A DNA stretch of 64,000 nt, taken from assembly GCF_006346395.1 (NCBI RefSeq), contig NZ_VDMS01000001.1, forward strand, positions 372,001 to 436,000, given 5' to 3'. The position numbers were made by a program, and so were the translations under genes. Below are positions 1 through 64,000 of the stretch, piece after piece (positions within the stretch are counted from its first letter, which is position 1; each line of letters starts with the position of its first letter). Below the pieces are notes generated by a model. The model was given only the letters and a program-made list of their open reading frames with translations, was not told where the DNA came from and made no database searches. This stretch comes from Nocardioides plantarum. Lineage in GTDB: Bacteria > Actinomycetota > Actinomycetes > Propionibacteriales > Nocardioidaceae.

Positions 1-168
1 GAACATCGTGGTGGTCCCGCACCGTTGCGCACCGACCACGACGATGCCCGGCCCCGGCCGCAGCCCCCAGGTCGCCCGACCCCAGGCCAGGGCCGCGTCG
101 CGGACGCGGCCGGACGCAACGGGGCCCAGACGGTCTCCTACGGCACGTACGGCGTCTCGAGCCCGCAT
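1..168 (-). CDS. Sulfotransferase family protein, 5' fragment (runs off left edge)
   Basis: Only the first 56 codons lie in the window, read leftwards from an ATG at 168. The fragment ends in GIVVVGAQRCGTTTMF, which matches the N-terminal PAPS-binding P-loop of the sulfotransferase superfamily (usual form [IV]VGxxKxGTT). Such enzymes move sulfate from PAPS to a carbohydrate or other hydroxyl or amine acceptor. The start lies inside the 3' end of the flippase gene (31-base overlap), which suggests co-transcription and a role in decorating the same surface polysaccharide. A GAGGAG sits about 11 bases before the ATG, slightly far for a ribosome site. The rest of the gene and its substrate cannot be judged. 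Confidence 0.72.
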   Translation of the reverse strand, partial: MRARDAVRAVGDRLGPVASGRVRDAALAWGRATWGLRPGPGIVVVGAQRCGTTTMF

Positions 169-1781
169 GTCGGGTCACGCTCCTCAGCTGGGGTGGTGGG
201 TCGGTCGGTCGGTGGCGTGGGGGCCGTCGTGGGGGCCGTCGTGGGGGTCCGGGGCGGACGGGCCGGGAGCAGCAGGGGCAGCGCCAGCTCGTGGCGCCAG
301 TGGTGCAGTGCCGCTGCGTAGGCGGTCAGGCCCACGCCCAGCCCGACGCACCACGACCACGGGGCGGGGCCGAGGACCGCGGAGGCGGTCACCGCCGGCG
401 GCACGAGGCAGAGCGGCGGCAGGGCCGCGGCGAGCAGGACCTGCCGGTCCGGCCCGACGCCGAGGTCGGCGCGCACCTGCCAGGTCGCCAGGCCGCACCG
501 GGTGACCACGGCCACCGCCCAGGCGACGGCGGCCCCGGTGATGCCCCATCGCGGGACGAGGACCACGCACAGGGCCACGTCGAGGACGAGGGTGCCGACG
601 GCGTTGAGCATGCTGAGGTCGCTGCGTCCGGCCATCACCAGCAGCGTGTCCACCGGACCGGTGGCGACGGCCACCAGCATCGCCAGGCTCATCACCACGA
701 CCACGGCGGCGGCGTCGGCGTACCGCTCCCCGAAGAGGGCGAGGTAGCGCGACGGCGTGGTGGCCACGACGAGGTAGAGCGGCCAGGCGAGCAGGATGCC
801 CCACGACGTGGCGACCCCGAACACCGTGGTCAGGGTGCGTCGGTCCTCGTGGACCAGGATCGCGGTGAAGCGGGGCTGGAGCACCTGCTGCAGCGCCTGG
901 ACCGCGAGCTGCCCCACCGGCACGAAACGCGTCGCCGCGGCGTAGAGCGCCGCGTCCACCGGCGTCAGCAGCACGGCCACCACGACGATGTCGGCCTTCT
1001 GGATGCCCATCTGGGCCAGCGACCCGACGCCGCGGGGCCAGGTGAATCGCCAGTACTGGCGGCCGATCCCCGACCCCTGGTCCAGCGCCGACTCCTGCAG
1101 CGACGGTCGTCGCGTCGCAGGGGCCGCGCCGGCGCGGCCCCGCAGCGACCGGACGGCGGTGACGGCCGCGTACGGCGCGGAGACGAGGTACGCCGCGGCC
1201 CACCCGAGCACGGCGGCCACGAGCCCGCCGCCGCCCGCGAGGAGCGCGGCCGGCACCGCCACCTGCAGCCCGCTCCGCACGAGGCGGTCGCCGATCACCG
1301 TCGGACCGAGCGATCCGACTCCACGTGTCGAGGCCAGCAGCACGTCGGCGAGGACCGCCGCGGGCAAGGCCAGCGCGATCCACCCGAGGAGCCGGGCGCG
1401 ACCGCCCTCGATCCCGATCCAGGCCGCCACGGTGTCGCCGTGCGTCACGAGGAGGACGGCCCAGGCGGTGGCCACCAGGCTGGTCGGGACCACGGCCCAC
1501 AGCACCACCCGCCGTACGGCGTCGTCGTCCGAGACCGACTCGAGGCGGAGCATGAACCGGGCCAGACCCGCCTCGGTCCCGAAGGTGGACGCGCTGACGA
1601 GCAGCGCGAACCCGGACGTGAGGGCGAAGAACCGTCCGGCGTCGGCCGGGTCGAGCCCGTGCGTGATCGTGACGGCGAGCCCGAAGCCGGCGACCGCCGC
1701 GAACCCGGACCCGGCGAGGCCCAGGGTGGCTCCGCGGGCGACGTGACGGAGCTGGACGACCGCAGGATCGGCCGGGATCAC
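138..1781 (-). CDS. Polysaccharide flippase-like membrane protein (MATE/Wzx type)
   Basis: A 547-residue protein made almost entirely of hydrophobic segments, consistent with the 12-14 helices of Wzx/MATE-type flippases that move lipid-linked oligosaccharides across the membrane. The N-terminal stretch with GLAGSGFAAVAGFGLAV and the following 'DPADAGRFFALTSG' resemble the first helix pair of O-antigen/EPS flippases. The C-terminus is a cytoplasmic or periplasmic Thr/Pro-rich tail. The ATG overlaps the stop codon of the upstream Wzz-like gene (ATGA), so translation is probably coupled. Family assignment is good; the cargo is unknown. Confidence 0.8.
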   Translation of the reverse strand: MIPADPAVVQLRHVARGATLGLAGSGFAAVAGFGLAVTITHGLDPADAGRFFALTSGFALLVSASTFGTEAGLARFMLRLESVSDDDAVRRVVLWAVVPTSLVATAWAVLLVTHGDTVAAWIGIEGGRARLLGWIALALPAAVLADVLLASTRGVGSLGPTVIGDRLVRSGLQVAVPAALLAGGGGLVAAVLGWAAAYLVSAPYAAVTAVRSLRGRAGAAPATRRPSLQESALDQGSGIGRQYWRFTWPRGVGSLAQMGIQKADIVVVAVLLTPVDAALYAAATRFVPVGQLAVQALQQVLQPRFTAILVHEDRRTLTTVFGVATSWGILLAWPLYLVVATTPSRYLALFGERYADAAAVVVVMSLAMLVAVATGPVDTLLVMAGRSDLSMLNAVGTLVLDVALCVVLVPRWGITGAAVAWAVAVVTRCGLATWQVRADLGVGPDRQVLLAAALPPLCLVPPAVTASAVLGPAPWSWCVGLGVGLTAYAAALHHWRHELALPLLLPARPPRTPTTAPTTAPTPPTDRPTTPAEERDPTCGLETPYVP

Positions 1782-3481
1782 GCGCCCTCCCGCGGCCGGA
1801 CGCCGACCGGTGCGGCGTCGCGCGGGGCCAGTCGGGCGAATCGGGCGAGCCGCGCGAGCCTGGCGAGACGGCGGGTGGCCCGGACGTCCCGGCCCTGGGT
1901 CCGCTCGAGCGGGTCGGCCTTCAACGGCCGGACGTTGTTCGACGGCGTACCCGCGCGTGGTTCACCGGGCCGCGGCGTCCCGCGCTCGCGCGGGTCACGG
2001 GACACGAGCACCAGCCCGATGGACCCGGCGCCGGCACGCGACAGGCTCTCCAGGTCGCTCCTGAGGGAGGCGAGGCTCACGACGCCGACCGGCACCTCGA
2101 GGACGACCAGGTCGGCACCGGCCGCCAGGGCCTGCGCCCGCGGCGAGGCCGGCGCGTCCGCGTGCAGCAGCACCAGGTCGGCGGTGGCGCGGAGCTCGAG
2201 CAGGACGGCGTCCATCTCGGGCGTGGCCACGAGGTCGTCGAACGCCGCGCCGTCGCGGCCCAGGCCGAGCCGGCCGAGCTCACCGTCCCAGTCGAGCGCC
2301 GATCCCGGGTCCGACGTCCCCTGCACGACGTCGACCAACCCCGCGGCGCCACCGCGCGGATCGTCGCCGGTGTGCCCGCCCACGTCGACGAGCACGGTGC
2401 GCAGTCGGGCGGCCGCCAACGACGTCGCGAGCGACTCCACGCACGACGTCGCGAGCGCGCGCCTCCCCGACGGTGCCCCGGCCGGACCGGCGCGACAGAC
2501 CAGGACGACGGTGGTGGGACCCTGCCGTGCCGCCAGCAGGACGGCCCGCAGTCGCGCCGCGCCGGCGCGGTCGGACGCGGCGATGCTGCCCCAGCAGAGC
2601 GCGTCGAGGTCGTCCAGGTCGTCGCGACCGCGCACCAGGTCACCGCGTCGGCTCAGCTGGGCGGCGCCGACCCCACCGCAGACGGCCCCGAGCAGCAGTC
2701 CGAGGCCGGCCGGGGCCCACGGGCCCGCCGGCAGCAGCCCGCCGCCCGAGGCGGACGCCGGGGTCACCAGCTGGCCCGGGTCGAGGGAGACCGAGCCGAC
2801 CTCCCCCAGCTGGGTCCGCAGCTCGCTGATCTGGGTGACGGCCGCCAGGATCTGCTGGGTCAGCAGGGAGCTGCCCGGCGAGCCGGGCTCGAGGGCGTCG
2901 AGACGGGAGACCAGGGCGGAACGCTCGGTCGTGCGCTGCTGGATCTGCTCGTCGATGTTGGCCCGCTGGTTGAACAGGGCCGACTGGGTGCGCGCCTTGC
3001 GGTAGTCGAGGTAGAGCGTCGCCAGGGCCTGGGTCGCCGCCTCGGCCTCCTGGTCTGTCGCCCCGGTCACCGAGATCGAGAGCAGCTGGGTGTTCGGCGG
3101 GACCGCGACGGACACGTCGTCCCCGGTGACGACCGGGGCCCGCGGCAGCGTCGCCGCGAGCTTGTCGAGGACCGAGTCGGAGGTGACCAGCTGCGCCTCG
3201 GTCTCGAGGTTGACCAGGTCGTCGCCGCGGGCGTCCGGGCTGAACGGGTTGCCCTGGAGCGGGTTCAGCAGGATGACGGCCGTGGCCTGTCTCTCCACCG
3301 ACTGCCGCTCGCCCCACCACGCTCCGACCGCAGCCCCGGCCACGGCCAGGAGCAGCGCGGTCACCACGACCAGGCGGGGCACGGTCGCCCCGTCGAGCCG
3401 GCGGACCGTCGCCCCGACGAGCCGGCGGACGGGTCGGGCGCCGGCGGGCTCGTCGTGCGGTCGGCTGCTCACGGCCCTCAC
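1778..3481 (-). CDS. Wzz-like polysaccharide copolymerase with degenerate BY-kinase-like domain
   Basis: I start at the GTG at 3481 because GGGAGGAG precedes it at good spacing; the frame stays open further upstream to 3628. The 567-residue product has a membrane helix at about 35-56, a periplasmic Wzz-type region with a coiled-coil stretch (about 150-230), and a second helix at about 250-275, the layout of chain-length determinants. The C-terminal half resembles a bacterial tyrosine-kinase/MinD-like domain, but the P-loop position reads CRAGPAGAPSGRRA and lacks GKT/GKS, and there is no C-terminal tyrosine cluster. It may control polymer length without kinase activity. The last 60 residues are Arg/Leu-rich. 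Confidence 0.75.
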   Translation of the reverse strand: MRAVSSRPHDEPAGARPVRRLVGATVRRLDGATVPRLVVVTALLLAVAGAAVGAWWGERQSVERQATAVILLNPLQGNPFSPDARGDDLVNLETEAQLVTSDSVLDKLAATLPRAPVVTGDDVSVAVPPNTQLLSISVTGATDQEAEAATQALATLYLDYRKARTQSALFNQRANIDEQIQQRTTERSALVSRLDALEPGSPGSSLLTQQILAAVTQISELRTQLGEVGSVSLDPGQLVTPASASGGGLLPAGPWAPAGLGLLLGAVCGGVGAAQLSRRGDLVRGRDDLDDLDALCWGSIAASDRAGAARLRAVLLAARQGPTTVVLVCRAGPAGAPSGRRALATSCVESLATSLAAARLRTVLVDVGGHTGDDPRGGAAGLVDVVQGTSDPGSALDWDGELGRLGLGRDGAAFDDLVATPEMDAVLLELRATADLVLLHADAPASPRAQALAAGADLVVLEVPVGVVSLASLRSDLESLSRAGAGSIGLVLVSRDPRERGTPRPGEPRAGTPSNNVRPLKADPLERTQGRDVRATRRLARLARLARFARLAPRDAAPVGVRPREGA

Positions 3482-3733
3482 CTGGTCTCCTCCCGGCGTC
3501 GCGTGGACGCATGCTCTCCCGGCCACGGGCGGGGCAGGGACGGGATCTGGGCGACTTCCCCACAATTGGGGACGGCGCGGCGCCGGGGATCCGGTCACAC
3601 TGGCGGGGCGAGGAAACGCCTGCGGCAAGCAGCCGGATGACGTAGCCTCGACGGGCGGTCAGACCGGAGCTGCGAATCAATACCACGGCGCGCGTCTGAT
3701 CAGCGCACGGGGTAGGTGGTCGGGGGGCGATGG

Positions 3734-4492
3734 ATGGATCGTGAGCTGAGCTGTTCGGTGCGCGTCCTGGGGGGACTCGAGGTGACCCGTGCCGATGGCA
3801 CGGGCGTCGAGCCCAGCGCGTGGGGCACCAGCAAGACCATGGACCTGCTGCGGATCCTCGCCCTCGAGCAGGGCCGCGCCATCCGGTCGAGCACCCTGGT
3901 GGGACTGCTCTGGCCGGACGTCCCACCCGAGCGCGGGCGAGGAAGCCTGCGTACAGCGGCCAGCCGCATCCGGGTGGCGATCGGAGCCGACTGCGTGGCC
4001 CGCCGGCACGGCGAGCTCCTGCTCGTCAACGCGACCGTGGACGTCAGCGAGCTGCGCCAGCTCGCGGTCGCCGTCCGGCACGCGGCGGCTCGCCGCAGCT
4101 GGGACGAGACGATGCTGCTCACCGAGACGGCCGAGACCGTCTACCGCGGCGACTTCCAGGCCAGCAACGACGAGGCCGGCTGGGCCGTCCTCGCCCGCGA
4201 GGACCTGCGGCAGGTACGCCTGCGCATCCTCCTCGACGCCGCTCAGTGCGCGATCGAGACCGGCCGCTTCGTCGAGGCGCGCGACCTGGCCCAGACCGTC
4301 GTGACGGTCGACCCCGCCTCCGAGACCGCGCACCGCAACCTGATGCGCGCCCACGCCGAGCTGGGTGAGATCGGCCAGGCGATCCGGGTCTTCGAGGGCT
4401 ACCGCACGGTCCTGGCCGACGAGCTCGGCATCGACCCGTCCCGGGTCACCCGGGAGCTGCACCTGCGTCTGCTCCAGGACCGGACCATCTGA
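3734..4492 (+). CDS. BTAD-domain (SARP/AfsR-like) transcriptional regulator
   Basis: A 252-residue protein with an OmpR-type winged helix at about 5-90 (including LLRILALEQGRAIRSSTLV and LLWPD, typical of this class) followed by a bacterial transcriptional activator domain of TPR-like helices to the end (ETAHRNLMRAHAELGE, DELGIDPS). It has no ATPase or sensor domain, so it is a stand-alone SARP-like regulator. A GGGGGG run lies 6 bases before the chosen ATG; a GTG at 3716 is an alternative. It is divergent from the polysaccharide genes across 3482-3733, so it plausibly controls them. That link is inference from position. Confidence 0.78.
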   Translation: MDRELSCSVRVLGGLEVTRADGTGVEPSAWGTSKTMDLLRILALEQGRAIRSSTLVGLLWPDVPPERGRGSLRTAASRIRVAIGADCVARRHGELLLVNATVDVSELRQLAVAVRHAAARRSWDETMLLTETAETVYRGDFQASNDEAGWAVLAREDLRQVRLRILLDAAQCAIETGRFVEARDLAQTVVTVDPASETAHRNLMRAHAELGEIGQAIRVFEGYRTVLADELGIDPSRVTRELHLRLLQDRTI

Positions 4493-4513
4493 GCGACCCG
4501 CGCGGGTCGCTCA
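4490..4513 (+). terminator. Perfect 24-base palindrome at end of the BTAD gene
   Basis: Twelve bases starting with the BTAD stop codon (TGAGCGACCCGC) are followed immediately by their exact reverse complement. There is no separate loop and no T-run. It could act as a bidirectional terminator, because the small minus-strand gene on the other side also ends inside it (4511). Confidence 0.5.
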
Positions 4514-4684
4514 ACGTTGGTCGGTGCTCATGCCCACGGCGTCCTGAGGCGGAGCCTGCGTCGTGCCGGCGGCCGGGGAGATGTGCCACTGCAGGTGGGT
4601 CATCGGGTCGCCGAGCACGGCACCGCACACGTCGCACGTCACGTTCGGATCACCACCGCACGACTCTCGTTGCTCACGAACCAC
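4511..4684 (-). CDS. Small C2H2-like zinc-finger protein (57 aa)
   Basis: A minus-strand frame of 57 codons starting with GTG at 4684, preceded by GAGAGG at 6 bases spacing. It encodes CDVCGAVLGDPMTHLQWH, i.e. Cys-x2-Cys-x9-His-x3-His, the spacing of a C2H2 zinc finger. Third-codon positions are mostly G or C, as in real genes here. The stop lies in the palindrome shared with the BTAD gene, so the two genes converge. A minus-strand TTGACA stands at 4732-4737 upstream. The small size means chance cannot be excluded; the finger spacing and ribosome site are the main support. Confidence 0.5.
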   Translation of the reverse strand: MVREQRESCGGDPNVTCDVCGAVLGDPMTHLQWHISPAAGTTQAPPQDAVGMSTDQR

Positions 4685-5050
4685 CAGGGACCTCTCAAGT
4701 CTGCGGGTCGGAAGGCAACCCCGTCAATACATGTCAACTCTGACTGCGTCCAGTGCTGCACCTTGCGCCGCGGTCAATCGTCCGTACCCCGGCGCACCGC
4801 GACCCATGCTCCCTCACGGCTCCTTTCGACCCCACCCCGGCCCGGGTGGCCGACACCCCGCCACCTCACGCCAGAGCGACGCCCGTCCGGGCGCTGCCCC
4901 GGTCCGCCGACGGACTCGCCAGCACCACGAGCACCACGAGCACCACGACCATGCCGGCCGAGCGCGCTCCCCAAGGCTGCTCGCCGGGCGTGGAGCACGG
5001 CCGGCCGTCCCGCCCCGGGTTCGCCGACGTGCCGTGCCGAAAGCGGGAAG
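4685..5050. other. Non-coding stretch between small zinc-finger gene and 44-bp array
   Basis: No frame here has a convincing start, ribosome site and family motif. 4690-4760 is relatively A+T-rich and may hold the promoter of the small minus-strand gene. Around 4918-4950 a 9-base unit (GAGCACCAC) is repeated three times. The remainder looks unstructured. Confidence 0.5.
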
Positions 5051-5288
5051 TGACCCACCCCACGTCGCTTTCGCACCCTGCCCAAAACCGAAAACGACCC
5101 ACCCCACGTCACTTCCGCACCCTGCCCAAAACCGAAAACGACCCACCCCGGGTCGGTTCGCGATCCCGGGGTGGTCGAGAAACCGAGGCACCCCGGGTCA
5201 GTTCACGATCCCGGGTGGTCAAGAAACCGAGGCACCCCGGGTCAGATCACGATTCCGGGCGGTCGAGAAACCGACGCACCCCGGGTCA
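5051..5288. repeat. Tandem array of 44-bp units (5 full + partial)
   Basis: Units begin at 5051, 5095, 5139, 5183, 5227 and 5271, a strict 44-base period. Units 1-2 are one type (…CACGTC…CCCAAAACCGAAAA), unit 3 is a hybrid, and units 4-5 are a second type (…CCCCGGGTCA…GATCCCGGG…). The last partial unit ends exactly on the stop codon of the sulfurtransferase gene at 5286-5288, so the array forms that gene's 3' region. There are no unique spacers, so it is not a CRISPR. Confidence 0.85.
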
Positions 5289-6128
5289 CGGGCCGGTGGC
5301 GACCGGCCTGTCGAGGTTGCTCCACTGCGACCACGACCCCGGGTAGAGCGCAGCCTCGAAGCCGGCGACGGCGAGAGCGGCGATCTCGTGGGCGGCGGTG
5401 ACGCCCGACCCGCAGTAGGCCGCCACGGGCGCGTCCGCGGTGACACCGAGAGCCTCGAACCGGGCCCGCAGCTCGTCGGCGGCGAGGAACGTCCCGTCTG
5501 CGGCGAGGTTGTCGGTCGTGGGAGCGCTGACGGCGCCCGGCACGTGGCCGGCCTTCGGGTCGATCGGCTCGACCTCGCCGCGGAACCGCTCCCCCGCGCG
5601 CGCGTCGAGCAGGACCCCGGCGAACGACGGGACAGCGTCGGCCTCGAGGACCGGCACGGCCCCGGCGCCGAGCACCACGTCGCCCGGCTCCGGCACGACG
5701 TCGTCGGTCGCCACGGGGCGCTCGGCCCAGGTCCACGCCGACCACGCCCCGTCGAGCAGACGCACGTCGTCGAACCCGGCCCATCGCAGCAGCCACCAGG
5801 CACGCGCCGCCGCGAGGCCGCCGTTGTCGTCGTAGGCCACGACGGTGCTCCCGGCGCGCACGCCCCAGCGGCGCGCAGCCGCCTCGAGGTCGGCCGGCGA
5901 CGGCAGCGGGTGCCGGCCCCGGGTCGGCTCGCCGGGCGCCGCGAGCTCCGCCTCGAGGTCGACGTAGACCGCCCCGGGGACGTGGCCGGTCAGGTAGGCG
6001 GCGTGACCCGGCGGTCCCCCCAGGGCCCAGCGGACGTCGAGCACGACGACGTGTCGGTCGTCGTCCGCGAGCAGGTCGGTCAGCTGGTCGGCCGTGACCA
6101 GCACGGAGTTGTCGGGCATGTCGGGCAT
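5286..6128 (-). CDS. Rhodanese-type sulfurtransferase (thiosulfate / 3-mercaptopyruvate)
   Basis: A 280-residue protein of two tandem rhodanese domains. The first has VVVLDVRWALGGPPGHAAY and GHVPGAVYVDLE; the second carries the active loop YCGSGVTA with its catalytic Cys, followed by LYPGSWSQWSN, a strong signature of the family. It transfers sulfane sulfur from thiosulfate or 3-mercaptopyruvate to a thiophilic acceptor. Two nearby ATGs (6128 and 6119) are possible starts, and neither has a clear ribosome site. The gene is divergent from the luciferase-like gene, the starts being only about 40 bases apart. Confidence 0.9.
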   Translation of the reverse strand: MPDMPDNSVLVTADQLTDLLADDDRHVVVLDVRWALGGPPGHAAYLTGHVPGAVYVDLEAELAAPGEPTRGRHPLPSPADLEAAARRWGVRAGSTVVAYDDNGGLAAARAWWLLRWAGFDDVRLLDGAWSAWTWAERPVATDDVVPEPGDVVLGAGAVPVLEADAVPSFAGVLLDARAGERFRGEVEPIDPKAGHVPGAVSAPTTDNLAADGTFLAADELRARFEALGVTADAPVAAYCGSGVTAAHEIAALAVAGFEAALYPGSWSQWSNLDRPVATGP

Positions 6129-6165
6129 GTCGACCAGTCTCGACCACCTGCGCGACCATGGCCAC

Positions 6166-7200
6166 GTGACGACCAGCCACCGCCCCCTGCGACGACTCGG
6201 GTTCCTGACCATCGGGCTCTTCGACCCCGCCGACCCGGGTCCCGGCCACGAGTCGGTGCTCTCGATCATCGAGCTCGGCGAGCGCCTCGGGTTCGACAGC
6301 GCGTGGCTGCGACACCGCCACCTGCAGCACGGCATCTCCTCACCGCTGCCGGTGTTGGCGGCTGCCTCCCAGCGCACCAGCCGGATAGAGATCGGCACCG
6401 CGGTGACCCCGCTCGGCTGGGAGAACCCGCTGCGCCTGGCCGAGGACCTCGCCACGGTCGACGTCCTGTCCGGCGGGCGGCTCAACCCTGGTCTCAGCGT
6501 CGGGCCGCCGATGCACCTCGACGACGTCAAGGGCGCGCTCTACCCCGACACCGCCGAGCTCGAGGACTTCACCTACGGCCGCGTCGAGCGGCTCCTGCGC
6601 CTGGTGCGGGGCGAGCCGGCCAGCTCGTTCTCCGGCGTCCAGGGGATCGAGACGTTCTCCGAACGCGTGGAGCCGCACTCCCCCGGCCTGGCGTCGCGAC
6701 TGTGGTACGGCGCCGCCAGCACCCGCTCCGCGCAGTGGGCCGGGGAGCAGGGCCTCAACCTGCTGACCAGCAGCGTGGTCAAGGCCGAGTGGGCCGAGGG
6801 CGAGGAGCCGCTCGACTTCGCCGAGATCCAGCGCGGCCAGATCGAGACGTTCCGCGCGCACCACCCCCTCGGCGCCGCGGCCCGTGTCTCCCAGGGCCTC
6901 GTGGTCGTCCCGACCGACTCGGCCACGCCCGACCAGCGTCGGCGGTACGCCGACTACGCCGCGTCGCGCCTGACCCGCACCGCGACCCCGCAAGGACCGG
7001 GGCGGCTGATGTTCGCGCCCGACCTCGTCGGTCCCAGCGACGAGCTCGCCGAGCGCCTGCGCGCCCACGCGGGCTTCCGCGAGGTCGACGAGGTGGCCGT
7101 CGCGCTGCCGTTCACGTTCGGGCACGACGACTACGTGCAGATGCTCACCGACCTGGCGACGCGTCTCGGTCCCGCGCTGGGCTGGTCGCCGGCTGGCTGA
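6166..7200 (+). CDS. Luciferase-like (LLM class) flavin-dependent oxidoreductase
   Basis: About 344 residues with the bacterial luciferase-like TIM-barrel pattern: RLGFLTIGLFD at the start, ERLGFDSAWLRHRH, IEIGTAVTPLGWENPLRLAED and DVLSGGRLNPGLSVG. These enzymes use reduced flavin (FMNH2 or F420H2) to oxidise small substrates. I chose GTG 6166, but in-frame ATGs at 6118 and 6127 overlap the divergent sulfurtransferase start. The 3' end overlaps the convergent GNAT gene by 56 bases. The substrate is not predictable. Confidence 0.82.
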   Translation: MTTSHRPLRRLGFLTIGLFDPADPGPGHESVLSIIELGERLGFDSAWLRHRHLQHGISSPLPVLAAASQRTSRIEIGTAVTPLGWENPLRLAEDLATVDVLSGGRLNPGLSVGPPMHLDDVKGALYPDTAELEDFTYGRVERLLRLVRGEPASSFSGVQGIETFSERVEPHSPGLASRLWYGAASTRSAQWAGEQGLNLLTSSVVKAEWAEGEEPLDFAEIQRGQIETFRAHHPLGAAARVSQGLVVVPTDSATPDQRRRYADYAASRLTRTATPQGPGRLMFAPDLVGPSDELAERLRAHAGFREVDEVAVALPFTFGHDDYVQMLTDLATRLGPALGWSPAG

Positions 7201-8329
7201 TCGGCCGCGTGAGCTCGTGGACACAGGTCGCAGCGGTCGGCCGGTAGCCGAGTGCCTCGTACAAGTGCAGCGCCCCGGAGGCGTTGTCGGCGTCCACCCC
7301 CAGGCCGGCCGCGTCGAGGCCGGCCGCCGCGAAGCGACGCATCGACTCGGCCAGCAGCGCCGAGCCGATCCTCCGCCCGCGGTGGCTGGCCGCGACGGCG
7401 AGCTCGTCGGTGTAGCCCTCGGTGTAGCCCTGCACCGCCCAGTCCTGCTCCCACGCGCAGTTGATCGCGGAGCCCACGACGGCGCCGGTCTCCTCGTCGA
7501 GCGCGAGCACGCTCCAGTCGGCCCGGAAGGCGTGCGAGCCCACGTGCTCCGCCCACATCTCCTCAGTCCGGTCGACGTGGCCCCAGTGGTCGCGGAAGGC
7601 GAGATCGACGAACCGGTGCAGCTCGGGCCCCCGCGTCGGGTCCCAGCCGACGAGCCGCACCCCCGGCACGACAGGACCCGACGTCCCCGGGTCGATGTCG
7701 TCGAGGCGGCGCGACAGCTCGAAGAAGAACCGCTCGACCACGAGCCCGTGCCGCGTCGCCAGGTCGCGTACGTCGTCCTGCCCGGTCGGGGCGTAGAGGC
7801 GCAGCACGAGCGGGCCATAGTCGTCCTCGCGCGACGCGGCGTCCCAGGCGAGCCCGTGGGCGAGCTGCCAGCGCAGCACCGCCCGGCCGATGCCCTGTCC
7901 GCGGCGGTCGGGCCGCACGGCACCCCCGAGGTGCACCCCGCGGCGCTCGGTCACGGCCCGGTTGCACCCGGACCACGCCACGGCCACCGCCGCCCCCGCC
8001 TCGTCGCGCCCGAGCAGGGTGTCCTCGTCGGGCCGCGAGCGCGGGGAGTCCCAGTACTCCTCGAGGTCGGCCAACGACTGCCGCTCGGGGTTGGCGTCGT
8101 ACGTCTCGCACTCGGCGTAGAGGGCGGCCACCTCCGGCAGGTCGTCACGCCCGAGCGGGCGCCAGGTCAGTCCGGGGAGGGCGTCGAGGTCGTCTCGGCA
8201 CTGTCGTTCGGCATGGGGATCGTCGAGGAGCACCTGGTGATCCTGGGTGCTCGACCACGGCGGGCACAACCCGATTGCCCGCACCTCGCGGGTCCGGGTC
8301 GCGGTCCGCGTCGGCGTCGGCGTCGCCAC
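7145..8329 (-). CDS. GNAT N-acetyltransferase with two tandem GNAT domains
   Basis: A 394-residue protein. Each half has the acetyl-CoA pyrophosphate-binding signature: RPDRRGQGIGRAVLRW in the first and SHRGRRIGSALL in the second, the latter followed by GLGVDADNASGALHLYEALGY. The fold and length resemble mycothiol-synthase-like double GNATs, but the acceptor is unknown. A GGAGG precedes the GTG at 8329 by about 5 bases. The 3' end overlaps the convergent luciferase-like gene. Confidence 0.85.
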   Translation of the reverse strand: MATPTPTRTATRTREVRAIGLCPPWSSTQDHQVLLDDPHAERQCRDDLDALPGLTWRPLGRDDLPEVAALYAECETYDANPERQSLADLEEYWDSPRSRPDEDTLLGRDEAGAAVAVAWSGCNRAVTERRGVHLGGAVRPDRRGQGIGRAVLRWQLAHGLAWDAASREDDYGPLVLRLYAPTGQDDVRDLATRHGLVVERFFFELSRRLDDIDPGTSGPVVPGVRLVGWDPTRGPELHRFVDLAFRDHWGHVDRTEEMWAEHVGSHAFRADWSVLALDEETGAVVGSAINCAWEQDWAVQGYTEGYTDELAVAASHRGRRIGSALLAESMRRFAAAGLDAAGLGVDADNASGALHLYEALGYRPTAATCVHELTRPISQPATSPARDRDASPGR

Positions 8330-8379
8330 CGTCCCTCCGAGACGACCTCGACTCTTAGATCCGGCTCATGACCCCTCGC

Positions 8380-8385
8380 TACCGT
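8380..8385 (+). promoter_or_regulatory. -10 hexamer TACCGT, leaderless promoter of the 47-aa gene
   Basis: TACCGT ends six bases before the ATG at 8392, which puts the expected transcription start at the start codon itself. Confidence 0.5.
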
Positions 8386-8391
8386 TCGGGC

Positions 8392-8535
8392 ATGAGCCTG
8401 TTGAGCAAGCTGACCAAGACCGGGATCGCCGCCAAGGCGATCAGCGAGGCCCGCAAGCCCGAGAACCAGGCGAAGGCGAAGGCCGCGCTGCAGAAGCTGA
8501 AGGACAAGCGCAAGCCGCGTCCGCAGGCCCGGTGA
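8392..8535 (+). CDS. Very basic 47-aa protein, coupled to trpF
   Basis: Forty-seven codons from ATG 8392; the product is rich in Lys, Ala and Gln (KLTKTGIAAKAISEARK near the start, KLKDKRKPRPQAR at the end). It is probably one long amphipathic helix with a basic tail. Its TGA overlaps the trpF start (GTGA, 8532-8535), so trpF translation likely depends on it. No known domain is recognised. Good third-position G+C, a well-placed -10 element and the 4-base overlap support a real gene. Confidence 0.7.
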   Translation: MSLLSKLTKTGIAAKAISEARKPENQAKAKAALQKLKDKRKPRPQAR

Positions 8536-9134
8536 CGTTCGTCAAGATCTGCGGCCTGAGCACCCCCGCCGACGTCGACGCCGCGGTCGAGGCCGGCGCC
8601 GACGCGGTCGGGTTCGTGATGAGCAGCCGCAGCCCGCGCCACGTCACGCCCGCGCTGGCCACGACGCTCGTCGACCACGTGGCCGGCCGGGCGCTCACGG
8701 TCCTGGTGACCAACGACCTGCCCGTCGACGAGGCGGTGACCCAGGCCGTCGCGACCGGTGTCGACGTCCTGCAGCTGCACGGTCCGGCGTACGACGCAGG
8801 CGCGTTCGCCGTCGCCGCCGAGGCGGGCGTCCGCACCTGGCGGGCCACGTCGCTCGCGCAGGATCCGCACCCCCGCACGGGCAGCCACGGCGAGGACGCG
8901 CTGCTGCTCGACTCCCCCGTGCCGGGCTCGGGCCACCGGTGGTCCGCCGCCGACCTCACCACGCGGCCGACCGGGCGGTGGCTGCTCGCCGGCGGGCTCG
9001 ACCCGGACAACGTCGCGGCGGCGGTCGCCGAGCTGGCGCCGTGGGGCGTCGACGTCTCCAGCGGTGTCGAGAGCAGCCGCGGCGTCAAGGACCACACAGC
9101 AGTCCAGCGGTTCGTGGCCGCCGTCCGCGCCTGA
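8532..9134 (+). CDS. trpF: Phosphoribosylanthranilate isomerase
   Basis: A 200-residue protein beginning MTFVKICGLSTPADVDAAVE; KICG carries the catalytic Cys of TrpF. It continues with GADAVGFVMSSRSPRHV, VDVLQLHG, and ends with LAGGLDPDNVAAAV and GVDVSSGVESSRGVKD, the phosphate-binding region and catalytic Asp area. It converts N-(5-phosphoribosyl)anthranilate to CdRP in tryptophan synthesis. It stands alone, away from other trp genes, and starts with GTG overlapping the upstream 47-aa gene. The frame stays open upstream to 8247, but the GTG is the start that matches the family. Confidence 0.93.
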   Translation: MTFVKICGLSTPADVDAAVEAGADAVGFVMSSRSPRHVTPALATTLVDHVAGRALTVLVTNDLPVDEAVTQAVATGVDVLQLHGPAYDAGAFAVAAEAGVRTWRATSLAQDPHPRTGSHGEDALLLDSPVPGSGHRWSAADLTTRPTGRWLLAGGLDPDNVAAAVAELAPWGVDVSSGVESSRGVKDHTAVQRFVAAVRA

Positions 9135-9137
9135 GGC

Positions 9138-11529
<2,392 letters not shown>

Positions 11530-11546
<17 letters not shown>

Positions 11547-12483
11547 GGGGTGCCTCCTGGGCGTCACGGGCCTTGATGCGCTCACGGCTGGGGACGCCGC
11601 CGCTGCGCTTGAGGGTCTGCAGGACGAGGGTGGCCATCTCCTCCACCGACTTGGCCGAGGAGTCGATGACCGGGATCCGGTGGGCGGCGTAGAGCTCGCC
11701 GGCCTGGCGCAGCTCCCACCGGCACTGGCTGATGTCGGCGTACTTGGAGCCCGGCCGGCGCTCGTTGCGCACCCGGCTGAGCCGCTCGACGGTGGTGGTG
11801 ATGCCGAAGCACCGGTCGGCCAGGTCGGCCACCGGGCGGGGCAGGTCGCGGGACTCGAGGTCCTCCTCGACGAGCGGGTAGTTGGCGACGAAGAGCCCGT
11901 GCTGCAGCGCGAGGTACATGCTGGTCGGCGTCTTGCCGCAGCGCGACGGCGCCAGCAGCACCACGTCGGCCCGGTCGAGCGCGCGCAGGCTCTGCCCGTC
12001 GTCGTGCTCGATGGTGAACTCCACCGCGGCCATCCGGGTGTTGTAGCGCTTGATGTCGCCCACGCCGTGCAGCCGCGCGACCTCGCGCACGCCGCGCCGG
12101 CCGAGCACGCCCTCGACCTTGGCCATGTGCATCTCGAAGAAGTCGATGATGGGGGCGCGCGTCTTGGCCAGCTCGGTGCGGATGTGGTCCTCGGCCGCCG
12201 TGGTGAAGGCCAGCGGTGTGACCGGCCCGTCCATCGCCTCGTCGAGGATCTGCACGACCTCCCGCGCCTCTTCGACGCTCTTGATGAACGGGATCGTGGT
12301 GCGCTCGAAGACCAGGTCGGGGAACTGGATCAGCAGGGCGTTGCCCATCGTCTCGGCGCTGATGCCCGTCGAGTCGGACAGGAAGAACACCGGCACCGGA
12401 GCACCGTTGCGCGGGTCGGGCTCCTCGAGGATCACCGCTGTCCCCCTTTCCTCGTGAGCGGTCGCCACGCGTTCGTCGACCAT
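11530..12483 (-). CDS. ppsR: PEP synthase regulatory protein, kinase/pyrophosphorylase (DUF299)
   Basis: A 317-residue protein that, in the characterised family, switches PpsA off with ADP and back on with Pi by acting on a Thr next to the catalytic His. Hallmarks visible are [15 protein letters not shown] near residue 33 and the P-loop [19 protein letters not shown] 12483 follows a -10 hexamer by six bases, arguing for leaderless transcription from this start; GTG 12435 with AAAGGGGG upstream is an alternative. It is the first gene of the ppsR-ppsA operon. Confidence 0.93.
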
Positions 12484-12489
12484 CGCTGG

Positions 12490-12495
12490 ACCCTA
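12490..12495 (-). promoter_or_regulatory. -10 hexamer TAGGGT, leaderless promoter of ppsR
   Basis: On the minus strand TAGGGT is followed by six bases and then the ATG at 12483. Confidence 0.6.
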
Positions 12496-12620
12496 GTCCG
12501 CGCCTGCCCCGGAGGGCGTGTCATCTCGCCCATCACGACCACCCCTGCGGGCGAAGGGTGCCGACAGCAGCCCCCCGGCCGGGTTAGTTTCACCCCACCA
12601 CCCACCGACGGAAGTGCGCC

Positions 12621-13919
12621 ATGACCGAGACCCCGCTGCGCGTCGGCGGCCGCTACGACCTGGCCGAGGTCCTCGGCCGGGGCGGCATGGCCGACGTACG
12701 ACGAGCGCGCGACTCGGTCCTGGGCCGCGAGGTCGCGATCAAGCTGCTGCGCACGACCGACGAGCTCGACCGGTCCCGCTTCGACTCCGAGGCCCGCCTG
12801 CTCGCGCTGCTGTCGCACGAGAACATCGTGACGGTGCTCGACGCCGGTGTCGACGACGGCCGGGCGTGGCTCGCCCTGGAGCTGATCGACGGCGACACGC
12901 TGGCCGACCGCTACCGTCTCGGGCCGCTCGACGCGACGTCCCTCGCCGCGCTCGGCGCCCAGGTCGCCGCCGCCCTCCAGCACGCCCACAGGCACGGCAT
13001 CGTGCACCGTGACGTCAAGCCGTCCAACGTGCTGGTCGACGGCACCGATCGTGCCCGGCTCACCGACTTCGGGATCGCCCGGCTGGTCGACGACCGGTCG
13101 GCGCTGACCATGACCGGTCACGCGGTCGGCACCGCCGCCTACATCGCCCCGGAGCAGGTGAGCGGCGAGCCGGTCACCACGGCCAGCGACGTCTACGCCC
13201 TCGGCCTGCTGCTCCTCGAGGGCCTCACGGGCCGCCGGGAGTACCCCGGTCCCCCGGTCGAGGCCGCCCTCGCCCGGCTCCAGCGCAGCCCCCTCGTGCC
13301 CGTCTCGCTGCCGACCGGCTGGCCGTCCCTGATCGCGGCGATGACCGCACGCCGACCCGAGGACCGCCCGACCGCCGACGCCGTGGCCCAGCGGCTGCAG
13401 GCCCTGGGATCGGTCCGAGCTCCCCAGGTCGCCGGTCCCCTGTCCACGGCCTCGCTCCCGGTCCTGGTCCCGCCCCCGGCCCCCGTCGGAGCCGAGCGTG
13501 GCTCGAGGCGCCGCCCGGGCTGGGTGCTCGCCGGCGTGGCCGCTGCGGTGGCACTCGTCGTCGCCGGGAGCGCCCTGCTCCTCAGCGGCTCACCGGGCGA
13601 GTCGCCGGTCGACTCCGTCGTCGAGACGACCCGGCCGCCCACCTCCGCACCGGCCCCGGTCGCGCGCACCACGACCCCGGTGGCCACCTCGGCACGGGCC
13701 AGCTCCACGGCCAGCTCCACGACCGTCCCCGTGGTCACCGACCCCGACCCGACCACGCCCGCAACGCCCACCCGACCCACCAAGCCCACGACGACGAAGC
13801 CGAAGGGCCCGACCAAGCCGAAGGGCAGCGACAAGGACACGACCGGCCCGAAGGGCCCGGGCAAGGACAAGGGCAAGGGCCCGGGCAAGAGTCCGGGCAA
13901 GGGCCCGGGCAGGCGCTGA
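12621..13919 (+). CDS. Membrane Ser/Thr protein kinase (PknB family, no PASTA domains)
   Basis: A 432-residue protein. Kinase domain at about 10-265: glycine loop LGRGGMADV, catalytic Lys41 in VAIKLL, HRDVKPSNVL at about 130, DFGIARL, and GTAAYIAPEQ. One transmembrane helix (WVLAGVAAAVALVVAGSALLL) lies at about 298-320. The outer part is a Thr/Ser/Pro linker ending in a low-complexity tail of GPK/KGPG repeats, with no PASTA or other sensor domain. The tail may contact cell-wall polymers through its charge; that is speculation. GGAAG lies upstream of the ATG. Confidence 0.9.
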   Translation: MTETPLRVGGRYDLAEVLGRGGMADVRRARDSVLGREVAIKLLRTTDELDRSRFDSEARLLALLSHENIVTVLDAGVDDGRAWLALELIDGDTLADRYRLGPLDATSLAALGAQVAAALQHAHRHGIVHRDVKPSNVLVDGTDRARLTDFGIARLVDDRSALTMTGHAVGTAAYIAPEQVSGEPVTTASDVYALGLLLLEGLTGRREYPGPPVEAALARLQRSPLVPVSLPTGWPSLIAAMTARRPEDRPTADAVAQRLQALGSVRAPQVAGPLSTASLPVLVPPPAPVGAERGSRRRPGWVLAGVAAAVALVVAGSALLLSGSPGESPVDSVVETTRPPTSAPAPVARTTTPVATSARASSTASSTTVPVVTDPDPTTPATPTRPTKPTTTKPKGPTKPKGSDKDTTGPKGPGKDKGKGPGKSPGKGPGRR

Positions 13920-13930
13920 CCACAGCCTTC

Positions 13931-13936
13931 TAGGCT
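13931..13936 (+). promoter_or_regulatory. -10 hexamer TAGGCT, leaderless promoter of the maltose acetyltransferase-like gene
   Basis: TAGGCT ends six bases before the GTG at 13943. Confidence 0.55.
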
Positions 13937-13942
13937 GCCCGG

Positions 13943-14512
13943 GTGACCTCCCCCGACGACCGCACCATGCGCGAGCGGATGCTCGCCGGCGACGACTACA
14001 TCGCCGACGACCCCGAGCTGACCGAGCTGAGCCACGCCGCGCGCGACCTGACGACGGCCTACAACGCCACCGGGTCGCGCGAGCAGCCGCTGCGCCGCCA
14101 CCTGCTCGAGCGGCTGCTGGGCGCGGTCGGCGACGACACCGAGATCCGGCCGCCGTTCCAGGTCGACTACGGCACCCACATCTCCATCGGTGCGCGGTGC
14201 TTCGCCAACTTCGGGCTCGTCGCCCTCGACGTCGCCACGATCACCATCGGCGACGACGTGCAGATCGGACCCCACGTCCAGCTCCTCACCCCCACCCACC
14301 CGCTCGCCCCCGAGCCCAGGCGCGCCAAGTGGGAGGGCGCCCGGCCCATCGTGATCGGCGACAACGTCTGGCTCGGCGGCGGCGTGATCGTCTGCCCCGG
14401 CGTGACCATCGGTGCCGACACGGTCGTGGGCGCCGGCTCGGTCGTCACCAAGGACCTGCCGGAGCGGGTGCTCGCCGTCGGCAACCCCGCCCGGGTGATC
14501 CGCGAGCTGTGA
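13943..14512 (+). CDS. Maltose/galactoside O-acetyltransferase family protein
   Basis: A 189-residue left-handed beta-helix acyltransferase. The N-terminal maltose-acetyltransferase cap contains MRERMLAGDDYIADDPEL. Hexapeptide repeats follow (GTHISIGARCFANFG, IGDDVQIGPHVQLLTPTHP, IGDNVWLGGGVIVCPGV), ending NPARVIREL. These enzymes acetylate sugars with acetyl-CoA; HP in the loop marks the catalytic His region. The stop overlaps the NUDIX start (GTGA), so the two are coupled. Confidence 0.9.
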   Translation: MTSPDDRTMRERMLAGDDYIADDPELTELSHAARDLTTAYNATGSREQPLRRHLLERLLGAVGDDTEIRPPFQVDYGTHISIGARCFANFGLVALDVATITIGDDVQIGPHVQLLTPTHPLAPEPRRAKWEGARPIVIGDNVWLGGGVIVCPGVTIGADTVVGAGSVVTKDLPERVLAVGNPARVIREL

Positions 14513-14967
14513 GCTGGACGACGTGCTCGCTCGGGCACGCCCACTGGGGCCGGTACGGCGCCGCCGGGCTGCTCGCGCGCGACGCCACGGTGCTGCTGCA
14601 GCTGCGGGCGGGCTGGGCCCACCAGGGCGGCACCTGGTCGGTCCCGGGAGGCGCCCTCGACCGCGGTGAGTCCCCCACGCAGGCCGCGCTGCGCGAGTCC
14701 CACGAGGAGCTGGGGCTCGACGCCGGCGCCGTCGTCGTCCGCGGGTCGCGGGTCGCGCTGTGCGGCGGGTGGGCCTACGAGACGGTGCTCGGCGAGCCGG
14801 CGACCGCGTCGTGCGAGATCGTGCTGCGCGACCGCTCCGAGAGTGCCGGGCACGGCTGGGTGCCGGTCGACGAGGTCGACGCCCTGCGGCTGCACCCGGC
14901 GTTCCGGCGGGCGTGGAACGACCCGGACCGGGTGCTGCGCGACTTCGCGTCAGGCATTACGACGTAA
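14509..14967 (+). CDS. NUDIX hydrolase
   Basis: A 152-residue protein starting with the GTG that overlaps the upstream stop. The NUDIX box is complete: GGALDRGESPTQAALRESHEE followed by LG, giving G-x5-E-x7-RE-x2-EE-x-G. It cleaves nucleoside diphosphates linked to another group; the exact substrate is not predictable. Coupled translation with the acetyltransferase may reflect only operon organisation. Confidence 0.88.
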   Translation: MSWTTCSLGHAHWGRYGAAGLLARDATVLLQLRAGWAHQGGTWSVPGGALDRGESPTQAALRESHEELGLDAGAVVVRGSRVALCGGWAYETVLGEPATASCEIVLRDRSESAGHGWVPVDEVDALRLHPAFRRAWNDPDRVLRDFASGITT

Positions 14968-14976
14968 GGTGGCCGC

Positions 14977-15240
14977 ATGATCGGATTCCTCGTCGCCGGA
15001 CTCATCATCGGAGCGCTCGCGCGCCTGCTCAAGTCGGGCAAGCAGGACCTCGGCCTGCTCGGCACGCTGGGCCTGGGCGTGGTGGGCTCGATCATCGGCG
15101 GCACCATCGCCTCGATCATCGGCAGCGGCGACATCTGGGAGCTCAACGTGCTGGGCTTCATCTTCTCCGTGATCGCCGCCGTGCTGCTCATCGGCGTGGC
15201 CCAGACCATCGTCGGCGACCGGTCCAAGGGCCGCGTCTGA
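14977..15240 (+). CDS. GlsB/YeaQ/YmgE-family stress membrane protein
   Basis: Eighty-seven residues, three hydrophobic helices with glycine-rich packing (GFLVAGLIIGALARLL, GTLGLGVVGSIIGGTIAS, GFIFSVIAAVLLIGVAQ). This matches the 'transglycosylase-associated' family, whose members are stress-induced small membrane proteins of uncertain role. AAGG precedes the ATG by 7 bases. It lies 9 bases after the NUDIX stop, probably in the same transcript. Confidence 0.85.
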   Translation: MIGFLVAGLIIGALARLLKSGKQDLGLLGTLGLGVVGSIIGGTIASIIGSGDIWELNVLGFIFSVIAAVLLIGVAQTIVGDRSKGRV

Positions 15241-15267
15241 GCCAGCCGGTCGATCCGGGCGAGCCGG

Positions 15268-16737
15268 TCAGCCGACCAGCTCGAAGCGGACCGTCCGGGT
15301 CGCCACGTCGGCGGCCGTCAGGCGCACCGTGACGTCGTGCCCCAGCGGCAGCGCGGTCGTCCCCGTCACCGGCGCCTCGACACCGAGCGACCCGACGGTG
15401 ACCTTGCCGCGCGTCTCGTTCTTGTCGTCGACGGTGACCACGACGCCCTCGAACGTCTCGCCGACCCGTCCCGACAGCAGCCCCGCCTCGACGAGGTCGA
15501 CGACCGCGCGCTCGTAGGCCGAGGCCTTCTGCCCCGACGTACGCATCTCGTCGGGGAGCGCCGGCAGCGCGGCCAGCACCCACCCGGGCACGGGCTGCTC
15601 GGCACACAGGGCGACGCACACCTCGCCGCCGTAGCGGTCGACCAGGCGGCGCAGCGGGGCGGTCACGTGGGCGTACTCCGAGGCCAGGGCCGAGTGCTGC
15701 GGCTCGGCGGGGACCTCGCCGTCGAAGGCGACGTAGCCGCTGCCGCGCAGCAGCCGGGCACTGGCCACGATGACCGCGGCGTGGGCCGGGTCGTCGGGGT
15801 CGAGCGAGCGGATGAAGTCGGGGTGCAGCTGCTCGGCGGGCCAGTCGACGCCCAGGGCCCGCGCGGTGCGGTGCAGACGCTGCACGTCACGCGGGTCGGG
15901 CGGCGGCAGGGTGCGCAGCACGCCGACGCGGGCGTAGACCATCAGTGCGGCGGCCCCGAAGCCGGTGAGCAGCGAGACCTGCGCGTTCCACTGCTCGACC
16001 GGCAGCAGCGTGCGGAACTCCAGGCGCCACGCACCCGGCTCGCCCTCGACGCAGGTGTCGACCTCCTGCTCGGGCAGCGGCAGCGAGACACCGCCGCGGG
16101 CGGCGTCGCGCGCCAGCCGCTTCTCGCCGATCTCCTTGACCAACATCAGCACCTCGGAGGCCGACCCGTCGTCGATCGCGGCCTGCGCGCCCTCGTAGGT
16201 GAGCTGGGCGGTCGAGCGGACCAGCGCCCGCTCGACGTGCACGTCGGTGCCCTCGCCGTCGGCGTCGACCCGGATCGTCCAGAGCAGCGCCGGGCGCACC
16301 TGGTCGGGCAGCAGCGACGCCGCGTCCTCGCTGATGACGGGCGGGTGCAGCGGCACCTTGGAATCGGCGCCGTAGAGGGTCTGCCCACGCCGGTGGGCCT
16401 CGAGGTCGACCGGGTCGCCGGCGGTGACGAACGCCGCCACGTCGGCGATCGCGTAGTGCAGGACGTAGCCACCGGGCCGCTCGGCGTCGCGCTGCACGTG
16501 CAGGGCCTGGTCGAGGTCGCGCGCACCGTCGGGGTCGATGGTGACGAACGGCAGGTCGGTCCGGTCGAGATCGGGAAGCCGGGGTGCGGCGGCGGCACGC
16601 TCGGCGGCCTCCTGGACCTCGGGCGGGAACTCCGGCGTCACCTCGAGCTCGGCCTGGATCTGCTCGATCCCGTGGCGGAGCGTGGTGACGACGGCACTGT
16701 CGTCGGTCCGGACCCGGACCACGCGGCTGCTGGACAT
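15268..16737 (-). CDS. RNB-domain ribonuclease (RNase II/R family)
   Basis: A 489-residue 3'-5' exoribonuclease-like protein. The RNB catalytic region begins VTIDPDGARDLDQALHV, holding the metal-binding Asp residues, and continues with HYAIADVAAFV and SLLPDQVRPALLW. It is shorter than RNase II or R; the N-terminal cold-shock domains are missing and the C-terminal 60 residues could form a reduced S1/OB-like strand set. Such short RNB proteins are common in Actinobacteria. Confidence 0.88.
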   Translation of the reverse strand: MSSSRVVRVRTDDSAVVTTLRHGIEQIQAELEVTPEFPPEVQEAAERAAAAPRLPDLDRTDLPFVTIDPDGARDLDQALHVQRDAERPGGYVLHYAIADVAAFVTAGDPVDLEAHRRGQTLYGADSKVPLHPPVISEDAASLLPDQVRPALLWTIRVDADGEGTDVHVERALVRSTAQLTYEGAQAAIDDGSASEVLMLVKEIGEKRLARDAARGGVSLPLPEQEVDTCVEGEPGAWRLEFRTLLPVEQWNAQVSLLTGFGAAALMVYARVGVLRTLPPPDPRDVQRLHRTARALGVDWPAEQLHPDFIRSLDPDDPAHAAVIVASARLLRGSGYVAFDGEVPAEPQHSALASEYAHVTAPLRRLVDRYGGEVCVALCAEQPVPGWVLAALPALPDEMRTSGQKASAYERAVVDLVEAGLLSGRVGETFEGVVVTVDDKNETRGKVTVGSLGVEAPVTGTTALPLGHDVTVRLTAADVATRTVRFELVG

Positions 16738-16743
16738 GGCTTT

Positions 16744-16749
16744 AACCTA
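16744..16749 (-). promoter_or_regulatory. -10 hexamer TAGGTT, leaderless promoter of the RNB gene
   Basis: On the minus strand TAGGTT is followed by six bases and the ATG at 16737. Confidence 0.55.
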
Positions 16750-16777
16750 GCGCCGTGCCGCAGCCCGGGATCGAGAC

Positions 16778-17557
16778 ATGCTGATCCTCCTGCCGCCCAG
16801 TGAGGGCAAGGCCGCGCCGCGGCGCGGCAAGCCGCTCGACCTCACCGCCCTGTCGTCGCCAGGCCTGACCGAGGCCCGCACCCGGGTCCTCGACGCGCTC
16901 GTCGCCCTCTGCGAGGGCGACCCGGAGGTGGCCGCCAGGACCCTCGACGTGCCGAGGTCGCAGCTCGACCTCGTCGCGCTCAACGCCCGGGCCGCGTCGG
17001 CCCCGACCGCGCGCGCCGACGCCGTCTACACCGGCGTCCTGTACGACCACCTCGCCCTCCCCACGCTGACGCCGGCCGCCAAGCGACGCGCCACCACGCG
17101 GGTCGCGGTCAGCTCGAGCCTGTTCGGCCTGCTCCGTCCGGGTGACCGGATCCCGGCGTACCGCCTGTCCGGCGACGCCACGCTGCCCGGACTCGGGCCC
17201 GTCGCAGGGGTCTGGCGCGACGCGCTCGGGCCGGCGGTCCACGACGCGCTCGGCCGCGGGCTGCTGGTCGACCTGCGCTCCGCGATGTACGCCGCCTTCT
17301 GGCGTCCGCCGGCCGGGCTCGCGAGCCGCGTGGCCACCGTGCGGGTGCTGCACGAGGTCGACGGCCGACGGTCCGTGGTGAGTCACTTCAACAAGGCCAC
17401 CAAGGGCCGCATCGTGCGTGCGGTCCTCGAGGACGGCCGCGACCCGCGCACCCCCGCTGCGCTGGCCGCCCTGCTCACCGACCTCGGCTGGACCGTCGAG
17501 GTCGGGCCGGTCACGACCAAGGGCACCCAGCTCGACGTCGTCGTCACGCAGGTCTGA
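16778..17557 (+). CDS. yaaA: Peroxide stress protein YaaA family (DUF328/UPF0246)
   Basis: A 259-residue protein starting MLILLPPSEGKA, the hallmark of YaaA, with VSSSLFGLLRPGDRIPAYRLS and VSHFNKATKGRIVR in the body. The Escherichia coli member lowers free iron during peroxide stress. Its 3' end overlaps the convergent phosphotransferase gene by 14 bases. Confidence 0.9.
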   Translation: MLILLPPSEGKAAPRRGKPLDLTALSSPGLTEARTRVLDALVALCEGDPEVAARTLDVPRSQLDLVALNARAASAPTARADAVYTGVLYDHLALPTLTPAAKRRATTRVAVSSSLFGLLRPGDRIPAYRLSGDATLPGLGPVAGVWRDALGPAVHDALGRGLLVDLRSAMYAAFWRPPAGLASRVATVRVLHEVDGRRSVVSHFNKATKGRIVRAVLEDGRDPRTPAALAALLTDLGWTVEVGPVTTKGTQLDVVVTQV

Positions 17558-18812
17558 GCGAGACCAGCCGGTCGAGGAGCTCGACGCTGATGCCGGCCAG
17601 CTCCCAGCGCGCCCAGGCCGGCTGTGCGCGGTAGATCCCCTCGTAGGACACGAGCGTGAACACCCGGTCGCCCACCTCCGCGAGGTCCCAGGCCCGGTCG
17701 AGGTCGACGTCCGGGTAGGCCTGGCGCCACACGTCGAGGTAGGCCCCGCGCACCACGACCGCCACCGTCTCGCCCAGGTGGTGCCCGACACTGGAGGCGA
17801 GGTGGCGGGCGTCGAGGAACGGGTGGGCGAGACAGGCGTCGGTCCAGTCGAAGAGCAGCGGGACCGCGTCGCGCCACGTCACGTTGCCGAGGTGCAGGTC
17901 GCCGTGGACCAGGGTGAGCGGGAGCCCGAGCCCGTGCAGCTCGGCGACCCGGTCGGCCCACCACGGCTCGGCGTCGGCCGCGGCCCTGCGCTGCTCGTCG
18001 GTCATGGTCGGACGCTCGACGCCGTCGGCGACGACCCGACGCAGTCCGGCCACGGTAGGAGCGAGTCCGCGGTCGGGTGCGCCCGCAGCGACGAGCGCCG
18101 GCAGGTGGGCGAGCGAGGCGAGCTGGAGTCGGGCATGGGCGGCGGCGACGTCGGCGACCTGCTGGGCGGTGGGGTCGTCCTCGGACTCGGGGAACGCCTC
18201 GAGCAGCATCCAGGCGCGCGACGCGTCGAGGGCGAGGACCCCCGGCACGGTCACGGGGTCGATCGTCGCGATCGCGGCGGTCAGGGTCGGCTCGGCCCGG
18301 AACGCCGCGCCGGTCGCCTTGAACCACACGTCGGTGCCGTCGCCGACCGGGTAGCGCACGACGGCCGACAGGCTCCAGACCTTCACCAGCTCCCGTGGTC
18401 CGCTGCGCACGCGGCCGAGCCCCTCGAGCGCACGCTCGACCCAGGCGTCCACCTCGTCGATCCAGCCCGCGACGAACCACGGCTCGCGCCCGTCGTCGGG
18501 AACCACCCCGGTGCGCAGCTCGGCGACCCGCGCGGCCAGCGTGGCCGGCGCCTCCACCTCGGCCACCGGGAGCCATCGCGTGCCGTCGCCCGTCGGTCCG
18601 CCCGACCAGGCGAGGACGTCGAGCACGGTGCCGTCGGGCTCGCGCACCGGCGGGGCGGCCAGGACGGCTCCGGGGTCACCGACCGCCGCCACGAGGGCCG
18701 GGTGGGCGGGCCACTCGTCGTCCAGCGTCGGAAGGTGCCCCTGGGCGTCGACCAGGACGCGCTCGCCGGACACGTCGAGCAGCGCGGCGAGATGGCGTCG
18801 GGTGACGGGCAC
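17544..18812 (-). CDS. Aminoglycoside phosphotransferase (APH)-fold kinase
   Basis: A 422-residue protein with an N-terminal region of about 130 residues that I do not recognise, then an APH/choline-kinase fold: LVHGDLHLGNVTW is the catalytic loop (HGD.H.GN) and LLFDWTDACLAHPFLD provides the metal-binding DFG-like Asp. It probably phosphorylates a small hydroxylated molecule; resistance should not be assumed. It lies 16 bases upstream of the histidine phosphatase gene, on the same strand. Confidence 0.8.
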   Translation of the reverse strand: MPVTRRHLAALLDVSGERVLVDAQGHLPTLDDEWPAHPALVAAVGDPGAVLAAPPVREPDGTVLDVLAWSGGPTGDGTRWLPVAEVEAPATLAARVAELRTGVVPDDGREPWFVAGWIDEVDAWVERALEGLGRVRSGPRELVKVWSLSAVVRYPVGDGTDVWFKATGAAFRAEPTLTAAIATIDPVTVPGVLALDASRAWMLLEAFPESEDDPTAQQVADVAAAHARLQLASLAHLPALVAAGAPDRGLAPTVAGLRRVVADGVERPTMTDEQRRAAADAEPWWADRVAELHGLGLPLTLVHGDLHLGNVTWRDAVPLLFDWTDACLAHPFLDARHLASSVGHHLGETVAVVVRGAYLDVWRQAYPDVDLDRAWDLAEVGDRVFTLVSYEGIYRAQPAWARWELAGISVELLDRLVSLRPA

Positions 18813-18828
18813 GGGTCGGAGGCCGGAT

Positions 18829-19575
18829 CTACCAGGTCGCGGCGACGAACGCGTCGCGCGCCGGCGGCAGGGCGTTGTAGAGCCGCAGCGACGCGCGGCC
18901 GTCGTCGAACCACGACAGCACCGTCACCGAGGCCGGCGTGAGCTCCATCTTGTAGACCGCCTCGAGCGGGGCGTCGAGCGCGTGCGCGACCAGGGTCTTG
19001 ATGGGGGTCACGTGGCTGACGACGACCACGGTGCCGCCGGCGTGCTCGGTCAGCACCCGGTCGAGCCCGGCGAGCACCCGCGTCTGCACGGTGCGGAACG
19101 ACTCGCCACCGATCGGAGCGACGTCGAGCGAGCCGAGCCAGGCGGACAGCTCGTCGCCGTGCTGCTCGCCCACCTCGGCGAAGGTCAGGCCGTCCCAGTG
19201 TCCGAACTCCATCTCGGCGAAGCCGGGCTCCTCGACGACCTCGACCCCGATCGCGGCGCCGATGATCTCGGCCGACTCGCGCGTGCGGCGTACGGGCGAG
19301 GCCACGACGGCGTCGACCCGCTCGGCGAGCGGCTGGAGCCAGTCGCCGACGGCGGCGATCTGCTCGCGGCCCTCGTCGCTCAGCGGCGGGTTGTCGCCGC
19401 CGAGCCCGCCGGAGAAGCGCTTGGCCGACGTGTGGGTGGTGACCCCGTGGCGGACGACGACCAGCGTCGTCGTCGACCCGGCCCCGCCCCAGCCACGTGC
19501 GGGCGGCTTCTCGACCTCGGCGATGACCGAGTCAGAGGTGTCGGAGGTGTGGGCGGAGCCTGTCGGCCCGGCCAC
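18829..19575 (-). CDS. Histidine phosphatase (CobC/PGAM-like), lacking the usual RNase H domain
   Basis: About 248 residues. VVVRHGVTTHT is the catalytic RHG motif, with LSDEGREQ, SPVRRTRESAE, GGESF and VSHVTPIK completing the fold. In mycobacteria and streptomycetes the gene following Nif3 and the zinc-ribbon protein is a fusion of RNase HI with this phosphatase (Rv2228c type). Here only a 35-residue linker precedes the phosphatase and the upstream gene ends 3 bases before the GTG, so there is no room for RNase H. The start lies 3 bases after the zinc-ribbon stop. Confidence 0.85.
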   Translation of the reverse strand: MAGPTGSAHTSDTSDSVIAEVEKPPARGWGGAGSTTTLVVVRHGVTTHTSAKRFSGGLGGDNPPLSDEGREQIAAVGDWLQPLAERVDAVVASPVRRTRESAEIIGAAIGVEVVEEPGFAEMEFGHWDGLTFAEVGEQHGDELSAWLGSLDVAPIGGESFRTVQTRVLAGLDRVLTEHAGGTVVVVSHVTPIKTLVAHALDAPLEAVYKMELTPASVTVLSWFDDGRASLRLYNALPPARDAFVAATW

Positions 19576-19577
19576 CG

Positions 19578-20321
19578 TCAGACGCCCGACTCGGCGGTGC
19601 GCACGAGGATCCGCTGACACTCCTCGCAGCGCACCACGGTGTCGGCGGGCGTGGCCCGGATGACGCCGATCTCGGCGGGGTCGATGGCCATCTGGCACCC
19701 CGTGCACCGGCGCTGCAGCATCTCGGCGGCACCGACGCCGTTCTTGGTGGCGCGCAGCTTGTCGTAGAGCGCGACCAGGTCGGCGGGCAGACCCTCGGCG
19801 GCCTGCTCGCGCTCGGCGACGAGGCGGTGGAGCTCGTGGTCGATCACCGCGGACTTCTCGTCACGCTGCACCGCCAGCTCGGCCAGCCGCTCGTCGGAGG
19901 CGGCCAGGCGCTGCTGCAGCTCGGCGAGGACGGCCTGCGCCTCCTCGAGCTGCTCCATGATCTCGAGCTCCTCGTCCTCGAGGGTGCCGATGCGACGCTC
20001 GAGCGACTCGAGCTCGCGCTGCATCCGCTCGAGGTCCTTGGGGTTGCTGATCAGGCCCTGGGCCATCCGGTCGGTGTCGCGCGCACGCCGGGCCCTGACC
20101 TGCTCGACGTCGACGTCGGCCTTGCGCTGCGCGGCCGTGAGGTCGTCGACGACGACCTGCTGGTCGCGACGCTGGTCGTCGACCTCGCGACGGCTGGCCG
20201 CGAGGACCTCCATCTCGGCGAGCTCGGGCAACGACCGGCGCTGGTGACGCAGCTGGTCGGCCCGCGCGTCGAGCCGCTGGACCTCGAGGAGCTGACGCTG
20301 GGCCTCGACCGGAGCCTTCAC
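19578..20321 (-). CDS. Coiled-coil zinc-ribbon protein (CT398/Rv2229c type)
   Basis: A 247-residue protein that is coiled coil for about 190 residues (many Glu/Gln/Arg heptads, with LISNPKDLERMQRELESLE typical of the family), then a C-terminal zinc ribbon CTGCQM…CEECQR. Members are conserved beside Nif3-like genes; the biochemical role is unknown. It is followed at 3 bases by the phosphatase gene and lies 40 bases from the Nif3 gene, so the three form one operon. Confidence 0.88.
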   Translation of the reverse strand: MKAPVEAQRQLLEVQRLDARADQLRHQRRSLPELAEMEVLAASRREVDDQRRDQQVVVDDLTAAQRKADVDVEQVRARRARDTDRMAQGLISNPKDLERMQRELESLERRIGTLEDEELEIMEQLEEAQAVLAELQQRLAASDERLAELAVQRDEKSAVIDHELHRLVAEREQAAEGLPADLVALYDKLRATKNGVGAAEMLQRRCTGCQMAIDPAEIGVIRATPADTVVRCEECQRILVRTAESGV

Positions 20322-20361
20322 GGTGTGGCCTGGAGGAACGGTGGGGCGTACATCGAGTCGG

Positions 20362-21489
20362 TCACAACCGCATTGTCCACGGATCGGTGACGAGCTCGCT
20401 GACCCGGGTCTGCACGCTGTCGCCGAGCTCGGTGCCCAGCCGCGCCGACAGCACCGGGAGCCAGGTCCACTCCGCGGCCCAGTGGGCGACGTCGACCAGG
20501 GCCGGGCCGCCCTTCTCGACGAACTCCGCCGTGGGGTGGTGCCGCAGGTCGCTGGTCACGTAGACGTCGGCGTCGGTCCGCAGCACCTCGTCGAGCAGGA
20601 AGTCCCCGGCGCCTCCGCACACCGCGACCCGACGCACGCGCCGCTGCGGGTCGCCGGCCACCCGGACGCCGTGGTGGGTCGTCGGCAGCGCCGTGGCGAC
20701 CACCCCGGCGAACTCCTCCAGGGTCATCGGCGTGATCGTCCCGATCCGGCCGCTGCCGGTCACCGCGGCACGGGTGTCGATACCGGGCGCGACCTCGACG
20801 ACGTCGTACGCCGGCTCCTCGTAGGGATGCGCCGCGCGCAGCGCCGCGACGACGGCGCGGCGCCGGTCGCGGGGCAGCACGACCTCGATACGCGTCTCGT
20901 CGACCTCGGCGATCTCGCCGACCGTGCCGATCGTCGGGTCGGCCCCCTCGAGCGGACGGAAGCGGCCCTGCCCGCGGGAGGAGAAGGACGCGAAGTCGTA
21001 GTCGCCGATCGCGCCGGCCCCGGCCTCGGCGAGGGCCGCCCGGACGACGGCGGCCGCGTCGAGCGGGACGTAGACCGTGAGCTTGTCGACCCGCTGGCCC
21101 TCCCCCGGCACGATCGGCGCCTGGTCGGCGAGTCCCAGCGCGGTGGCCAGCGACTCCGAGACACCACCGACCGCGTGGTCGGCGTTGGTGTGGGCGGTCA
21201 GCAGCGCACAGCCGGCCTCGACGAGGGTCGCCAGGGTGCGGCCCTTGGGGGTGGTCGCGGCGAAGCCGTGGACCCCCTTGAGGAACAGCGGGTGGTGGAC
21301 GACCAGCAGGTCCGCACCCCAGTCGGCCGCCTCGGCCGCCACCTCGGCGGTGACGTCGACGGCGAGCATGACCTTGCGCACGTCGTGCTCGGGGTTGCCC
21401 CACACGAGCCCGACGGCGTCCCAGGACTCGGCCGTGTGCGGGGGGTACCAGGCGTGGAGGAGATCGGTGACGTCTTGCAGGCGGGGCAC
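20362..21489 (-). CDS. Nif3-like dinuclear metal-centre protein (DUF34)
   Basis: A 375-residue protein with SWDAVGLVWGNPEHDV at the start, VVHHPLFLKG (metal-binding His pair) and LLTAHTNADHAVGGVSE, all Nif3/YbgI signatures. The middle insert (about 130-230) is the CutA-like domain seen in longer actinobacterial members (PYEEPAYDVVE). Older annotations call these GTP cyclohydrolase type 2; the function remains unsettled. First gene of the Nif3 / zinc-ribbon / phosphatase operon. Confidence 0.9.
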   Translation of the reverse strand: MPRLQDVTDLLHAWYPPHTAESWDAVGLVWGNPEHDVRKVMLAVDVTAEVAAEAADWGADLLVVHHPLFLKGVHGFAATTPKGRTLATLVEAGCALLTAHTNADHAVGGVSESLATALGLADQAPIVPGEGQRVDKLTVYVPLDAAAVVRAALAEAGAGAIGDYDFASFSSRGQGRFRPLEGADPTIGTVGEIAEVDETRIEVVLPRDRRRAVVAALRAAHPYEEPAYDVVEVAPGIDTRAAVTGSGRIGTITPMTLEEFAGVVATALPTTHHGVRVAGDPQRRVRRVAVCGGAGDFLLDEVLRTDADVYVTSDLRHHPTAEFVEKGGPALVDVAHWAAEWTWLPVLSARLGTELGDSVQTRVSELVTDPWTMRL

Positions 21490-21495
21490 CGGATC

Positions 21496-21501
21496 ACCCT
21501 A
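21496..21501 (-). promoter_or_regulatory. -10 hexamer TAGGGT, leaderless promoter of the Nif3 operon
   Basis: TAGGGT on the minus strand is separated from the GTG at 21489 by exactly six bases. It sits back to back with the divergent -10 of the zinc-ribbon gene. Confidence 0.6.
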
Positions 21502-21515
21502 GAGGCAGCTGTGCC

Positions 21516-21521
21516 TACGCT
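21516..21521 (+). promoter_or_regulatory. -10 hexamer TACGCT, leaderless promoter of the 108-aa zinc-ribbon gene
   Basis: TACGCT ends six bases before the ATG at 21528. Confidence 0.5.
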
Positions 21522-21527
21522 TCCCGC

Positions 21528-21854
21528 ATGCTTCTCATCTGGGGCTTCAAGTCCTACGTCACCCTCCTCGCCTCCGGCAACCTGGTCTGCGCTCGCTGCG
21601 GCAACCCGGCGGCCCACCGGCTGCACCAGCTGCGGAAGAAGTTCACGTTCTTCTGGATCCCGCTGTTCGCGACCTCCACCAGGTTCTTCCTCGACTGCAC
21701 GTTCTGCGGCCAGCAGACCAAGCTGACCAAGGAGGAGGCCGACCAGTGCGCCGAGCGTCTCAACGCCGCGCACCCGGCACCCCAGCAGCAGCCGCTGCCG
21801 TCGTACGAGCAGCAGCCGCTGCCGTCGTACGAGCAGCAGCCGCCCCAGGCCTGA
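21528..21854 (+). CDS. Zinc-ribbon domain protein with QQPLPSYE repeats
   Basis: A 108-residue protein beginning MLLIWGFKSYVTLLA, then CARCGN and CTFCGQQ, a two-knuckle zinc ribbon of the small actinobacterial zinc-ribbon family, separated by a hydrophobic stretch (KKFTFFWIPLFATSTRFFLD). The C-terminus is a 24-base DNA repeat giving two and a half copies of QQPLPSYE, probably a disordered proline-rich tail. Role unknown. Confidence 0.8.
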   Translation: MLLIWGFKSYVTLLASGNLVCARCGNPAAHRLHQLRKKFTFFWIPLFATSTRFFLDCTFCGQQTKLTKEEADQCAERLNAAHPAPQQQPLPSYEQQPLPSYEQQPPQA

Positions 21855-21873
21855 CCGCCCGACCCGCCTCGAC

Positions 21874-21999
21874 GCCGGTCGAGGAGGTTGCGCTAGCAAC
21901 CGTCTCGAGACCATCCGACCGCCACCGCGCGGTCAGACTGGGCGGATCCTGCGGTCGCGTGGTCTCGAGACAGGCGCGGGCACCTTCCTCGACCACCGG

Positions 22000-22000
<1 letters not shown>
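21874..22000. repeat. Palindromic intergenic repeat (family copy R1) at a convergent junction
   Basis: Contains GGTCGAGGAGG, the hairpin GGTTGC-GCTA-GCAACC, GTCTCGAGACCA, and further on TGGTCTCGAGACAGGCGC and CTTCCTCGACCACC. It fills the whole gap between the convergent zinc-ribbon and acyl-CoA synthetase genes. Confidence 0.7.
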
Positions 22001-23568
<1,568 letters not shown>

Positions 23569-23698
23569 GCGGACTCCTGTGATCGAGTCGAGCGGTGACC
23601 CGGGTCACTGTAGTGACGACCCTCCACGGCCGACGCCATGAGAGTCCTCTCATCCGTGGCTCACGCCCAGCCCACGATGGGGCAGGATCGTCCTCGAC

Positions 23699-24136
23699 AT
23701 GACGAAGTGGCAGACCATCCTGATCGCGGCCGTCGTGCTGCCCGTCGCGGGCTTCACGGCCGGCACCGTCATGTCCTCCCAGGCCGACACCCCGCCCGAC
23801 CGCGGCGACATCGTCGTCCCGGCGGACGCCCCGGGCAGCGACGCTCCCACCTCCCCCGGCTCGGCCCCGACGTCGGCGCCCACCTCCGACCCGACGTCGG
23901 ACCCGACGTCAGACGACGAGCCGACGTCGTTCACGAGTGTCACGCCCTCGCCCGACAGCTACGACTACGACGACGACCGGGGCGACGACCGGGGCGACGA
24001 CCGGGGCGACGACCGGGGCGACGACCGGGGCGACGACTCCGGCTCCGGCCGCTCCGGCGGCGACCACTCCGGCGGCGGTCACTCCGGTGGCGACCGCTCG
24101 GGGTCCGACTCCGGACACGGGAGCGACGACGACTGA
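23699..24136 (+). CDS. Exported or membrane-anchored low-complexity protein with DDRG repeats
   Basis: A 145-residue protein: an N-terminal hydrophobic helix (QTILIAAVVLPVAGFTAG) acting as signal or anchor, then an acidic Ser/Thr/Pro/Asp region, five DDRG repeats and a Gly/Ser/Asp/His-rich tail. The Asp- and His-rich outer part could bind cations; that is inference. The downstream kinase frame overlaps its 3' end and the two lie on the same strand, so they may be co-expressed and functionally linked. Confidence 0.75.
   Translation: MTKWQTILIAAVVLPVAGFTAGTVMSSQADTPPDRGDIVVPADAPGSDAPTSPGSAPTSAPTSDPTSDPTSDDEPTSFTSVTPSPDSYDYDDDRGDDRGDDRGDDRGDDRGDDSGSGRSGGDHSGGGHSGGDRSGSDSGHGSDDD
23972..24031 (+). 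repeat. Five perfect tandem copies of GACGACCGGGGC
   Basis: A 12-base unit repeated five times without mismatch inside the coding sequence, encoding DDRG each time. Copy number is likely to vary by slippage without breaking the frame. Confidence 0.9.
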
Positions 24137-24182
24137 CGTCGGTGCCCCCGCGCCCACCCGACCGTCCCGGTCGGGGTTCTCG

Positions 24183-25598
24183 GTGCGCGTGCGCATCACC
24201 GCGACCGTCGCCCTGCTGACCCTGGCCGGCCTGGCCCTGGCCGGCTTGAGCGTCTACGTCATCGAGCAGCGCCGCATCGACGACCGCAGCGTCGAGGGCG
24301 CCCAGCAGGAGCTCGACGAGTTCGCCAAGCAGCTCGACCTGCTGACCACGGCCTCCCCCGGAGGTCTGAGAGCCGCACTGGAGACGTTCCTGCAACGCAA
24401 CGTCCCCGACCCCGACGAGGCCCTCATCGGCTTCGTCGGCACCCAGCCGGCGGTCGGCAACGGCAACGACGCGGCGGAGCTGCAGGACGAGGCCGTGTTC
24501 CGCGAGGCCGCCGTCCCCCTCGTCGACTCTGGCGGGACCACCCGCGTCGACCACTCCGAGCGTGGTCCCCTGCTGCTCAGCTCGCAGCCGGCCACCGTCG
24601 CCGGCCAGCACGGCGCCCTGGTCGTCGTGACCTACCTCGACGTCGGGCGCTCCGACCTGCGCGACACCATGCGCACCTACGCCGTCGTCGCCGCACTGGC
24701 CCTGCTGCTCATCACCGGCGTGGCCTTCAGCCAGGCCGGGCGGCTGCTGCGTCCCCTGCGGGCGCTGCGTACGACGGCCGACGACATCAGCGAGAGCGAC
24801 CTGTCCCGTCGGCTCCCCACGACCGGCAACGACGACATCACCGCCCTGACCCGTACGTTCAACGGCATGCTCGACCGGCTCGAGACCGCGTTCGTGGCCC
24901 AGCGCCAGCTCCTCGACGACGCCGGTCACGAGCTGCGCACCCCGCTGACGATCCTCCAGGGCCACCTCGAGCTGCTCGACACCGACGACGCGGTGGAGGT
25001 CGCCGAGACGCGCGACCTGCTGCTCGACGAGGTCGACCGGATGGCGCGGCTCGTCGACGACCTCATCCTGCTGGCCAAGACCGAGCGGCCCGGGTTCCTC
25101 GACCTCGCACCGGTCGACGTCGCCGCGCTCACCGAGTCGGTCGCGGCCAAGGCGACCGGGCTCGGCGAGCGCGACTGGTCCGTCGACGGAGTCGCCGACG
25201 TCAGCGTGCCTGCCGACCAGCAGCGCATCACCCAGGCGTTGCTCCAGCTGGCCCACAACGCGGTCAAGCACACCCGGCCGGGCGACGCCGTGGCCATCGG
25301 CTCGACCCGCGAGGCCGACGCGGTGCTCTGGTGGGTGCGCGACACCGGCCCCGGGGTCCCTCCCGACGACCGGGCGCGCATCTTCGAGCGGTTCGGGCGC
25401 GGCAGCGCGGCCGAGGAGCGCCACGCCGACGGGTTCGGCCTGGGGCTGTCCATCGTCACCGCGATCGCCCGCGCCCACGGCGGAGACGCCTGGCTCGACA
25501 CCGACTACACCGCCGGCGCACGCTTCGTGCTGTCGGTCCCCCTGCCCGCCGGGTGGGCCGAGCCCGCCCGTCCCGTCCCGTCCTACTCGGAGGTCTGA
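24183..25598 (+). CDS. Sensor histidine kinase
   Basis: A 471-residue kinase if started at GTG 24183: helix 1 at about 5-25, an extracellular loop of about 135 residues, helix 2 at about 164-185, HAMP, H-box DDAGHELRTP with the phospho-accepting His near 249, N-box AHNAVKH near 360 and DTGPGVPP near 388. The frame is open upstream into the DDRG-repeat gene, and GTG 24087 is another candidate start, so the true N-terminus is uncertain. It lies 3 bases before its response regulator, with kinase first, the reverse of the common order. Confidence 0.88.
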   Translation: MRVRITATVALLTLAGLALAGLSVYVIEQRRIDDRSVEGAQQELDEFAKQLDLLTTASPGGLRAALETFLQRNVPDPDEALIGFVGTQPAVGNGNDAAELQDEAVFREAAVPLVDSGGTTRVDHSERGPLLLSSQPATVAGQHGALVVVTYLDVGRSDLRDTMRTYAVVAALALLLITGVAFSQAGRLLRPLRALRTTADDISESDLSRRLPTTGNDDITALTRTFNGMLDRLETAFVAQRQLLDDAGHELRTPLTILQGHLELLDTDDAVEVAETRDLLLDEVDRMARLVDDLILLAKTERPGFLDLAPVDVAALTESVAAKATGLGERDWSVDGVADVSVPADQQRITQALLQLAHNAVKHTRPGDAVAIGSTREADAVLWWVRDTGPGVPPDDRARIFERFGRGSAAEERHADGFGLGLSIVTAIARAHGGDAWLDTDYTAGARFVLSVPLPAGWAEPARPVPSYSEV

Positions 25599-25601
25599 CC
25601 C

Positions 25602-26300
25602 GTGGCACGCATCCTCGTCGTCGAGGACGAGGCCCGCATCGCGGCCTTCCTCACCAAAGGACTCCGGGCCGAGGGCCACACCACCACCATCGCCACCGAC
25701 GGCCGGGCCGGCCTCGACGAGGCGATGAGCGGCGGCCACGACCTGGTCATCCTCGACCTCGGCCTGCCGCTCCTCGACGGCCACGCCGTCCTCGAGCGGC
25801 TGCGCGACCAGGGCAGCCGGATCCCGGTCATCGTGCTCACCGCCCGCGACTCGGTCACCGACACGGTCTCCGCGCTCGAGGGCGGGGCCGACGACTACAT
25901 GCCGAAGCCGTTCCGCTTCGCCGAGCTGCTGGCCCGGGTCCGCCTGCGGCTGCGCCAGCAGTCCCCCGACGCCGGAGCCCCCGGGCAGGAGGCGCTCGAG
26001 GCCGGCGGCGTACGCCTCGACCTGCGTTCGCGACGGGCCCTGGTCGACGGCAAGGAGATCGACCTGTCGGCGCGCGAGTTCACCCTGGCCGAGACGTTCA
26101 TGATCAACGCCGGCAACGTCCTGTCGCGCGAGCAGCTGCTCGACCACGTCTGGGGCCTCGACTTCGACCCGGGCTCCAACGTGGTCGACGTCTACGTCGG
26201 CTACCTCCGCAAGAAGTTCGGCGCCCACACCATCGCGACCGTGCGTGGCATGGGCTACCGGTTCGTGGCGAGCGCCCCCGCCGCCGCACGCCCGGACTAG
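25602..26300 (+). CDS. OmpR/PhoB-family response regulator
   Basis: A 232-residue regulator. Receiver domain with acidic pair in VVEDEARI, phospho-acceptor Asp52 in VILDLGLP, Thr in VLTARD and Lys in YMPKPF; C-terminal winged helix with LSREQLLDHVWG and VDVYVGYLRKKFG. It starts with GTG 3 bases after the kinase stop and forms a two-component pair with it. Targets are unknown; the DDRG-repeat gene just upstream is a natural candidate. Confidence 0.93.
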   Translation: MARILVVEDEARIAAFLTKGLRAEGHTTTIATDGRAGLDEAMSGGHDLVILDLGLPLLDGHAVLERLRDQGSRIPVIVLTARDSVTDTVSALEGGADDYMPKPFRFAELLARVRLRLRQQSPDAGAPGQEALEAGGVRLDLRSRRALVDGKEIDLSAREFTLAETFMINAGNVLSREQLLDHVWGLDFDPGSNVVDVYVGYLRKKFGAHTIATVRGMGYRFVASAPAAARPD

Positions 26301-26327
26301 CCGGAGCGGGCCGGGGCCCGGCGACGG

Positions 26328-26333
26328 TAAGGT
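26328..26333 (+). promoter_or_regulatory. Possible -10 hexamer TAAGGT of tRNA-Val
   Basis: TAAGGT lies 16 bases before the mature 5' end of the tRNA. No clear -35 hexamer is seen. Confidence 0.35.
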
Positions 26334-26349
26334 GTCCTCCGGTCATCAC

Positions 26350-26424
26350 GGGCGTGTAGCTCAGCGGTAGAGCCCCTCGCTTACAACGAGGTGGTCGGGG
26401 GTTCGATCCCCTCCGCGCCCACCA
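26350..26424 (+). tRNA. tRNA-Val (anticodon UAC)
   Basis: Full cloverleaf: acceptor GGGCGTG pairs with CGCGCCC (one G-U), D-arm GCTC…GAGC, anticodon stem CCTCG/CGAGG with loop CTTACAA (anticodon TAC), T-arm GGGGG-TTCGATC-CCCTC, discriminator A and an encoded CCA. It marks the left border of the compositionally atypical segment that follows. Confidence 0.97.
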
Positions 26425-26548
26425 GACGTGTTTCGGTCGACCCGCCGACCAGCGGATGACCGGTGGTTCATCGTTCCCAGAGCGCGCTGCCCTGGGCATC
26501 CCGGCCGTCCAGCGAAGCCGAGTCCGGCCAGGGCTCGAAGCTCCCGGG

Positions 26549-26935
26549 TCAGTACTGGAACGGGCCTACGACATCAGACACCACGGTGCCGCCAGTCCCG
26601 GAGAAGGTCACCCGCAGATATCCCGAATAGTTGTCCACCGAGGCGGGCAGGTTCCGACACGTCTCCGAGTTGTCGCCGCCGTTGTCCGCGACGTCGATCT
26701 GTCCGGTGGCCGGCGTGGTGATGGACGCGTAGGCCGTGGCGCCGTTGACAGCGTTGAAGGCCTTCGCGCAGAGCTGGTTGGCCCCGTCGTTGTAGTCCGC
26801 GCGGGCCTTGAGGGCTCCGTTGACGGAGACCTGTGCCGTACGGGAGTCGGCCGCGGCGGGCAACGCGGCCGCCAGGACGAGGCTGCTAGCGACCGCTGAC
26901 AGGGCAAATACGCTTTTCGAGGTGTGGGAGAACAT
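26549..26935 (-). CDS. Exported protein of unknown function (128 aa)
   Basis: ATG 26935 is preceded by AAGGAG at 7 bases. The product has a clear Sec signal peptide (about 1-30, ending LPAAADS) and a mature domain of about 98 residues with two Cys (LCAKAF and ETCRNL) that could form one disulfide. Codon third positions are less G/C-biased than in the neighbours. No family is recognised. It is the first gene of the segment next to tRNA-Val and points towards it. Confidence 0.75.
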   Translation of the reverse strand: MFSHTSKSVFALSAVASSLVLAAALPAAADSRTAQVSVNGALKARADYNDGANQLCAKAFNAVNGATAYASITTPATGQIDVADNGGDNSETCRNLPASVDNYSGYLRVTFSGTGGTVVSDVVGPFQY

Positions 26936-27135
26936 CGCCTGGCTCCTTCGTCGGCACCACCCGACTGGCAGTGACTCCCTCCACCATAGACATGAAACGG
27001 CAAGATTGAACAGGTTTCGATTGCCCGATATTGGCAACGCGTTTCCTATTTGATCGAACGGAGATGACTCGTCGCGAAGCGACGAACAGGGGAAGCGCCT
27101 CGCGGGCTCCGACACGTCGAGCCGGCACACAGAAA

Positions 27136-27178
27136 CGTCGCCCCATCTCCAGCACGCAGCTTCGGAGACGGGGCGACG
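27136..27178 (-). terminator. Hairpin terminator of the lsr2-like gene
   Basis: A 15-base stem (CGTCGCCCCATCTCC against GGAGACGGGGCGACG, one mismatch) with a 13-base loop, 43 bases after the stop. In the minus-strand RNA it is followed by UUUCUG. Confidence 0.65.
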
Positions 27179-27220
27179 CTATTCGACGCTATTCAGCGCG
27201 TTGACGGCACCACGCCGGAC

Positions 27221-27556
27221 CTAGTGGACGGCGTCGTACGCCTCTCGCACCGCCGCAGGGATCCGGCCGCGCTCGGGCACGTCGTGCCCGTTGGACTGGG
27301 CCCACGCTCGGACCTCGGCAGCCGACGGCCCAGAACCAGAAGGAGCCTTCTTCTTGCCGGTGCTTGACTTGGTGACCTTCGTAGCCACGCTGAGGTACTT
27401 CTCGAGCGAGTTGTAGAACTTCTCTGCCTCGCCAGCGGTCAGGTCGATCGTGTAGTCAGTGCCGTCCCAACCGAACGAGACGGTCGGCTGATCGCTGTCG
27501 ACAATCTCCTTGCCGGACAGGTCGGAGACATAGGTAATGGTGGTGTTCTGTGCCAT
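27221..27556 (-). CDS. lsr2: Lsr2-family nucleoid-associated protein
   Basis: About 111 residues. The N-terminal dimerisation part has TYVSDLSGKEI, VSFGWDGTDYTIDLT; the C-terminal DNA-binding part has AEVRAWAQSNGHDVPERGRI followed by PAAV, where RGRI corresponds to the AT-hook-like RGR of Lsr2. Lsr2 binds A+T-rich minor grooves and silences foreign genes in Actinobacteria. This copy sits inside a relatively A+T-rich segment, which suggests it is an accessory paralogue silencing its own neighbourhood. ATG 27562 is an alternative start; no good ribosome site is seen. Confidence 0.85.
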   Translation of the reverse strand: MAQNTTITYVSDLSGKEIVDSDQPTVSFGWDGTDYTIDLTAGEAEKFYNSLEKYLSVATKVTKSSTGKKKAPSGSGPSAAEVRAWAQSNGHDVPERGRIPAAVREAYDAVH

Positions 27557-27794
27557 GCACATAATGAAAGCACATCTCCTCGCAGCTGGTTATCGCAGGT
27601 CGGCCGACGGTGATTGGATACCCGCCCGGGCCGCGACCCCACAGGGTTAGGCCAGAGCTGAGTCAGGGGCTTACGACGTGATACTCCTGAGCATGATTTG
27701 CTTTGACAAGTTTCATATTGATCGCTCTTGTCACCCACGAGGTCGTGTGGAAGCCTGACGCCATCTCGGGCTCCTTCCACGATTGGACGACGCC

Positions 27795-28364
27795 ATGTCG
27801 ATCTCCGCGATGACGACCCTGAGCCTGGTGCGAGACACCAGGAACCCGATGAAGTCCGACATCGGCGCGCAGCCGCCCGCCGGCCCCCAGGCTCCGTCGG
27901 ATCCACCGGGAGACGGAGGAAAGAAGCCCTCGCTCCCCGAGCTGCTCGCCAAAAGCCTGCCGACGGAGATCATCGTCCCCTACACGGCATTCATCGCAGT
28001 CCTTGCCCAACTCACGAAGCCCACTGCTGACGACCCCCACCCCGACCAATTGCTGCTCTACCGCTGGCTTGGGTTTGCGGTGCTGGTGGGTGGCACGGCA
28101 GCTCTCAGCTACGTCTCGTACCGCAAGAAGGCGACTGCTGCGAAGCAGCCCAGCCAAGCCAAGGACATCGGCTCGCCGCTGGTCGAGGCGTCCGCCTTGA
28201 CCGTGTCAGCGATCGCGTGGGGGCTGTCGATTCCCGAGTCGCCTCTCCTGACCAAGCTGGATGGCGTCGAAGGCGTGGTCTCGCTCGCGCTGGTCTCCCT
28301 GGTCGCCCTGGTGATCAACGCAGTCTTGGCGAAGACGATGACGACGGCGAAGAGTGGGGGCTGA
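27795..28364 (+). CDS. Membrane protein of unknown function
   Basis: About 189 residues: a polar Pro/Gly-rich N-terminal 60, then hydrophobic segments at about 65-80, 95-115, 140-160 and 165-182, separated by a basic loop (SYRKKATAAKQPSQAKD). Four helices are likely. No known family is recognised. It is divergent from lsr2 and in the atypical segment. A TTG at 27783 is an alternative start. Confidence 0.6.
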   Translation: MSISAMTTLSLVRDTRNPMKSDIGAQPPAGPQAPSDPPGDGGKKPSLPELLAKSLPTEIIVPYTAFIAVLAQLTKPTADDPHPDQLLLYRWLGFAVLVGGTAALSYVSYRKKATAAKQPSQAKDIGSPLVEASALTVSAIAWGLSIPESPLLTKLDGVEGVVSLALVSLVALVINAVLAKTMTTAKSGG

Positions 28365-28450
28365 CGGCAGATCGGATCTGGTCCGGTCGAGCACGCGGCG
28401 CGTCGTCAGGCGTCGCGGGTTCGGTCGGCCGGCCCGCCACGTCCAGCTGA

Positions 28451-29269
28451 TCAGTGAATGAGCTGCGAGCAGTAGTAGATGGCCGGGTACGTCGCCAAGA
28501 ACGCCCACAAGAACGTGTTGAGACCCATGCAGATGGCAATGCCGACATGCATCAGGGCGCCAGCGATGAAGAAGGCGATCGCCGTAGGGCCACCGACCAG
28601 GGCCGCCGCGAGAAACGTGCACTCGAACGCCACGACTCCCCAGGTGAGGAGCTGTCCCAGTAGGGGCTTCGCGGCCAGCAACGCGGCCACATCGCGACGT
28701 CCGTAGGTCGAGGTGTTCACGATGGCCCCGACAGCTTCGCCACGGCGCCACGTGGGTGAGACCGCCTTGGCCACACCGGACGCGAGATAGGACAGGCACG
28801 ATTGTGCGGCGATGAACGCGATCGCCGCAGTGCCGGCGAAGGAGCCGACCGGGCTCCATGCGTAGACGGCCGTGGCGGTGACGATGATGAGCGACATCTG
28901 GTCGGAACCGTCGAGCCCGTAGGAATGACGAAAGCTCACCGCGAGGGACGTCAGCAGCAAGAGAGCCGCTCCGACGGGCGGGATCGAGCCGTCGACGACG
29001 ACGGCACACGCCACCCAGGCCGCTGACAGCAGTCTCAACCCGAGCAAGAACCAGACTCCTGGCGTATCCAGGAGCCGGTTGCCGATCCGCCACACCAGTG
29101 GTCGACGAACCAGGAATTGCCTCTCGCCAGCGATCGCCCACGAGTAGAGCCCGCCTGCGGCGTACGACCGATAGGTGGTCAAGAACTCCAGGCTGGCGAC
29201 ACCCACCCCCAGCGATCCCACGAGGGCGGTGAGCTGGAAGGCTTGGTCCAGGGTCAGGTACGAGCTCAT
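28451..29269 (-). CDS. HTTM-domain membrane protein (SdpB / vitamin K carboxylase-like)
   Basis: A 272-residue polytopic membrane protein. The stretch SFRHSYGLDGSDQMS, followed by a Tyr/Ser-Gly-Lys segment (CLSYLASGVAKAVSPTW) and later GALMHVGIAICMGLNTFLW, matches the HTTM family related to gamma-glutamyl carboxylase and to SdpB of the Bacillus sporulation-delaying-protein system. Its ATG overlaps the stop of the upstream partner by one base (TGATG), so the two are translated together. Last gene of the three-gene operon; probable role in maturation or export of the first gene's product, by analogy only. Confidence 0.7.
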   Translation of the reverse strand: MSSYLTLDQAFQLTALVGSLGVGVASLEFLTTYRSYAAGGLYSWAIAGERQFLVRRPLVWRIGNRLLDTPGVWFLLGLRLLSAAWVACAVVVDGSIPPVGAALLLLTSLAVSFRHSYGLDGSDQMSLIIVTATAVYAWSPVGSFAGTAAIAFIAAQSCLSYLASGVAKAVSPTWRRGEAVGAIVNTSTYGRRDVAALLAAKPLLGQLLTWGVVAFECTFLAAALVGGPTAIAFFIAGALMHVGIAICMGLNTFLWAFLATYPAIYYCSQLIH

Positions 29270-29793
29270 CAGGGGAGACCGTGCAGGCCCGAGTGCAGCA
29301 CGGTCCGCGGTGCTCGTGTGGTGTGAAATCCGAAGGTCTGCAGGACAGCGAACTGAGTGGCTACTGCCTCGCTGGCATGGCCGTCCGCGTTCGACACATA
29401 ATGCAGCAGGCCGATGTAGGGCAGGCTGAGCTGAAGCGTCTCGGGGTCTGAGCCGAGATTGCGGTAGGTGCGACTCAGGCTTCGCATGAAGTCCGATATC
29501 GCTTTCTGTCGGCGCTTTCCCGGATTCCATACACTGACGATCAACCGCCGCTCCCCAGGACTGTTGAGCTCGGACCACGGCGTCAAGCTCCCACCAGGGA
29601 GCTGATCGCGGTAGTAGAGGTGGTAGTCGCTGCGCGCCGGGTTGGGTGCGAAGAAGGTCCACCGGGGAATCAGTCCGAAGTAGTCCTTCCGTTTGAGCTT
29701 CTTGACAGCCGGCATCTGAAATTGATTGAGCGCCGAGACGATCAACCAGACCGAGAACGTGACGGCGACAGTCACGCTCCAGGCAGCGCTCAA
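29269..29793 (-). CDS. Single-pass membrane partner protein (SdpA/DUF5819-like)
   Basis: A 174-residue protein starting with TTG overlapping the stop of the preceding gene (TTGA). One N-terminal helix (SVTVAVTFSVWLIVSALNQF) is followed by FGLIPRWTFFAPNPARSDYH, resembling the W-x-FFxxNP/DP element of SdpA-type and DUF5819 proteins that accompany HTTM proteins. The remainder is a predicted extracytoplasmic domain with HYVSNADG near its end. The family call is tentative, resting on this motif, topology, size and gene order. Confidence 0.6.
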   Translation of the reverse strand: MSAAWSVTVAVTFSVWLIVSALNQFQMPAVKKLKRKDYFGLIPRWTFFAPNPARSDYHLYYRDQLPGGSLTPWSELNSPGERRLIVSVWNPGKRRQKAISDFMRSLSRTYRNLGSDPETLQLSLPYIGLLHYVSNADGHASEAVATQFAVLQTFGFHTTRAPRTVLHSGLHGLP

Positions 29794-30128
29794 CGGCGAA
29801 CGACTGCTGCTCGCCGGGCCGCGATCAGATCGCTCGCGGTCGGGTTGCTCGGGAGTCCCTGCGCGCTGGCCTTGAGCCTGCCCCGTGCCGTCGGTTGGTC
29901 GATGAGCTGCTCGGCCTCCGCCAGGATCGCCGCCTCCGCGATGTCCTCGGTGACTGCCTCGGCTTCGTCCGCAAAGTCGTCGATGTCGTTGCAGTCCTCG
30001 CAGCCGTGGAAGTCGTCGTCATTGCCCGGGGAGCTCTCGATGTCGCAATCCGGGCAGGCTTCAGACGCCATCCACACGCTTCCGGGGATGTCCGAGGTCA
30101 GTGCCTCGAGCTTGTTGTCAATGGTCAT
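29790..30128 (-). CDS. Acidic two-CxxC small protein, candidate precursor peptide
   Basis: A 112-residue protein with ATG 30128 after GGAG at 5 bases. It contains CPDC (25-28) and CEDC (43-46) 14 residues apart, a strongly acidic middle (about 29-75, many D/E) and a basic C-terminus (AARRAAVVRR). There is no signal peptide. It overlaps the SdpA-like gene by 4 bases and heads the operon, the place a precursor gene would occupy. It could equally be a zinc-binding accessory protein, since C-x2-C-x14-C-x2-C is a ribbon-like spacing. No homologous family is recognised. Confidence 0.7.
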   Translation of the reverse strand: MTIDNKLEALTSDIPGSVWMASEACPDCDIESSPGNDDDFHGCEDCNDIDDFADEAEAVTEDIAEAAILAEAEQLIDQPTARGRLKASAQGLPSNPTASDLIAARRAAVVRR

Positions 30129-30721
30129 GATGTCTCCTGTGGGGTTGGGCTGAAGCAGACGAGTCTCGTGGTAGGTGGGCAAGAAAACTGGTGTCGTCGA
30201 ATACGACGTCGATCGGCGGGCCTGACATTGTCCGAGACCGATTCCGATCTCCGGCCGCACCTACGACGTGCTCGAAAGTGACGTATTGAATGCCGTCCCT
30301 CCCCATGTGGAATCCTGGTCCATCCGGACGTCAGCTCGATCAGACAGCACCCCGCGGGGGACGACGCCGCCGGGTTTGTCGATGACGTCGAACAGGTGGG
30401 AAGCGGAGAAACAGTAGTCATGAAATAGTGCGTCAAACCACGTCAGCAGCACAGGTCTTCTGAACCCGGTCGTGAATCCCCGATATGGCGAACGCGATCG
30501 GGCGCCCATGCGGCGGCGCGCGGAGGAGGTCGAGCCAGCTCCACCCTCTTCGGAAATCCGTCGACCGGGCCGGACTTCGGGACGGCGGAGGAACGAACGT
30601 GGTGACGCCCATGCCCAAGAACGGCTCGTCACGGCAACGAGTGTATGGCGACATGCTGGCTCCTCGGGATGCCTGCGGACACGTATAGTCAAGCACCGAC
30701 GATATCAAGAATCACCCAAAA
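30129..30721. other. Gene-free stretch upstream of the peptide operon
   Basis: About 590 bases with lower G+C than the flanks. Frames here lack ribosome sites, family motifs and consistent codon bias. It should contain the divergent control regions of the peptide operon (leftward) and of the zinc-finger/HTH gene (rightward, possible TATAGT near 30686). It may include decayed coding sequence. Confidence 0.45.
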
Positions 30722-31168
30722 ATGTCTTTGCGTGCCAGAGATTTACCGGTTGATCAGATGAGTCGGTCCGCCCGGGGCACGCGTAAGGCCCGCCACCGCT
30801 TCGTCGTGAACGGGCCACGACTGCGCGCAGACTCGTGCACCGCAGCACAGGGCCTGGTGCTGCCCTGCGAAGCCGAGAAGTTCATCGCCGGCCCCGGCGT
30901 CTACATCTGCAACGAGTGCGTCGAGATCTGCGTGAACATCCTGGCCAGCAGACCCACGACGTCTTTTCCTCCACTCGACGAGAGGAGCGACGACGAGCTC
31001 CTCACCGACATGGCCCAGATCGCAGCGTCCCGCGACCAGGTGGAGGAGGCAGTCATCGATCGTGCCCGACGACTACGGGCCCGCGGTGTGACCTGGGCCA
31101 GGATCGGCGAGAACCTGGGGATGACTCGTCAGTCGGCGTGGGAACGCTTCTCGACCGACTCGGACTGA
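30722..31168 (+). CDS. Degenerate ClpX-type zinc-finger protein with C-terminal HTH
   Basis: Up to 148 residues; ATG 30758 is an alternative start. Residues around 55-85 read EKFIAGPGVYICNECVEICV, almost identical to the second half of the ClpX C4 zinc finger (IAGPxVYICDECV). The first Cys pair (CSFC in ClpX) is absent; the only upstream Cys are spaced differently (SCT…PCE). The C-terminus GVTWARIGENLGMTRQSAWE is a helix-turn-helix of the type found with such fingers in actinobacteria. Probably a small regulator whose finger is altered or decayed. Confidence 0.65.
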   Translation: MSLRARDLPVDQMSRSARGTRKARHRFVVNGPRLRADSCTAAQGLVLPCEAEKFIAGPGVYICNECVEICVNILASRPTTSFPPLDERSDDELLTDMAQIAASRDQVEEAVIDRARRLRARGVTWARIGENLGMTRQSAWERFSTDSD

Positions 31169-31276
31169 CCCCCGCACGTGCCGCCGCGCATCGTCGTGCA
31201 GACAAGGTGCTCCGTGCCCCGCGACGGCGTCGTACGGGAGAACGGGCGTCGCCACTCGCTCCGGTCGTCGGGCCTC

Positions 31277-31282
31277 TAGAGT
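31277..31282 (+). promoter_or_regulatory. -10 hexamer TAGAGT, leaderless promoter of the DUF2784 gene
   Basis: TAGAGT ends six bases before the GTG at 31289. Confidence 0.6.
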
Positions 31283-31288
31283 CCGTGG

Positions 31289-31630
31289 GTGCACAGACTG
31301 GTGGCAAGGCTCGCGTGGGCGGTGCACATGCTCTTCGTGGCGTTCGTCGTCTTCGGCGGCTTCCTGGCCTGGCTGGTTCCCTGGGTCCTCATCCCCCACC
31401 TCGGCACCGCCGCGTGGGGCGCACGGATGGCGGCGTTCAGGCCCGCCTGTCCCCTGTCGAGGATGGAGAACTGGGGACGCCGCGGCGCGGGCGAGGATCA
31501 GCTGGACAAGGCCGGGTTCGTGGCGCACTACTTCGAGAACAGGGTCTACCCGGCACGATGGTCCCGCCGCGTGGAGATCGGCGTCGGGACCCTGGTCCTC
31601 GGGTCCTGGATCGGGCTCTCACTGAGGTGA
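31289..31630 (+). CDS. DUF2784 family membrane protein
   Basis: A 113-residue protein with hydrophobic helices at about 5-28 and 30-45 and near the C-terminus. CPLSRMENWGR matches the CPLTxxE signature of DUF2784, followed by FVAHYFENRVYPARW. The function of the family is unknown. Base composition returns to the normal high G+C from here on. Confidence 0.85.
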   Translation: MHRLVARLAWAVHMLFVAFVVFGGFLAWLVPWVLIPHLGTAAWGARMAAFRPACPLSRMENWGRRGAGEDQLDKAGFVAHYFENRVYPARWSRRVEIGVGTLVLGSWIGLSLR

Positions 31631-31699
31631 CCGGAAGGGGCGGTGCTGGGCGGCGATTCATGTGCGCGTCATGTGGTGGTGCGTCGGGAGGTCGGATCG

Positions 31700-31705
31700 T
31701 AGAGT
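31700..31705 (+). promoter_or_regulatory. -10 hexamer TAGAGT, leaderless promoter of the retropepsin-like gene
   Basis: TAGAGT ends six bases before the GTG at 31712. Confidence 0.6.
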
Positions 31706-31711
31706 CTCGAC

Positions 31712-32554
31712 GTGATCGAGCCCGTGCCCTTCGACAGGGTGGGACATCAGGTCCGGATACCCGTGACCGCTGGGCATCTCGAGGGCCGGTTCCTGCTCGA
31801 CAGCGGGATCGGACTGACCACTGTGTCCACCGACCTGGCCAGACGGCTCGGTCTGGAGCTCACTCGCACGTCGTTCACCGGTCATCGAATGTCGGGTCAA
31901 GAGATCACGGTGCCGCTGGCCCGGCTCCCGCGACTGACGGTCGGGGGGCACGTCGTCAGGGACGGTCTCGTCGGCGTGTTCGATCTGGGGCCGACCGAGG
32001 GAGAGTCCGGGCTCGACGGCATCCTCGGACTCGATCTCCTGGGTGACGTCGTGGTCCAGGTGGACCCGTCCGCGCGGCTCGTCGAGCTCCAGCCCGACCC
32101 ACTGCTGGTACACCGCTACGACAACGAGGTGCCGGTCCGGGTCCACCGCGATGGACCGTCGGTAGCCCTCTTCGTCGAGCTGCGGCTGCCCAGCGGTCGC
32201 GTCGTCGACGTCGAGGTCGACACCGGCTCGCGCTGCCTGATCCTCGACACGCGGTTCATGTCCGACTGCGGGGTAGGTCCGGACGACGTCACCGAGACGC
32301 TGACCGGGACGGACGAGACGGGCCACGACTACTCGCGTTCCTTCGCCACTGTCCGAGGTGCCGTGGGCGTGATCGGCGCGCCATCGGCCGACCAGCCGAG
32401 CCCGCGCGTGATGTTCCAGAGCATCGTCCACGACGGTCTGCTCGGCTCGGACTTCCTCGACCGGTTCGTTCACGGTTTCGACGTACGTCGCCGTCACCTC
32501 ATGTTGTCGGCACTCGAACCCCTTCGGAGTGCGCCCGGCCGTGCCGCGAGCTGA
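31712..32554 (+). CDS. Tandem retropepsin-like aspartyl protease
   Basis: A 280-residue protein with two aspartyl-protease-like halves. The first has FLLDSGIGLTTVS (D-S-G) and ends with DGILGLDLL; the second has VEVDTGSRCLILD (D-T-G) and GLLGSDFLDRFV. Both the catalytic DTG/DSG and the following hydrophobic-Gly-xx-hydrophobic element are present in each half, so one chain could form a complete pepsin-like active site. Bacterial retropepsin-like proteins usually carry one or two such repeats. No signal peptide is seen; probably cytoplasmic. Confidence 0.75.
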   Translation: MIEPVPFDRVGHQVRIPVTAGHLEGRFLLDSGIGLTTVSTDLARRLGLELTRTSFTGHRMSGQEITVPLARLPRLTVGGHVVRDGLVGVFDLGPTEGESGLDGILGLDLLGDVVVQVDPSARLVELQPDPLLVHRYDNEVPVRVHRDGPSVALFVELRLPSGRVVDVEVDTGSRCLILDTRFMSDCGVGPDDVTETLTGTDETGHDYSRSFATVRGAVGVIGAPSADQPSPRVMFQSIVHDGLLGSDFLDRFVHGFDVRRRHLMLSALEPLRSAPGRAAS

Positions 32555-32661
32555 CCCGGAGCGGGGAGGCTCGGCACCGGGGTGCTCTCGACCCGTCCTG
32601 GTGTCACTCTGTCGTCGATGCCGGTGGCCGGACGACTGGCGGAGGTGGGACCAGGGGTCGC

Positions 32662-32667
32662 TAGTTT
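32662..32667 (+). promoter_or_regulatory. -10 hexamer TAGTTT, leaderless promoter of the EamA transporter gene
   Basis: TAGTTT ends six bases before the GTG at 32674. Confidence 0.55.
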
Positions 32668-32673
32668 GATCGC

Positions 32674-33612
32674 GTGACGACGGCAGCCACTCGAGGCGGC
32701 ACCCGTCTCGGGCTGCTCCAGGTCTGCACTGCGGGGGTTCTCTGGGGCACCGGTGGCCTCGTCGTGACCGTGCTCAACGACCGTGACGGACTGGGCGCGA
32801 TGACGGTCAGTGCGTGGCGCATGGCCCTGGCCGCACTGGCGCTGCTCGGATTCGTGGTCGCCACCAGGCGGGCCGCGCTGACCGTCTCCACGATGCGGGC
32901 TCACCCCGTGCTCGCGACGTCGGTGGGGGCCGGTACGGCCGTCTATCAGGGGCTCTACTTCGTCTCGGTCCTGCTCGTGGGTGTCAGCATCGCCACCGTG
33001 GTCTCGTTGGGACTGGCGCCCATCCTCACGGCGAGTTGGGAGCACCTGGCCTCTCGCACGCTGCCCTCGCTGCGCGAGGTGATGGTCCTGTCCGCCGCGC
33101 TGGTCGGCCTCGTGCTCATCAGCGCGACAGCCGGGCCCGGATCGAGCTCTCCAGGTGACAACCCCACCCTCGGACTCGCTCTCGCGGTCATGGCAGGAGC
33201 GACCTACGCGGCGACCACGGTGCTCGGCCACAGCCTCGCCCAACGCGTCGACCCCGTTGCACTGACCATGTGCGCCACCGTCGCCGGGACCGTCGTCCTC
33301 CTCCCGTTCCTCGTGGTCGCCACCGGAACCGGAGACCAGGTCCTGCCGTCCTCACCGTCGTCGTACGCACTGTTGGTCTATCTCGGGGTGGCGACCATGG
33401 CGCTGGCCTACGGGCTGCTCTACGCGGGACTACGGACCACGTCTGGGTCCGCGGCCACCGTCGCCACGCTCGTCGAACCGTTGTCGGCAGCGGTCCTTGC
33501 TGCGGTTCTGCTCGACGAGCGGTTGCCCTGGCCCGCCTTGCTGGGCGGGGCCTTGATCTTGATGGCCGTCGTGGCCTTGCGCCCGGCCGAGGAGACCCCT
33601 GCTTTGACGTGA
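32674..33612 (+). CDS. EamA/DMT-superfamily transporter
   Basis: A 312-residue protein of about ten hydrophobic helices in two EamA repeats (LGLLQVCTAGVLWGTGGLVV in the first; LALAVMAGATYAATTVLGHS starting the second). The end AALLGGALILMAVVAL-type helix (PALLGGALILMAVVALRPA) and EPLSAAVLAAVLLDERL are typical of drug/metabolite transporters. Substrate and direction are unknown. Confidence 0.88.
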   Translation: MTTAATRGGTRLGLLQVCTAGVLWGTGGLVVTVLNDRDGLGAMTVSAWRMALAALALLGFVVATRRAALTVSTMRAHPVLATSVGAGTAVYQGLYFVSVLLVGVSIATVVSLGLAPILTASWEHLASRTLPSLREVMVLSAALVGLVLISATAGPGSSSPGDNPTLGLALAVMAGATYAATTVLGHSLAQRVDPVALTMCATVAGTVVLLPFLVVATGTGDQVLPSSPSSYALLVYLGVATMALAYGLLYAGLRTTSGSAATVATLVEPLSAAVLAAVLLDERLPWPALLGGALILMAVVALRPAEETPALT

Positions 33613-33692
33613 GCGGAGCCTCCTGGGCCGTGGCGATCCAGGTCGCAGCCGTCGAGTCCGTCGCGGCTCGGCCGACGATAGGGTCGCGCACC

Positions 33693-34526
33693 GTGGCCGA
33701 CACCCTCCGACTGGCGATCGCCCAGCTGCCCGTCACCGGTGACCCACGGCGCAACGGCGCGGCCGTGCGGGAGGCGATGCGCGAGGCGGCCGGCCAGGGC
33801 GCTCGGTTGCTGCAGCTGCCCGAGGGTCTGCTGTCGGGCTACGCCCTCAACCCCGTCCAGGACTGGGCCGAGGTCGACTGGGACGTCGTCCGCGACGAGC
33901 TCGACTCCATCACCCGGCTCGCCGGTGAGCTACGGCTGTGGGTGGTGCTCGGCTCGGCCCACCCGCTGACGCCGCCGAGGTGGCCGCACAACAGCCTGTA
34001 CGTCGTGTCCGACGAGGGCGCGGTGGTGACCCGCTACGACAAGCGGTTCGTCTCGCACACCGAGGCCACCCGGTTCTACACAGCCGGGTCGGACCCCGTC
34101 ACGTTCGAGGTCGACGGCTTCCGGTTCGGCTGCGTGATCTGCGTCGAGATCAACTTCCCCGAGCTCTTCATCGAGTACGCCGGGCTGGGCGTCGACTGCG
34201 TGCTGCTGTCGGCGTACCCCGTCGACGCGATCTTCGCGGTCAAGGCCCGGGCGTACGCCGCCCTGCACTGCTCCTGGGTGACCCTGTCGACGCCGTCCGA
34301 CACGGCGTCGTTCATCGCGTCGTCGGCGTTCGCCCCCAACGGCGACGTGCTGGGCGAGGTGGCCGGCAGCGAGGGCCTGCTCGTCGTCGACCTCGACCGC
34401 ACCGCACCCGAGCTGCAGGTGGCGCTGACCAAGGCCCGGCCGTGGCGCGCCGCTGTGTCCGCGGACCCGACCTACCGCAGCGGCGCCCCCGACGACGCCC
34501 GCAGCGTCGACCGGACCTGCCGGTGA
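33693..34526 (+). CDS. Carbon-nitrogen hydrolase (nitrilase superfamily)
   Basis: A 277-residue protein with the Glu-Lys-Cys triad: Glu in LQLPEGLLSGYA, Lys in RYDKRFVSHTE, Cys in FGCVICVEINFPE. The family cleaves non-peptide C-N bonds of amides, nitriles or carbamoyl compounds. GTG 33693 follows TAGGGT (33679-33684) by eight bases; the frame is open upstream, but the family N-terminus (LRLAIAQLPV) fits this start. It lies 80 bases after the transporter, perhaps in the same unit. Confidence 0.88.
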   Translation: MADTLRLAIAQLPVTGDPRRNGAAVREAMREAAGQGARLLQLPEGLLSGYALNPVQDWAEVDWDVVRDELDSITRLAGELRLWVVLGSAHPLTPPRWPHNSLYVVSDEGAVVTRYDKRFVSHTEATRFYTAGSDPVTFEVDGFRFGCVICVEINFPELFIEYAGLGVDCVLLSAYPVDAIFAVKARAYAALHCSWVTLSTPSDTASFIASSAFAPNGDVLGEVAGSEGLLVVDLDRTAPELQVALTKARPWRAAVSADPTYRSGAPDDARSVDRTCR

Positions 34527-34551
34527 CGCCGGTGACGATGCGTCGACCCGG

Positions 34552-34854
34552 TCAGCCGAGCTTGCGGTCGGGGTTCTCCAGCTCCCACTGACCGAGCTGG
34601 GCCTGCAGCGCCTTCATGACCTCCCACACCTGGGCGGCGGGGATCCTGACCCGGGTGACGACCTGCGCGTCGATGCGCGCGACCTGCCCGCCCTCCTCGG
34701 TGCGGGTGGGCTGCGCCGGTCGGCTCATCGACACGAAGTCGAGGATGAAGGTCTCGTTGTTGTGCCACACACTGGCGAAGTCGGCGTAGTGGCCCTCGAG
34801 CTTCTCGGGCGGGACGGTGATGTTGAAGGCGGGCGTCAACGGCTTCTCGGTCAT
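34552..34854 (-). CDS. DUF3467 family protein
   Basis: A 100-residue protein with FNITVPPEKLEGHYADFASV, ETFILDFVSM and ARIDAQVVTRVRIPAAQ, which together define DUF3467, a small conserved bacterial family of unknown function. Convergent with the C-N hydrolase gene 25 bases away. Confidence 0.85.
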   Translation of the reverse strand: MTEKPLTPAFNITVPPEKLEGHYADFASVWHNNETFILDFVSMSRPAQPTRTEEGGQVARIDAQVVTRVRIPAAQVWEVMKALQAQLGQWELENPDRKLG

Positions 34855-35265
34855 GGCGCCAGTGTGCCGAGACCGCCAAGAGCGGGTGACGGAGCCCGCA
34901 CCAGTCACCCCCACGGAAGCCGGCGCGGGCTCCGAGAGTGGTTCGGCACCGACGCCCGACCGGATGGGACCAGATCGCGCCGCAGCCACCCGTGATCTCG
35001 AGACAGGCGCCAGCGCGCCTTCCTCGACCACCGTGTGGTCGCCCGACCCGCGACAGCGGAGTCGGCGAGCCAGCCGCGGCCAGCCGGAGACGACCATCCC
35101 GGCCGCACCGCCCACAAGGCGCCCCAACCCCTACCCAGGCCGACCACAGTGCGCAGGAGTCGCAGGCCGACCCGGCGGCTGGGCGGCCGACTGCCACACC
35201 GGCGGCAGCGAGGCCAGGCGGAGTCGGCCAGCCAGCCGTGGGAGGCCGGAGACGACCAAATGAAT
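34855..35265. repeat. Repeat-rich intergenic region (family copy R2 and a 39-bp direct repeat)
   Basis: No gene is supported in about 410 bases. 34987-35030 holds TGATCTCGAGACAGGCGCCAG and CTTCCTCGACCACC, shared with copy R1. A segment of about 39 bases beginning GGAGTCGGCGAGCCAGCC at 35058 recurs at 35220 with a few changes (GGAGTCGGCCAGCCAGCC), both ending GCCGGAGACGACCA. Confidence 0.65.
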
Positions 35266-35299
35266 CGAACCGCTGGAGTCTCGGGTCTCCAGCGGTTCG
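35266..35299 (-). terminator. Hairpin terminator of the peroxiredoxin operon
   Basis: A perfect 13-base stem (CGAACCGCTGGAG / CTCCAGCGGTTCG) with an 8-base loop, 77 bases after the peroxiredoxin stop on the minus strand, followed in that RNA by AUUCAUUUGG. Confidence 0.65.
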
Positions 35300-35375
35300 A
35301 CGTGAGGAACTCTACTGACGCCCGGCCGATGGTCAACCGGTTGCGGACAACTCCAGCGAATTCGCCCCGGCCGGT

Positions 35376-35840
35376 CTAGGCCAGCGCCTGCAGCTGACGC
35401 AGGTGCTCGTCGAGGTCGCGGGCCTGGGAGGTGGCGTTGTGGACCGCCCACCGCACCGTGCCGTCGCGGTCGACGACGTACGACGAGCGCCGCGGGCAGC
35501 CGCGCTCCTCGTCGAGCACGTCGTAGGCCCGGGCGACCTCGCCGTGCGGCCAGAAGTCGCTGAGCAGGGGGAAGTTGAGCCCGTCCTGGTCGGCGAAGGC
35601 ACGCAGCGCGAACATCGGGTCGCACGAGATGCCGAGCACCTCGGTGTCGAAGGTCATGAACTCGTCGAGCCGGTCGCGGATGCCGGACATCTCGCCGGTG
35701 CAGACGCCCGAGAACGCGTAGGGGTAGAACAGGATCGCGACGGCCTTGCGGCCCCGGTAGGCCGACAGCGTGACGTCCTGGCCGAACTGGTCGCGCAGGG
35801 TGAAGTCGGGGGCGGGGCCACCGAGCAGGAGGCCGCTCAC
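35376..35840 (-). CDS. AhpE-type peroxiredoxin
   Basis: A 154-residue thioredoxin-fold peroxidase. FYPYAFSGVCTGEMSGI carries the peroxidatic Cys in the PxxxSxxC context of one-Cys AhpE proteins; no resolving Cys is obvious beyond the CDP and GCPRR positions. It reduces peroxides or peroxynitrite with a small thiol, mycothiol in this group. Its start overlaps the acyl-CoA synthetase stop (4 bases). In mycobacteria ahpE also lies near DUF3052 and aceE, as here. Confidence 0.9.
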   Translation of the reverse strand: MSGLLLGGPAPDFTLRDQFGQDVTLSAYRGRKAVAILFYPYAFSGVCTGEMSGIRDRLDEFMTFDTEVLGISCDPMFALRAFADQDGLNFPLLSDFWPHGEVARAYDVLDEERGCPRRSSYVVDRDGTVRWAVHNATSQARDLDEHLRQLQALA

Positions 35841-37471
35841 CGGTCGCTCGACCCGCTGTCGTCCTGGGCGAGCTCGCGCTTGAGGACCTTGCCGGTGGCG
35901 TTGCGGGGCAGCTCGTCGAGGAAGACGATCACCCGGGGCACCTTGTAGCGGGCGAGGTTGCTCCTGACCCAGTCCTGGAGGTCGGCCTCGGTGACGTGGG
36001 CGTCGGCCTTGACGACCACGAACGCCTTGAGCCGCTTGCCGAAGTCGTCGTCGTCGATGCCGACGGCGGCCACCTCGGTGACGGCCTCGTGGCGGGCCAG
36101 GCAGTCCTCGACCTCCTGGGGGAAGACGTTCTCGCCGCCGGACACGATCATCTCGTCGTCGCGTCCCTCGACCATGAGCCGGCCGTCGTCGTCGAAGCGG
36201 CCCACGTCGCCGGTCGACATGAGGCCGTCGACGACCTCCTTGTGGCCGCCGCCGGTGTAGCCCTCGAAGAGCAGGCCGTTGCCGACGAAGATCCGCCCGG
36301 AGGCGCCCGCGGGCACCTCCGCGCCCTGGTCGTCGAGGATCTTGACGGTCGTGGCGTACGGCGGCCGCCCGGCCGTCGCGGGGTTGGCCCGCAGGTCGGC
36401 GGGGCCGGCGATGGCGGCGTAGGCCACCTCGGTCGAGCCGTACGTCGAGTAGAGGTGGTCTCCGAACTGGTCCATCCAGGTCAGCGCGAGGTCACCGGGC
36501 AGCGCGGACCCGGAGCTGGCCACGACGGTCAGCGAGCTGACGTCGTAGCGGTCCTGGGCCTCCTGCGGCAGGGCGAGGGTGCGCTGCAGCATCACCGGGA
36601 TCACCGCGGCGGCCTCGCAGCGGTGCTGCTGGACGGTCTCCAGGAACGACTCGGGCTCGAAGCGCCGGCGCAGCACCACCGTGGAGCCGAGCAGCATCGA
36701 CAGCGCTAGGTGGGCGTAGCCCCAGGTGTGGAACAGGGGCGCGGCGATGTGGACCCGCTGCCCGGCCTTGAGCGGGATCGACCCGAGCAGCGCGACGGCG
36801 GCCTCGACACCGGCCTCGCTGCGCGGGGCGCCCTTGGGCGTGCCCGTGGTGCCCGAGGTGAGGATGATCAGCCGCCCGTGGCGCGACGGGGGGTCGAGGT
36901 CCGGGGAGTCGTGCGACTCGATCAGCGACTCGAGCGTGGGGACGTCGCCGACGGTCGCGCCGTCGGTCCAGGCGACGACGCGGATGCCGACCGACGCCTG
37001 CGCCACCAGGTCGGTGAACTCCTCGTCGTAGATCAGCACCGTCGGCTGGTCGCGCTCGAGCACCTCGACGAGCTGGGGCCCGGCGAACGCGGTGTTGAGG
37101 TAGATGATGTCGGCGCCGAGCTTGGCCACCGCGATGCTGGCGTCGACGAAGCCGCGGTGGTTGCGGCACATGATCGCGACGCCGTCTCCCTCGCCCACAC
37201 CGAGGTCACGCAGCGCATGCGCCAGGGAGTTGGACCGGGCGTGCAGCTCTCCCCAGGTGAGCTCGCCGAGCTCGTCGACGATGCCGACCTGGTCGGGCAC
37301 CCGCAGCGCCAACGAGGTGAACCCGCCCGCGGGACCAGTGCCCCACGCCTTGAGCGTGCGGGCCAACCGGGCCAGCGTGAGCGGGGAGTAGGGGCGGATC
37401 ACCCCAGCACCCCCGAGGACCTTCAACGAGGTGGCGGCAGCGGCGGCGCCGGACGTCAGCTTCTGGAGCAC
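35837..37471 (-). CDS. Long-chain acyl-CoA synthetase-like AMP ligase
   Basis: A 544-residue ANL enzyme: ILTSGTTGTPKGAPRSE (AMP-binding), FHTWGYAHLAL, YGSTEVAYAAIA, STGDVGRFDDDGRLMVEGRD, GGENVFPQEVED and C-terminal NATGKVLKREL with the catalytic Lys. It activates a fatty or other carboxylic acid with ATP and CoA. It is translationally coupled to the peroxiredoxin gene, an insertion relative to the usual DUF3052-AhpE order. Confidence 0.9.
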   Translation of the reverse strand: MLQKLTSGAAAAATSLKVLGGAGVIRPYSPLTLARLARTLKAWGTGPAGGFTSLALRVPDQVGIVDELGELTWGELHARSNSLAHALRDLGVGEGDGVAIMCRNHRGFVDASIAVAKLGADIIYLNTAFAGPQLVEVLERDQPTVLIYDEEFTDLVAQASVGIRVVAWTDGATVGDVPTLESLIESHDSPDLDPPSRHGRLIILTSGTTGTPKGAPRSEAGVEAAVALLGSIPLKAGQRVHIAAPLFHTWGYAHLALSMLLGSTVVLRRRFEPESFLETVQQHRCEAAAVIPVMLQRTLALPQEAQDRYDVSSLTVVASSGSALPGDLALTWMDQFGDHLYSTYGSTEVAYAAIAGPADLRANPATAGRPPYATTVKILDDQGAEVPAGASGRIFVGNGLLFEGYTGGGHKEVVDGLMSTGDVGRFDDDGRLMVEGRDDEMIVSGGENVFPQEVEDCLARHEAVTEVAAVGIDDDDFGKRLKAFVVVKADAHVTEADLQDWVRSNLARYKVPRVIVFLDELPRNATGKVLKRELAQDDSGSSDR

Positions 37472-37477
37472 GACGTC

Positions 37478-37483
37478 ACCTTA
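37478..37483 (-). promoter_or_regulatory. -10 hexamer TAAGGT, leaderless promoter of the acyl-CoA synthetase/peroxiredoxin operon
   Basis: On the minus strand TAAGGT is followed by six bases and the GTG at 37471. Confidence 0.6.
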
Positions 37484-37513
37484 GACCTGGGCCCGGGCGC
37501 ACCCGGGCCGGGC

Positions 37514-37954
37514 TCAGGCGACCGTCTTGGGCGCGACCAGGCGGGTCGCCGACCAGTCCTTGCTGACCGCGGCGGACGTCGTCTGCGACAGCCCCGCGAT
37601 GGGTGCGGCCTCGGCGATGTCGGCGGCGTCGACCGAGTTGGGCCGGCCGATCTTGGGGGTCAGCAACCAGATCACCCCGCCGCCGACCAGGTCGGTCAGG
37701 GCCTCGACCAGGCCGTCGACCAGGTCGCCGTCCTCGTCGCGCCACCACAGCAGGACGGCGTCGACCACGTTGCCGTAGTCGGCGTCGACCATGTCGGCGT
37801 CGATCCCGTCCTCGATGGCGACCCGGAGGGCGTCATCGGTGTCGTTGTCCCAGCCGAGCTCTTGCACGACCAAGCCCTTGGTCAGGCCGAGCCTCTCGGC
37901 CGGACCCGTCTGGCCAGTTGGGGTTTGGGTGCCGCCACCGGCGGTCGAGCTCAC
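37514..37954 (-). CDS. DUF3052 family protein
   Basis: A 146-residue protein with GTG 37954 preceded by TTCAGGAGG at 8 bases. LGLTKGLVVQELGWDNDTDD, DAVLLWWRDEDGDLVD and GGGVIWLLTPKIGRP are characteristic of this actinobacterial family. Function unknown. It is divergent from aceE across 217 bases, an arrangement conserved from mycobacteria (Rv2239c) to streptomycetes, which hints at a link to pyruvate metabolism. Confidence 0.9.
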   Translation of the reverse strand: MSSTAGGGTQTPTGQTGPAERLGLTKGLVVQELGWDNDTDDALRVAIEDGIDADMVDADYGNVVDAVLLWWRDEDGDLVDGLVEALTDLVGGGVIWLLTPKIGRPNSVDAADIAEAAPIAGLSQTTSAAVSKDWSATRLVAPKTVA

Positions 37955-38126
37955 GGGAGATTCCTCCTGAAGGAATGGGAGAGAAAGAAGAGGTTGTCGG
38001 GCGTAGTCCATCGGACTGGGGCGCAACCTGCAAGACCCGGGCGATCCGCGTCCCGGTGCTGGACACCGGCTGGACACGGGCTGGGCACCTCCGGGCGACC
38101 GGATGCCGGGGCTACCGGCAAGTAGG

Positions 38127-38151
38127 CCGGGCGTCTCATTCGCACGCCCGG
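38127..38151 (+). promoter_or_regulatory. Hairpin in the aceE leader
   Basis: CCGGGCGT and ACGCCCGG flank a 9-base loop, ending 20 bases before the aceE start. It may affect ribosome access or mark an operator; nothing more can be said. Confidence 0.35.
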
Positions 38152-38171
38152 ATGCGTGCCAGGATGGCGGG

Positions 38172-40994
38172 GTGAGCGGCGAGACATCCACCTCCCCCGA
38201 CCAGACCAGCCAGAGCGACGGACAGGCCGACCAGACCCGGTCGACTGCCCGCGCGGTGATCCACGAAGGGCTGCCCACCCAGCTGCCCGACATCGATCCC
38301 GACGAGACCCAGGACTGGCTCGACTCCTTCGACTCCATGCTCGACGAGCGCGGCCGCGAGCGTGCGCGCTACGTGATGCTGCGCCTGCTCGAGCGGGCTC
38401 GTGAGAAGCAGGTCGGCGTGCCCGCCCTGCGCAGCACCGACTACATCAACACGATCCCGCCCGAGCGCGAGCCGTGGTTCCCCGGCGACTACGAGGTCGA
38501 GCAGCGCATCCGCGCCTTCCTGCGCTGGAACGCCGCCGTGATGGTCTCCAGCGCCAACCGCAAGGGCCTGGAGGTCGGCGGTCACATCGCGACCTACCAG
38601 TCCTCGGCGTCGCTCTACGAGGTCGGCTTCAACCACTTCTTCCGCGGCAAGGACGCTCCCGGCGGGGGCGACCAGCTCTACATCCAGGGCCACGCCGCGC
38701 CGGGCATCTACGCCCGCGCCTTCCTCGAGGGCCGGCTCAGCGAGCAGCAGCTCTACCGCTTCCGCCAGGAGGTCCAGCACGGTCCGCACGCCGGGCTGTC
38801 GTCGTACCCGCACCCGCGGCTGATGCCGGAGTTCTGGGAGTTCCCGACGGTGTCGATGGGCCTGACGGCGATCAACTCGATCTACCAGGCGCGCTTCAAC
38901 CGCTACCTCCACAACCGCGGTATCAAGGACACCTCCGAGCAGCGCGTGTTCGCGTTCCTCGGCGACGGCGAGATGGCCGAGCCCGAGTCGCTCGGCGCGA
39001 TCCGGGTGGCTGCTCGCGAGGAGCTCGACAACCTCACCTGGGTCGTCAACTGCAACCTGCAGCAGCTCGACGGACCGGTCACCGGCAACGGCAAGATCAT
39101 CCAGGAGCTCGAGGCCAACTTCCGTGGCGCCGGCTGGAACGTCATCAAGGTCATCTGGGGCCAGGGCTGGGACGCCCTGCTCGCCCGCGACGTCGACGGC
39201 GTGCTGGTCAACAAGATGAACACCACGCCCGACGGCGCGTTCCAGACCTACTCGGTCGAGGACGGCGCCTACGTGCGCGAGAACTTCTTCGGACCCGACC
39301 CCCGGCTGCGGCGGATGGCCGAGCACATGAGCGACTCGCAGATCCAGAAGCTCCCCCGCGGTGGCCACGACTACCGCAAGGTCTACGCCGCCTTCGACTC
39401 CGCCACCAAGCACGTCGGGCAGCCGACGGTGATCCTGGCCAAGACGATCAAGGGCTGGACGATCGACTCCCTGGAGGGCAAGAACGCCACCCACCAGATG
39501 AAGAAGCTCACCCCCGAGGACCTCAAGCGCTTCCGCGACCGGCTCAAGCTGCCGATCTCCGACCGCGACCTCGAGCGCTCCTACGAGGAGACCGGCTCCG
39601 CGCCGTTCTTCCACCCGGGCGAGAAGTCCCCCGAGATCGAGTACATGATGCAGCGCCGCGAGGCCCTGGGCGGCTCGGTGCCGCGCCGCGTCGTCCGTGC
39701 CAAGGCGCTCAAGCTGCCCGGCGACGCCGTCTACAGCGAGCTCACCAAGGGCGGCGGCAAGCACGCGGTCGCCACCACGATGGCCGTCGTCCGGCTGCTC
39801 AAGGACTGGATGAAGGACCCCGAGATCGGTCAGCGCCTGGTGCCGATCGCGCCCGACGAGTACCGCACGTTCGGCATGGACTCGATGTTCCCGAGCGCCA
39901 AGGTCTACAACCCGGGCGGCCAGCAGTACGAGTCGGTCGACCGCAAGCTGCTGCTGAAGTACACCGAGTCCGAGAAGGGCCAGATGCTGCACGAGGGCAT
40001 CTCCGAGGCCGGCGCGATGGCCTCGGCGACCGCAGCCGGGTCGGCGTACTCCACCCACGGCGAGCACATGATCCCGTTCTACATCTTCTACTCGATGTTC
40101 GGGTTCCAGCGCACGGGCGACTCGATCTGGGCGATGGCCGACCAGCTGGCCCGGGGCTTCCTGATCGGGGCCACCGCCGGGCGGACCACGCTGACCGGCG
40201 AGGGCCTCCAGCACGCCGACGGCCACTCCCCGCTGCTCGCGGCGACCAACCCCGCGATCGTCCACTACGACCCGGCGTTCTCCTACGAGGTCGGCCACAT
40301 CATGCGCTCGGGCCTCGAGCGGATGTACGGCGAGGGCGGCAGCGACGGCACCGGTGAGAACGTCATCTTCTACGTCACCGTCTACAACGAGCCGGTCGAG
40401 CAGCCCGCCCAGCCCGACGACGTCGACGTCGAGGGCATCCTGCGTGGCGTGCACCGGGTCTCCGTGGCCGAGGGCGAGGGGCCGCGCGTGCAGCTGCTGG
40501 CCTCCGGCGTCGGCTTCCCCTGGGTCAAGAAGGCCGCGCGCCTGCTGGCCGAGGAGTGGGGTGTACAGGCCGACACCTGGTCGGTCACGTCGTGGAACGA
40601 GCTGGCCCGCGACGCCGTCGCCGCCGAGGACCACAATCTCCTCCACGCCGACGACGCCCCCCGCGTGCCCTACGTGACGTCGAAGCTCGACGGCTCCGGC
40701 GGACCGTTCGTGGCCGTGTCCGACTACATGGCCGCGGTGCCGCTGCAGATCGCGCGCTGGGTCCCGGGCGACTACTGCGTCCTGGGCGCCGACGGCTTCG
40801 GCTTCGCCGACACCCGCCCCGCCGCCCGCCGGTTCTTCAAGATCGACGCCGAGTCGGTCGTCGTCCGCGCCCTGCAGGCGCTCGCCGACGCTGGCGAGAT
40901 CGACCCGGCCCTGGTCGCCAAGGCCGCCCGCCAGTACCGCATCGACGACCCGATGGCTGTCGCCGACGTCAAGCAGGAGGGCGCCGGCGCCTGA
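38172..40994 (+). CDS. aceE: Pyruvate dehydrogenase E1 component, homodimeric type
   Basis: About 940 residues, the size of homodimeric AceE. Thiamine-diphosphate features are visible: [20 protein letters not shown] (GDG motif), [17 protein letters not shown] (the matching NCN…), and [20 protein letters not shown] in the pyrimidine-binding domain. It decarboxylates pyruvate and passes the acetyl group to lipoyl-E2. GTG 38172 follows AGGATGGCGG; the frame is open to 38103, but the family N-terminus fits the GTG. E2 and E3 are not in the window, as is usual in this group. Confidence 0.95.
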
Positions 40995-41036
40995 CGCCGG
41001 CCCCCGGGGCTCTCGGGGCCGCCCGCTCCCGCCCGG

Positions 41037-41108
41037 CACTTACTGACCGTCGTGACCACTACCTGACAGCTACAGCCGTCAGGTAGTGCATCGGACAGTC
41101 AGTAAGTG
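41037..41108. terminator. Two-tier palindrome between convergent aceE and L,D-transpeptidase genes
   Basis: Outer 11-base arms CACTTACTGAC (41037-41047) and GTCAGTAAGTG (41098-41108); inner 11-base arms CACTACCTGAC (41057-41067) and GTCAGGTAGTG (41078-41088); a 10-base loop and an unpaired 9-base bulge on each side. Outer and inner arms resemble each other (CACTxxCTGAC), so the element looks internally duplicated. Likely a bidirectional terminator. Confidence 0.7.
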
Positions 41109-41131
41109 GCCGGGCCGGGCGGGCCGCAGCG

Positions 41132-41860
41132 TCAGACCACGACGACGGTGGTGCCGAGCGGGGCGAAGGCCCACAGCGCCTTGGCGTCGGGGGTGGACTG
41201 GCGGATGCAGCCGTGGGACCGGGGGGTGCCGAGCTCGGCGCGGCTCTGGACGACGCGGCCGTCGTCGACGGGGATCGTGTGGAAGCCGATCGCGGCACCC
41301 GACGGACCGCGGGTGAAGCGGACGAACCACTGCATGGTGCCGGAGTCGTCGATGCCGACGGCGTTCTCGGAGCGGGAGTAGACCTCGTAGGTGCCGGGGT
41401 CGAGGTTGTCGGTGACGCTGCCCGACACCAGGTAGGTGCGTCGGATGGCCCCGGTGCTCGACACCAGCCAGACCCGCTGCCGGTCCTCGCTGAAGACGAC
41501 CCGACGGCCGGTCCCGGACCGGGCCGGCAGCGTCTTGTCGTCGGCCGGGTCGACCCGGGCCGGTGTCTGAGTGGTCGGCTCGGACGTCGGCTTCGCAGCG
41601 GGCTCGTCCGGCAGCTCGACCGGCGCCGCGGCACCGACCCTGGTGTCGGCGACGTTCACCCCGGTCGCCGAGGCGGTCGTCCGGATGGCGGAGACGAGGA
41701 CATCGGTACGGTCGCGGCCGTCGCTGTCGGCGGCCGAGGGCAGCACGCCCACCCCGCCGAGCAACGCGACCGCGGTCGTCAGCAGCGACACCGTCAGCAC
41801 GACGATGCGGCCGTAGTGGGTCTGGTGGTGCTGCGGGGGCTCGGAGCGGTGGCGGCTCAT
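41132..41860 (-). CDS. L,D-transpeptidase (YkuD) with N-terminal membrane anchor
   Basis: A 242-residue protein. An anchor helix (IVVLTVSLLTTAVALLGGVG) at about 19-40, a Pro/Thr/Ala linker, then the YkuD domain with IGFHTIPVDDG and the active-site SHGCIRQSTPDAKALW (nucleophile Cys). It makes 3-3 cross-links in peptidoglycan or acts on other murein bonds. GAGG lies 5 bases before the ATG. It starts 7 bases after the ParA gene, so the two share a transcript. Confidence 0.88.
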   Translation of the reverse strand: MSRHRSEPPQHHQTHYGRIVVLTVSLLTTAVALLGGVGVLPSAADSDGRDRTDVLVSAIRTTASATGVNVADTRVGAAAPVELPDEPAAKPTSEPTTQTPARVDPADDKTLPARSGTGRRVVFSEDRQRVWLVSSTGAIRRTYLVSGSVTDNLDPGTYEVYSRSENAVGIDDSGTMQWFVRFTRGPSGAAIGFHTIPVDDGRVVQSRAELGTPRSHGCIRQSTPDAKALWAFAPLGTTVVVV

Positions 41861-41867
41861 CGCGACC

Positions 41868-42650
41868 TCACCGAGCCGCTCGGGTGACCAGGTTGGCGGC
41901 CACCTGTCGGTACGCCGCGGCGCCCTTGCTGCTGCGGCTGGTCGACAGGATCGACCGGCCCGCGGCCGGGGCCTCGGCGAACTTGATGGTCTTGGGGATC
42001 GGCGGCTCGACGACCTCGAGGTCGTAGGTCTCCGAGATCGTCTCGAGCACGGTCCGGGCGTGGGTGGTGCGGCCGTCGTAGAGCGTCGGCAGCACGCCCC
42101 ACACCTCGAGCTCACGGTTGGTGAACCGGCGTACGTCGTGGACGGTGTCGAGGAGCTGGCCGACACCACGGTGCGACAGGGTCTCGCACTGCAGCGGGAT
42201 GAGGACCCCGTCGGCGGCGGTGAGCGCGGCGACGGTCAGCACGCCCAGCGACGGCGGGCAGTCGAGCAGGATCCAGTCGAAATGGACGCCCTTGGCGGCG
42301 AGGTCCTCGAGCATCGAGCGCAGCACGTGCTCACGGCCGGTACGGGTGAGCAGGTCGGCCTCGGCGCGGGCCAGCTCGATCGTGGCCGGCAGCAGCGAGA
42401 CGCCGTCGTCGGTCTCGACGATGACCTCGGTCGGGTCGAGGCCCTTGGTGAGCACCTGGTGGACGGAGAGCTCGAGGTCCTCGGGATCGATGCCGAGGGA
42501 GAACGTCAGGCAGGCCTGCGGGTCGAGGTCGACCAGGAGCACCGCATGACCCAGCTCGGCCAACGCGGCACCGATCGAGGCGACACTGGTCGTCTTGGCG
42601 ACGCCGCCCTTCTGGTTGGCGATCGCGAGGGTGGTGCTCGGCGGGCTCAT
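41868..42650 (-). CDS. ParA/Soj-family ATPase
   Basis: A 260-residue ParA protein with the deviant Walker A KGGVAKTTS, VLLVDLDPQA (A'), and LLDCPPSLGVLTVAAL (Walker B). ParA ATPases move cargo such as chromosome origins or protein clusters over the nucleoid. No ParB or parS site is next to it, and its partner is an L,D-transpeptidase, so this is probably an orphan ParA positioning something other than the origin, perhaps linked to the cell wall. Confidence 0.9.
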   Translation of the reverse strand: MSPPSTTLAIANQKGGVAKTTSVASIGAALAELGHAVLLVDLDPQACLTFSLGIDPEDLELSVHQVLTKGLDPTEVIVETDDGVSLLPATIELARAEADLLTRTGREHVLRSMLEDLAAKGVHFDWILLDCPPSLGVLTVAALTAADGVLIPLQCETLSHRGVGQLLDTVHDVRRFTNRELEVWGVLPTLYDGRTTHARTVLETISETYDLEVVEPPIPKTIKFAEAPAAGRSILSTSRSSKGAAAYRQVAANLVTRAAR

Positions 42651-42763
42651 CCCGGGTCATTGTGCCCGACCGACCGCGTCGAGGGCAGGCGACACGGCGT
42701 GGTCCGAGGTCCGGTGCGCGATCACCGGAGCAGGTCCTGGGCGTCCCTGGTTGGATCACAGCC

Positions 42764-43516
42764 ATGCCCACCGCACTCGTCACCGGCGCGACCGCCGGCA
42801 TCGGCCACGCCTTCGCCGTCCACCTCGCCCGCCGCGGCCACGACCTGGTCCTGGTCGCCCGCGACGGCTCCCGGCTCGAGGACGTCGCGGCCACCCTGCG
42901 CACCGACCACGACGTCGACGTCGAGACCCTCGTGGCCGACCTCGTCGTCCCCGACGACCTGCTCCGCGTGGAGGACCGGCTGCGCGACGTCTCCCGCCCG
43001 GTCGACCTGCTGGTCAACAACGCCGGGTTCGGGCTCAAGAAGCGGTTCCTCGACAACTCCGTCGGCGAGGAGGCCGCCATGCTCGGCGTCCTGGTCACCG
43101 CCGTCCTGCGCCTCAGCCACGCCGCGCTCGGACCGATGACCGAGCGTGGCAGCGGCGGCGTCATCAACGTCTCGAGCGTCGCGGCCTTCCTCCCCCGTGG
43201 CACGTACGCCGCCGCCAAGGCCTGGGTCAACAGCTTCAGCGAGTGGGCCGCCACCGAGTACCGCAGCCAGGGCGTCACCGTGATGGCACTGTGCCCGGGG
43301 TTCACCAAGACCGAGTTCCACGAGCGGATGCAGGTCAAGCGCGGCGACAGCTTCATGTGGCTCGACGTCGACTTCCTCGTCGACAAGGCCCTCAAGGACT
43401 TTGACAAGGGTCGCGCCCTGTCGATCCCCGGCGCCCACTACAAGGCCATCGCGGGCCTGACCCGGCTCATCCCCTCTCGCGCCCTGCAGACCTACCAGTC
43501 CATCGGCCGCAAGTAG
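42764..43516 (+). CDS. Short-chain dehydrogenase/reductase
   Basis: A 250-residue classical SDR: cofactor motif TGATAGIGHAFA (TGxxxGIG), NNAGFG, the catalytic Ser in INVSSVAAFLP, and YAAAKAW (YxxxK). CPGFTKTEFH follows, as in many members that reduce ketones or aldehydes with NADP(H). The substrate is unknown. Divergent from ParA; its 3' end faces the repeat-filled junction with MarC. Confidence 0.9.
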   Translation: MPTALVTGATAGIGHAFAVHLARRGHDLVLVARDGSRLEDVAATLRTDHDVDVETLVADLVVPDDLLRVEDRLRDVSRPVDLLVNNAGFGLKKRFLDNSVGEEAAMLGVLVTAVLRLSHAALGPMTERGSGGVINVSSVAAFLPRGTYAAAKAWVNSFSEWAATEYRSQGVTVMALCPGFTKTEFHERMQVKRGDSFMWLDVDFLVDKALKDFDKGRALSIPGAHYKAIAGLTRLIPSRALQTYQSIGRK

Positions 43517-43536
43517 CCGACAGACCGGCCCCCGGC

Positions 43537-43790
43537 GTCGGTCGAGGTGCGAGGAGCCCCGGCGACGAGCCTCGAGACCACCCCAGCCGGCAGACCGACC
43601 CCCGGTGGAACGTCCGGCTGCGGTGGTCTCGACGCGCCTGCTCAGGAGCGGCGCTCGTGCCTCGCGCGGTCCTGAGCATCACCCCACGTCGGTCGAGGTG
43701 CGAGGAGCCCCAGCGACGAGCCTCGAGACCACCCCAGCCGGCAGACCAGCCCCGGTAGGACGTCCGGCTGCGGTGGTCTCGACGCGCCTG
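43537..43790. repeat. Palindromic repeat family copy R3, two near-identical ~104-bp units
   Basis: Units at 43537-43640 and 43688-43790, 151 bases apart, each running GTCGGTCGAGGTGCGAGGAG … ACGAGCCTCGAGACCACC … CCGGCTGCGGTGGTCTCGAC. Within each unit the left part CTCGAGACCACCCCAGCCGG is almost the reverse complement of the right part CCGGCTGCGGTGGTCTCGA. The block fills the gap between the convergent SDR and MarC genes. Confidence 0.85.
43640..43677. terminator. Hairpin with nonaloop GAGGCACGA (minus-strand sense)
   Basis: Outer stem GCTCAGGA/TCCTGAGC and inner GCGC/GCGC enclose TCGTGCCTC on the plus strand. It lies between the two R3 units. Confidence 0.5.
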
Positions 43791-43815
43791 TCGCGGGTTC
43801 GTTCCTCACCCGCGA
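43791..43815 (-). terminator. Hairpin with nonaloop GAGGAACGA after marC-like gene
   Basis: An 8-base perfect stem (TCGCGGGT/ACCCGCGA) around TCGTTCCTC, i.e. GAGGAACGA in the RNA of the MarC-like gene, whose stop is about 60 bases away. Confidence 0.55.
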
Positions 43816-43874
43816 CGCTTGCTCGACCCTTCGGCGCCCACGCCGTCCGCTCGTTCCTCGCGACCGGCTGCGCC

Positions 43875-44492
43875 TCACCCCTCGCCGGCGATGAAGGCTC
43901 GGACCGCGTCGGCGACGAGCTGGACGGCGATCGCGGAGAGCAGCAGGCCGGCGATGCGGGTGACGAGCAGGACCCCGCTCTCGCGGATCACCTTGAGGAT
44001 CGGCAGCGAGAAGCGCATCGCCGCCCAGAGGCTGGCGTGCACCGCGACGATGCCGAGCGCGACCGCGGCGAAGGTCGACCAGCCGTCGACGTCCTCGACG
44101 AACAGCATCGTCGCCACGATGGCGCCGGGCCCGGCGAGCAGCGGGGTGCCGAGCGGCACGAGCGCGACGTTGGTGCCCGCCGCGGCGGTGGGCTCCTTCT
44201 CGTTGCCGGTCAGCAGCTCGAGGGCGACCAGGAGCAGCAGCAGGCCGCCGGCGCACTGCAGCGCCGGCAGCGAGATGTGGAGGTAGGACAGGATCTGCTG
44301 GCCGAAGAAGGCGAAGACCGTGATCACCAGGAACGACACGGCGACGGCCTGCCAGGCCGCGCGCTTGGCCGCAGCGGGCGAGCGGCCGTTGGTGAGGGAC
44401 AGGAAGATCGGCACGGTGCCGACGGGGTCCATGATCACGAAGAGCGTCACGAAGACCTCGACGAGCAGCACGGTGTCGAGGACCGAGCTCAT
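43875..44492 (-). CDS. MarC family integral membrane protein
   Basis: A 205-residue protein with about six helices. FVIMDPVGTVPIFLSLTNG near the N-terminus is the MarC signature, and the second repeat has PLGTPLLAGPGAIVATMLF. Despite its name the family is not shown to confer drug resistance; transport of amino acids or other solutes is suspected. The start overlaps the PHP gene stop by 4 bases. Confidence 0.92.
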   Translation of the reverse strand: MSSVLDTVLLVEVFVTLFVIMDPVGTVPIFLSLTNGRSPAAAKRAAWQAVAVSFLVITVFAFFGQQILSYLHISLPALQCAGGLLLLLVALELLTGNEKEPTAAAGTNVALVPLGTPLLAGPGAIVATMLFVEDVDGWSTFAAVALGIVAVHASLWAAMRFSLPILKVIRESGVLLVTRIAGLLLSAIAVQLVADAVRAFIAGEG

Positions 44493-45352
44493 GACCCGAC
44501 GACCTGGGGCGTCTTACGGCCGGACGCGGCCGAGGCGGCCGCCGCCCGCTCGAGCAACCGCGCGTACTGCTCCGGGTCGGTGGTGTTGACGCCGAGCCCG
44601 TGGTCGACCTTGCCCAGGCCGTGGTGGTCGCTGGACCCGGTGGCGACGAGGTCGAGGGCGCCGGCGATGGCACGCAGCTCGGCACGGGCGTCGGCGTCGT
44701 GGTCCTGGTGGTCGACCTCGATGCCGGCCAGGCCGACCTCGGCCAGCCGGCCGAGCTCGGCCACGGGCAGCGTGTCGCGACGCCCCCGTCCCCACGGGTG
44801 GGCGATGACGCTGGCGCCGCCTGCCTCGGCGACGAGGCGGATCGCGGTGGTGAGCGGGGTCGCGTAGCGGTCGACGTACGCCGGGCGCCCGGGGTTGAGG
44901 TAGCGCTCGAAGGCCTCGTCGCGCGAGGCCACCTCGCCCCGGCGTACGAGTGCGTCGGCGACGTGGGGTCGCCCGGGCACCTCGGCGACGATCTCGTCGG
45001 CGTGCAGGTCGATGCCGAGCCGGCGCAGCGCGGCCAGGATCGCCGGCGCACGCGATCCGCGACCGTCCAGCACCCGGGCCAGCTCGGCTGCGAGACCGGG
45101 GTGGGTCGGGTCGGGCAGGTAGGCCAGCAGGTGCACGCCGCGGCCGTGGTGGTGGGTGCTGAGCTCCATGCCGCGCACCAGGCCGATGCCGGTCTCGCGG
45201 GCCGCGGCCACCGCCTCGTCCCACCCGGCGGCGGTGTCGTGGTCGGTCAGGGCCAGGACGTCGAGTCCCGCCTCGTGGGCCGCGCGCACGAGCTCGGTCG
45301 CGGTCTGGGTGCCGTCGCTGACGACCGAGTGGGTGTGGAGGTCGATGCGCAC
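44489..45352 (-). CDS. PHP-domain phosphoesterase (TrpH/RNase AM-like)
   Basis: A 287-residue metal-dependent phosphoesterase. N-terminal DLHTHSVVSDGT, then ALTDHDT, GMELSTHHHGRGVHLLAY, AHPWGRGRRD and SSDHHGLGK supply the His/Asp metal ligands. Characterised relatives remove 3'-phosphoadenosine diphosphate or act as 5'-3' exoribonuclease. Coupled to the MarC-like gene by an ATGA-type overlap. Confidence 0.9.
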   Translation of the reverse strand: MRIDLHTHSVVSDGTQTATELVRAAHEAGLDVLALTDHDTAAGWDEAVAAARETGIGLVRGMELSTHHHGRGVHLLAYLPDPTHPGLAAELARVLDGRGSRAPAILAALRRLGIDLHADEIVAEVPGRPHVADALVRRGEVASRDEAFERYLNPGRPAYVDRYATPLTTAIRLVAEAGGASVIAHPWGRGRRDTLPVAELGRLAEVGLAGIEVDHQDHDADARAELRAIAGALDLVATGSSDHHGLGKVDHGLGVNTTDPEQYARLLERAAAASAASGRKTPQVVGS

Positions 45353-45358
45353 CGGCCA

Positions 45359-45364
45359 ACTCTA
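45359..45364 (-). promoter_or_regulatory. -10 hexamer TAGAGT, leaderless promoter of the PHP gene
   Basis: On the minus strand TAGAGT is followed by six bases and the GTG at 45352. Confidence 0.6.
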
Positions 45365-45377
45365 CGGAGAGCCGCGC

Positions 45378-46013
45378 TCACCAGGCGGGAGCGGGACCGC
45401 CGAACGGCAGCTCGACCAGGTGCGGACCCGCCTGCGAGGCGTCGCGCAGGAACCAGTCGTTGCGCAGCAGCAGGATCGCGGACGCCGGACGGAGCACCAG
45501 CCACAGCCAGCGCCCGTCGGCCTCCCCCGCGACCACCGAGCGGTCCCACTCGGCGGTGGCGGCGCTCGTCGACACCGGCCACAGCGGCACGACCTGGCGG
45601 TCGAGACGCACCCGCACGCTCGGGGGCCCGTCGCCCAGGTCGGCGCCGGGATCGTCGTGGGCCGTGCCGGCGATCCGGGCCCCGAGGCCGGTCCCGGCCT
45701 CCTCGGTCACCACGATGACGTCGACCGGCCCGTCGAGCTCGCTGGGTCCCGACGAGCAGGTCATGGTCGCGCGGGCCCGGTCGGGGTCGGCCCCCACGGC
45801 GGCGAAGTCGCTGACGCTCCACCCCGGGCTCAGCGGCCAGGGCAGGTAGGTCGGCACCGACGACGAGCGACGCAGGTGGTCGGCGAAGGCGTCGTACGAC
45901 GGCTCCGCGGGACGCCACAGCGGCTCGATCTCGGCGTGCTCGACGCACACCCAGCCGGCCGGGGTCTCGGTGACCGGGGCGGCGCAGCGGGGGCACCCGA
46001 TCAGCAGGGACAT
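45378..46013 (-). CDS. DUF6758 family protein
   Basis: A 211-residue protein beginning MSLLIGCPRCAAPVTE, with CPRC and WVCVEH as a possible N-terminal zinc site, then PTYLPWPLSPGWSVS, a conserved motif of this actinobacterial family, and DGRWLWLVLRPASAILLL. Function unknown. It is one of a run of minus-strand genes between the phosphatase and PHP genes. Confidence 0.78.
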   Translation of the reverse strand: MSLLIGCPRCAAPVTETPAGWVCVEHAEIEPLWRPAEPSYDAFADHLRRSSSVPTYLPWPLSPGWSVSDFAAVGADPDRARATMTCSSGPSELDGPVDVIVVTEEAGTGLGARIAGTAHDDPGADLGDGPPSVRVRLDRQVVPLWPVSTSAATAEWDRSVVAGEADGRWLWLVLRPASAILLLRNDWFLRDASQAGPHLVELPFGGPAPAW

Positions 46014-46045
46014 GGCCCTACGGTCCTGTCCGCCACCGGCAGGAG

Positions 46046-46627
46046 TCAAGCGTTCCAGCGCCGGACGACGGGGGCGCCGCGGTCCTCACCGAGCACCGAC
46101 ACCGTCGCGGTGTCGAGGTGGAAGTGTCGGCCGTCGGCCACGGGCAGGCCGAGCCAGCGGGCGGCCAGCACCCGCAGCGAGTGACCGTGGGCGAAGGCCA
46201 GCACCGGCCCGTCGGCGGCCCGGGCCCGGGCGACGATGCGGTCGAGCCGGGCGCCGACCTCGTCGGGCGACTCCCCCGGCGACTCGCCGTCGGGGCAGCC
46301 GTCGGTCCAGATCGACCACCCGGGCGCACCCTCGCGGATGTCGGGCGTGGTGACGCCCTCGTAGGCGCCGTAGGCCCACTCGGCCAGGTCGTCGTCGACC
46401 TCGGCGTCGGCGAACCCCGCCAGCTGCGCCGTACGACGCGCCCGCAGCCGCGGACTGGTCAGCACGAGCACGGGGTCGACGTCGGCCAGGCGCGGCGCGA
46501 GGGCCCGGGCGTCGTCCTCGCTGTCGGGCAGCAGCGGCAGGTCGGTGATCGACGTGTGCCGCCCGTTGCGGCTCCACTCCGTCGGTCCGTGCCGGACGAC
46601 CCAGAGCTCACCCTCGTGTTCAGCCAC
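46046..46627 (-). CDS. Histidine phosphatase family protein
   Basis: A 193-residue protein starting with the GTG at 46627, 2 bases after the upstream stop. WVVRHGPTEWSRNGRHTS is the RHG catalytic motif; TSPRLRARRTAQLA and FAHGHSLRVLAARWLGL complete the phosphoglycerate-mutase-like fold. The acceptor is unknown. It is transcribed with the channel gene upstream. Confidence 0.9.
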   Translation of the reverse strand: MAEHEGELWVVRHGPTEWSRNGRHTSITDLPLLPDSEDDARALAPRLADVDPVLVLTSPRLRARRTAQLAGFADAEVDDDLAEWAYGAYEGVTTPDIREGAPGWSIWTDGCPDGESPGESPDEVGARLDRIVARARAADGPVLAFAHGHSLRVLAARWLGLPVADGRHFHLDTATVSVLGEDRGAPVVRRWNA

Positions 46628-46629
46628 GG

Positions 46630-48579
46630 TCAGGAGTCTGCCAGCACCACCACCCGGTCCCCCGCACCGACGTCGAGGACCGAGGACTTGTCGGGGTTGA
46701 CGGTGACCTGCTGACCGGTCTTGAAGCCGATCGCGGTCTCGCCGCGGCGGGTGGCACCGGCCACGACCGTCGCCCAGGAGACCTGGCCCGGGCGCACGTA
46801 GAGGTCGGCCGGGCGCAGGTAGACCTCGGCGCCCTCGTCGCCGAGGAGCTGGTCGAAGACCGCCTCGAGACGCTGGTCCTCGGAGAGCTGGGTGACGAGC
46901 AGGCTGATGATCTCGCCGCTCACCACGACGTCGTCGACCTGCGCGACCTCGGCGAGGACCCGGTTGCGGTCGTCGAGCATCTCGCTGACGACCGGGGTCG
47001 AGACGCCCAGCCGGCCGAGGATGTCGCGCACGTGGAGCAGCGTGACGAGCGTCTTGGCGTCGGCGGCCTGCTGCTCGAGGTGCTCGGAGTAGCAGAGCAC
47101 CATCACCTGGTCGAGGTCGGCGGTGACGTGCCGGTCGAGCGTGGCCCGGTCGGTCGTCGGGCCGGCCTGCACGGTCACCGCGAGGTGCTCGAGCGGGGGC
47201 AGCTCGGAGGCGAGGTCGTCGCCGTACGACGTGAGGACGGTGAGGGTCGAGCCGGCGGGCGCGTACTTGTCGAGCTCGCGCAGCACGATCGGGGCCCGCT
47301 CGTTCCAGCCGACGAGCAGCGCCTGGGTGGGCTCGGGCTCGCTCTCGACAGCCGTGCCCAGGGCGCCGAGGTCGGGGCGGGTCGTCGAGCGCGGCGAGGC
47401 GGCCAACCCGTCGTCGTCCTCGGCGACCAGGATCAGCGTGCGGTGGCCGATCACGGTGTCGGGGGCCGGGTTGAGGACGGGACCGCCCGGGTCCACGACC
47501 CCGATGACCGAGGCCTCCTCGAACGCCAGCTGCGCCTCGGCGTACGTCGAGCCCGCGAGGTCGGGTGCGTCGAGGAAGTAGATCTCGTCGCCGTCGTAGT
47601 CGAACAGCTCGACGTAGACCGCGGCGGCCCCGGACTGCCGCGACGTCTGCACCAGCAGCTTGGCGACGGTGTCGCGGATGTCGAGGAGCACCGTGCGGTC
47701 GGTGCCGACCAGGCGCGCGGCCTCGAGGTTGGACGGGTTGCGGATCTCCGCGACGATGCGCGGGCCCTCGGCCTCGGGAACCTCGCCGGTGCGGTGGGTC
47801 AGCGCCAGCAGGGCCTTGATGACCTCGCTGTCGGGGTCCTCGGACTCGGGCGAGAGCAGGATGACCGAGCGGGCCGTCGTGGGGCTGCTCAGCCCCAGGT
47901 CGTCGACGTCCATCGGCGAGCCCGACCGGCAGATCACGCGGGTGCCGCGCAGGTCGGGCACCTTGGCACGCAGGGCGTCCTCCATCTCGACCTTGTCGCG
48001 GGGGGCGAGCACCACCACGACCGGACGGCGGCGGCTCTCGTTGGCGATCGTGAGCTCGCTGATGATGGTGAAGATCGAGTCGGACCAGCCGAGGATCACG
48101 GTGTGGTCGGCCTCGATGACGACCGACCGGCCGCGGCGCAGCTCGGCCAGCTTCTCGTCGATGCCGGCGGCGATCACGCCGATGAGGGCGCTGACGATGA
48201 ACAACCCGGCCAGCGTCAGGGCGAGCATGGTGAGCAGGAACTGCCACGACCCGGTGTCACCGCCGATGAAGCCGGCGTCGAGGGCGTGGTTGAGGCTGAG
48301 GAAGAGCTCCTTCCAGAACCCCTCGTCGCTGTCGCCGCGCAGACCGGTGAGGGTGGTGATGACCGCGAAGGCGACGATCAGGACCAGCGTGACCACCGCG
48401 AGCCAGGCCACCAGCGCCGGCGTGCCCCGCGACATCGAGTTGTCGAACGCGTAGCGCAGCCGGTCGGCCAGGCTCGATCGCGGTTCGCGGGCCGCCGCGG
48501 TGGGCTGGGCGCTGCCGGCCGCACGGGCGCCGACCTTCTTGGCGGTGCGGCTGCGCAGCTGCTGGGACGTCTTGGGCAT
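46630..48579 (-). CDS. CASTOR/POLLUX-like ion channel protein
   Basis: A 649-residue membrane protein. A basic N-terminal 45 residues, helices at about 57-80 and 115-135, and between them a short pore-like loop (SLNHALDAGFIGGDTGSW), followed by paired TrkA-N/RCK-like Rossmann domains (VILGWSDSIFTIISEL; ALLVGWNERAPIVLRELD). GWNxRxxx and CYSEHLEQQAADAKTLVTLL match the CASTOR/POLLUX/SYM8 family of cation channels. Probably an RCK-gated potassium or calcium channel. Confidence 0.85.
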   Translation of the reverse strand: MPKTSQQLRSRTAKKVGARAAGSAQPTAAAREPRSSLADRLRYAFDNSMSRGTPALVAWLAVVTLVLIVAFAVITTLTGLRGDSDEGFWKELFLSLNHALDAGFIGGDTGSWQFLLTMLALTLAGLFIVSALIGVIAAGIDEKLAELRRGRSVVIEADHTVILGWSDSIFTIISELTIANESRRRPVVVVLAPRDKVEMEDALRAKVPDLRGTRVICRSGSPMDVDDLGLSSPTTARSVILLSPESEDPDSEVIKALLALTHRTGEVPEAEGPRIVAEIRNPSNLEAARLVGTDRTVLLDIRDTVAKLLVQTSRQSGAAAVYVELFDYDGDEIYFLDAPDLAGSTYAEAQLAFEEASVIGVVDPGGPVLNPAPDTVIGHRTLILVAEDDDGLAASPRSTTRPDLGALGTAVESEPEPTQALLVGWNERAPIVLRELDKYAPAGSTLTVLTSYGDDLASELPPLEHLAVTVQAGPTTDRATLDRHVTADLDQVMVLCYSEHLEQQAADAKTLVTLLHVRDILGRLGVSTPVVSEMLDDRNRVLAEVAQVDDVVVSGEIISLLVTQLSEDQRLEAVFDQLLGDEGAEVYLRPADLYVRPGQVSWATVVAGATRRGETAIGFKTGQQVTVNPDKSSVLDVGAGDRVVVLADS

Positions 48580-48658
48580 GAGCGCATCGTGACGGACCGA
48601 CGACGGGTCGGACTGCCGTTCGGCCGAATTGGGAGCCCGTCCGTGCCACGATCCTCCG

Positions 48659-49813
48659 GTGAGCCCGCTCGTGCAGCACCGTCGCGCCGCTGCCGCGGCG
48701 TTCGCCAGTCAGGGGCTGGTCTTCATCAGCCTGACCACCCGCCTGCCCGACACCGCCGACCGGTGGGACCTCGGCGAGCTCGAGCTGTCGGCACTGCTGC
48801 TGATGATGGTGCTGCTCGCCGGGGCCGGGTCGGTGCTCGCCGAGCGCCTGGCCGCCACCCGCGACAGCGCGCTGGTGCTCCGCGCGGGGCTGTTGCTGAC
48901 GGCGGTCGCCGTACCCGCGCTGCTGCTGGCGCCCGTGGTCGCCGGCTTCGTCGTCGGGCTCGCGGCGTACGGCGTCGCGCTGGGTCTCGTCGATGCGACC
49001 ACCAACATGCAGGCGGTGGCCGTCGAGCACGCGGCCGGGCGGCCCCTGCTCCCGTCGTTCCACGCGGCCTGGACCCTCGGGGGGCTGCTCGGTGCCGGCC
49101 TGACCCTCGCGACCTCGGGCCTGCCCGACCGGGCCGGGGCCGCGGTCGCCGTCGTCCCGCTGGTGGTCGCCTTCGGCGCGTTCGTGACCCGGGCCGAGGT
49201 GCCCGGCACGGCGGTCGCGCTCGACGACGCCGTCCCGTGGCGCCCGATCCTGCTGGTCGGGCTCGGCATGGTCGTCTTCTACATGGTCGACACCGCCGCC
49301 ACCACGTGGGGCGCGACCTACCTCGACCGCACCGTCGTGGCCCCCGAGCGCCTGGTGGCGCTGGCGACGCTGCCCTACCTGGGTGCGAGCCTGGTCGTGC
49401 GCCTGGCCGGGGACGGCCTGGTCGCGCGGCACGGCGTCGTGCCGGTGCTGCGCGTCGGCACCGTCGTGGGCTGCCTCGGCCTGGTCACGGTGGTGGCGGC
49501 GCCGACCTGGCCGGTGGCGGTGCTGGGGTTCGCGATCACCGGTGCCGGCATGGCGGTGGTCGCCCCGCTCAGCTTCTCCGCCGCGGGCCGGATCGCCGGC
49601 GGGTCACCGTCACGCACCGATGCCGTGGTGGCCCGCTTCAACCAGTTCAACTACGCCGGGGCCCTGGTGGGCGCGGTCCTCACCGGCGTCGTCGGCAGCG
49701 GCTCGCTGCGGTTCGGCTTCGCCGTACCGGCCGTGCTGGTGCTCGCCCTGCTGCCGCTGGCCCGGGCGTTCGCCGCCGAGGTGCCGGGCCGCAGCGGGTC
49801 TCAGACGGTCTGA
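48659..49813 (+). CDS. MFS transporter
   Basis: A 384-residue protein with about twelve hydrophobic helices. RLPDTADRWDLGELELSALL lies after helix 1, as in the sugar/drug-type MFS subgroup, and helix 5 has AAWTLGGLLGAGLTLA. It starts with GTG after CCTCCG. The 3' end overlaps the convergent MaoC gene by 13 bases. Cargo unknown. Confidence 0.85.
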   Translation: MSPLVQHRRAAAAAFASQGLVFISLTTRLPDTADRWDLGELELSALLLMMVLLAGAGSVLAERLAATRDSALVLRAGLLLTAVAVPALLLAPVVAGFVVGLAAYGVALGLVDATTNMQAVAVEHAAGRPLLPSFHAAWTLGGLLGAGLTLATSGLPDRAGAAVAVVPLVVAFGAFVTRAEVPGTAVALDDAVPWRPILLVGLGMVVFYMVDTAATTWGATYLDRTVVAPERLVALATLPYLGASLVVRLAGDGLVARHGVVPVLRVGTVVGCLGLVTVVAAPTWPVAVLGFAITGAGMAVVAPLSFSAAGRIAGGSPSRTDAVVARFNQFNYAGALVGAVLTGVVGSGSLRFGFAVPAVLVLALLPLARAFAAEVPGRSGSQTV

Positions 49814-50334
49814 GGACCGGGCCAGTTCTTGTCCGGCTGCGGGACGGGGCGACCGGGCTGCTCGCCACCGCGCGCCTGCAGGTAGCTGTCCTTGGGCACC
49901 ATCACCTTGCGGCGGAAGACGCACACGACCTTGCCGTCCTGGTTGTAGCCGATGGTCTCGACGTAGACGACCCCGCGGTCGTCCTTGCTCCTGCTCTCGG
50001 TCTTGTCGAGCACGGTGGTCTCGCCGTAGAGCGTGTCGCCGTGGAACGTCGGCGCGACGTGGCGCAGCGACTCGACCTCGAGGTTGGCGATCGCCTTGCC
50101 CGAGATGTCGGCGACCGACATGCCGAGCAGGATCGAGTAGACGTAGTTGCCCACCACGACGTTCTTGCCGAACTGCGTCGTCTTCTCGGCGTAGTTGACG
50201 TCGAGGTGGAGCGGGTGGTGGTTCATCGTGAGCAGGCAGAAGAGGTGGTCGTCGGCCTCGGTGACCGTCTTGCCGGGCCAGTGCTTGTAGGTCGCACCGA
50301 CCTCGAACTCCTCGTAGCTTCGACCGAACTGCAC
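49801..50334 (-). CDS. MaoC-family (R)-specific enoyl-CoA hydratase-like protein
   Basis: A 177-residue hot-dog fold protein. VTEADDHLFCLLTMNHHPLH is the MaoC hydratase motif (D…N.HP.H), followed by FGKNVVVGNYVYSILLGM and HVAPTFHGDTLYGETTVLD. The catalytic Asp and His are therefore present. It probably hydrates enoyl-CoAs in fatty-acid or polyketide metabolism; an acyl-CoA dehydrogenase lies 1.6 kb away on the same strand. Confidence 0.9.
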   Translation of the reverse strand: MQFGRSYEEFEVGATYKHWPGKTVTEADDHLFCLLTMNHHPLHLDVNYAEKTTQFGKNVVVGNYVYSILLGMSVADISGKAIANLEVESLRHVAPTFHGDTLYGETTVLDKTESRSKDDRGVVYVETIGYNQDGKVVCVFRRKVMVPKDSYLQARGGEQPGRPVPQPDKNWPGPQTV

Positions 50335-50434
50335 GACTGGCTCCTGACCTCGTCTGGGGTACGACGGGGGTCAGTCTGGCAGGGCGTGACCGGCGGCAGT
50401 CTCGAGGGCCGTGATGCGGTCGAGCTGACGCTGC

Positions 50435-50532
50435 GGTGGTTTCGACTCGCGGTCGCGACCTCGTTCCTCGGTCGCGCGCTCGCTCAACCCTCCGCTTGCG
50501 CGACCCGGCCTCGTTCCTCGGCCGGCTCGCTA
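50435..50532. repeat. Palindromic repeat family copy R4 with two nonaloop hairpins
   Basis: 50435-50490 (GGTGGTTTCGACTCGCGG … CTCGCTCAACCC) is nearly the reverse complement of the core of the 100-bp unit at 58854. It contains hairpins CGCGACC-TCGTTCCTC-GGTCGCG (50454-50476) and CCGGCC-TCGTTCCTC-GGCCGG (50505-50525). It runs up to the stop codon of the DUF5302 gene. Confidence 0.8.
50505..50525 (-). terminator. Hairpin with nonaloop GAGGAACGA after the DUF5302 gene
   Basis: A 6-base perfect stem, 5 bases after the stop codon on the minus strand; the loop reads GAGGAACGA in that gene's RNA. Confidence 0.6.
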
Positions 50533-50706
50533 CGCTCCGCCACCGCCGGCCTTGCGCCGGTGCATCTTCGGCCCGCCGGCGGCGACCTCGGAGCCGTGGG
50601 CCTTCTCGTGGAGCGGCGCGTCCTCGTGGACGCCCTTCTCCTTGCGGTTCTTGCGGTCGAGCGCCTCGCGCATCTTGGCCTTCAGGTCCTCGTTGGCGTC
50701 GGTCAT
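50530..50706 (-). CDS. DUF5302-like small protein (58 aa)
   Basis: Fifty-eight codons from ATG 50706 to TAG 50530. The product has EDLKAKMREALDRKNRKEK, a helix rich in Lys/Arg/Glu, then a hydrophilic His-rich part and the ending GGPKMHRRKAGGG, which resembles the 'K.x.RRKxG' tail of actinobacterial DUF5302 proteins. Function unknown. AAGG is found about 7 bases upstream. Third codon positions are almost all G or C. Confidence 0.75.
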   Translation of the reverse strand: MTDANEDLKAKMREALDRKNRKEKGVHEDAPLHEKAHGSEVAAGGPKMHRRKAGGGGA

Positions 50707-50753
50707 GCCTCCACCTTGGCACTCCCCTGGTCATCCGTCGACGGGGTTGCTGC

Positions 50754-51824
50754 TCAGACGGACAGCCAGTCGACAGGGACGCCGTGGGCCCGAGACCGCG
50801 CCAGGAACCGCGACTCCGCGCCCGGCCAGGTGCGCAGCACCAGCCAGAACTGGCGGTCCTCCTCGGGCGTACGGCGCCGCGGCTCGAGGCTCAGGTGGGC
50901 CAGGGGCGTCTGCGCGGTGGCCTGCGCCCCCAGCTCGTCGAGGCAGGTGAGGACCTCGTCCTGCTCGGCTCGGTCGAGGTACTGCCACATCACGCTGTGC
51001 CAGACCACGGTGACCAGGCCGTCGGCCAGCGAGAGGCCCCGGACCAGCTCGCGGGCACTCTCGCGGCGCAACGTCACCGGCGTGTCGGCCGCCACTCGCA
51101 GCGCCCCGCGCAGGCGCTCGTGGCGCGCCGTCTGGTCGGGCCAGACGTAGGCGGTCAGGGTGAGCCGGCCGGCCGTGGTCGCCACGTCGACCGGCATCAC
51201 GTCGGAGCCGATCCGCTCCACGACCCGAGGCCAGCGGGCGTCGGGATCGGTCCATGGCCCCGGCCCGGTCCACGCGCCCTCGAGTCGCACCGGAGACCCC
51301 TGGTCGCCGTACGCCACATCCGCGTCGTCGACGTACGAGTAGCGGTCGGCGAGCAGGTTGAGCCCGCCGGAGGACCCGATCTCGAGGAGTCGCAGCGGGA
51401 GGTCGGTCCGCCGGGTGATCTCGAGCAGCCCGGCCATCAGCGCGGCGGACCGCCCGACCTCGTTGGTCTGCGGCGGCCGGTCGAGCCACTCGCCCACGGC
51501 GTCGGGCTCGTCGGCGACGAGTGCCCGGAACGCCTCCCAGCACCCCTCCGGCTCCCAGGTGCCGCCCACGCTCGGGTAGTACGCCGCCAGCGCACCCGCC
51601 CGGCGCTCGAGCACCAGGCGATGCACCGAGCCCGCCAGCCGCAGCGCCAGCGCCGACGGACCGGCCATGCCCTCGTGCCCAGCGAGCACGCGCGCGAACG
51701 GCGCGGCCGCCTCGCCGCCCTGGTGCAGCGCGTCCGCGACGCGGCCCAGCAGGTCGGCGTACATCGGGGAGCCGAGGTGGCCGCACGCCTCGGCCTGGCT
51801 ACGGAACGCGTCCTCGAGGTCCAT
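50754..51824 (-). CDS. DUF2332 family protein
   Basis: A 356-residue protein with QAEACGHLGSPMYADLLGRV at the start, ALMAGLLEI, LLEIGSSGGLNLLADRYSY (a glycine-rich motif resembling a methyltransferase SAM loop) and WHSVMWQYL, all features of DUF2332. The function of the family is unknown; the LEIGSSGGLNL stretch suggests a Rossmann-type binding site. Confidence 0.88.
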   Translation of the reverse strand: MDLEDAFRSQAEACGHLGSPMYADLLGRVADALHQGGEAAAPFARVLAGHEGMAGPSALALRLAGSVHRLVLERRAGALAAYYPSVGGTWEPEGCWEAFRALVADEPDAVGEWLDRPPQTNEVGRSAALMAGLLEITRRTDLPLRLLEIGSSGGLNLLADRYSYVDDADVAYGDQGSPVRLEGAWTGPGPWTDPDARWPRVVERIGSDVMPVDVATTAGRLTLTAYVWPDQTARHERLRGALRVAADTPVTLRRESARELVRGLSLADGLVTVVWHSVMWQYLDRAEQDEVLTCLDELGAQATAQTPLAHLSLEPRRRTPEEDRQFWLVLRTWPGAESRFLARSRAHGVPVDWLSV

Positions 51825-51849
51825 GCGACCAGCCTGCACCACCCCACGT

Positions 51850-51969
51850 CGGTCGAGGTGCGAGGCCGGCCACGGCCGAGCCTCGAGACCACCCCAGCCG
51901 ACGATCCCGGGTCGACCTGAGGCTGCGGGGTCTCGAGGCTCGTCGCTAGCGCTCCTCACACCTCGACCG
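51850..51969. repeat. Palindromic repeat family copy R5 (large inverted repeat)
   Basis: Outer arms CGGTCGAGGTGCGAGG (51850-51865) and CCTCACACCTCGACCG (51954-51969, one mismatch); inner arms CGAGCCTCGAGACC (51877-51890) and GGTCTCGAGGCTCG (51929-51942), perfect. It occupies the 3' side of the acyl-CoA dehydrogenase gene. Confidence 0.88.
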
Positions 51970-51981
51970 GCGTCGTGTGCG

Positions 51982-53181
51982 TCAGCCCTTGAGCTTGTAG
52001 TCCTTCAGCAGCGAGCGCCCGATGATCATCTTCTGGATGTCGGCGGTGCCCTCGCCGATCAGCATGAACGCGGCCTCGCGGTAGAGGCGCTCGATCTCGT
52101 ACTCCTTGGAGTAGCCGTAGCCGCCGTGGATGCGGAAGGAGTCCTGGACGACCTCGTTGCAGTACTCCGCAGCGAGGTACTTGGCCATGCCCGCCTCGAC
52201 GTCGTTGCGCTCGCCCTTGTCCTTGATGCGGGCCGAGCGGACCATCATCGCGTGGGCGGCCTCGACCTTGGTCGCCATCTCCGCGAGGCGGAACAGGATC
52301 GCCTGGTGCTCGGCGATCGGCTTGCCGAAGGTCTCGCGCTGCTGGGCGTAGGCGATGGCCAGCTCGAAGGCCCGGTTGGCGATGCCGCAGGCCCGGGCCG
52401 CGACGTTGACGCGGCCGACCTCGACGCCGTCCATCATCTGGTAGAAGCCCTTGCCGGGCTCCCCGCCGAGAATCTGCTCGGCCGCGACCTGGTGGCCCTC
52501 GAGGACCATCTCGGTGGTGTCGACGCCCTTGTAGCCCATCTTGTCGATCTTGCCGGGGATGGTGAGCCCGGGCGCGGTCTCGCCGAAGCCGGCCTCCTTC
52601 TCGAGCAGGAACGTCGTCATGTTCTTGTAGACGCTGTCGCTGCCCTCGTCGGTCTTGACCAGGGTCGCGACCAGGGTGGAGGTGCCGCCGTTGGTCAGCC
52701 ACATCTTCTGGCCGTCGATCGTGTAGTCGCCGGCGTCGCCCCGCACGGCCTTGGTCTTGATCGCCGCGACGTCGGAGCCCAGCCCCGGCTCGGACATCGA
52801 GAACGCCCCGCGGACCTCGCCGGTGGCCATCCGCGGGAGGTACTTCTGCTTCTGCTCGTCGGTGCCGTGCTGCATCAGCAGGTAGGCCACGATGAAGTGG
52901 GTGTTGATGACCCCCGAGACGCTCATCCAGCCGCGGGCGATCTCCTCCACGCACAGGGCGTAGGTCAGCAGCGACTCGCCGAGGCCGTCGTACTCCTCGG
53001 GGATCATCAGCCCGAAGATGCCGAGCTCCTTGAGCCCGTCGACGATCTCCTGGGGGTACTCGTCGGCGTGCTCCAGCTCCGTGGCGACCGGGAGGATCTT
53101 GTCCTCCACGAACGTGCGGACCGCCTTGAGGATCTCGGTCTGGTCTTCGGTGAGGCCTTCGGTCTCGCAGAGGCGACCCAT
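51982..53181 (-). CDS. Acyl-CoA dehydrogenase
   Basis: A 399-residue flavoenzyme. AFSMSEPGLGSDVAAIKTKA and WLTNGGTSTLV are the two acyl-CoA dehydrogenase signatures for FAD and substrate binding; QRETFGKPIAEHQAI and DSFRIHGGYGYSKEYEIERL complete the C-terminal domain. It desaturates acyl-CoA at C2-C3. ATG 53181 is preceded by AAAGGA at 6 bases. A TetR-type operator lies 43 bases upstream. Confidence 0.93.
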   Translation of the reverse strand: MGRLCETEGLTEDQTEILKAVRTFVEDKILPVATELEHADEYPQEIVDGLKELGIFGLMIPEEYDGLGESLLTYALCVEEIARGWMSVSGVINTHFIVAYLLMQHGTDEQKQKYLPRMATGEVRGAFSMSEPGLGSDVAAIKTKAVRGDAGDYTIDGQKMWLTNGGTSTLVATLVKTDEGSDSVYKNMTTFLLEKEAGFGETAPGLTIPGKIDKMGYKGVDTTEMVLEGHQVAAEQILGGEPGKGFYQMMDGVEVGRVNVAARACGIANRAFELAIAYAQQRETFGKPIAEHQAILFRLAEMATKVEAAHAMMVRSARIKDKGERNDVEAGMAKYLAAEYCNEVVQDSFRIHGGYGYSKEYEIERLYREAAFMLIGEGTADIQKMIIGRSLLKDYKLKG

Positions 53182-53223
53182 GATGGGTCCTTTCTCGTCG
53201 GGGCTGTCGATGTCGGCGCAGTG

Positions 53224-53237
53224 TTACCGGTCGGTAA
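53224..53237. promoter_or_regulatory. Palindromic operator TTACCG-GT-CGGTAA
   Basis: Perfect 6-base arms with a 2-base spacer, 43 bases upstream of the acyl-CoA dehydrogenase start. The pattern matches sites bound by TetR-family repressors of fatty-acid and phenylacetate catabolism. No such regulator is in the window. Confidence 0.55.
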
Positions 53238-53396
53238 TCCTGCTGGACACGGTAGACGCGCGGGCCACCCCGTCCGGGCGGACCCATGGTGAGATGCGTC
53301 ACCGCGGATCGCGCCGGCGTCGACCGTAGCGTCCTGACCGAGCACGACCCGGCAGGTGGTTGAATCGTCGCGGACCGAGACGACCGAGGAGGCCGC

Positions 53397-54680
53397 GTGA
53401 GCAGCACACCCAACCGCGTGTACGCCGCCCGGCTGGTCGGGCTCCCCATCTTCGACCCCCAGGGCGACCAGGTCGGCAAGGTGCGCGACATCGTCGTGAC
53501 CATGCGCTCCGAGGCGAGCCAGCCGCGCGTGCTCGGCCTGGTCGGCGAGGTCTTCGGGCGCCGCCGGGTCTTCGTGCCGATGACCCGGGTCACCAACGTC
53601 GACAGCGGCCAGGTCTACACGACCGGGCTGCTCAACATGCGCCGCTTCGAGCAGCGCTCGACCGAGACGCTCGTGATCGGCCAGATGCTCGACCGGCACG
53701 TGACGATCCCCCACGGCTCGAGCAACGACGTCCGCATCGCCGGCACCGTCTACGACGTCGCGATGGAGCAGGGCCGCACCCGCGACTGGGTGCTCAGCCG
53801 GGTCGCGGTGCAGGAGCCGGCCAAGGCGCTGCGCCGGCGCGGCCAGACCCACGTCGTCGAGTGGCGCGACGTGCAGGGCCTGACCCGGCCAGGCGGCGAG
53901 ACGCAGGGCGCGACCGCCCTGCTCCACGCCCTCAACGAGATGCGTCCCGCCGACGCCGCGACGATGATCCACGACCTGCCGCTGGAGCGCCGTACGGCGG
54001 TGGTGGCCGCCCTCGACGACGAGCGACTGGCCGACGTGCTCGAGGAGCTGCCCGAGGAGGACCAGGTCGCCATCCTCGAGCGGCTCGACGCCGAGCGCGC
54101 CGCCGACGTCCTCGAGGAGATGTCGGCCGACGACGCCGCCGACCTGATCGCCGACCTGCCGCCCGAGACCGCCGAGATCCTGCTCGACCTGATGGAGCCC
54201 GAGGAGGCCGAGGACGTCCGGCGCCTGATGTCCTACGTCGAGAACACCGCGGGCGGGATGATGACCCCCGAGCCCGTGGTGCTCGGCACCGACGCGACCG
54301 TCGCCGACGCCCTCGCCCACGTGCGCAACCCCGACCTGACGCCGGCGCTGGCGGCCCTGGTCTACGTCTGCCGCCCGCCGCTCGAGACCCCGACCGGCCG
54401 GCTCATCGGCGTCGCCCACATCCAGCGGCTGCTGCGCGAGCCCCCGTCGAGCCTGGTGGCCGGCGCGCTCGACGACTCCATGGAGAACCTGCGCCCCGAG
54501 GCCACCATCGACCAGGTGGCCGCCCACCTGGCGACCTACAACCTCGTGTGCGCCCCCGTGGTCGACGAGAACGGCCACCTGCTCGGCGCCGTCACCGTCG
54601 ACGACCTGCTCGACCACATGCTGCCCACCGGGTGGCGTGACCAGGCCCTGAGCAGCTCCGGGGGCCGCGGCCGTGGCTGA
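53397..54680 (+). CDS. MgtE-N/CBS domain protein without transport domain
   Basis: A 427-residue soluble protein. A PRC-barrel-like N-terminal region (VYAARLVGLPIFDPQGDQVG), the MgtE N superhelix (ADAATMIHDLPLERR, LADVLEELPEEDQVAILERL), and a CBS pair starting GGMMTPEPVVLG and ending VVDENGHLLGAVTVDDLLDH. The membrane domain of the MgtE magnesium channel is absent. It corresponds to the Rv1232c type found beside DUF1003 and mrp genes. GGAGG precedes the GTG start. Confidence 0.9.
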   Translation: MSSTPNRVYAARLVGLPIFDPQGDQVGKVRDIVVTMRSEASQPRVLGLVGEVFGRRRVFVPMTRVTNVDSGQVYTTGLLNMRRFEQRSTETLVIGQMLDRHVTIPHGSSNDVRIAGTVYDVAMEQGRTRDWVLSRVAVQEPAKALRRRGQTHVVEWRDVQGLTRPGGETQGATALLHALNEMRPADAATMIHDLPLERRTAVVAALDDERLADVLEELPEEDQVAILERLDAERAADVLEEMSADDAADLIADLPPETAEILLDLMEPEEAEDVRRLMSYVENTAGGMMTPEPVVLGTDATVADALAHVRNPDLTPALAALVYVCRPPLETPTGRLIGVAHIQRLLREPPSSLVAGALDDSMENLRPEATIDQVAAHLATYNLVCAPVVDENGHLLGAVTVDDLLDHMLPTGWRDQALSSSGGRGRG

Positions 54681-55242
54681 GCGCTCCGACCGCTCCGGTC
54701 GCCTCGACACCCCCCGCGACAACCGACGTCAGATCGTCCGGCGACCGGCCTACGACTCCGACGCCTTCGGGGTGTTCGCCGAGCAGTTCGCGCGCTTCAT
54801 GGGCACCGCGACGTTCCTGATCTACATGACCCTGTTCGTGGTCGCCTGGGTCGGGTGGAACGCGCTCGCGCCGGGCGACGCACAGTGGGACGGCTACCCG
54901 TTCATCTTCCTCACCCTGATGCTGAGCCTCCAGGCGTCGTACGCCGCCCCGCTGATCCTGCTCGCGCAGAACCGTCAGGAGCAGCGCGACAAGGTGGTCA
55001 ACGAGCAGGACCGCCAGGCCAACGCGCGTGCGCACGCCGACATGGAGTTCCTGGCCCGCGAGGTCGCCTCGCTGCGCATGGCCGTCGGCGAGGTCGCGAC
55101 CCGCGACTACGTGCGCGGCGAGCTGCGCTCGCTGCTCTCCGAGCTCGACGACCGGGTCGAGGACGTCGCGCACCGGGTGCTCGACCGGCGCCAGGGGCTG
55201 AGCGACGACGCCGAGGGCGGTTCCGCGACCCCCCACTCGTAG
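54673..55242 (+). CDS. DUF1003 family membrane protein
   Basis: A 189-residue protein with two helices (about 39-58 and 75-96: GTATFLIYMTLFVVAWVGW, PFIFLTLMLSLQASYAAPLI) and a C-terminal coiled coil; NRQEQRDKVVNEQDRQANAR is the DUF1003 hallmark. It overlaps the MgtE-N gene by 8 bases and is followed 12 bases later by mrp. Role unknown; its conserved position suggests a link with metal homeostasis. Confidence 0.9.
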   Translation: MAERSDRSGRLDTPRDNRRQIVRRPAYDSDAFGVFAEQFARFMGTATFLIYMTLFVVAWVGWNALAPGDAQWDGYPFIFLTLMLSLQASYAAPLILLAQNRQEQRDKVVNEQDRQANARAHADMEFLAREVASLRMAVGEVATRDYVRGELRSLLSELDDRVEDVAHRVLDRRQGLSDDAEGGSATPHS

Positions 55243-55254
55243 ACTGGGGACATC

Positions 55255-56427
55255 ATGACCGCACCCACTCGCGAGCAGCTCGACGCCGCTCTGGCCACCG
55301 TCAACGACCCCGAGATCAAGCGACCGATCACCGAGCTGGGGATGGTCGACTCGGTCGAGATCGACGAGGCCGGCATCGTCCACCTCACGGTGCTGCTCAC
55401 CGTCGCGGGGTGCCCCCTCAAGGACACGATCACCCGTGACGTCACCGGGGCCCTCACGCCGCTCGACGGCGTCACCGGCGTCGACCTCACCCTCGGGGTA
55501 ATGACCGCCGAGCAGCGCTCCGGCCTGCGCGAGACGCTGCAGGGCGGTCAGGCGCAGCGCGAGATCCCGTTCTCCCAGCCGGGCAACCTGACCAAGGTCT
55601 TCGCCGTGGCCAGCGGCAAGGGCGGCGTCGGCAAGTCGTCGGTGACCGTCAACCTCGCGATCGCGATGGCCAAGCAGGGCCTGCGGGTCGGCGTGCTCGA
55701 CGCCGACGTCTACGGCCACTCGGTGCCCGCCATGCTCGGCGTCGCCGACTCGCGTCCCACCCAGGTGGACGACCTGATCATGCCGGTGCCGACGGCCTCC
55801 GGCGTCTCGGTCATCTCGATCGGCATGCTCAAGCCGCGTCGCGACCAGGTGGTCGCCTGGCGCGGCCCGATGCTCGACCGGGCCCTGGTGCAGATGCTCT
55901 CCGACGTGTTCTGGGGCGACCTCGACGTCCTCCTGCTCGACCTGCCCCCGGGCACCGGTGACGTCGCCATCTCCCTGGGCCAGCACCTGCCTGGCGCCGA
56001 GGTCGTGGTCGTCACGACCCCGCAGGAGGCCGCCGCCGAGGTCGCCGAGCGCGCCGGCACGATGGCCTCGATGATGCACCAGCGCGTGGTCGGCGTCGTC
56101 GAGAACATGAGCTACCTGCCCTGCCCGCACTGCACCCCGGCGGGCCCCGACCACGCCGACCACCGCATCGAGATCTTCGGCTCCGGTGGCGGCGACCGCG
56201 TCGCGGCGACCCTCGGGCAGCGGTTCGGCTACGACGTGCCGGTCCTGGGCCGGGTGCCGATCGACATCTCCCTGCGCGAGGGCGGCGACGTCGGCAAGCC
56301 CATCGTCGAGTCCGACCCCACGGCCCCGGCGGCGCTCGAGCTGACCTCGATCGCCGACCAGCTGTCCGGTCGCAGCCGCGGGCTGGCCGGCATGCAGCTG
56401 GGCCTCACCCCGAGCAGTAGGTTCTGA
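55255..56427 (+). CDS. mrp: Mrp/ApbC iron-sulfur cluster carrier ATPase
   Basis: A 390-residue protein. N-terminal MIP18-like domain (about 1-85, VNDPEIKRPITELGMVDSVE), then the P-loop ATPase with VASGKGGVGKSSVTVNLA, LLDLPPGTGDVAISLGQ and the C-terminal CPHC that bridges the cluster between subunits. It carries 4Fe-4S clusters to apo-proteins. Third gene of the run from 53397. Confidence 0.93.
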   Translation: MTAPTREQLDAALATVNDPEIKRPITELGMVDSVEIDEAGIVHLTVLLTVAGCPLKDTITRDVTGALTPLDGVTGVDLTLGVMTAEQRSGLRETLQGGQAQREIPFSQPGNLTKVFAVASGKGGVGKSSVTVNLAIAMAKQGLRVGVLDADVYGHSVPAMLGVADSRPTQVDDLIMPVPTASGVSVISIGMLKPRRDQVVAWRGPMLDRALVQMLSDVFWGDLDVLLLDLPPGTGDVAISLGQHLPGAEVVVVTTPQEAAAEVAERAGTMASMMHQRVVGVVENMSYLPCPHCTPAGPDHADHRIEIFGSGGGDRVAATLGQRFGYDVPVLGRVPIDISLREGGDVGKPIVESDPTAPAALELTSIADQLSGRSRGLAGMQLGLTPSSRF

Positions 56428-56430
56428 CCC

Positions 56431-56790
56431 ATGACCGGCCCGTCGCCCCTGCTCATCGGCGACGTCGGCTTCGGCGAGCTGATGGTCATCGCCCTGGTCG
56501 CCGTGCTGGTCTTCGGGCCTGACAAGCTGCCCGAGCTCGCCAAGCAGGCCGGGGCACTCCTGCGCCAGGCCCGCGCGTTCGCCAACTCCGCGCGCGACGA
56601 CCTGCGCGAGGAGCTCGGCCCCGAGTACGCCGACCTCGAGCTGCGCGACCTCGACCCGCGCGCCATCGTGCGCAAGCACATCGTGGAGGCCATGGAGGAC
56701 GCCGGCGACGAGGCCACCAAGCCCAAGAAGCGGGGCCTGCGCCCGCTCCTCGAGGGCGAGACGCCGCCGTACGACCTCGAGAGCACCTGA
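56431..56790 (+). CDS. tatB: Twin-arginine translocase subunit TatB
   Basis: A 119-residue protein: short N-terminal helix (GELMVIALVAVLVFGPDKLPEL, seen in two parts around FGPDKLP, the Tat hallmark), amphipathic helix (QAGALLRQARAFANSARDDL) and a charged tail. It recruits folded Tat substrates with TatC. ATG 56431 follows the mrp stop by 3 bases; a TAGGTT 7 bases before it might give an extra leaderless transcript. Confidence 0.9.
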   Translation: MTGPSPLLIGDVGFGELMVIALVAVLVFGPDKLPELAKQAGALLRQARAFANSARDDLREELGPEYADLELRDLDPRAIVRKHIVEAMEDAGDEATKPKKRGLRPLLEGETPPYDLEST

Positions 56791-56814
56791 CCGAGGGACG
56801 AGGTCAGGTGCTCT
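56780..56814 (+). terminator. tatB terminator hairpin with nonaloop GAGGGACGA
   Basis: A perfect 13-base stem (AGAGCACCTGACC/GGTCAGGTGCTCT) that includes the tatB stop codon, closed by the loop GAGGGACGA. Confidence 0.75.
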
Positions 56815-56822
56815 GACGGAGG

Positions 56823-56916
56823 TCGAGCGAGCCGTCGTGCCCTGAGCCTGCGGACGGAGACGCGCCAGCGGCTCCGTCGACGGTGATCGAGCGAGCCGTC
56901 GTGCCCTGAGCCTGCG
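56823..56916. repeat. Repeat family copy R6: two 30-bp direct repeats with hairpin
   Basis: TCGAGCGAGCCGTCGTGCCC… is present at 56823-56852 and 56887-56916, 64 bases apart. The second copy continues into the hairpin GTGCCCT-GAGCCTGCGA-AGGGCAC. It sits between the convergent tatB and the 179-aa gene. Confidence 0.75.
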
Positions 56917-56979
56917 AAGGGCACGAACCGGCGTGTCGAGATCTCTGGCCGGACGCTGCCAGGTCTCGACGCCGCTGAG

Positions 56980-57519
56980 TCACACTTCCCGGCTCTGCAC
57001 CGCCGCCACCGCGTCGTAGGCCACCAGGACCACCCGGGCGGGCTCCCCCTCGAGCACCTCCACGAAGTCCGCACCGACCCGGCGCAGGGCCCCGTCGTGG
57101 CGCCCCCCGTCGAGGCGGTGCACCACGCACCGCTCCCCCGCGTCGGCCAGGCGGCGCAGGGCCGACCCGAGCCCCAGCCGCGCCACCGGTGACCACGCGA
57201 CCTCCGGCACCGCGCGGTCCGAGGCCCCCTCGACGGCCATGATCGCGGCCAGCCGGACGATCCAGTCCTGGGCGGGCCCGGCGAGCAGGCACCACCCGTC
57301 CGCGACCCGTTCGAGTCGTCCCGCCAGGGTTCCGACGCCGGCGACCAGCAGGGTGAGGTCGAGGTCGACGGAGGCCATCAGCCGGGTCGACAGCGCCACC
57401 TGCTGGTACTCCGACCGCTCGCGGTCGGCCAGCTCGGGAGCCCGATCGGCGTCGTAGAGCGCTCCGGCCCGTTCCTCGAGGTCGTCGAGGAAGGCGAACA
57501 GCTCGTCCTCCCACGCCAT
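56980..57519 (-). CDS. Conserved actinobacterial protein of unknown function (179 aa)
   Basis: It begins MAWEDELFAFLDDLEERAGA and continues with DRERSEYQQVALSTRLMASV; the second half is a small beta-rich domain (CVVHRLDGGRHDGALRRVGADF, in two parts around GGRHDG). I recognise the type as a conserved actinobacterial hypothetical near LysM and Rv3235-like genes, but no function is known. The ATG lies six bases after a -10 hexamer. Confidence 0.78.
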   Translation of the reverse strand: MAWEDELFAFLDDLEERAGALYDADRAPELADRERSEYQQVALSTRLMASVDLDLTLLVAGVGTLAGRLERVADGWCLLAGPAQDWIVRLAAIMAVEGASDRAVPEVAWSPVARLGLGSALRRLADAGERCVVHRLDGGRHDGALRRVGADFVEVLEGEPARVVLVAYDAVAAVQSREV

Positions 57520-57525
57520 GGGATG

Positions 57526-57531
57526 ACTGTA
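57526..57531 (-). promoter_or_regulatory. -10 hexamer TACAGT, leaderless promoter of the 179-aa gene
   Basis: On the minus strand TACAGT is followed by six bases and the ATG at 57519. Confidence 0.55.
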
Positions 57532-57641
57532 TGACGCGGGGCCGAACCTGTGGACAAACGATTGACGAAGGCGTTCAACAGGCGTTGAGTGGCTCAAACA
57601 CACGCAAACGCATGGTTTGCCACGTCACACGAGGTCTCGGG

Positions 57642-58313
57642 ATGTTTCTTCGCTGTCGCTGCCTGCTCGTCTGGCTTGCGCTCACCGCCAGCGCCGCCGG
57701 CGTCGCCGGGTGGGCCGGAACTGCCGCCGAGCCGGCCGTCGGATCGGTCGTTGGGCCGACCGCCCGTTTCGACGAGCTGGTGGTCGCGATCGCCGCGATC
57801 TCCCTCGTGGCGTGCGCCGCCTGGGCCTGGGTCGTCGGCTCCGTCGTGGTCGTGCAGGCGCTGCGCCGCCCGGGGCGACCCCCGACCTCGACCCGAGGAG
57901 TGCCGTCCTGGGCGTCACGGGTGGTCCTGGCCGCCTGCGGGCTCGCGCTGGTCGCGACGGTCCCCGCGCAGGCGTCGTACGACGTCCACCACCCGCCCCG
58001 GCACCCGCCCCGAGCAGGGCAGTCCGTCGACGGGCTGCCGTTCCCCGACCGGGCCGTCGGGCCTGCCACCGCCGCCCGAGCCCCGCAGGCGCTCCGCCCG
58101 GCACCCGCGCAGGCATCGCTGGCCGCCGCCTCTGTCGTCGTCCGGCCCGGCGACAGCCTGTGGCGGATCGCCGAGCGCCTGCTGGGGGCCGACGCCTCCG
58201 CCGCCGAGGTCGCCACCGCGACCCGGACGCTGCACGACCTCAACCGCGCTGCGATCGGCCCCGACCCCGACCTGATCCACCCCGGACTCCGGCTCCGCAC
58301 GCCCGGGTCCTGA
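57642..58313 (+). CDS. LysM-domain membrane protein
   Basis: A 223-residue protein. Hydrophobic helices at about 7-25 and 48-72, and a third near 88-108, then a Pro-rich linker and a C-terminal LysM module (SVVVRPGDSLWRIAERLLG … LIHPGLRLRTP) that binds peptidoglycan. GAGG precedes the ATG by 7 bases. It lies 16 bases before the Rv3235-like gene and probably shares its transcript. Confidence 0.85.
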   Translation: MFLRCRCLLVWLALTASAAGVAGWAGTAAEPAVGSVVGPTARFDELVVAIAAISLVACAAWAWVVGSVVVVQALRRPGRPPTSTRGVPSWASRVVLAACGLALVATVPAQASYDVHHPPRHPPRAGQSVDGLPFPDRAVGPATAARAPQALRPAPAQASLAAASVVVRPGDSLWRIAERLLGADASAAEVATATRTLHDLNRAAIGPDPDLIHPGLRLRTPGS

Positions 58314-58329
58314 CCAGAGGAGACACGAC

Positions 58330-58812
58330 ATGTCCACCCCGCTGTTCCACGAGAACGTCGTCCCGCTGCACCTGCCGATGCCGGTCGCGATCACCCAGGG
58401 CACCCTCGCGCTCGACCTGCAGCCGCGCCTGGAGCCACCGTCCCCCGCGCCCGGCGACCTGCGCCGCCGACGCGAGGTCGATGCCTGGGCACACCGGTTC
58501 GTCCAGGCTGCCGTCGAGATCGTGGGCGGCGACCGGCCACCCTCCCAGCTGGTGCGCCACACCTCCCGCGAGGTCTACGCCGACCTCGAGCGTCGCGCCC
58601 AGCTCGTCGCGCGGGCGGGCGGCCACGTCCCGGGTGCCGCGCGCGTGCAGCCGGTGCGACCGCGGGTGCTGTCGGTGCGGTCCGCCTTCCCCTCGGCGCA
58701 GGCCGCCGAGGTCAGCGTGCACCTGCGGTACGGCGCCCGCTCGCGGGCCGTGGCGGCGCGCTTCGAGCGTCGGTCGGGGCGGTGGCTATGCACCGCGCTG
58801 GAGTTCGCCTGA
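58330..58812 (+). CDS. Rv3235-family protein
   Basis: A 160-residue protein. The C-terminal part (SAQAAEVSVHLRYGARSRAV, then RFERRSGRWLCTALEF) is typical of the family that includes mycobacterial Rv3235, also located near secA. AGGAG is placed 8 bases before the ATG. The biochemical role is unknown; position next to a LysM protein and SecA suggests an envelope-related function. Confidence 0.82.
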   Translation: MSTPLFHENVVPLHLPMPVAITQGTLALDLQPRLEPPSPAPGDLRRRREVDAWAHRFVQAAVEIVGGDRPPSQLVRHTSREVYADLERRAQLVARAGGHVPGAARVQPVRPRVLSVRSAFPSAQAAEVSVHLRYGARSRAVAARFERRSGRWLCTALEFA

Positions 58813-58813
58813 C

Positions 58814-58844
58814 TCGCACCGCGCGAGGGACGAGCGCGGTGCGA
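58814..58844 (+). terminator. Terminator hairpin of the Rv3235-like gene, nonaloop GAGGGACGA
   Basis: A perfect 11-base stem (TCGCACCGCGC/GCGCGGTGCGA) starting 2 bases after the stop codon, with the same loop as the tatB terminator. Confidence 0.75.
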
Positions 58845-59109
58845 ACGTCAGGCGGGTCGAGGGAGCGCGCGACCGAGGAACGAGGTCGCGACCGCGGCTC
58901 GAGACCACCTGACGACACGTGCGCGAGGGACGAGCGCGGTGCGAACGTCAGGCGGGTCGAGGGAGCGCGCGACCGAGGAACGAGGTCGCGACCGCGGCTC
59001 GAGACCACCTGACGACACGTGCGCGAGGGACGAGCGCGGTGCGAACGTCAGGCGGGTCGAGGGAGCGCGCGACCGAGGAACGAGGTCGCGACCGCGGCTC
59101 GAGACCACC
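58821..59109. repeat. Perfect 100-bp tandem triplication (family copy R7)
   Basis: Units start at 58821, 58921 and 59021. The first two are identical over 100 bases; the third is identical for 89 bases and then departs. Each unit contains the hairpin CGCGACC-GAGGAACGA-GGTCGCG and ends with GGCTCGAGACCACC. The array sits between the convergent Rv3235-like and secA genes; 59110-59218 continues with further family sequence (GGTCTCGACTCGGGC … GCCCGGCTCGACC). Confidence 0.95.
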
Positions 59110-59218
59110 GCAGCGACACGGCCACCGGACCGTGGTCGGGTGGCCGTGAGGCGGCAGGGGTCTCGACTCGGGCTCGCTGGCGCTCGCCCGGCTCGACCAC
59201 CGTGGGGCGGCGGGAGGG

Positions 59219-62074
<2,856 letters not shown>

Positions 62075-62137
62075 GTCGGTGACATCCTCTGGGGTGGGCT
62101 GCTGATCCGGGAGGCCCGAACAGGGCCACCGTCCATC

Positions 62138-63406
62138 TTAACGAGCCGTGGTGGCGGACCGTTCCTCGGCAGTGACCTCGGCAGTGACCTCGGCAGTGAG
62201 CTCGACGCTCACCTCGGCCGCCAGGGCGGGCGCCAGGTCGCCGCGCGCCTCGACGACGACCTCGGCGAGGCCGAGCCAGCCGGCCAGCCGCCGTAGCTCG
62301 GCCGCCAGCTGTGGCGCGGTGTCGTGGGGCGCGCCGTCCTCGGCGTAGACGCCCCGGACGAGGAGTCGGCCGGTGGCGCGGTCGGCCTTGAGGTCGGCCC
62401 GGGCGACGAGCTCGTCGCGCAGCAGGAACGGCAGCACGTAGTAGCCGTGCACCCGCTTGTCGGGCGGGGTGTAGATCTCGATGCGGTAGTGGAAGTCGAA
62501 GAGCTGCTCGGCACGCTCGCGGCGCCACACCACCGGGTCGAACGGGCTGAGCAGCGCCCGCGCGCCGACCGCCCGCGGCCGGCGCGCGTCGCGGTGGAGG
62601 TACGCCGGGCGCGCCCACCCCTGGATCGAGACCGGCTCGAGCTCCCCCGACTCGACCAGCGTCGCGACGGCGCGCTCGGTCGGGGTCACCCGCATCCGGT
62701 AGTAGTCGGCCAGGCAGCCGACCGTGGCCACGCCGTGCGACATCGCGGCGCGTCGTACGAGGGCGAGGTGCTGCTCCTCGACCGTGAGGTCGGGCGCGGC
62801 CAGGACGTGGTCGGGCAGCACCCGCTCGGGCAGGTCGTAGCGCACCTCGAACTGGCTCGTGCGGCCCGCGATCGCCAACCGGCCGGTCATGGAGAGGTAG
62901 TCGAGGCCCTTGCGCGCCTCGGACCAGTTCCAGCCCCAGTGCTCCTTGGACCGCGGCGCACCGTCGTCGAGCTCGCGCGCGGTGGACGCCCCGAGGTCGG
63001 TGACCTGGTCGACCAGGCGGTCGGCCAGCTCGTCGCTCACCCCGCCCCACCACGTGCTCCGGCCCTCGACGTAGTGCCGGCGCCGATGGTCCATGGCCGG
63101 CCACAGCTCCACCGGCATGAACGCCTGCACGTGTGCCCAGTACTCGACCAGCCGGCGCCGCTGCCGCCCCGTCGACGCCCGCTCGAGCAGCGCCGGGTCG
63201 TAGGCCCCCATCCGGGAGTAGAGCGGCATGTAGTGCGCCCGCGTCAGCACGTTGACCGAGTCGACCTGCAGCACCCCGGTGCGCTGCAGCGTGCGTGCCA
63301 GGGTGCGCATGGTCGGCGCCTCGTGCGGCTTGTCGAGGAAGCCCTGCGCCGCCAGTGCGACACGACGCGCCTGCGCGCGCGACAGGGACGTGGGTCGTGG
63401 GGACAC
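62138..63406 (-). CDS. YcaQ-family winged-helix DNA glycosylase-like protein (HTH_42)
   Basis: A 422-residue protein. QARRVALAAQGF at the start, LGVLQVDSVNVLTRAHYMPL-type motif (VLQVDSVNVLTRAHYMPLYS), and the QxQ/QxD region correspond to YcaQ/AlkX, which unhooks interstrand DNA cross-links; HYRIEIYTPPDKRVHGYYVLPF is also conserved. The C-terminus carries a short AEVTAEVTAEE repeat encoded by a 12-base DNA repeat. TAGAAC lies six bases before the GTG. Confidence 0.85.
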   Translation of the reverse strand: MSPRPTSLSRAQARRVALAAQGFLDKPHEAPTMRTLARTLQRTGVLQVDSVNVLTRAHYMPLYSRMGAYDPALLERASTGRQRRRLVEYWAHVQAFMPVELWPAMDHRRRHYVEGRSTWWGGVSDELADRLVDQVTDLGASTARELDDGAPRSKEHWGWNWSEARKGLDYLSMTGRLAIAGRTSQFEVRYDLPERVLPDHVLAAPDLTVEEQHLALVRRAAMSHGVATVGCLADYYRMRVTPTERAVATLVESGELEPVSIQGWARPAYLHRDARRPRAVGARALLSPFDPVVWRRERAEQLFDFHYRIEIYTPPDKRVHGYYVLPFLLRDELVARADLKADRATGRLLVRGVYAEDGAPHDTAPQLAAELRRLAGWLGLAEVVVEARGDLAPALAAEVSVELTAEVTAEVTAEERSATTAR

Positions 63407-63464
63407 ACCACCGTTCTACCGTGTTCCGCGGACGGTTTCGGGCCGTATGCCGTCCGCCCCACGC

Positions 63465-63605
63465 CGGTCGAGGTGCGAAGGCCGCCAGGCCTGAGCCTCG
63501 AGACCCCCGCAGCGTCGCTGGAGACCGCGGGACGCTGCGGTGGTCTCGAGGCTCGGCGCTAGCGCGCCTCGCACCTCGACCGACGTGCGCCTCGCACCTC
63601 GACCG
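63465..63605. repeat. Palindromic repeat family copy R8 with duplicated right arm
   Basis: Outer arms CGGTCGAGGTGCGA (63465-63478) and TCGCACCTCGACCG (63569-63582), with the right arm repeated at 63592-63605. Inner arms GAGCCTCGAGACC (63493-63505) and GGTCTCGAGGCTC (63542-63554). It lies just after the stop of the response-regulator gene. Confidence 0.88.
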
Positions 63606-63616
63606 ACGGGGGTGGG

Positions 63617-64000
63617 CTACGGGAGCTCGAGCAGGTTCTCGCGCACGGCGTACATGACGGCCTCCATGCGGGAGTGCAGCTGCAGCTTCTCGAGCATGTT
63701 GCGCACGTGGTTCTTGACGGTGTTCTCGCTGATGAACAGCCGCGCAGCGATCTCCTTGTTGCTGTGGCCCTGGGCCACCAGGCGCAGCACGTCGAGCTCG
63801 CGATCGGTCAGGCGCAGGGCGGGTCCGGTCTCGCGCTCGGGGCGCGCCATCTGCTTGAACTCGTCGATGAGCTTGATGGCCATCGACGGGCTGATGAGGG
63901 ACTGGCCGTCGGCGACGACGCGGATGGCCTGGGCGACCTCCTCGATCGAGGAGTCCTTGAGCAGGTAGCCGGAGGCGCCGCTCTTGACGGCCTCGTAGAG
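63617..64000 (-). CDS. NarL/LuxR-family response regulator, 3' part (runs off right edge)
   Basis: The visible C-terminal 127 residues include the end of a receiver domain (SGASGYLLKDSSIEEVAQAI, with the conserved Lys) and a LuxR helix-turn-helix (LTDRELDVLRLVAQGHSNKE, then ISENTVKNHVRNMLEKLQ). It binds DNA as a dimer after phosphorylation by a partner kinase outside the window. The N-terminal phospho-Asp region is cut off. Confidence 0.93.
   Translation of the reverse strand, partial: LYEAVKSGASGYLLKDSSIEEVAQAIRVVADGQSLISPSMAIKLIDEFKQMARPERETGPALRLTDRELDVLRLVAQGHSNKEIAARLFISENTVKNHVRNMLEKLQLHSRMEAVMYAVRENLLELP

Follow-up and report, generated by a model that had tools for sequence, protein, structure and literature searches.

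The window, a stretch of 64,000 nt from Nocardioides plantarum, contains a minus-strand operon of three overlapping genes, here designated g1, g2 and g3, which we read, with moderate confidence, as a tag-directed peptide-modification system built on a membrane protein pair of the LinL/LinG type, with the product of g1 as its cargo. Computational comparisons established that g2 and g3 are homologous to LinL and LinG, that g3 has a predicted fold like that of GGCX, the vitamin K-dependent gamma-glutamyl carboxylase of humans, with an aligned lysine, and that the cassette recurs in distant genomes with first genes ending in a similar C-terminal tail. What is new here is this first gene: the bodies of its counterparts are unrelated between lineages, and most of them end in a similar tail.

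Operon organization and the acidic protein g1

The operon spans positions 28451-30128, with the genes in the order g1, g2, g3, and lies close to a gene for a putative silencer. The corresponding features are:

29790..30128, minus strand: g1, for an acidic protein of 112 aa that is proposed to be a substrate (precursor) or a docked partner; AGGAGA ribosome-binding site ahead of an ATG start
29991..30056, minus strand: CPDC...CEDC region of g1 (residues 25-46), from the sequence
29269..29793, minus strand: g2, encoding a 174-aa FAPNP protein (LinL-like, DUF5819-like) with a single membrane helix at the N terminus plus a soluble domain; TTG start
28451..29269, minus strand: g3, encoding a 272-aa HTTM/LinG/SdpB-like membrane protein with a predicted GGCX membrane-domain fold
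27221-27562, minus strand: Lsr2 gene (H-NS-like silencer), adjoining the low-GC stretch that includes the operon

The overlaps between g1 and g2 (TTGA) and between g2 and g3 (TGATG) are both present in the sequence, as stated in the first-pass annotation, which had described three coupled genes. Its description of g1 also agrees with the sequence: motifs CPDC (residues 25-28) and CEDC (residues 43-46) are separated by 14 residues, and an acidic stretch is followed by a basic tail, with 24 Asp/Glu and one Lys/Arg in the N-terminal 77 residues and seven Lys/Arg and one Asp/Glu in the last 35. The whole protein contains 10 Glu and 15 Asp, and its sequence reveals neither a signal peptide nor a hydrophobic segment. 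Two further proposals, that g1 occupies the position of a precursor gene and that its product does not resemble SdpC, were upheld, the former by the C-terminal tail that ties g1 to the g2/g3 pair through otherwise unrelated first genes, and the latter by comparison of the sequence with the description of SdpC (PMC6818787), since g1 lacks a signal peptide and a hydrophobic toxin domain.

The protein did not match any Pfam or NCBIfam family, and a search for homologs of its body in 150 genomes of the family and in plasmids returned the window's own genome as the sole match. In terms of sequence, g1 thus shares its tail, and not its body, with other first genes. The coding status of the operon genes is backed by their GC3 bias, and the possibility that g1 is a chance ORF was discarded because of its ribosome-binding site, GC3, overlap with g2 and tail.

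The GC content of the operon is 64 %, versus 72 % for the window, which together with the neighboring Lsr2 gene suggests that the operon is part of an acquired, silenced island. Among the 150 genomes sampled from the family, matches to g3 were weak and limited to one other genus, with none in other genomes of the same genus, and a scan of viral contigs did not identify relatives. The operon includes no transporter or protease gene, and the eight neighboring genes tested belong to other families or to no family, with no immunity or transporter gene beside the operon. One of the nearby genes (27783-28364, plus strand), convergent with g3, codes for a 193-aa predicted membrane protein that matched no Pfam family and had no homolog in 60 other genomes of the genus.

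Relationship of g2 and g3 to LinL/LinG, SdpA/SdpB and GGCX

The g2/g3 pair had been likened to SdpA/DUF5819 plus SdpB/HTTM. Its assignment to a peptide-maturation pair family stands, although the match is with LinL/LinG and the kinship to SdpA and SdpB is remote. The product of g2 reached DUF5819 below threshold (E 0.002), as did 4 of 20 g2-like proteins, all of them sub-threshold, and none of the 20 FAPNP homologs matched SdpA in NCBIfam. Likewise, g3 fell far below the curated cut-off of SdpB TIGR04033 (E 1.3e-6; 28.3 bits versus 178.4); SdpB was matched at E<=0.01 by 11 of the 18 g3-like proteins, with 1.3e-6 as the best value. Pfam HTTM (PF05090) was not reached by the g3 sequence and was matched by three of those 18 proteins. 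The earlier family labels were therefore close but loose: the HTTM/GGCX fold is predicted for g3, but DUF5819 and SdpB remain sub-threshold and Pfam HTTM is missed by sequence.

A search among plasmids turned up relatives of g3 in Streptomyces, Tsukamurella, Kocuria and others; their typical neighbors are genes for an alpha/beta hydrolase, a protein of ca. 180 aa carrying the g2 motif and short PVMATP peptides, or else lantibiotic dehydratase and LanC genes. The clusters from which the LinL and LinG profile groups were drawn contain PxxxTP (linaridin) precursors or lanthipeptide genes, PxxxTP being the linaridin cleavage motif. Profile-profile comparison with hhalign showed that the g2 and LinL groups (100 %, E 1.4e-38) and the g3 and LinG groups (E 8.2e-53) are homologous end to end; a C-terminal S-x-x-H is conserved in the g2 group and absent from the linaridin set. 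By sequence, the linaridin enzymes are thus closer to g2 and g3 than SdpA and SdpB are. In linaridins, LinL, an HTTM protein and an alpha/beta hydrolase are the suspected machinery for Thr dehydration (PMC9927463), and GrmL has been cited as indispensable and as a possible epimerase (PMC10373908).

The operon resembles the LinL/LinG(LinH) systems of cypemycin, grisemycin and corynaridin in having full-length homologs of both proteins, encoded by adjacent genes and linked to a ribosomal precursor; it differs in that the proposed recognition element is a C-terminal tail. The window thus contains a LinL homolog (g2) and an HTTM/LinG homolog (g3). However, a LinE alpha/beta hydrolase is absent from the cluster, as g3 ends at 272 aa without a hydrolase domain and none was found among the eight neighbors tested, and the PxxxTP motif is absent both from g1 and from any coding-like short ORF nearby on the operon strand. 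Membership among linaridins was rejected for lack of the hydrolase and the precursor motif. Membership in the SdpABC class was rejected for lack of three features, namely a match to SdpB at the curated cut-off, an SdpA partner and an SdpC-like precursor. The operon is, consequently, an unannotated variant of SdpABC/linaridin-type peptide maturation that belongs to neither class. Two of the loci recovered, L024 (551-7328, from a plasmid of Streptomyces atratus) and L036 (364-6881), are apparently lanthipeptide-linaridin hybrid clusters, in which HTTM, alpha/beta hydrolase and LinL-like genes adjoin those for a lantibiotic dehydratase and LanC.

Searches with sequence profiles against the PDB returned nothing useful for g2 or g3, and the predicted model of g2 had no fold match in this database. 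The link between g3 and GGCX came from the fold search only: the AlphaFold model of g3 (pLDDT 93, pTM 0.90) was compared with the PDB using Foldseek, and the nine best hits were all GGCX (probability 1.00), with the tenth hit at a probability of 0.10; E-values were about 1e-3 and TM-scores moderate (0.52-0.60). The g3 product is thus predicted to have the HTTM/GGCX membrane-domain fold. Two features of g3 align with GGCX by motif:

28739..28804, minus strand: g3 segment Q156-G177, in register with GGCX Q206-G226; invariant columns in homologs
28766-28768, minus strand: g3 K168, matching catalytic K218 of GGCX by motif register

The residues Q, Y, G, K, W and G coincide between g3 Q156-SCLSYLASGVAKAVSPTWRRG and the Q206 segment of GGCX, by motif and not by superposition, and K168 is invariant in 19 g3 homologs. 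K218 is the established base of GGCX, which deprotonates vitamin K hydroquinone, and its replacement by alanine abolishes catalysis leaving substrate binding unaffected (PMC12589487). The relation to GGCX proposed by the first-pass annotation for the third protein is supported at the level of the predicted fold, with g3 having in common with the GGCX/HTTM superfamily the modeled membrane fold and a lysine that would be equivalent to K218 from the motif.

Substrate recognition by GGCX involves a propeptide and a luminal propeptide-binding domain. Unlike GGCX, g3 has no fused propeptide-binding domain, and lies below detection by Pfam HTTM; by analogy, g2, with one membrane helix and a soluble domain, may be a natural candidate for this role. 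A further difference would be orientation. Across homologs, the loops TM1-2 and TM5-6 of g3 and the segment right after the helix of g2 are rich in basic residues, which under the positive-inside rule suggests that the active side faces the cytoplasm, whereas that of GGCX is luminal. A cytoplasmic working face would also agree with the absence of a signal peptide from g1.

A C-terminal tail common to unrelated first genes

A g3 profile run against 84,980 genomes yielded 20 loci, spread over Actinobacteria, Acidobacteria, Planctomycetes, Bacteroidetes, Proteobacteria and the haloarchaeal genus Haloferax. Loci L086, L088, L090 and L091 were added by further sampling of order and class, and resampling of the phylum with a better profile led again to the same genomes. 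The cassette occurs in six or more phyla, mostly tightly spaced: in most loci a first gene, a g2 homolog and a g3 homolog follow in sequence, with gaps of mostly a few dozen bases or with overlaps. Since this order recurs in many distant genomes, mostly with short gaps or overlaps, it is not due to chance. Locus L054 lacks a tailed first gene and has instead a P450 gene upstream.

The body of the first gene is unrelated between lineages. A group with a common body of ca. 200-300 aa comprises L030, L046-L050, L052 (placed here by its ORF, not by body alignment), L053, L055, L057, L059 and L086, and these large-body proteins often end in cysteines and a hydrophobic stretch, reminiscent of the layout of SdpC. 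The other first genes code for proteins of 75-125 aa, a DIGD-repeat protein, a hydrophobic-repeat protein and a DCC1-like oxidoreductase. A similar tail, with the consensus [ST]xxELhxhRRxhL, is found at the end of most first genes, such as TARELVALRREIF, SLEQLVELRRRAV, SSRELADLRKAIL, SLDELILIRRALL and SLEGLLRLRSAIL. In the window it corresponds to:

29802..29840, minus strand: residues 97-109 of g1, TASDLIAARRAAV, the tail motif and proposed docking tag, from ranking with the tail profile

An earlier, broader tail profile placed g1 in rank 2 of 1622, with hand-anchored training sequences that possibly biased the result. Because of this possible bias, the test was repeated with a profile trained on one homologous body family, the large-body group alone, keeping sequences with unrelated bodies out of the training. 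The C-terminal 35 residues of 12 first genes with other bodies, including g1, were then scored against 693 coding-like ORFs from the window's own genome. The tail of g1 scored above all 693 background ORFs (p=0.0014), and seven of the 12 held-out genes had p below 0.02, for a Fisher combined P of about 3e-11 over the 12 genes, or 1e-9 without the window gene. A second background of 939 ORFs from related loci agreed with this result. Scores were weak for four of the 12 (L056, L060, L062 and L088). By BLAST, no test gene had a body similar to the large-body family, and matches among the test genes themselves were few, with L062/L063 being clear and L063/L064 and L088/L090 marginal. The evidence for the tail of g1 taken by itself is of p about 0.001, and becomes strong only when combined with the other loci. 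Pairs of the g2/g3 type probably grip their substrate by this tail in order to modify it.

Possible mechanism and alternative explanations

We propose that g2 (LinL-like) and g3 (LinG/HTTM-like) would form a membrane enzyme, with its working face and soluble domain in the cytoplasm. The g1 protein, made together with them, would dock through its C-terminal tail, TASDLIAARRAAV, which is basic and probably helical, and so offer its acidic N-terminal part, with the cysteines, to the active site. Lys168 of g3, the equivalent of Lys218 of GGCX, would there start a proton-abstraction chemistry on the substrate, and g1, once modified, might then be released or exported, either whole or as a fragment. 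Going by family resemblance only, the likeliest outcome by analogy with linaridins would be dehydration or epimerisation, with carboxylation of Glu as a possibility. Complex formation, docking by the tail and the identity of the modified protein are what we infer from the comparisons above, and the role of g1 as substrate would be likelier than that of redox partner.

The latter, an unlikely alternative, supposes that g1 is a thiol or metal redox partner, docked by its tail and moving electrons for a g2/g3 enzyme that acts on another molecule. It would account for the two CxxC motifs, and is kept open by the first gene of the Paraburkholderia locus L064 (3650-4438), which codes for a DCC1-like thiol-disulfide oxidoreductase (Pfam E 3e-30) with a tail like those of other first genes, such that the tail may mark partners and not substrates. 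Nevertheless, g1 matches no redox family, and most other first genes lack CxxC and have instead hydrophobic, Cys-bearing segments like antimicrobial cores. These segments are missing from g1, which counts against the substrate reading, as does the lack of a close body homolog that would show constrained residues. The reading is further weakened by the loci that fit it poorly (the weak tails of L056, L060, L062 and L088, and the P450 gene of L054), by the absence of LinE and of a transporter or protease gene from the operon, and by the moderate Foldseek scores.

The Cys and hydrophobic stretches in many first genes of relatives are, in turn, a point of likeness with SdpABC/YitPOM of Bacillus subtilis, which also consists of two membrane proteins and a variable precursor. 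In that system the SdpC toxin corresponds to C141-S182 and SdpC homologs have variable cores (PMC6818787), as do the first genes here, and g3 has sub-threshold similarity to SdpB. Nonetheless, a true SdpABC-type toxin system, in which the pair cleaves g1 to a membrane-active antimicrobial peptide, is highly unlikely, given that the precursor gene comes at the front and not at the end, that g1 has neither a signal peptide nor a hydrophobic segment, that SdpA is not matched and that no immunity or transporter gene was found beside the operon. Gamma-carboxylation of the Glu residues of g1, which would produce a bacterial Gla-like protein for binding to metals or the cell surface, is speculation with a very slim chance of being correct. 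It would be in line with the predicted GGCX fold and aligned catalytic lysine of g3, and with the acidic composition of g1, whose tail could act as a GGCX propeptide; but Glu is not abundant in other first genes, the propeptide-binding domain is missing from g3, the Asn/His residues that bind Glu were not identified in it, and the reactions associated with its LinL/LinG relatives are dehydration and epimerisation, not carboxylation. A wider conjecture, which we regard as decidedly doubtful, is that of a widespread and unnamed two-subunit enzyme with a GGCX fold facing the cytoplasm, possibly using menaquinol, that modifies structurally unrelated proteins through a transferable C-terminal tag, its cargo here being a Gla-like acidic two-CxxC protein.

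The favored reading, a tag-directed modification of g1, joins SDP toxins, linaridins and the vitamin K carboxylase, lines that are usually treated apart. As a testable recognition rule seen on unrelated cargo proteins from different phyla, the tail would make it possible to mine genomes for new modified peptides and to test directly the chemistry of the LinL/HTTM pair, an open question in linaridin biosynthesis. It might also serve as a portable tag for modifying peptides.

The surroundings of the pair vary among loci. In L062 (3227-4401) and L063 (26-1298), a gene that appears HPr-kinase-like by eye is followed by one for a 90-aa protein with a partial tail and then by the g2/g3 pair. The first gene before the pair in L056 (Acidicapsa, 3714-4409) codes for a long repeat protein of the DIGD/GEI type. 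In L039 (from a Nitriliruptoraceae MAG, 5485-9484), the pair is flanked by several proteins with a similar, leader-like N-terminal domain, which suggests that they are multiple precursors.
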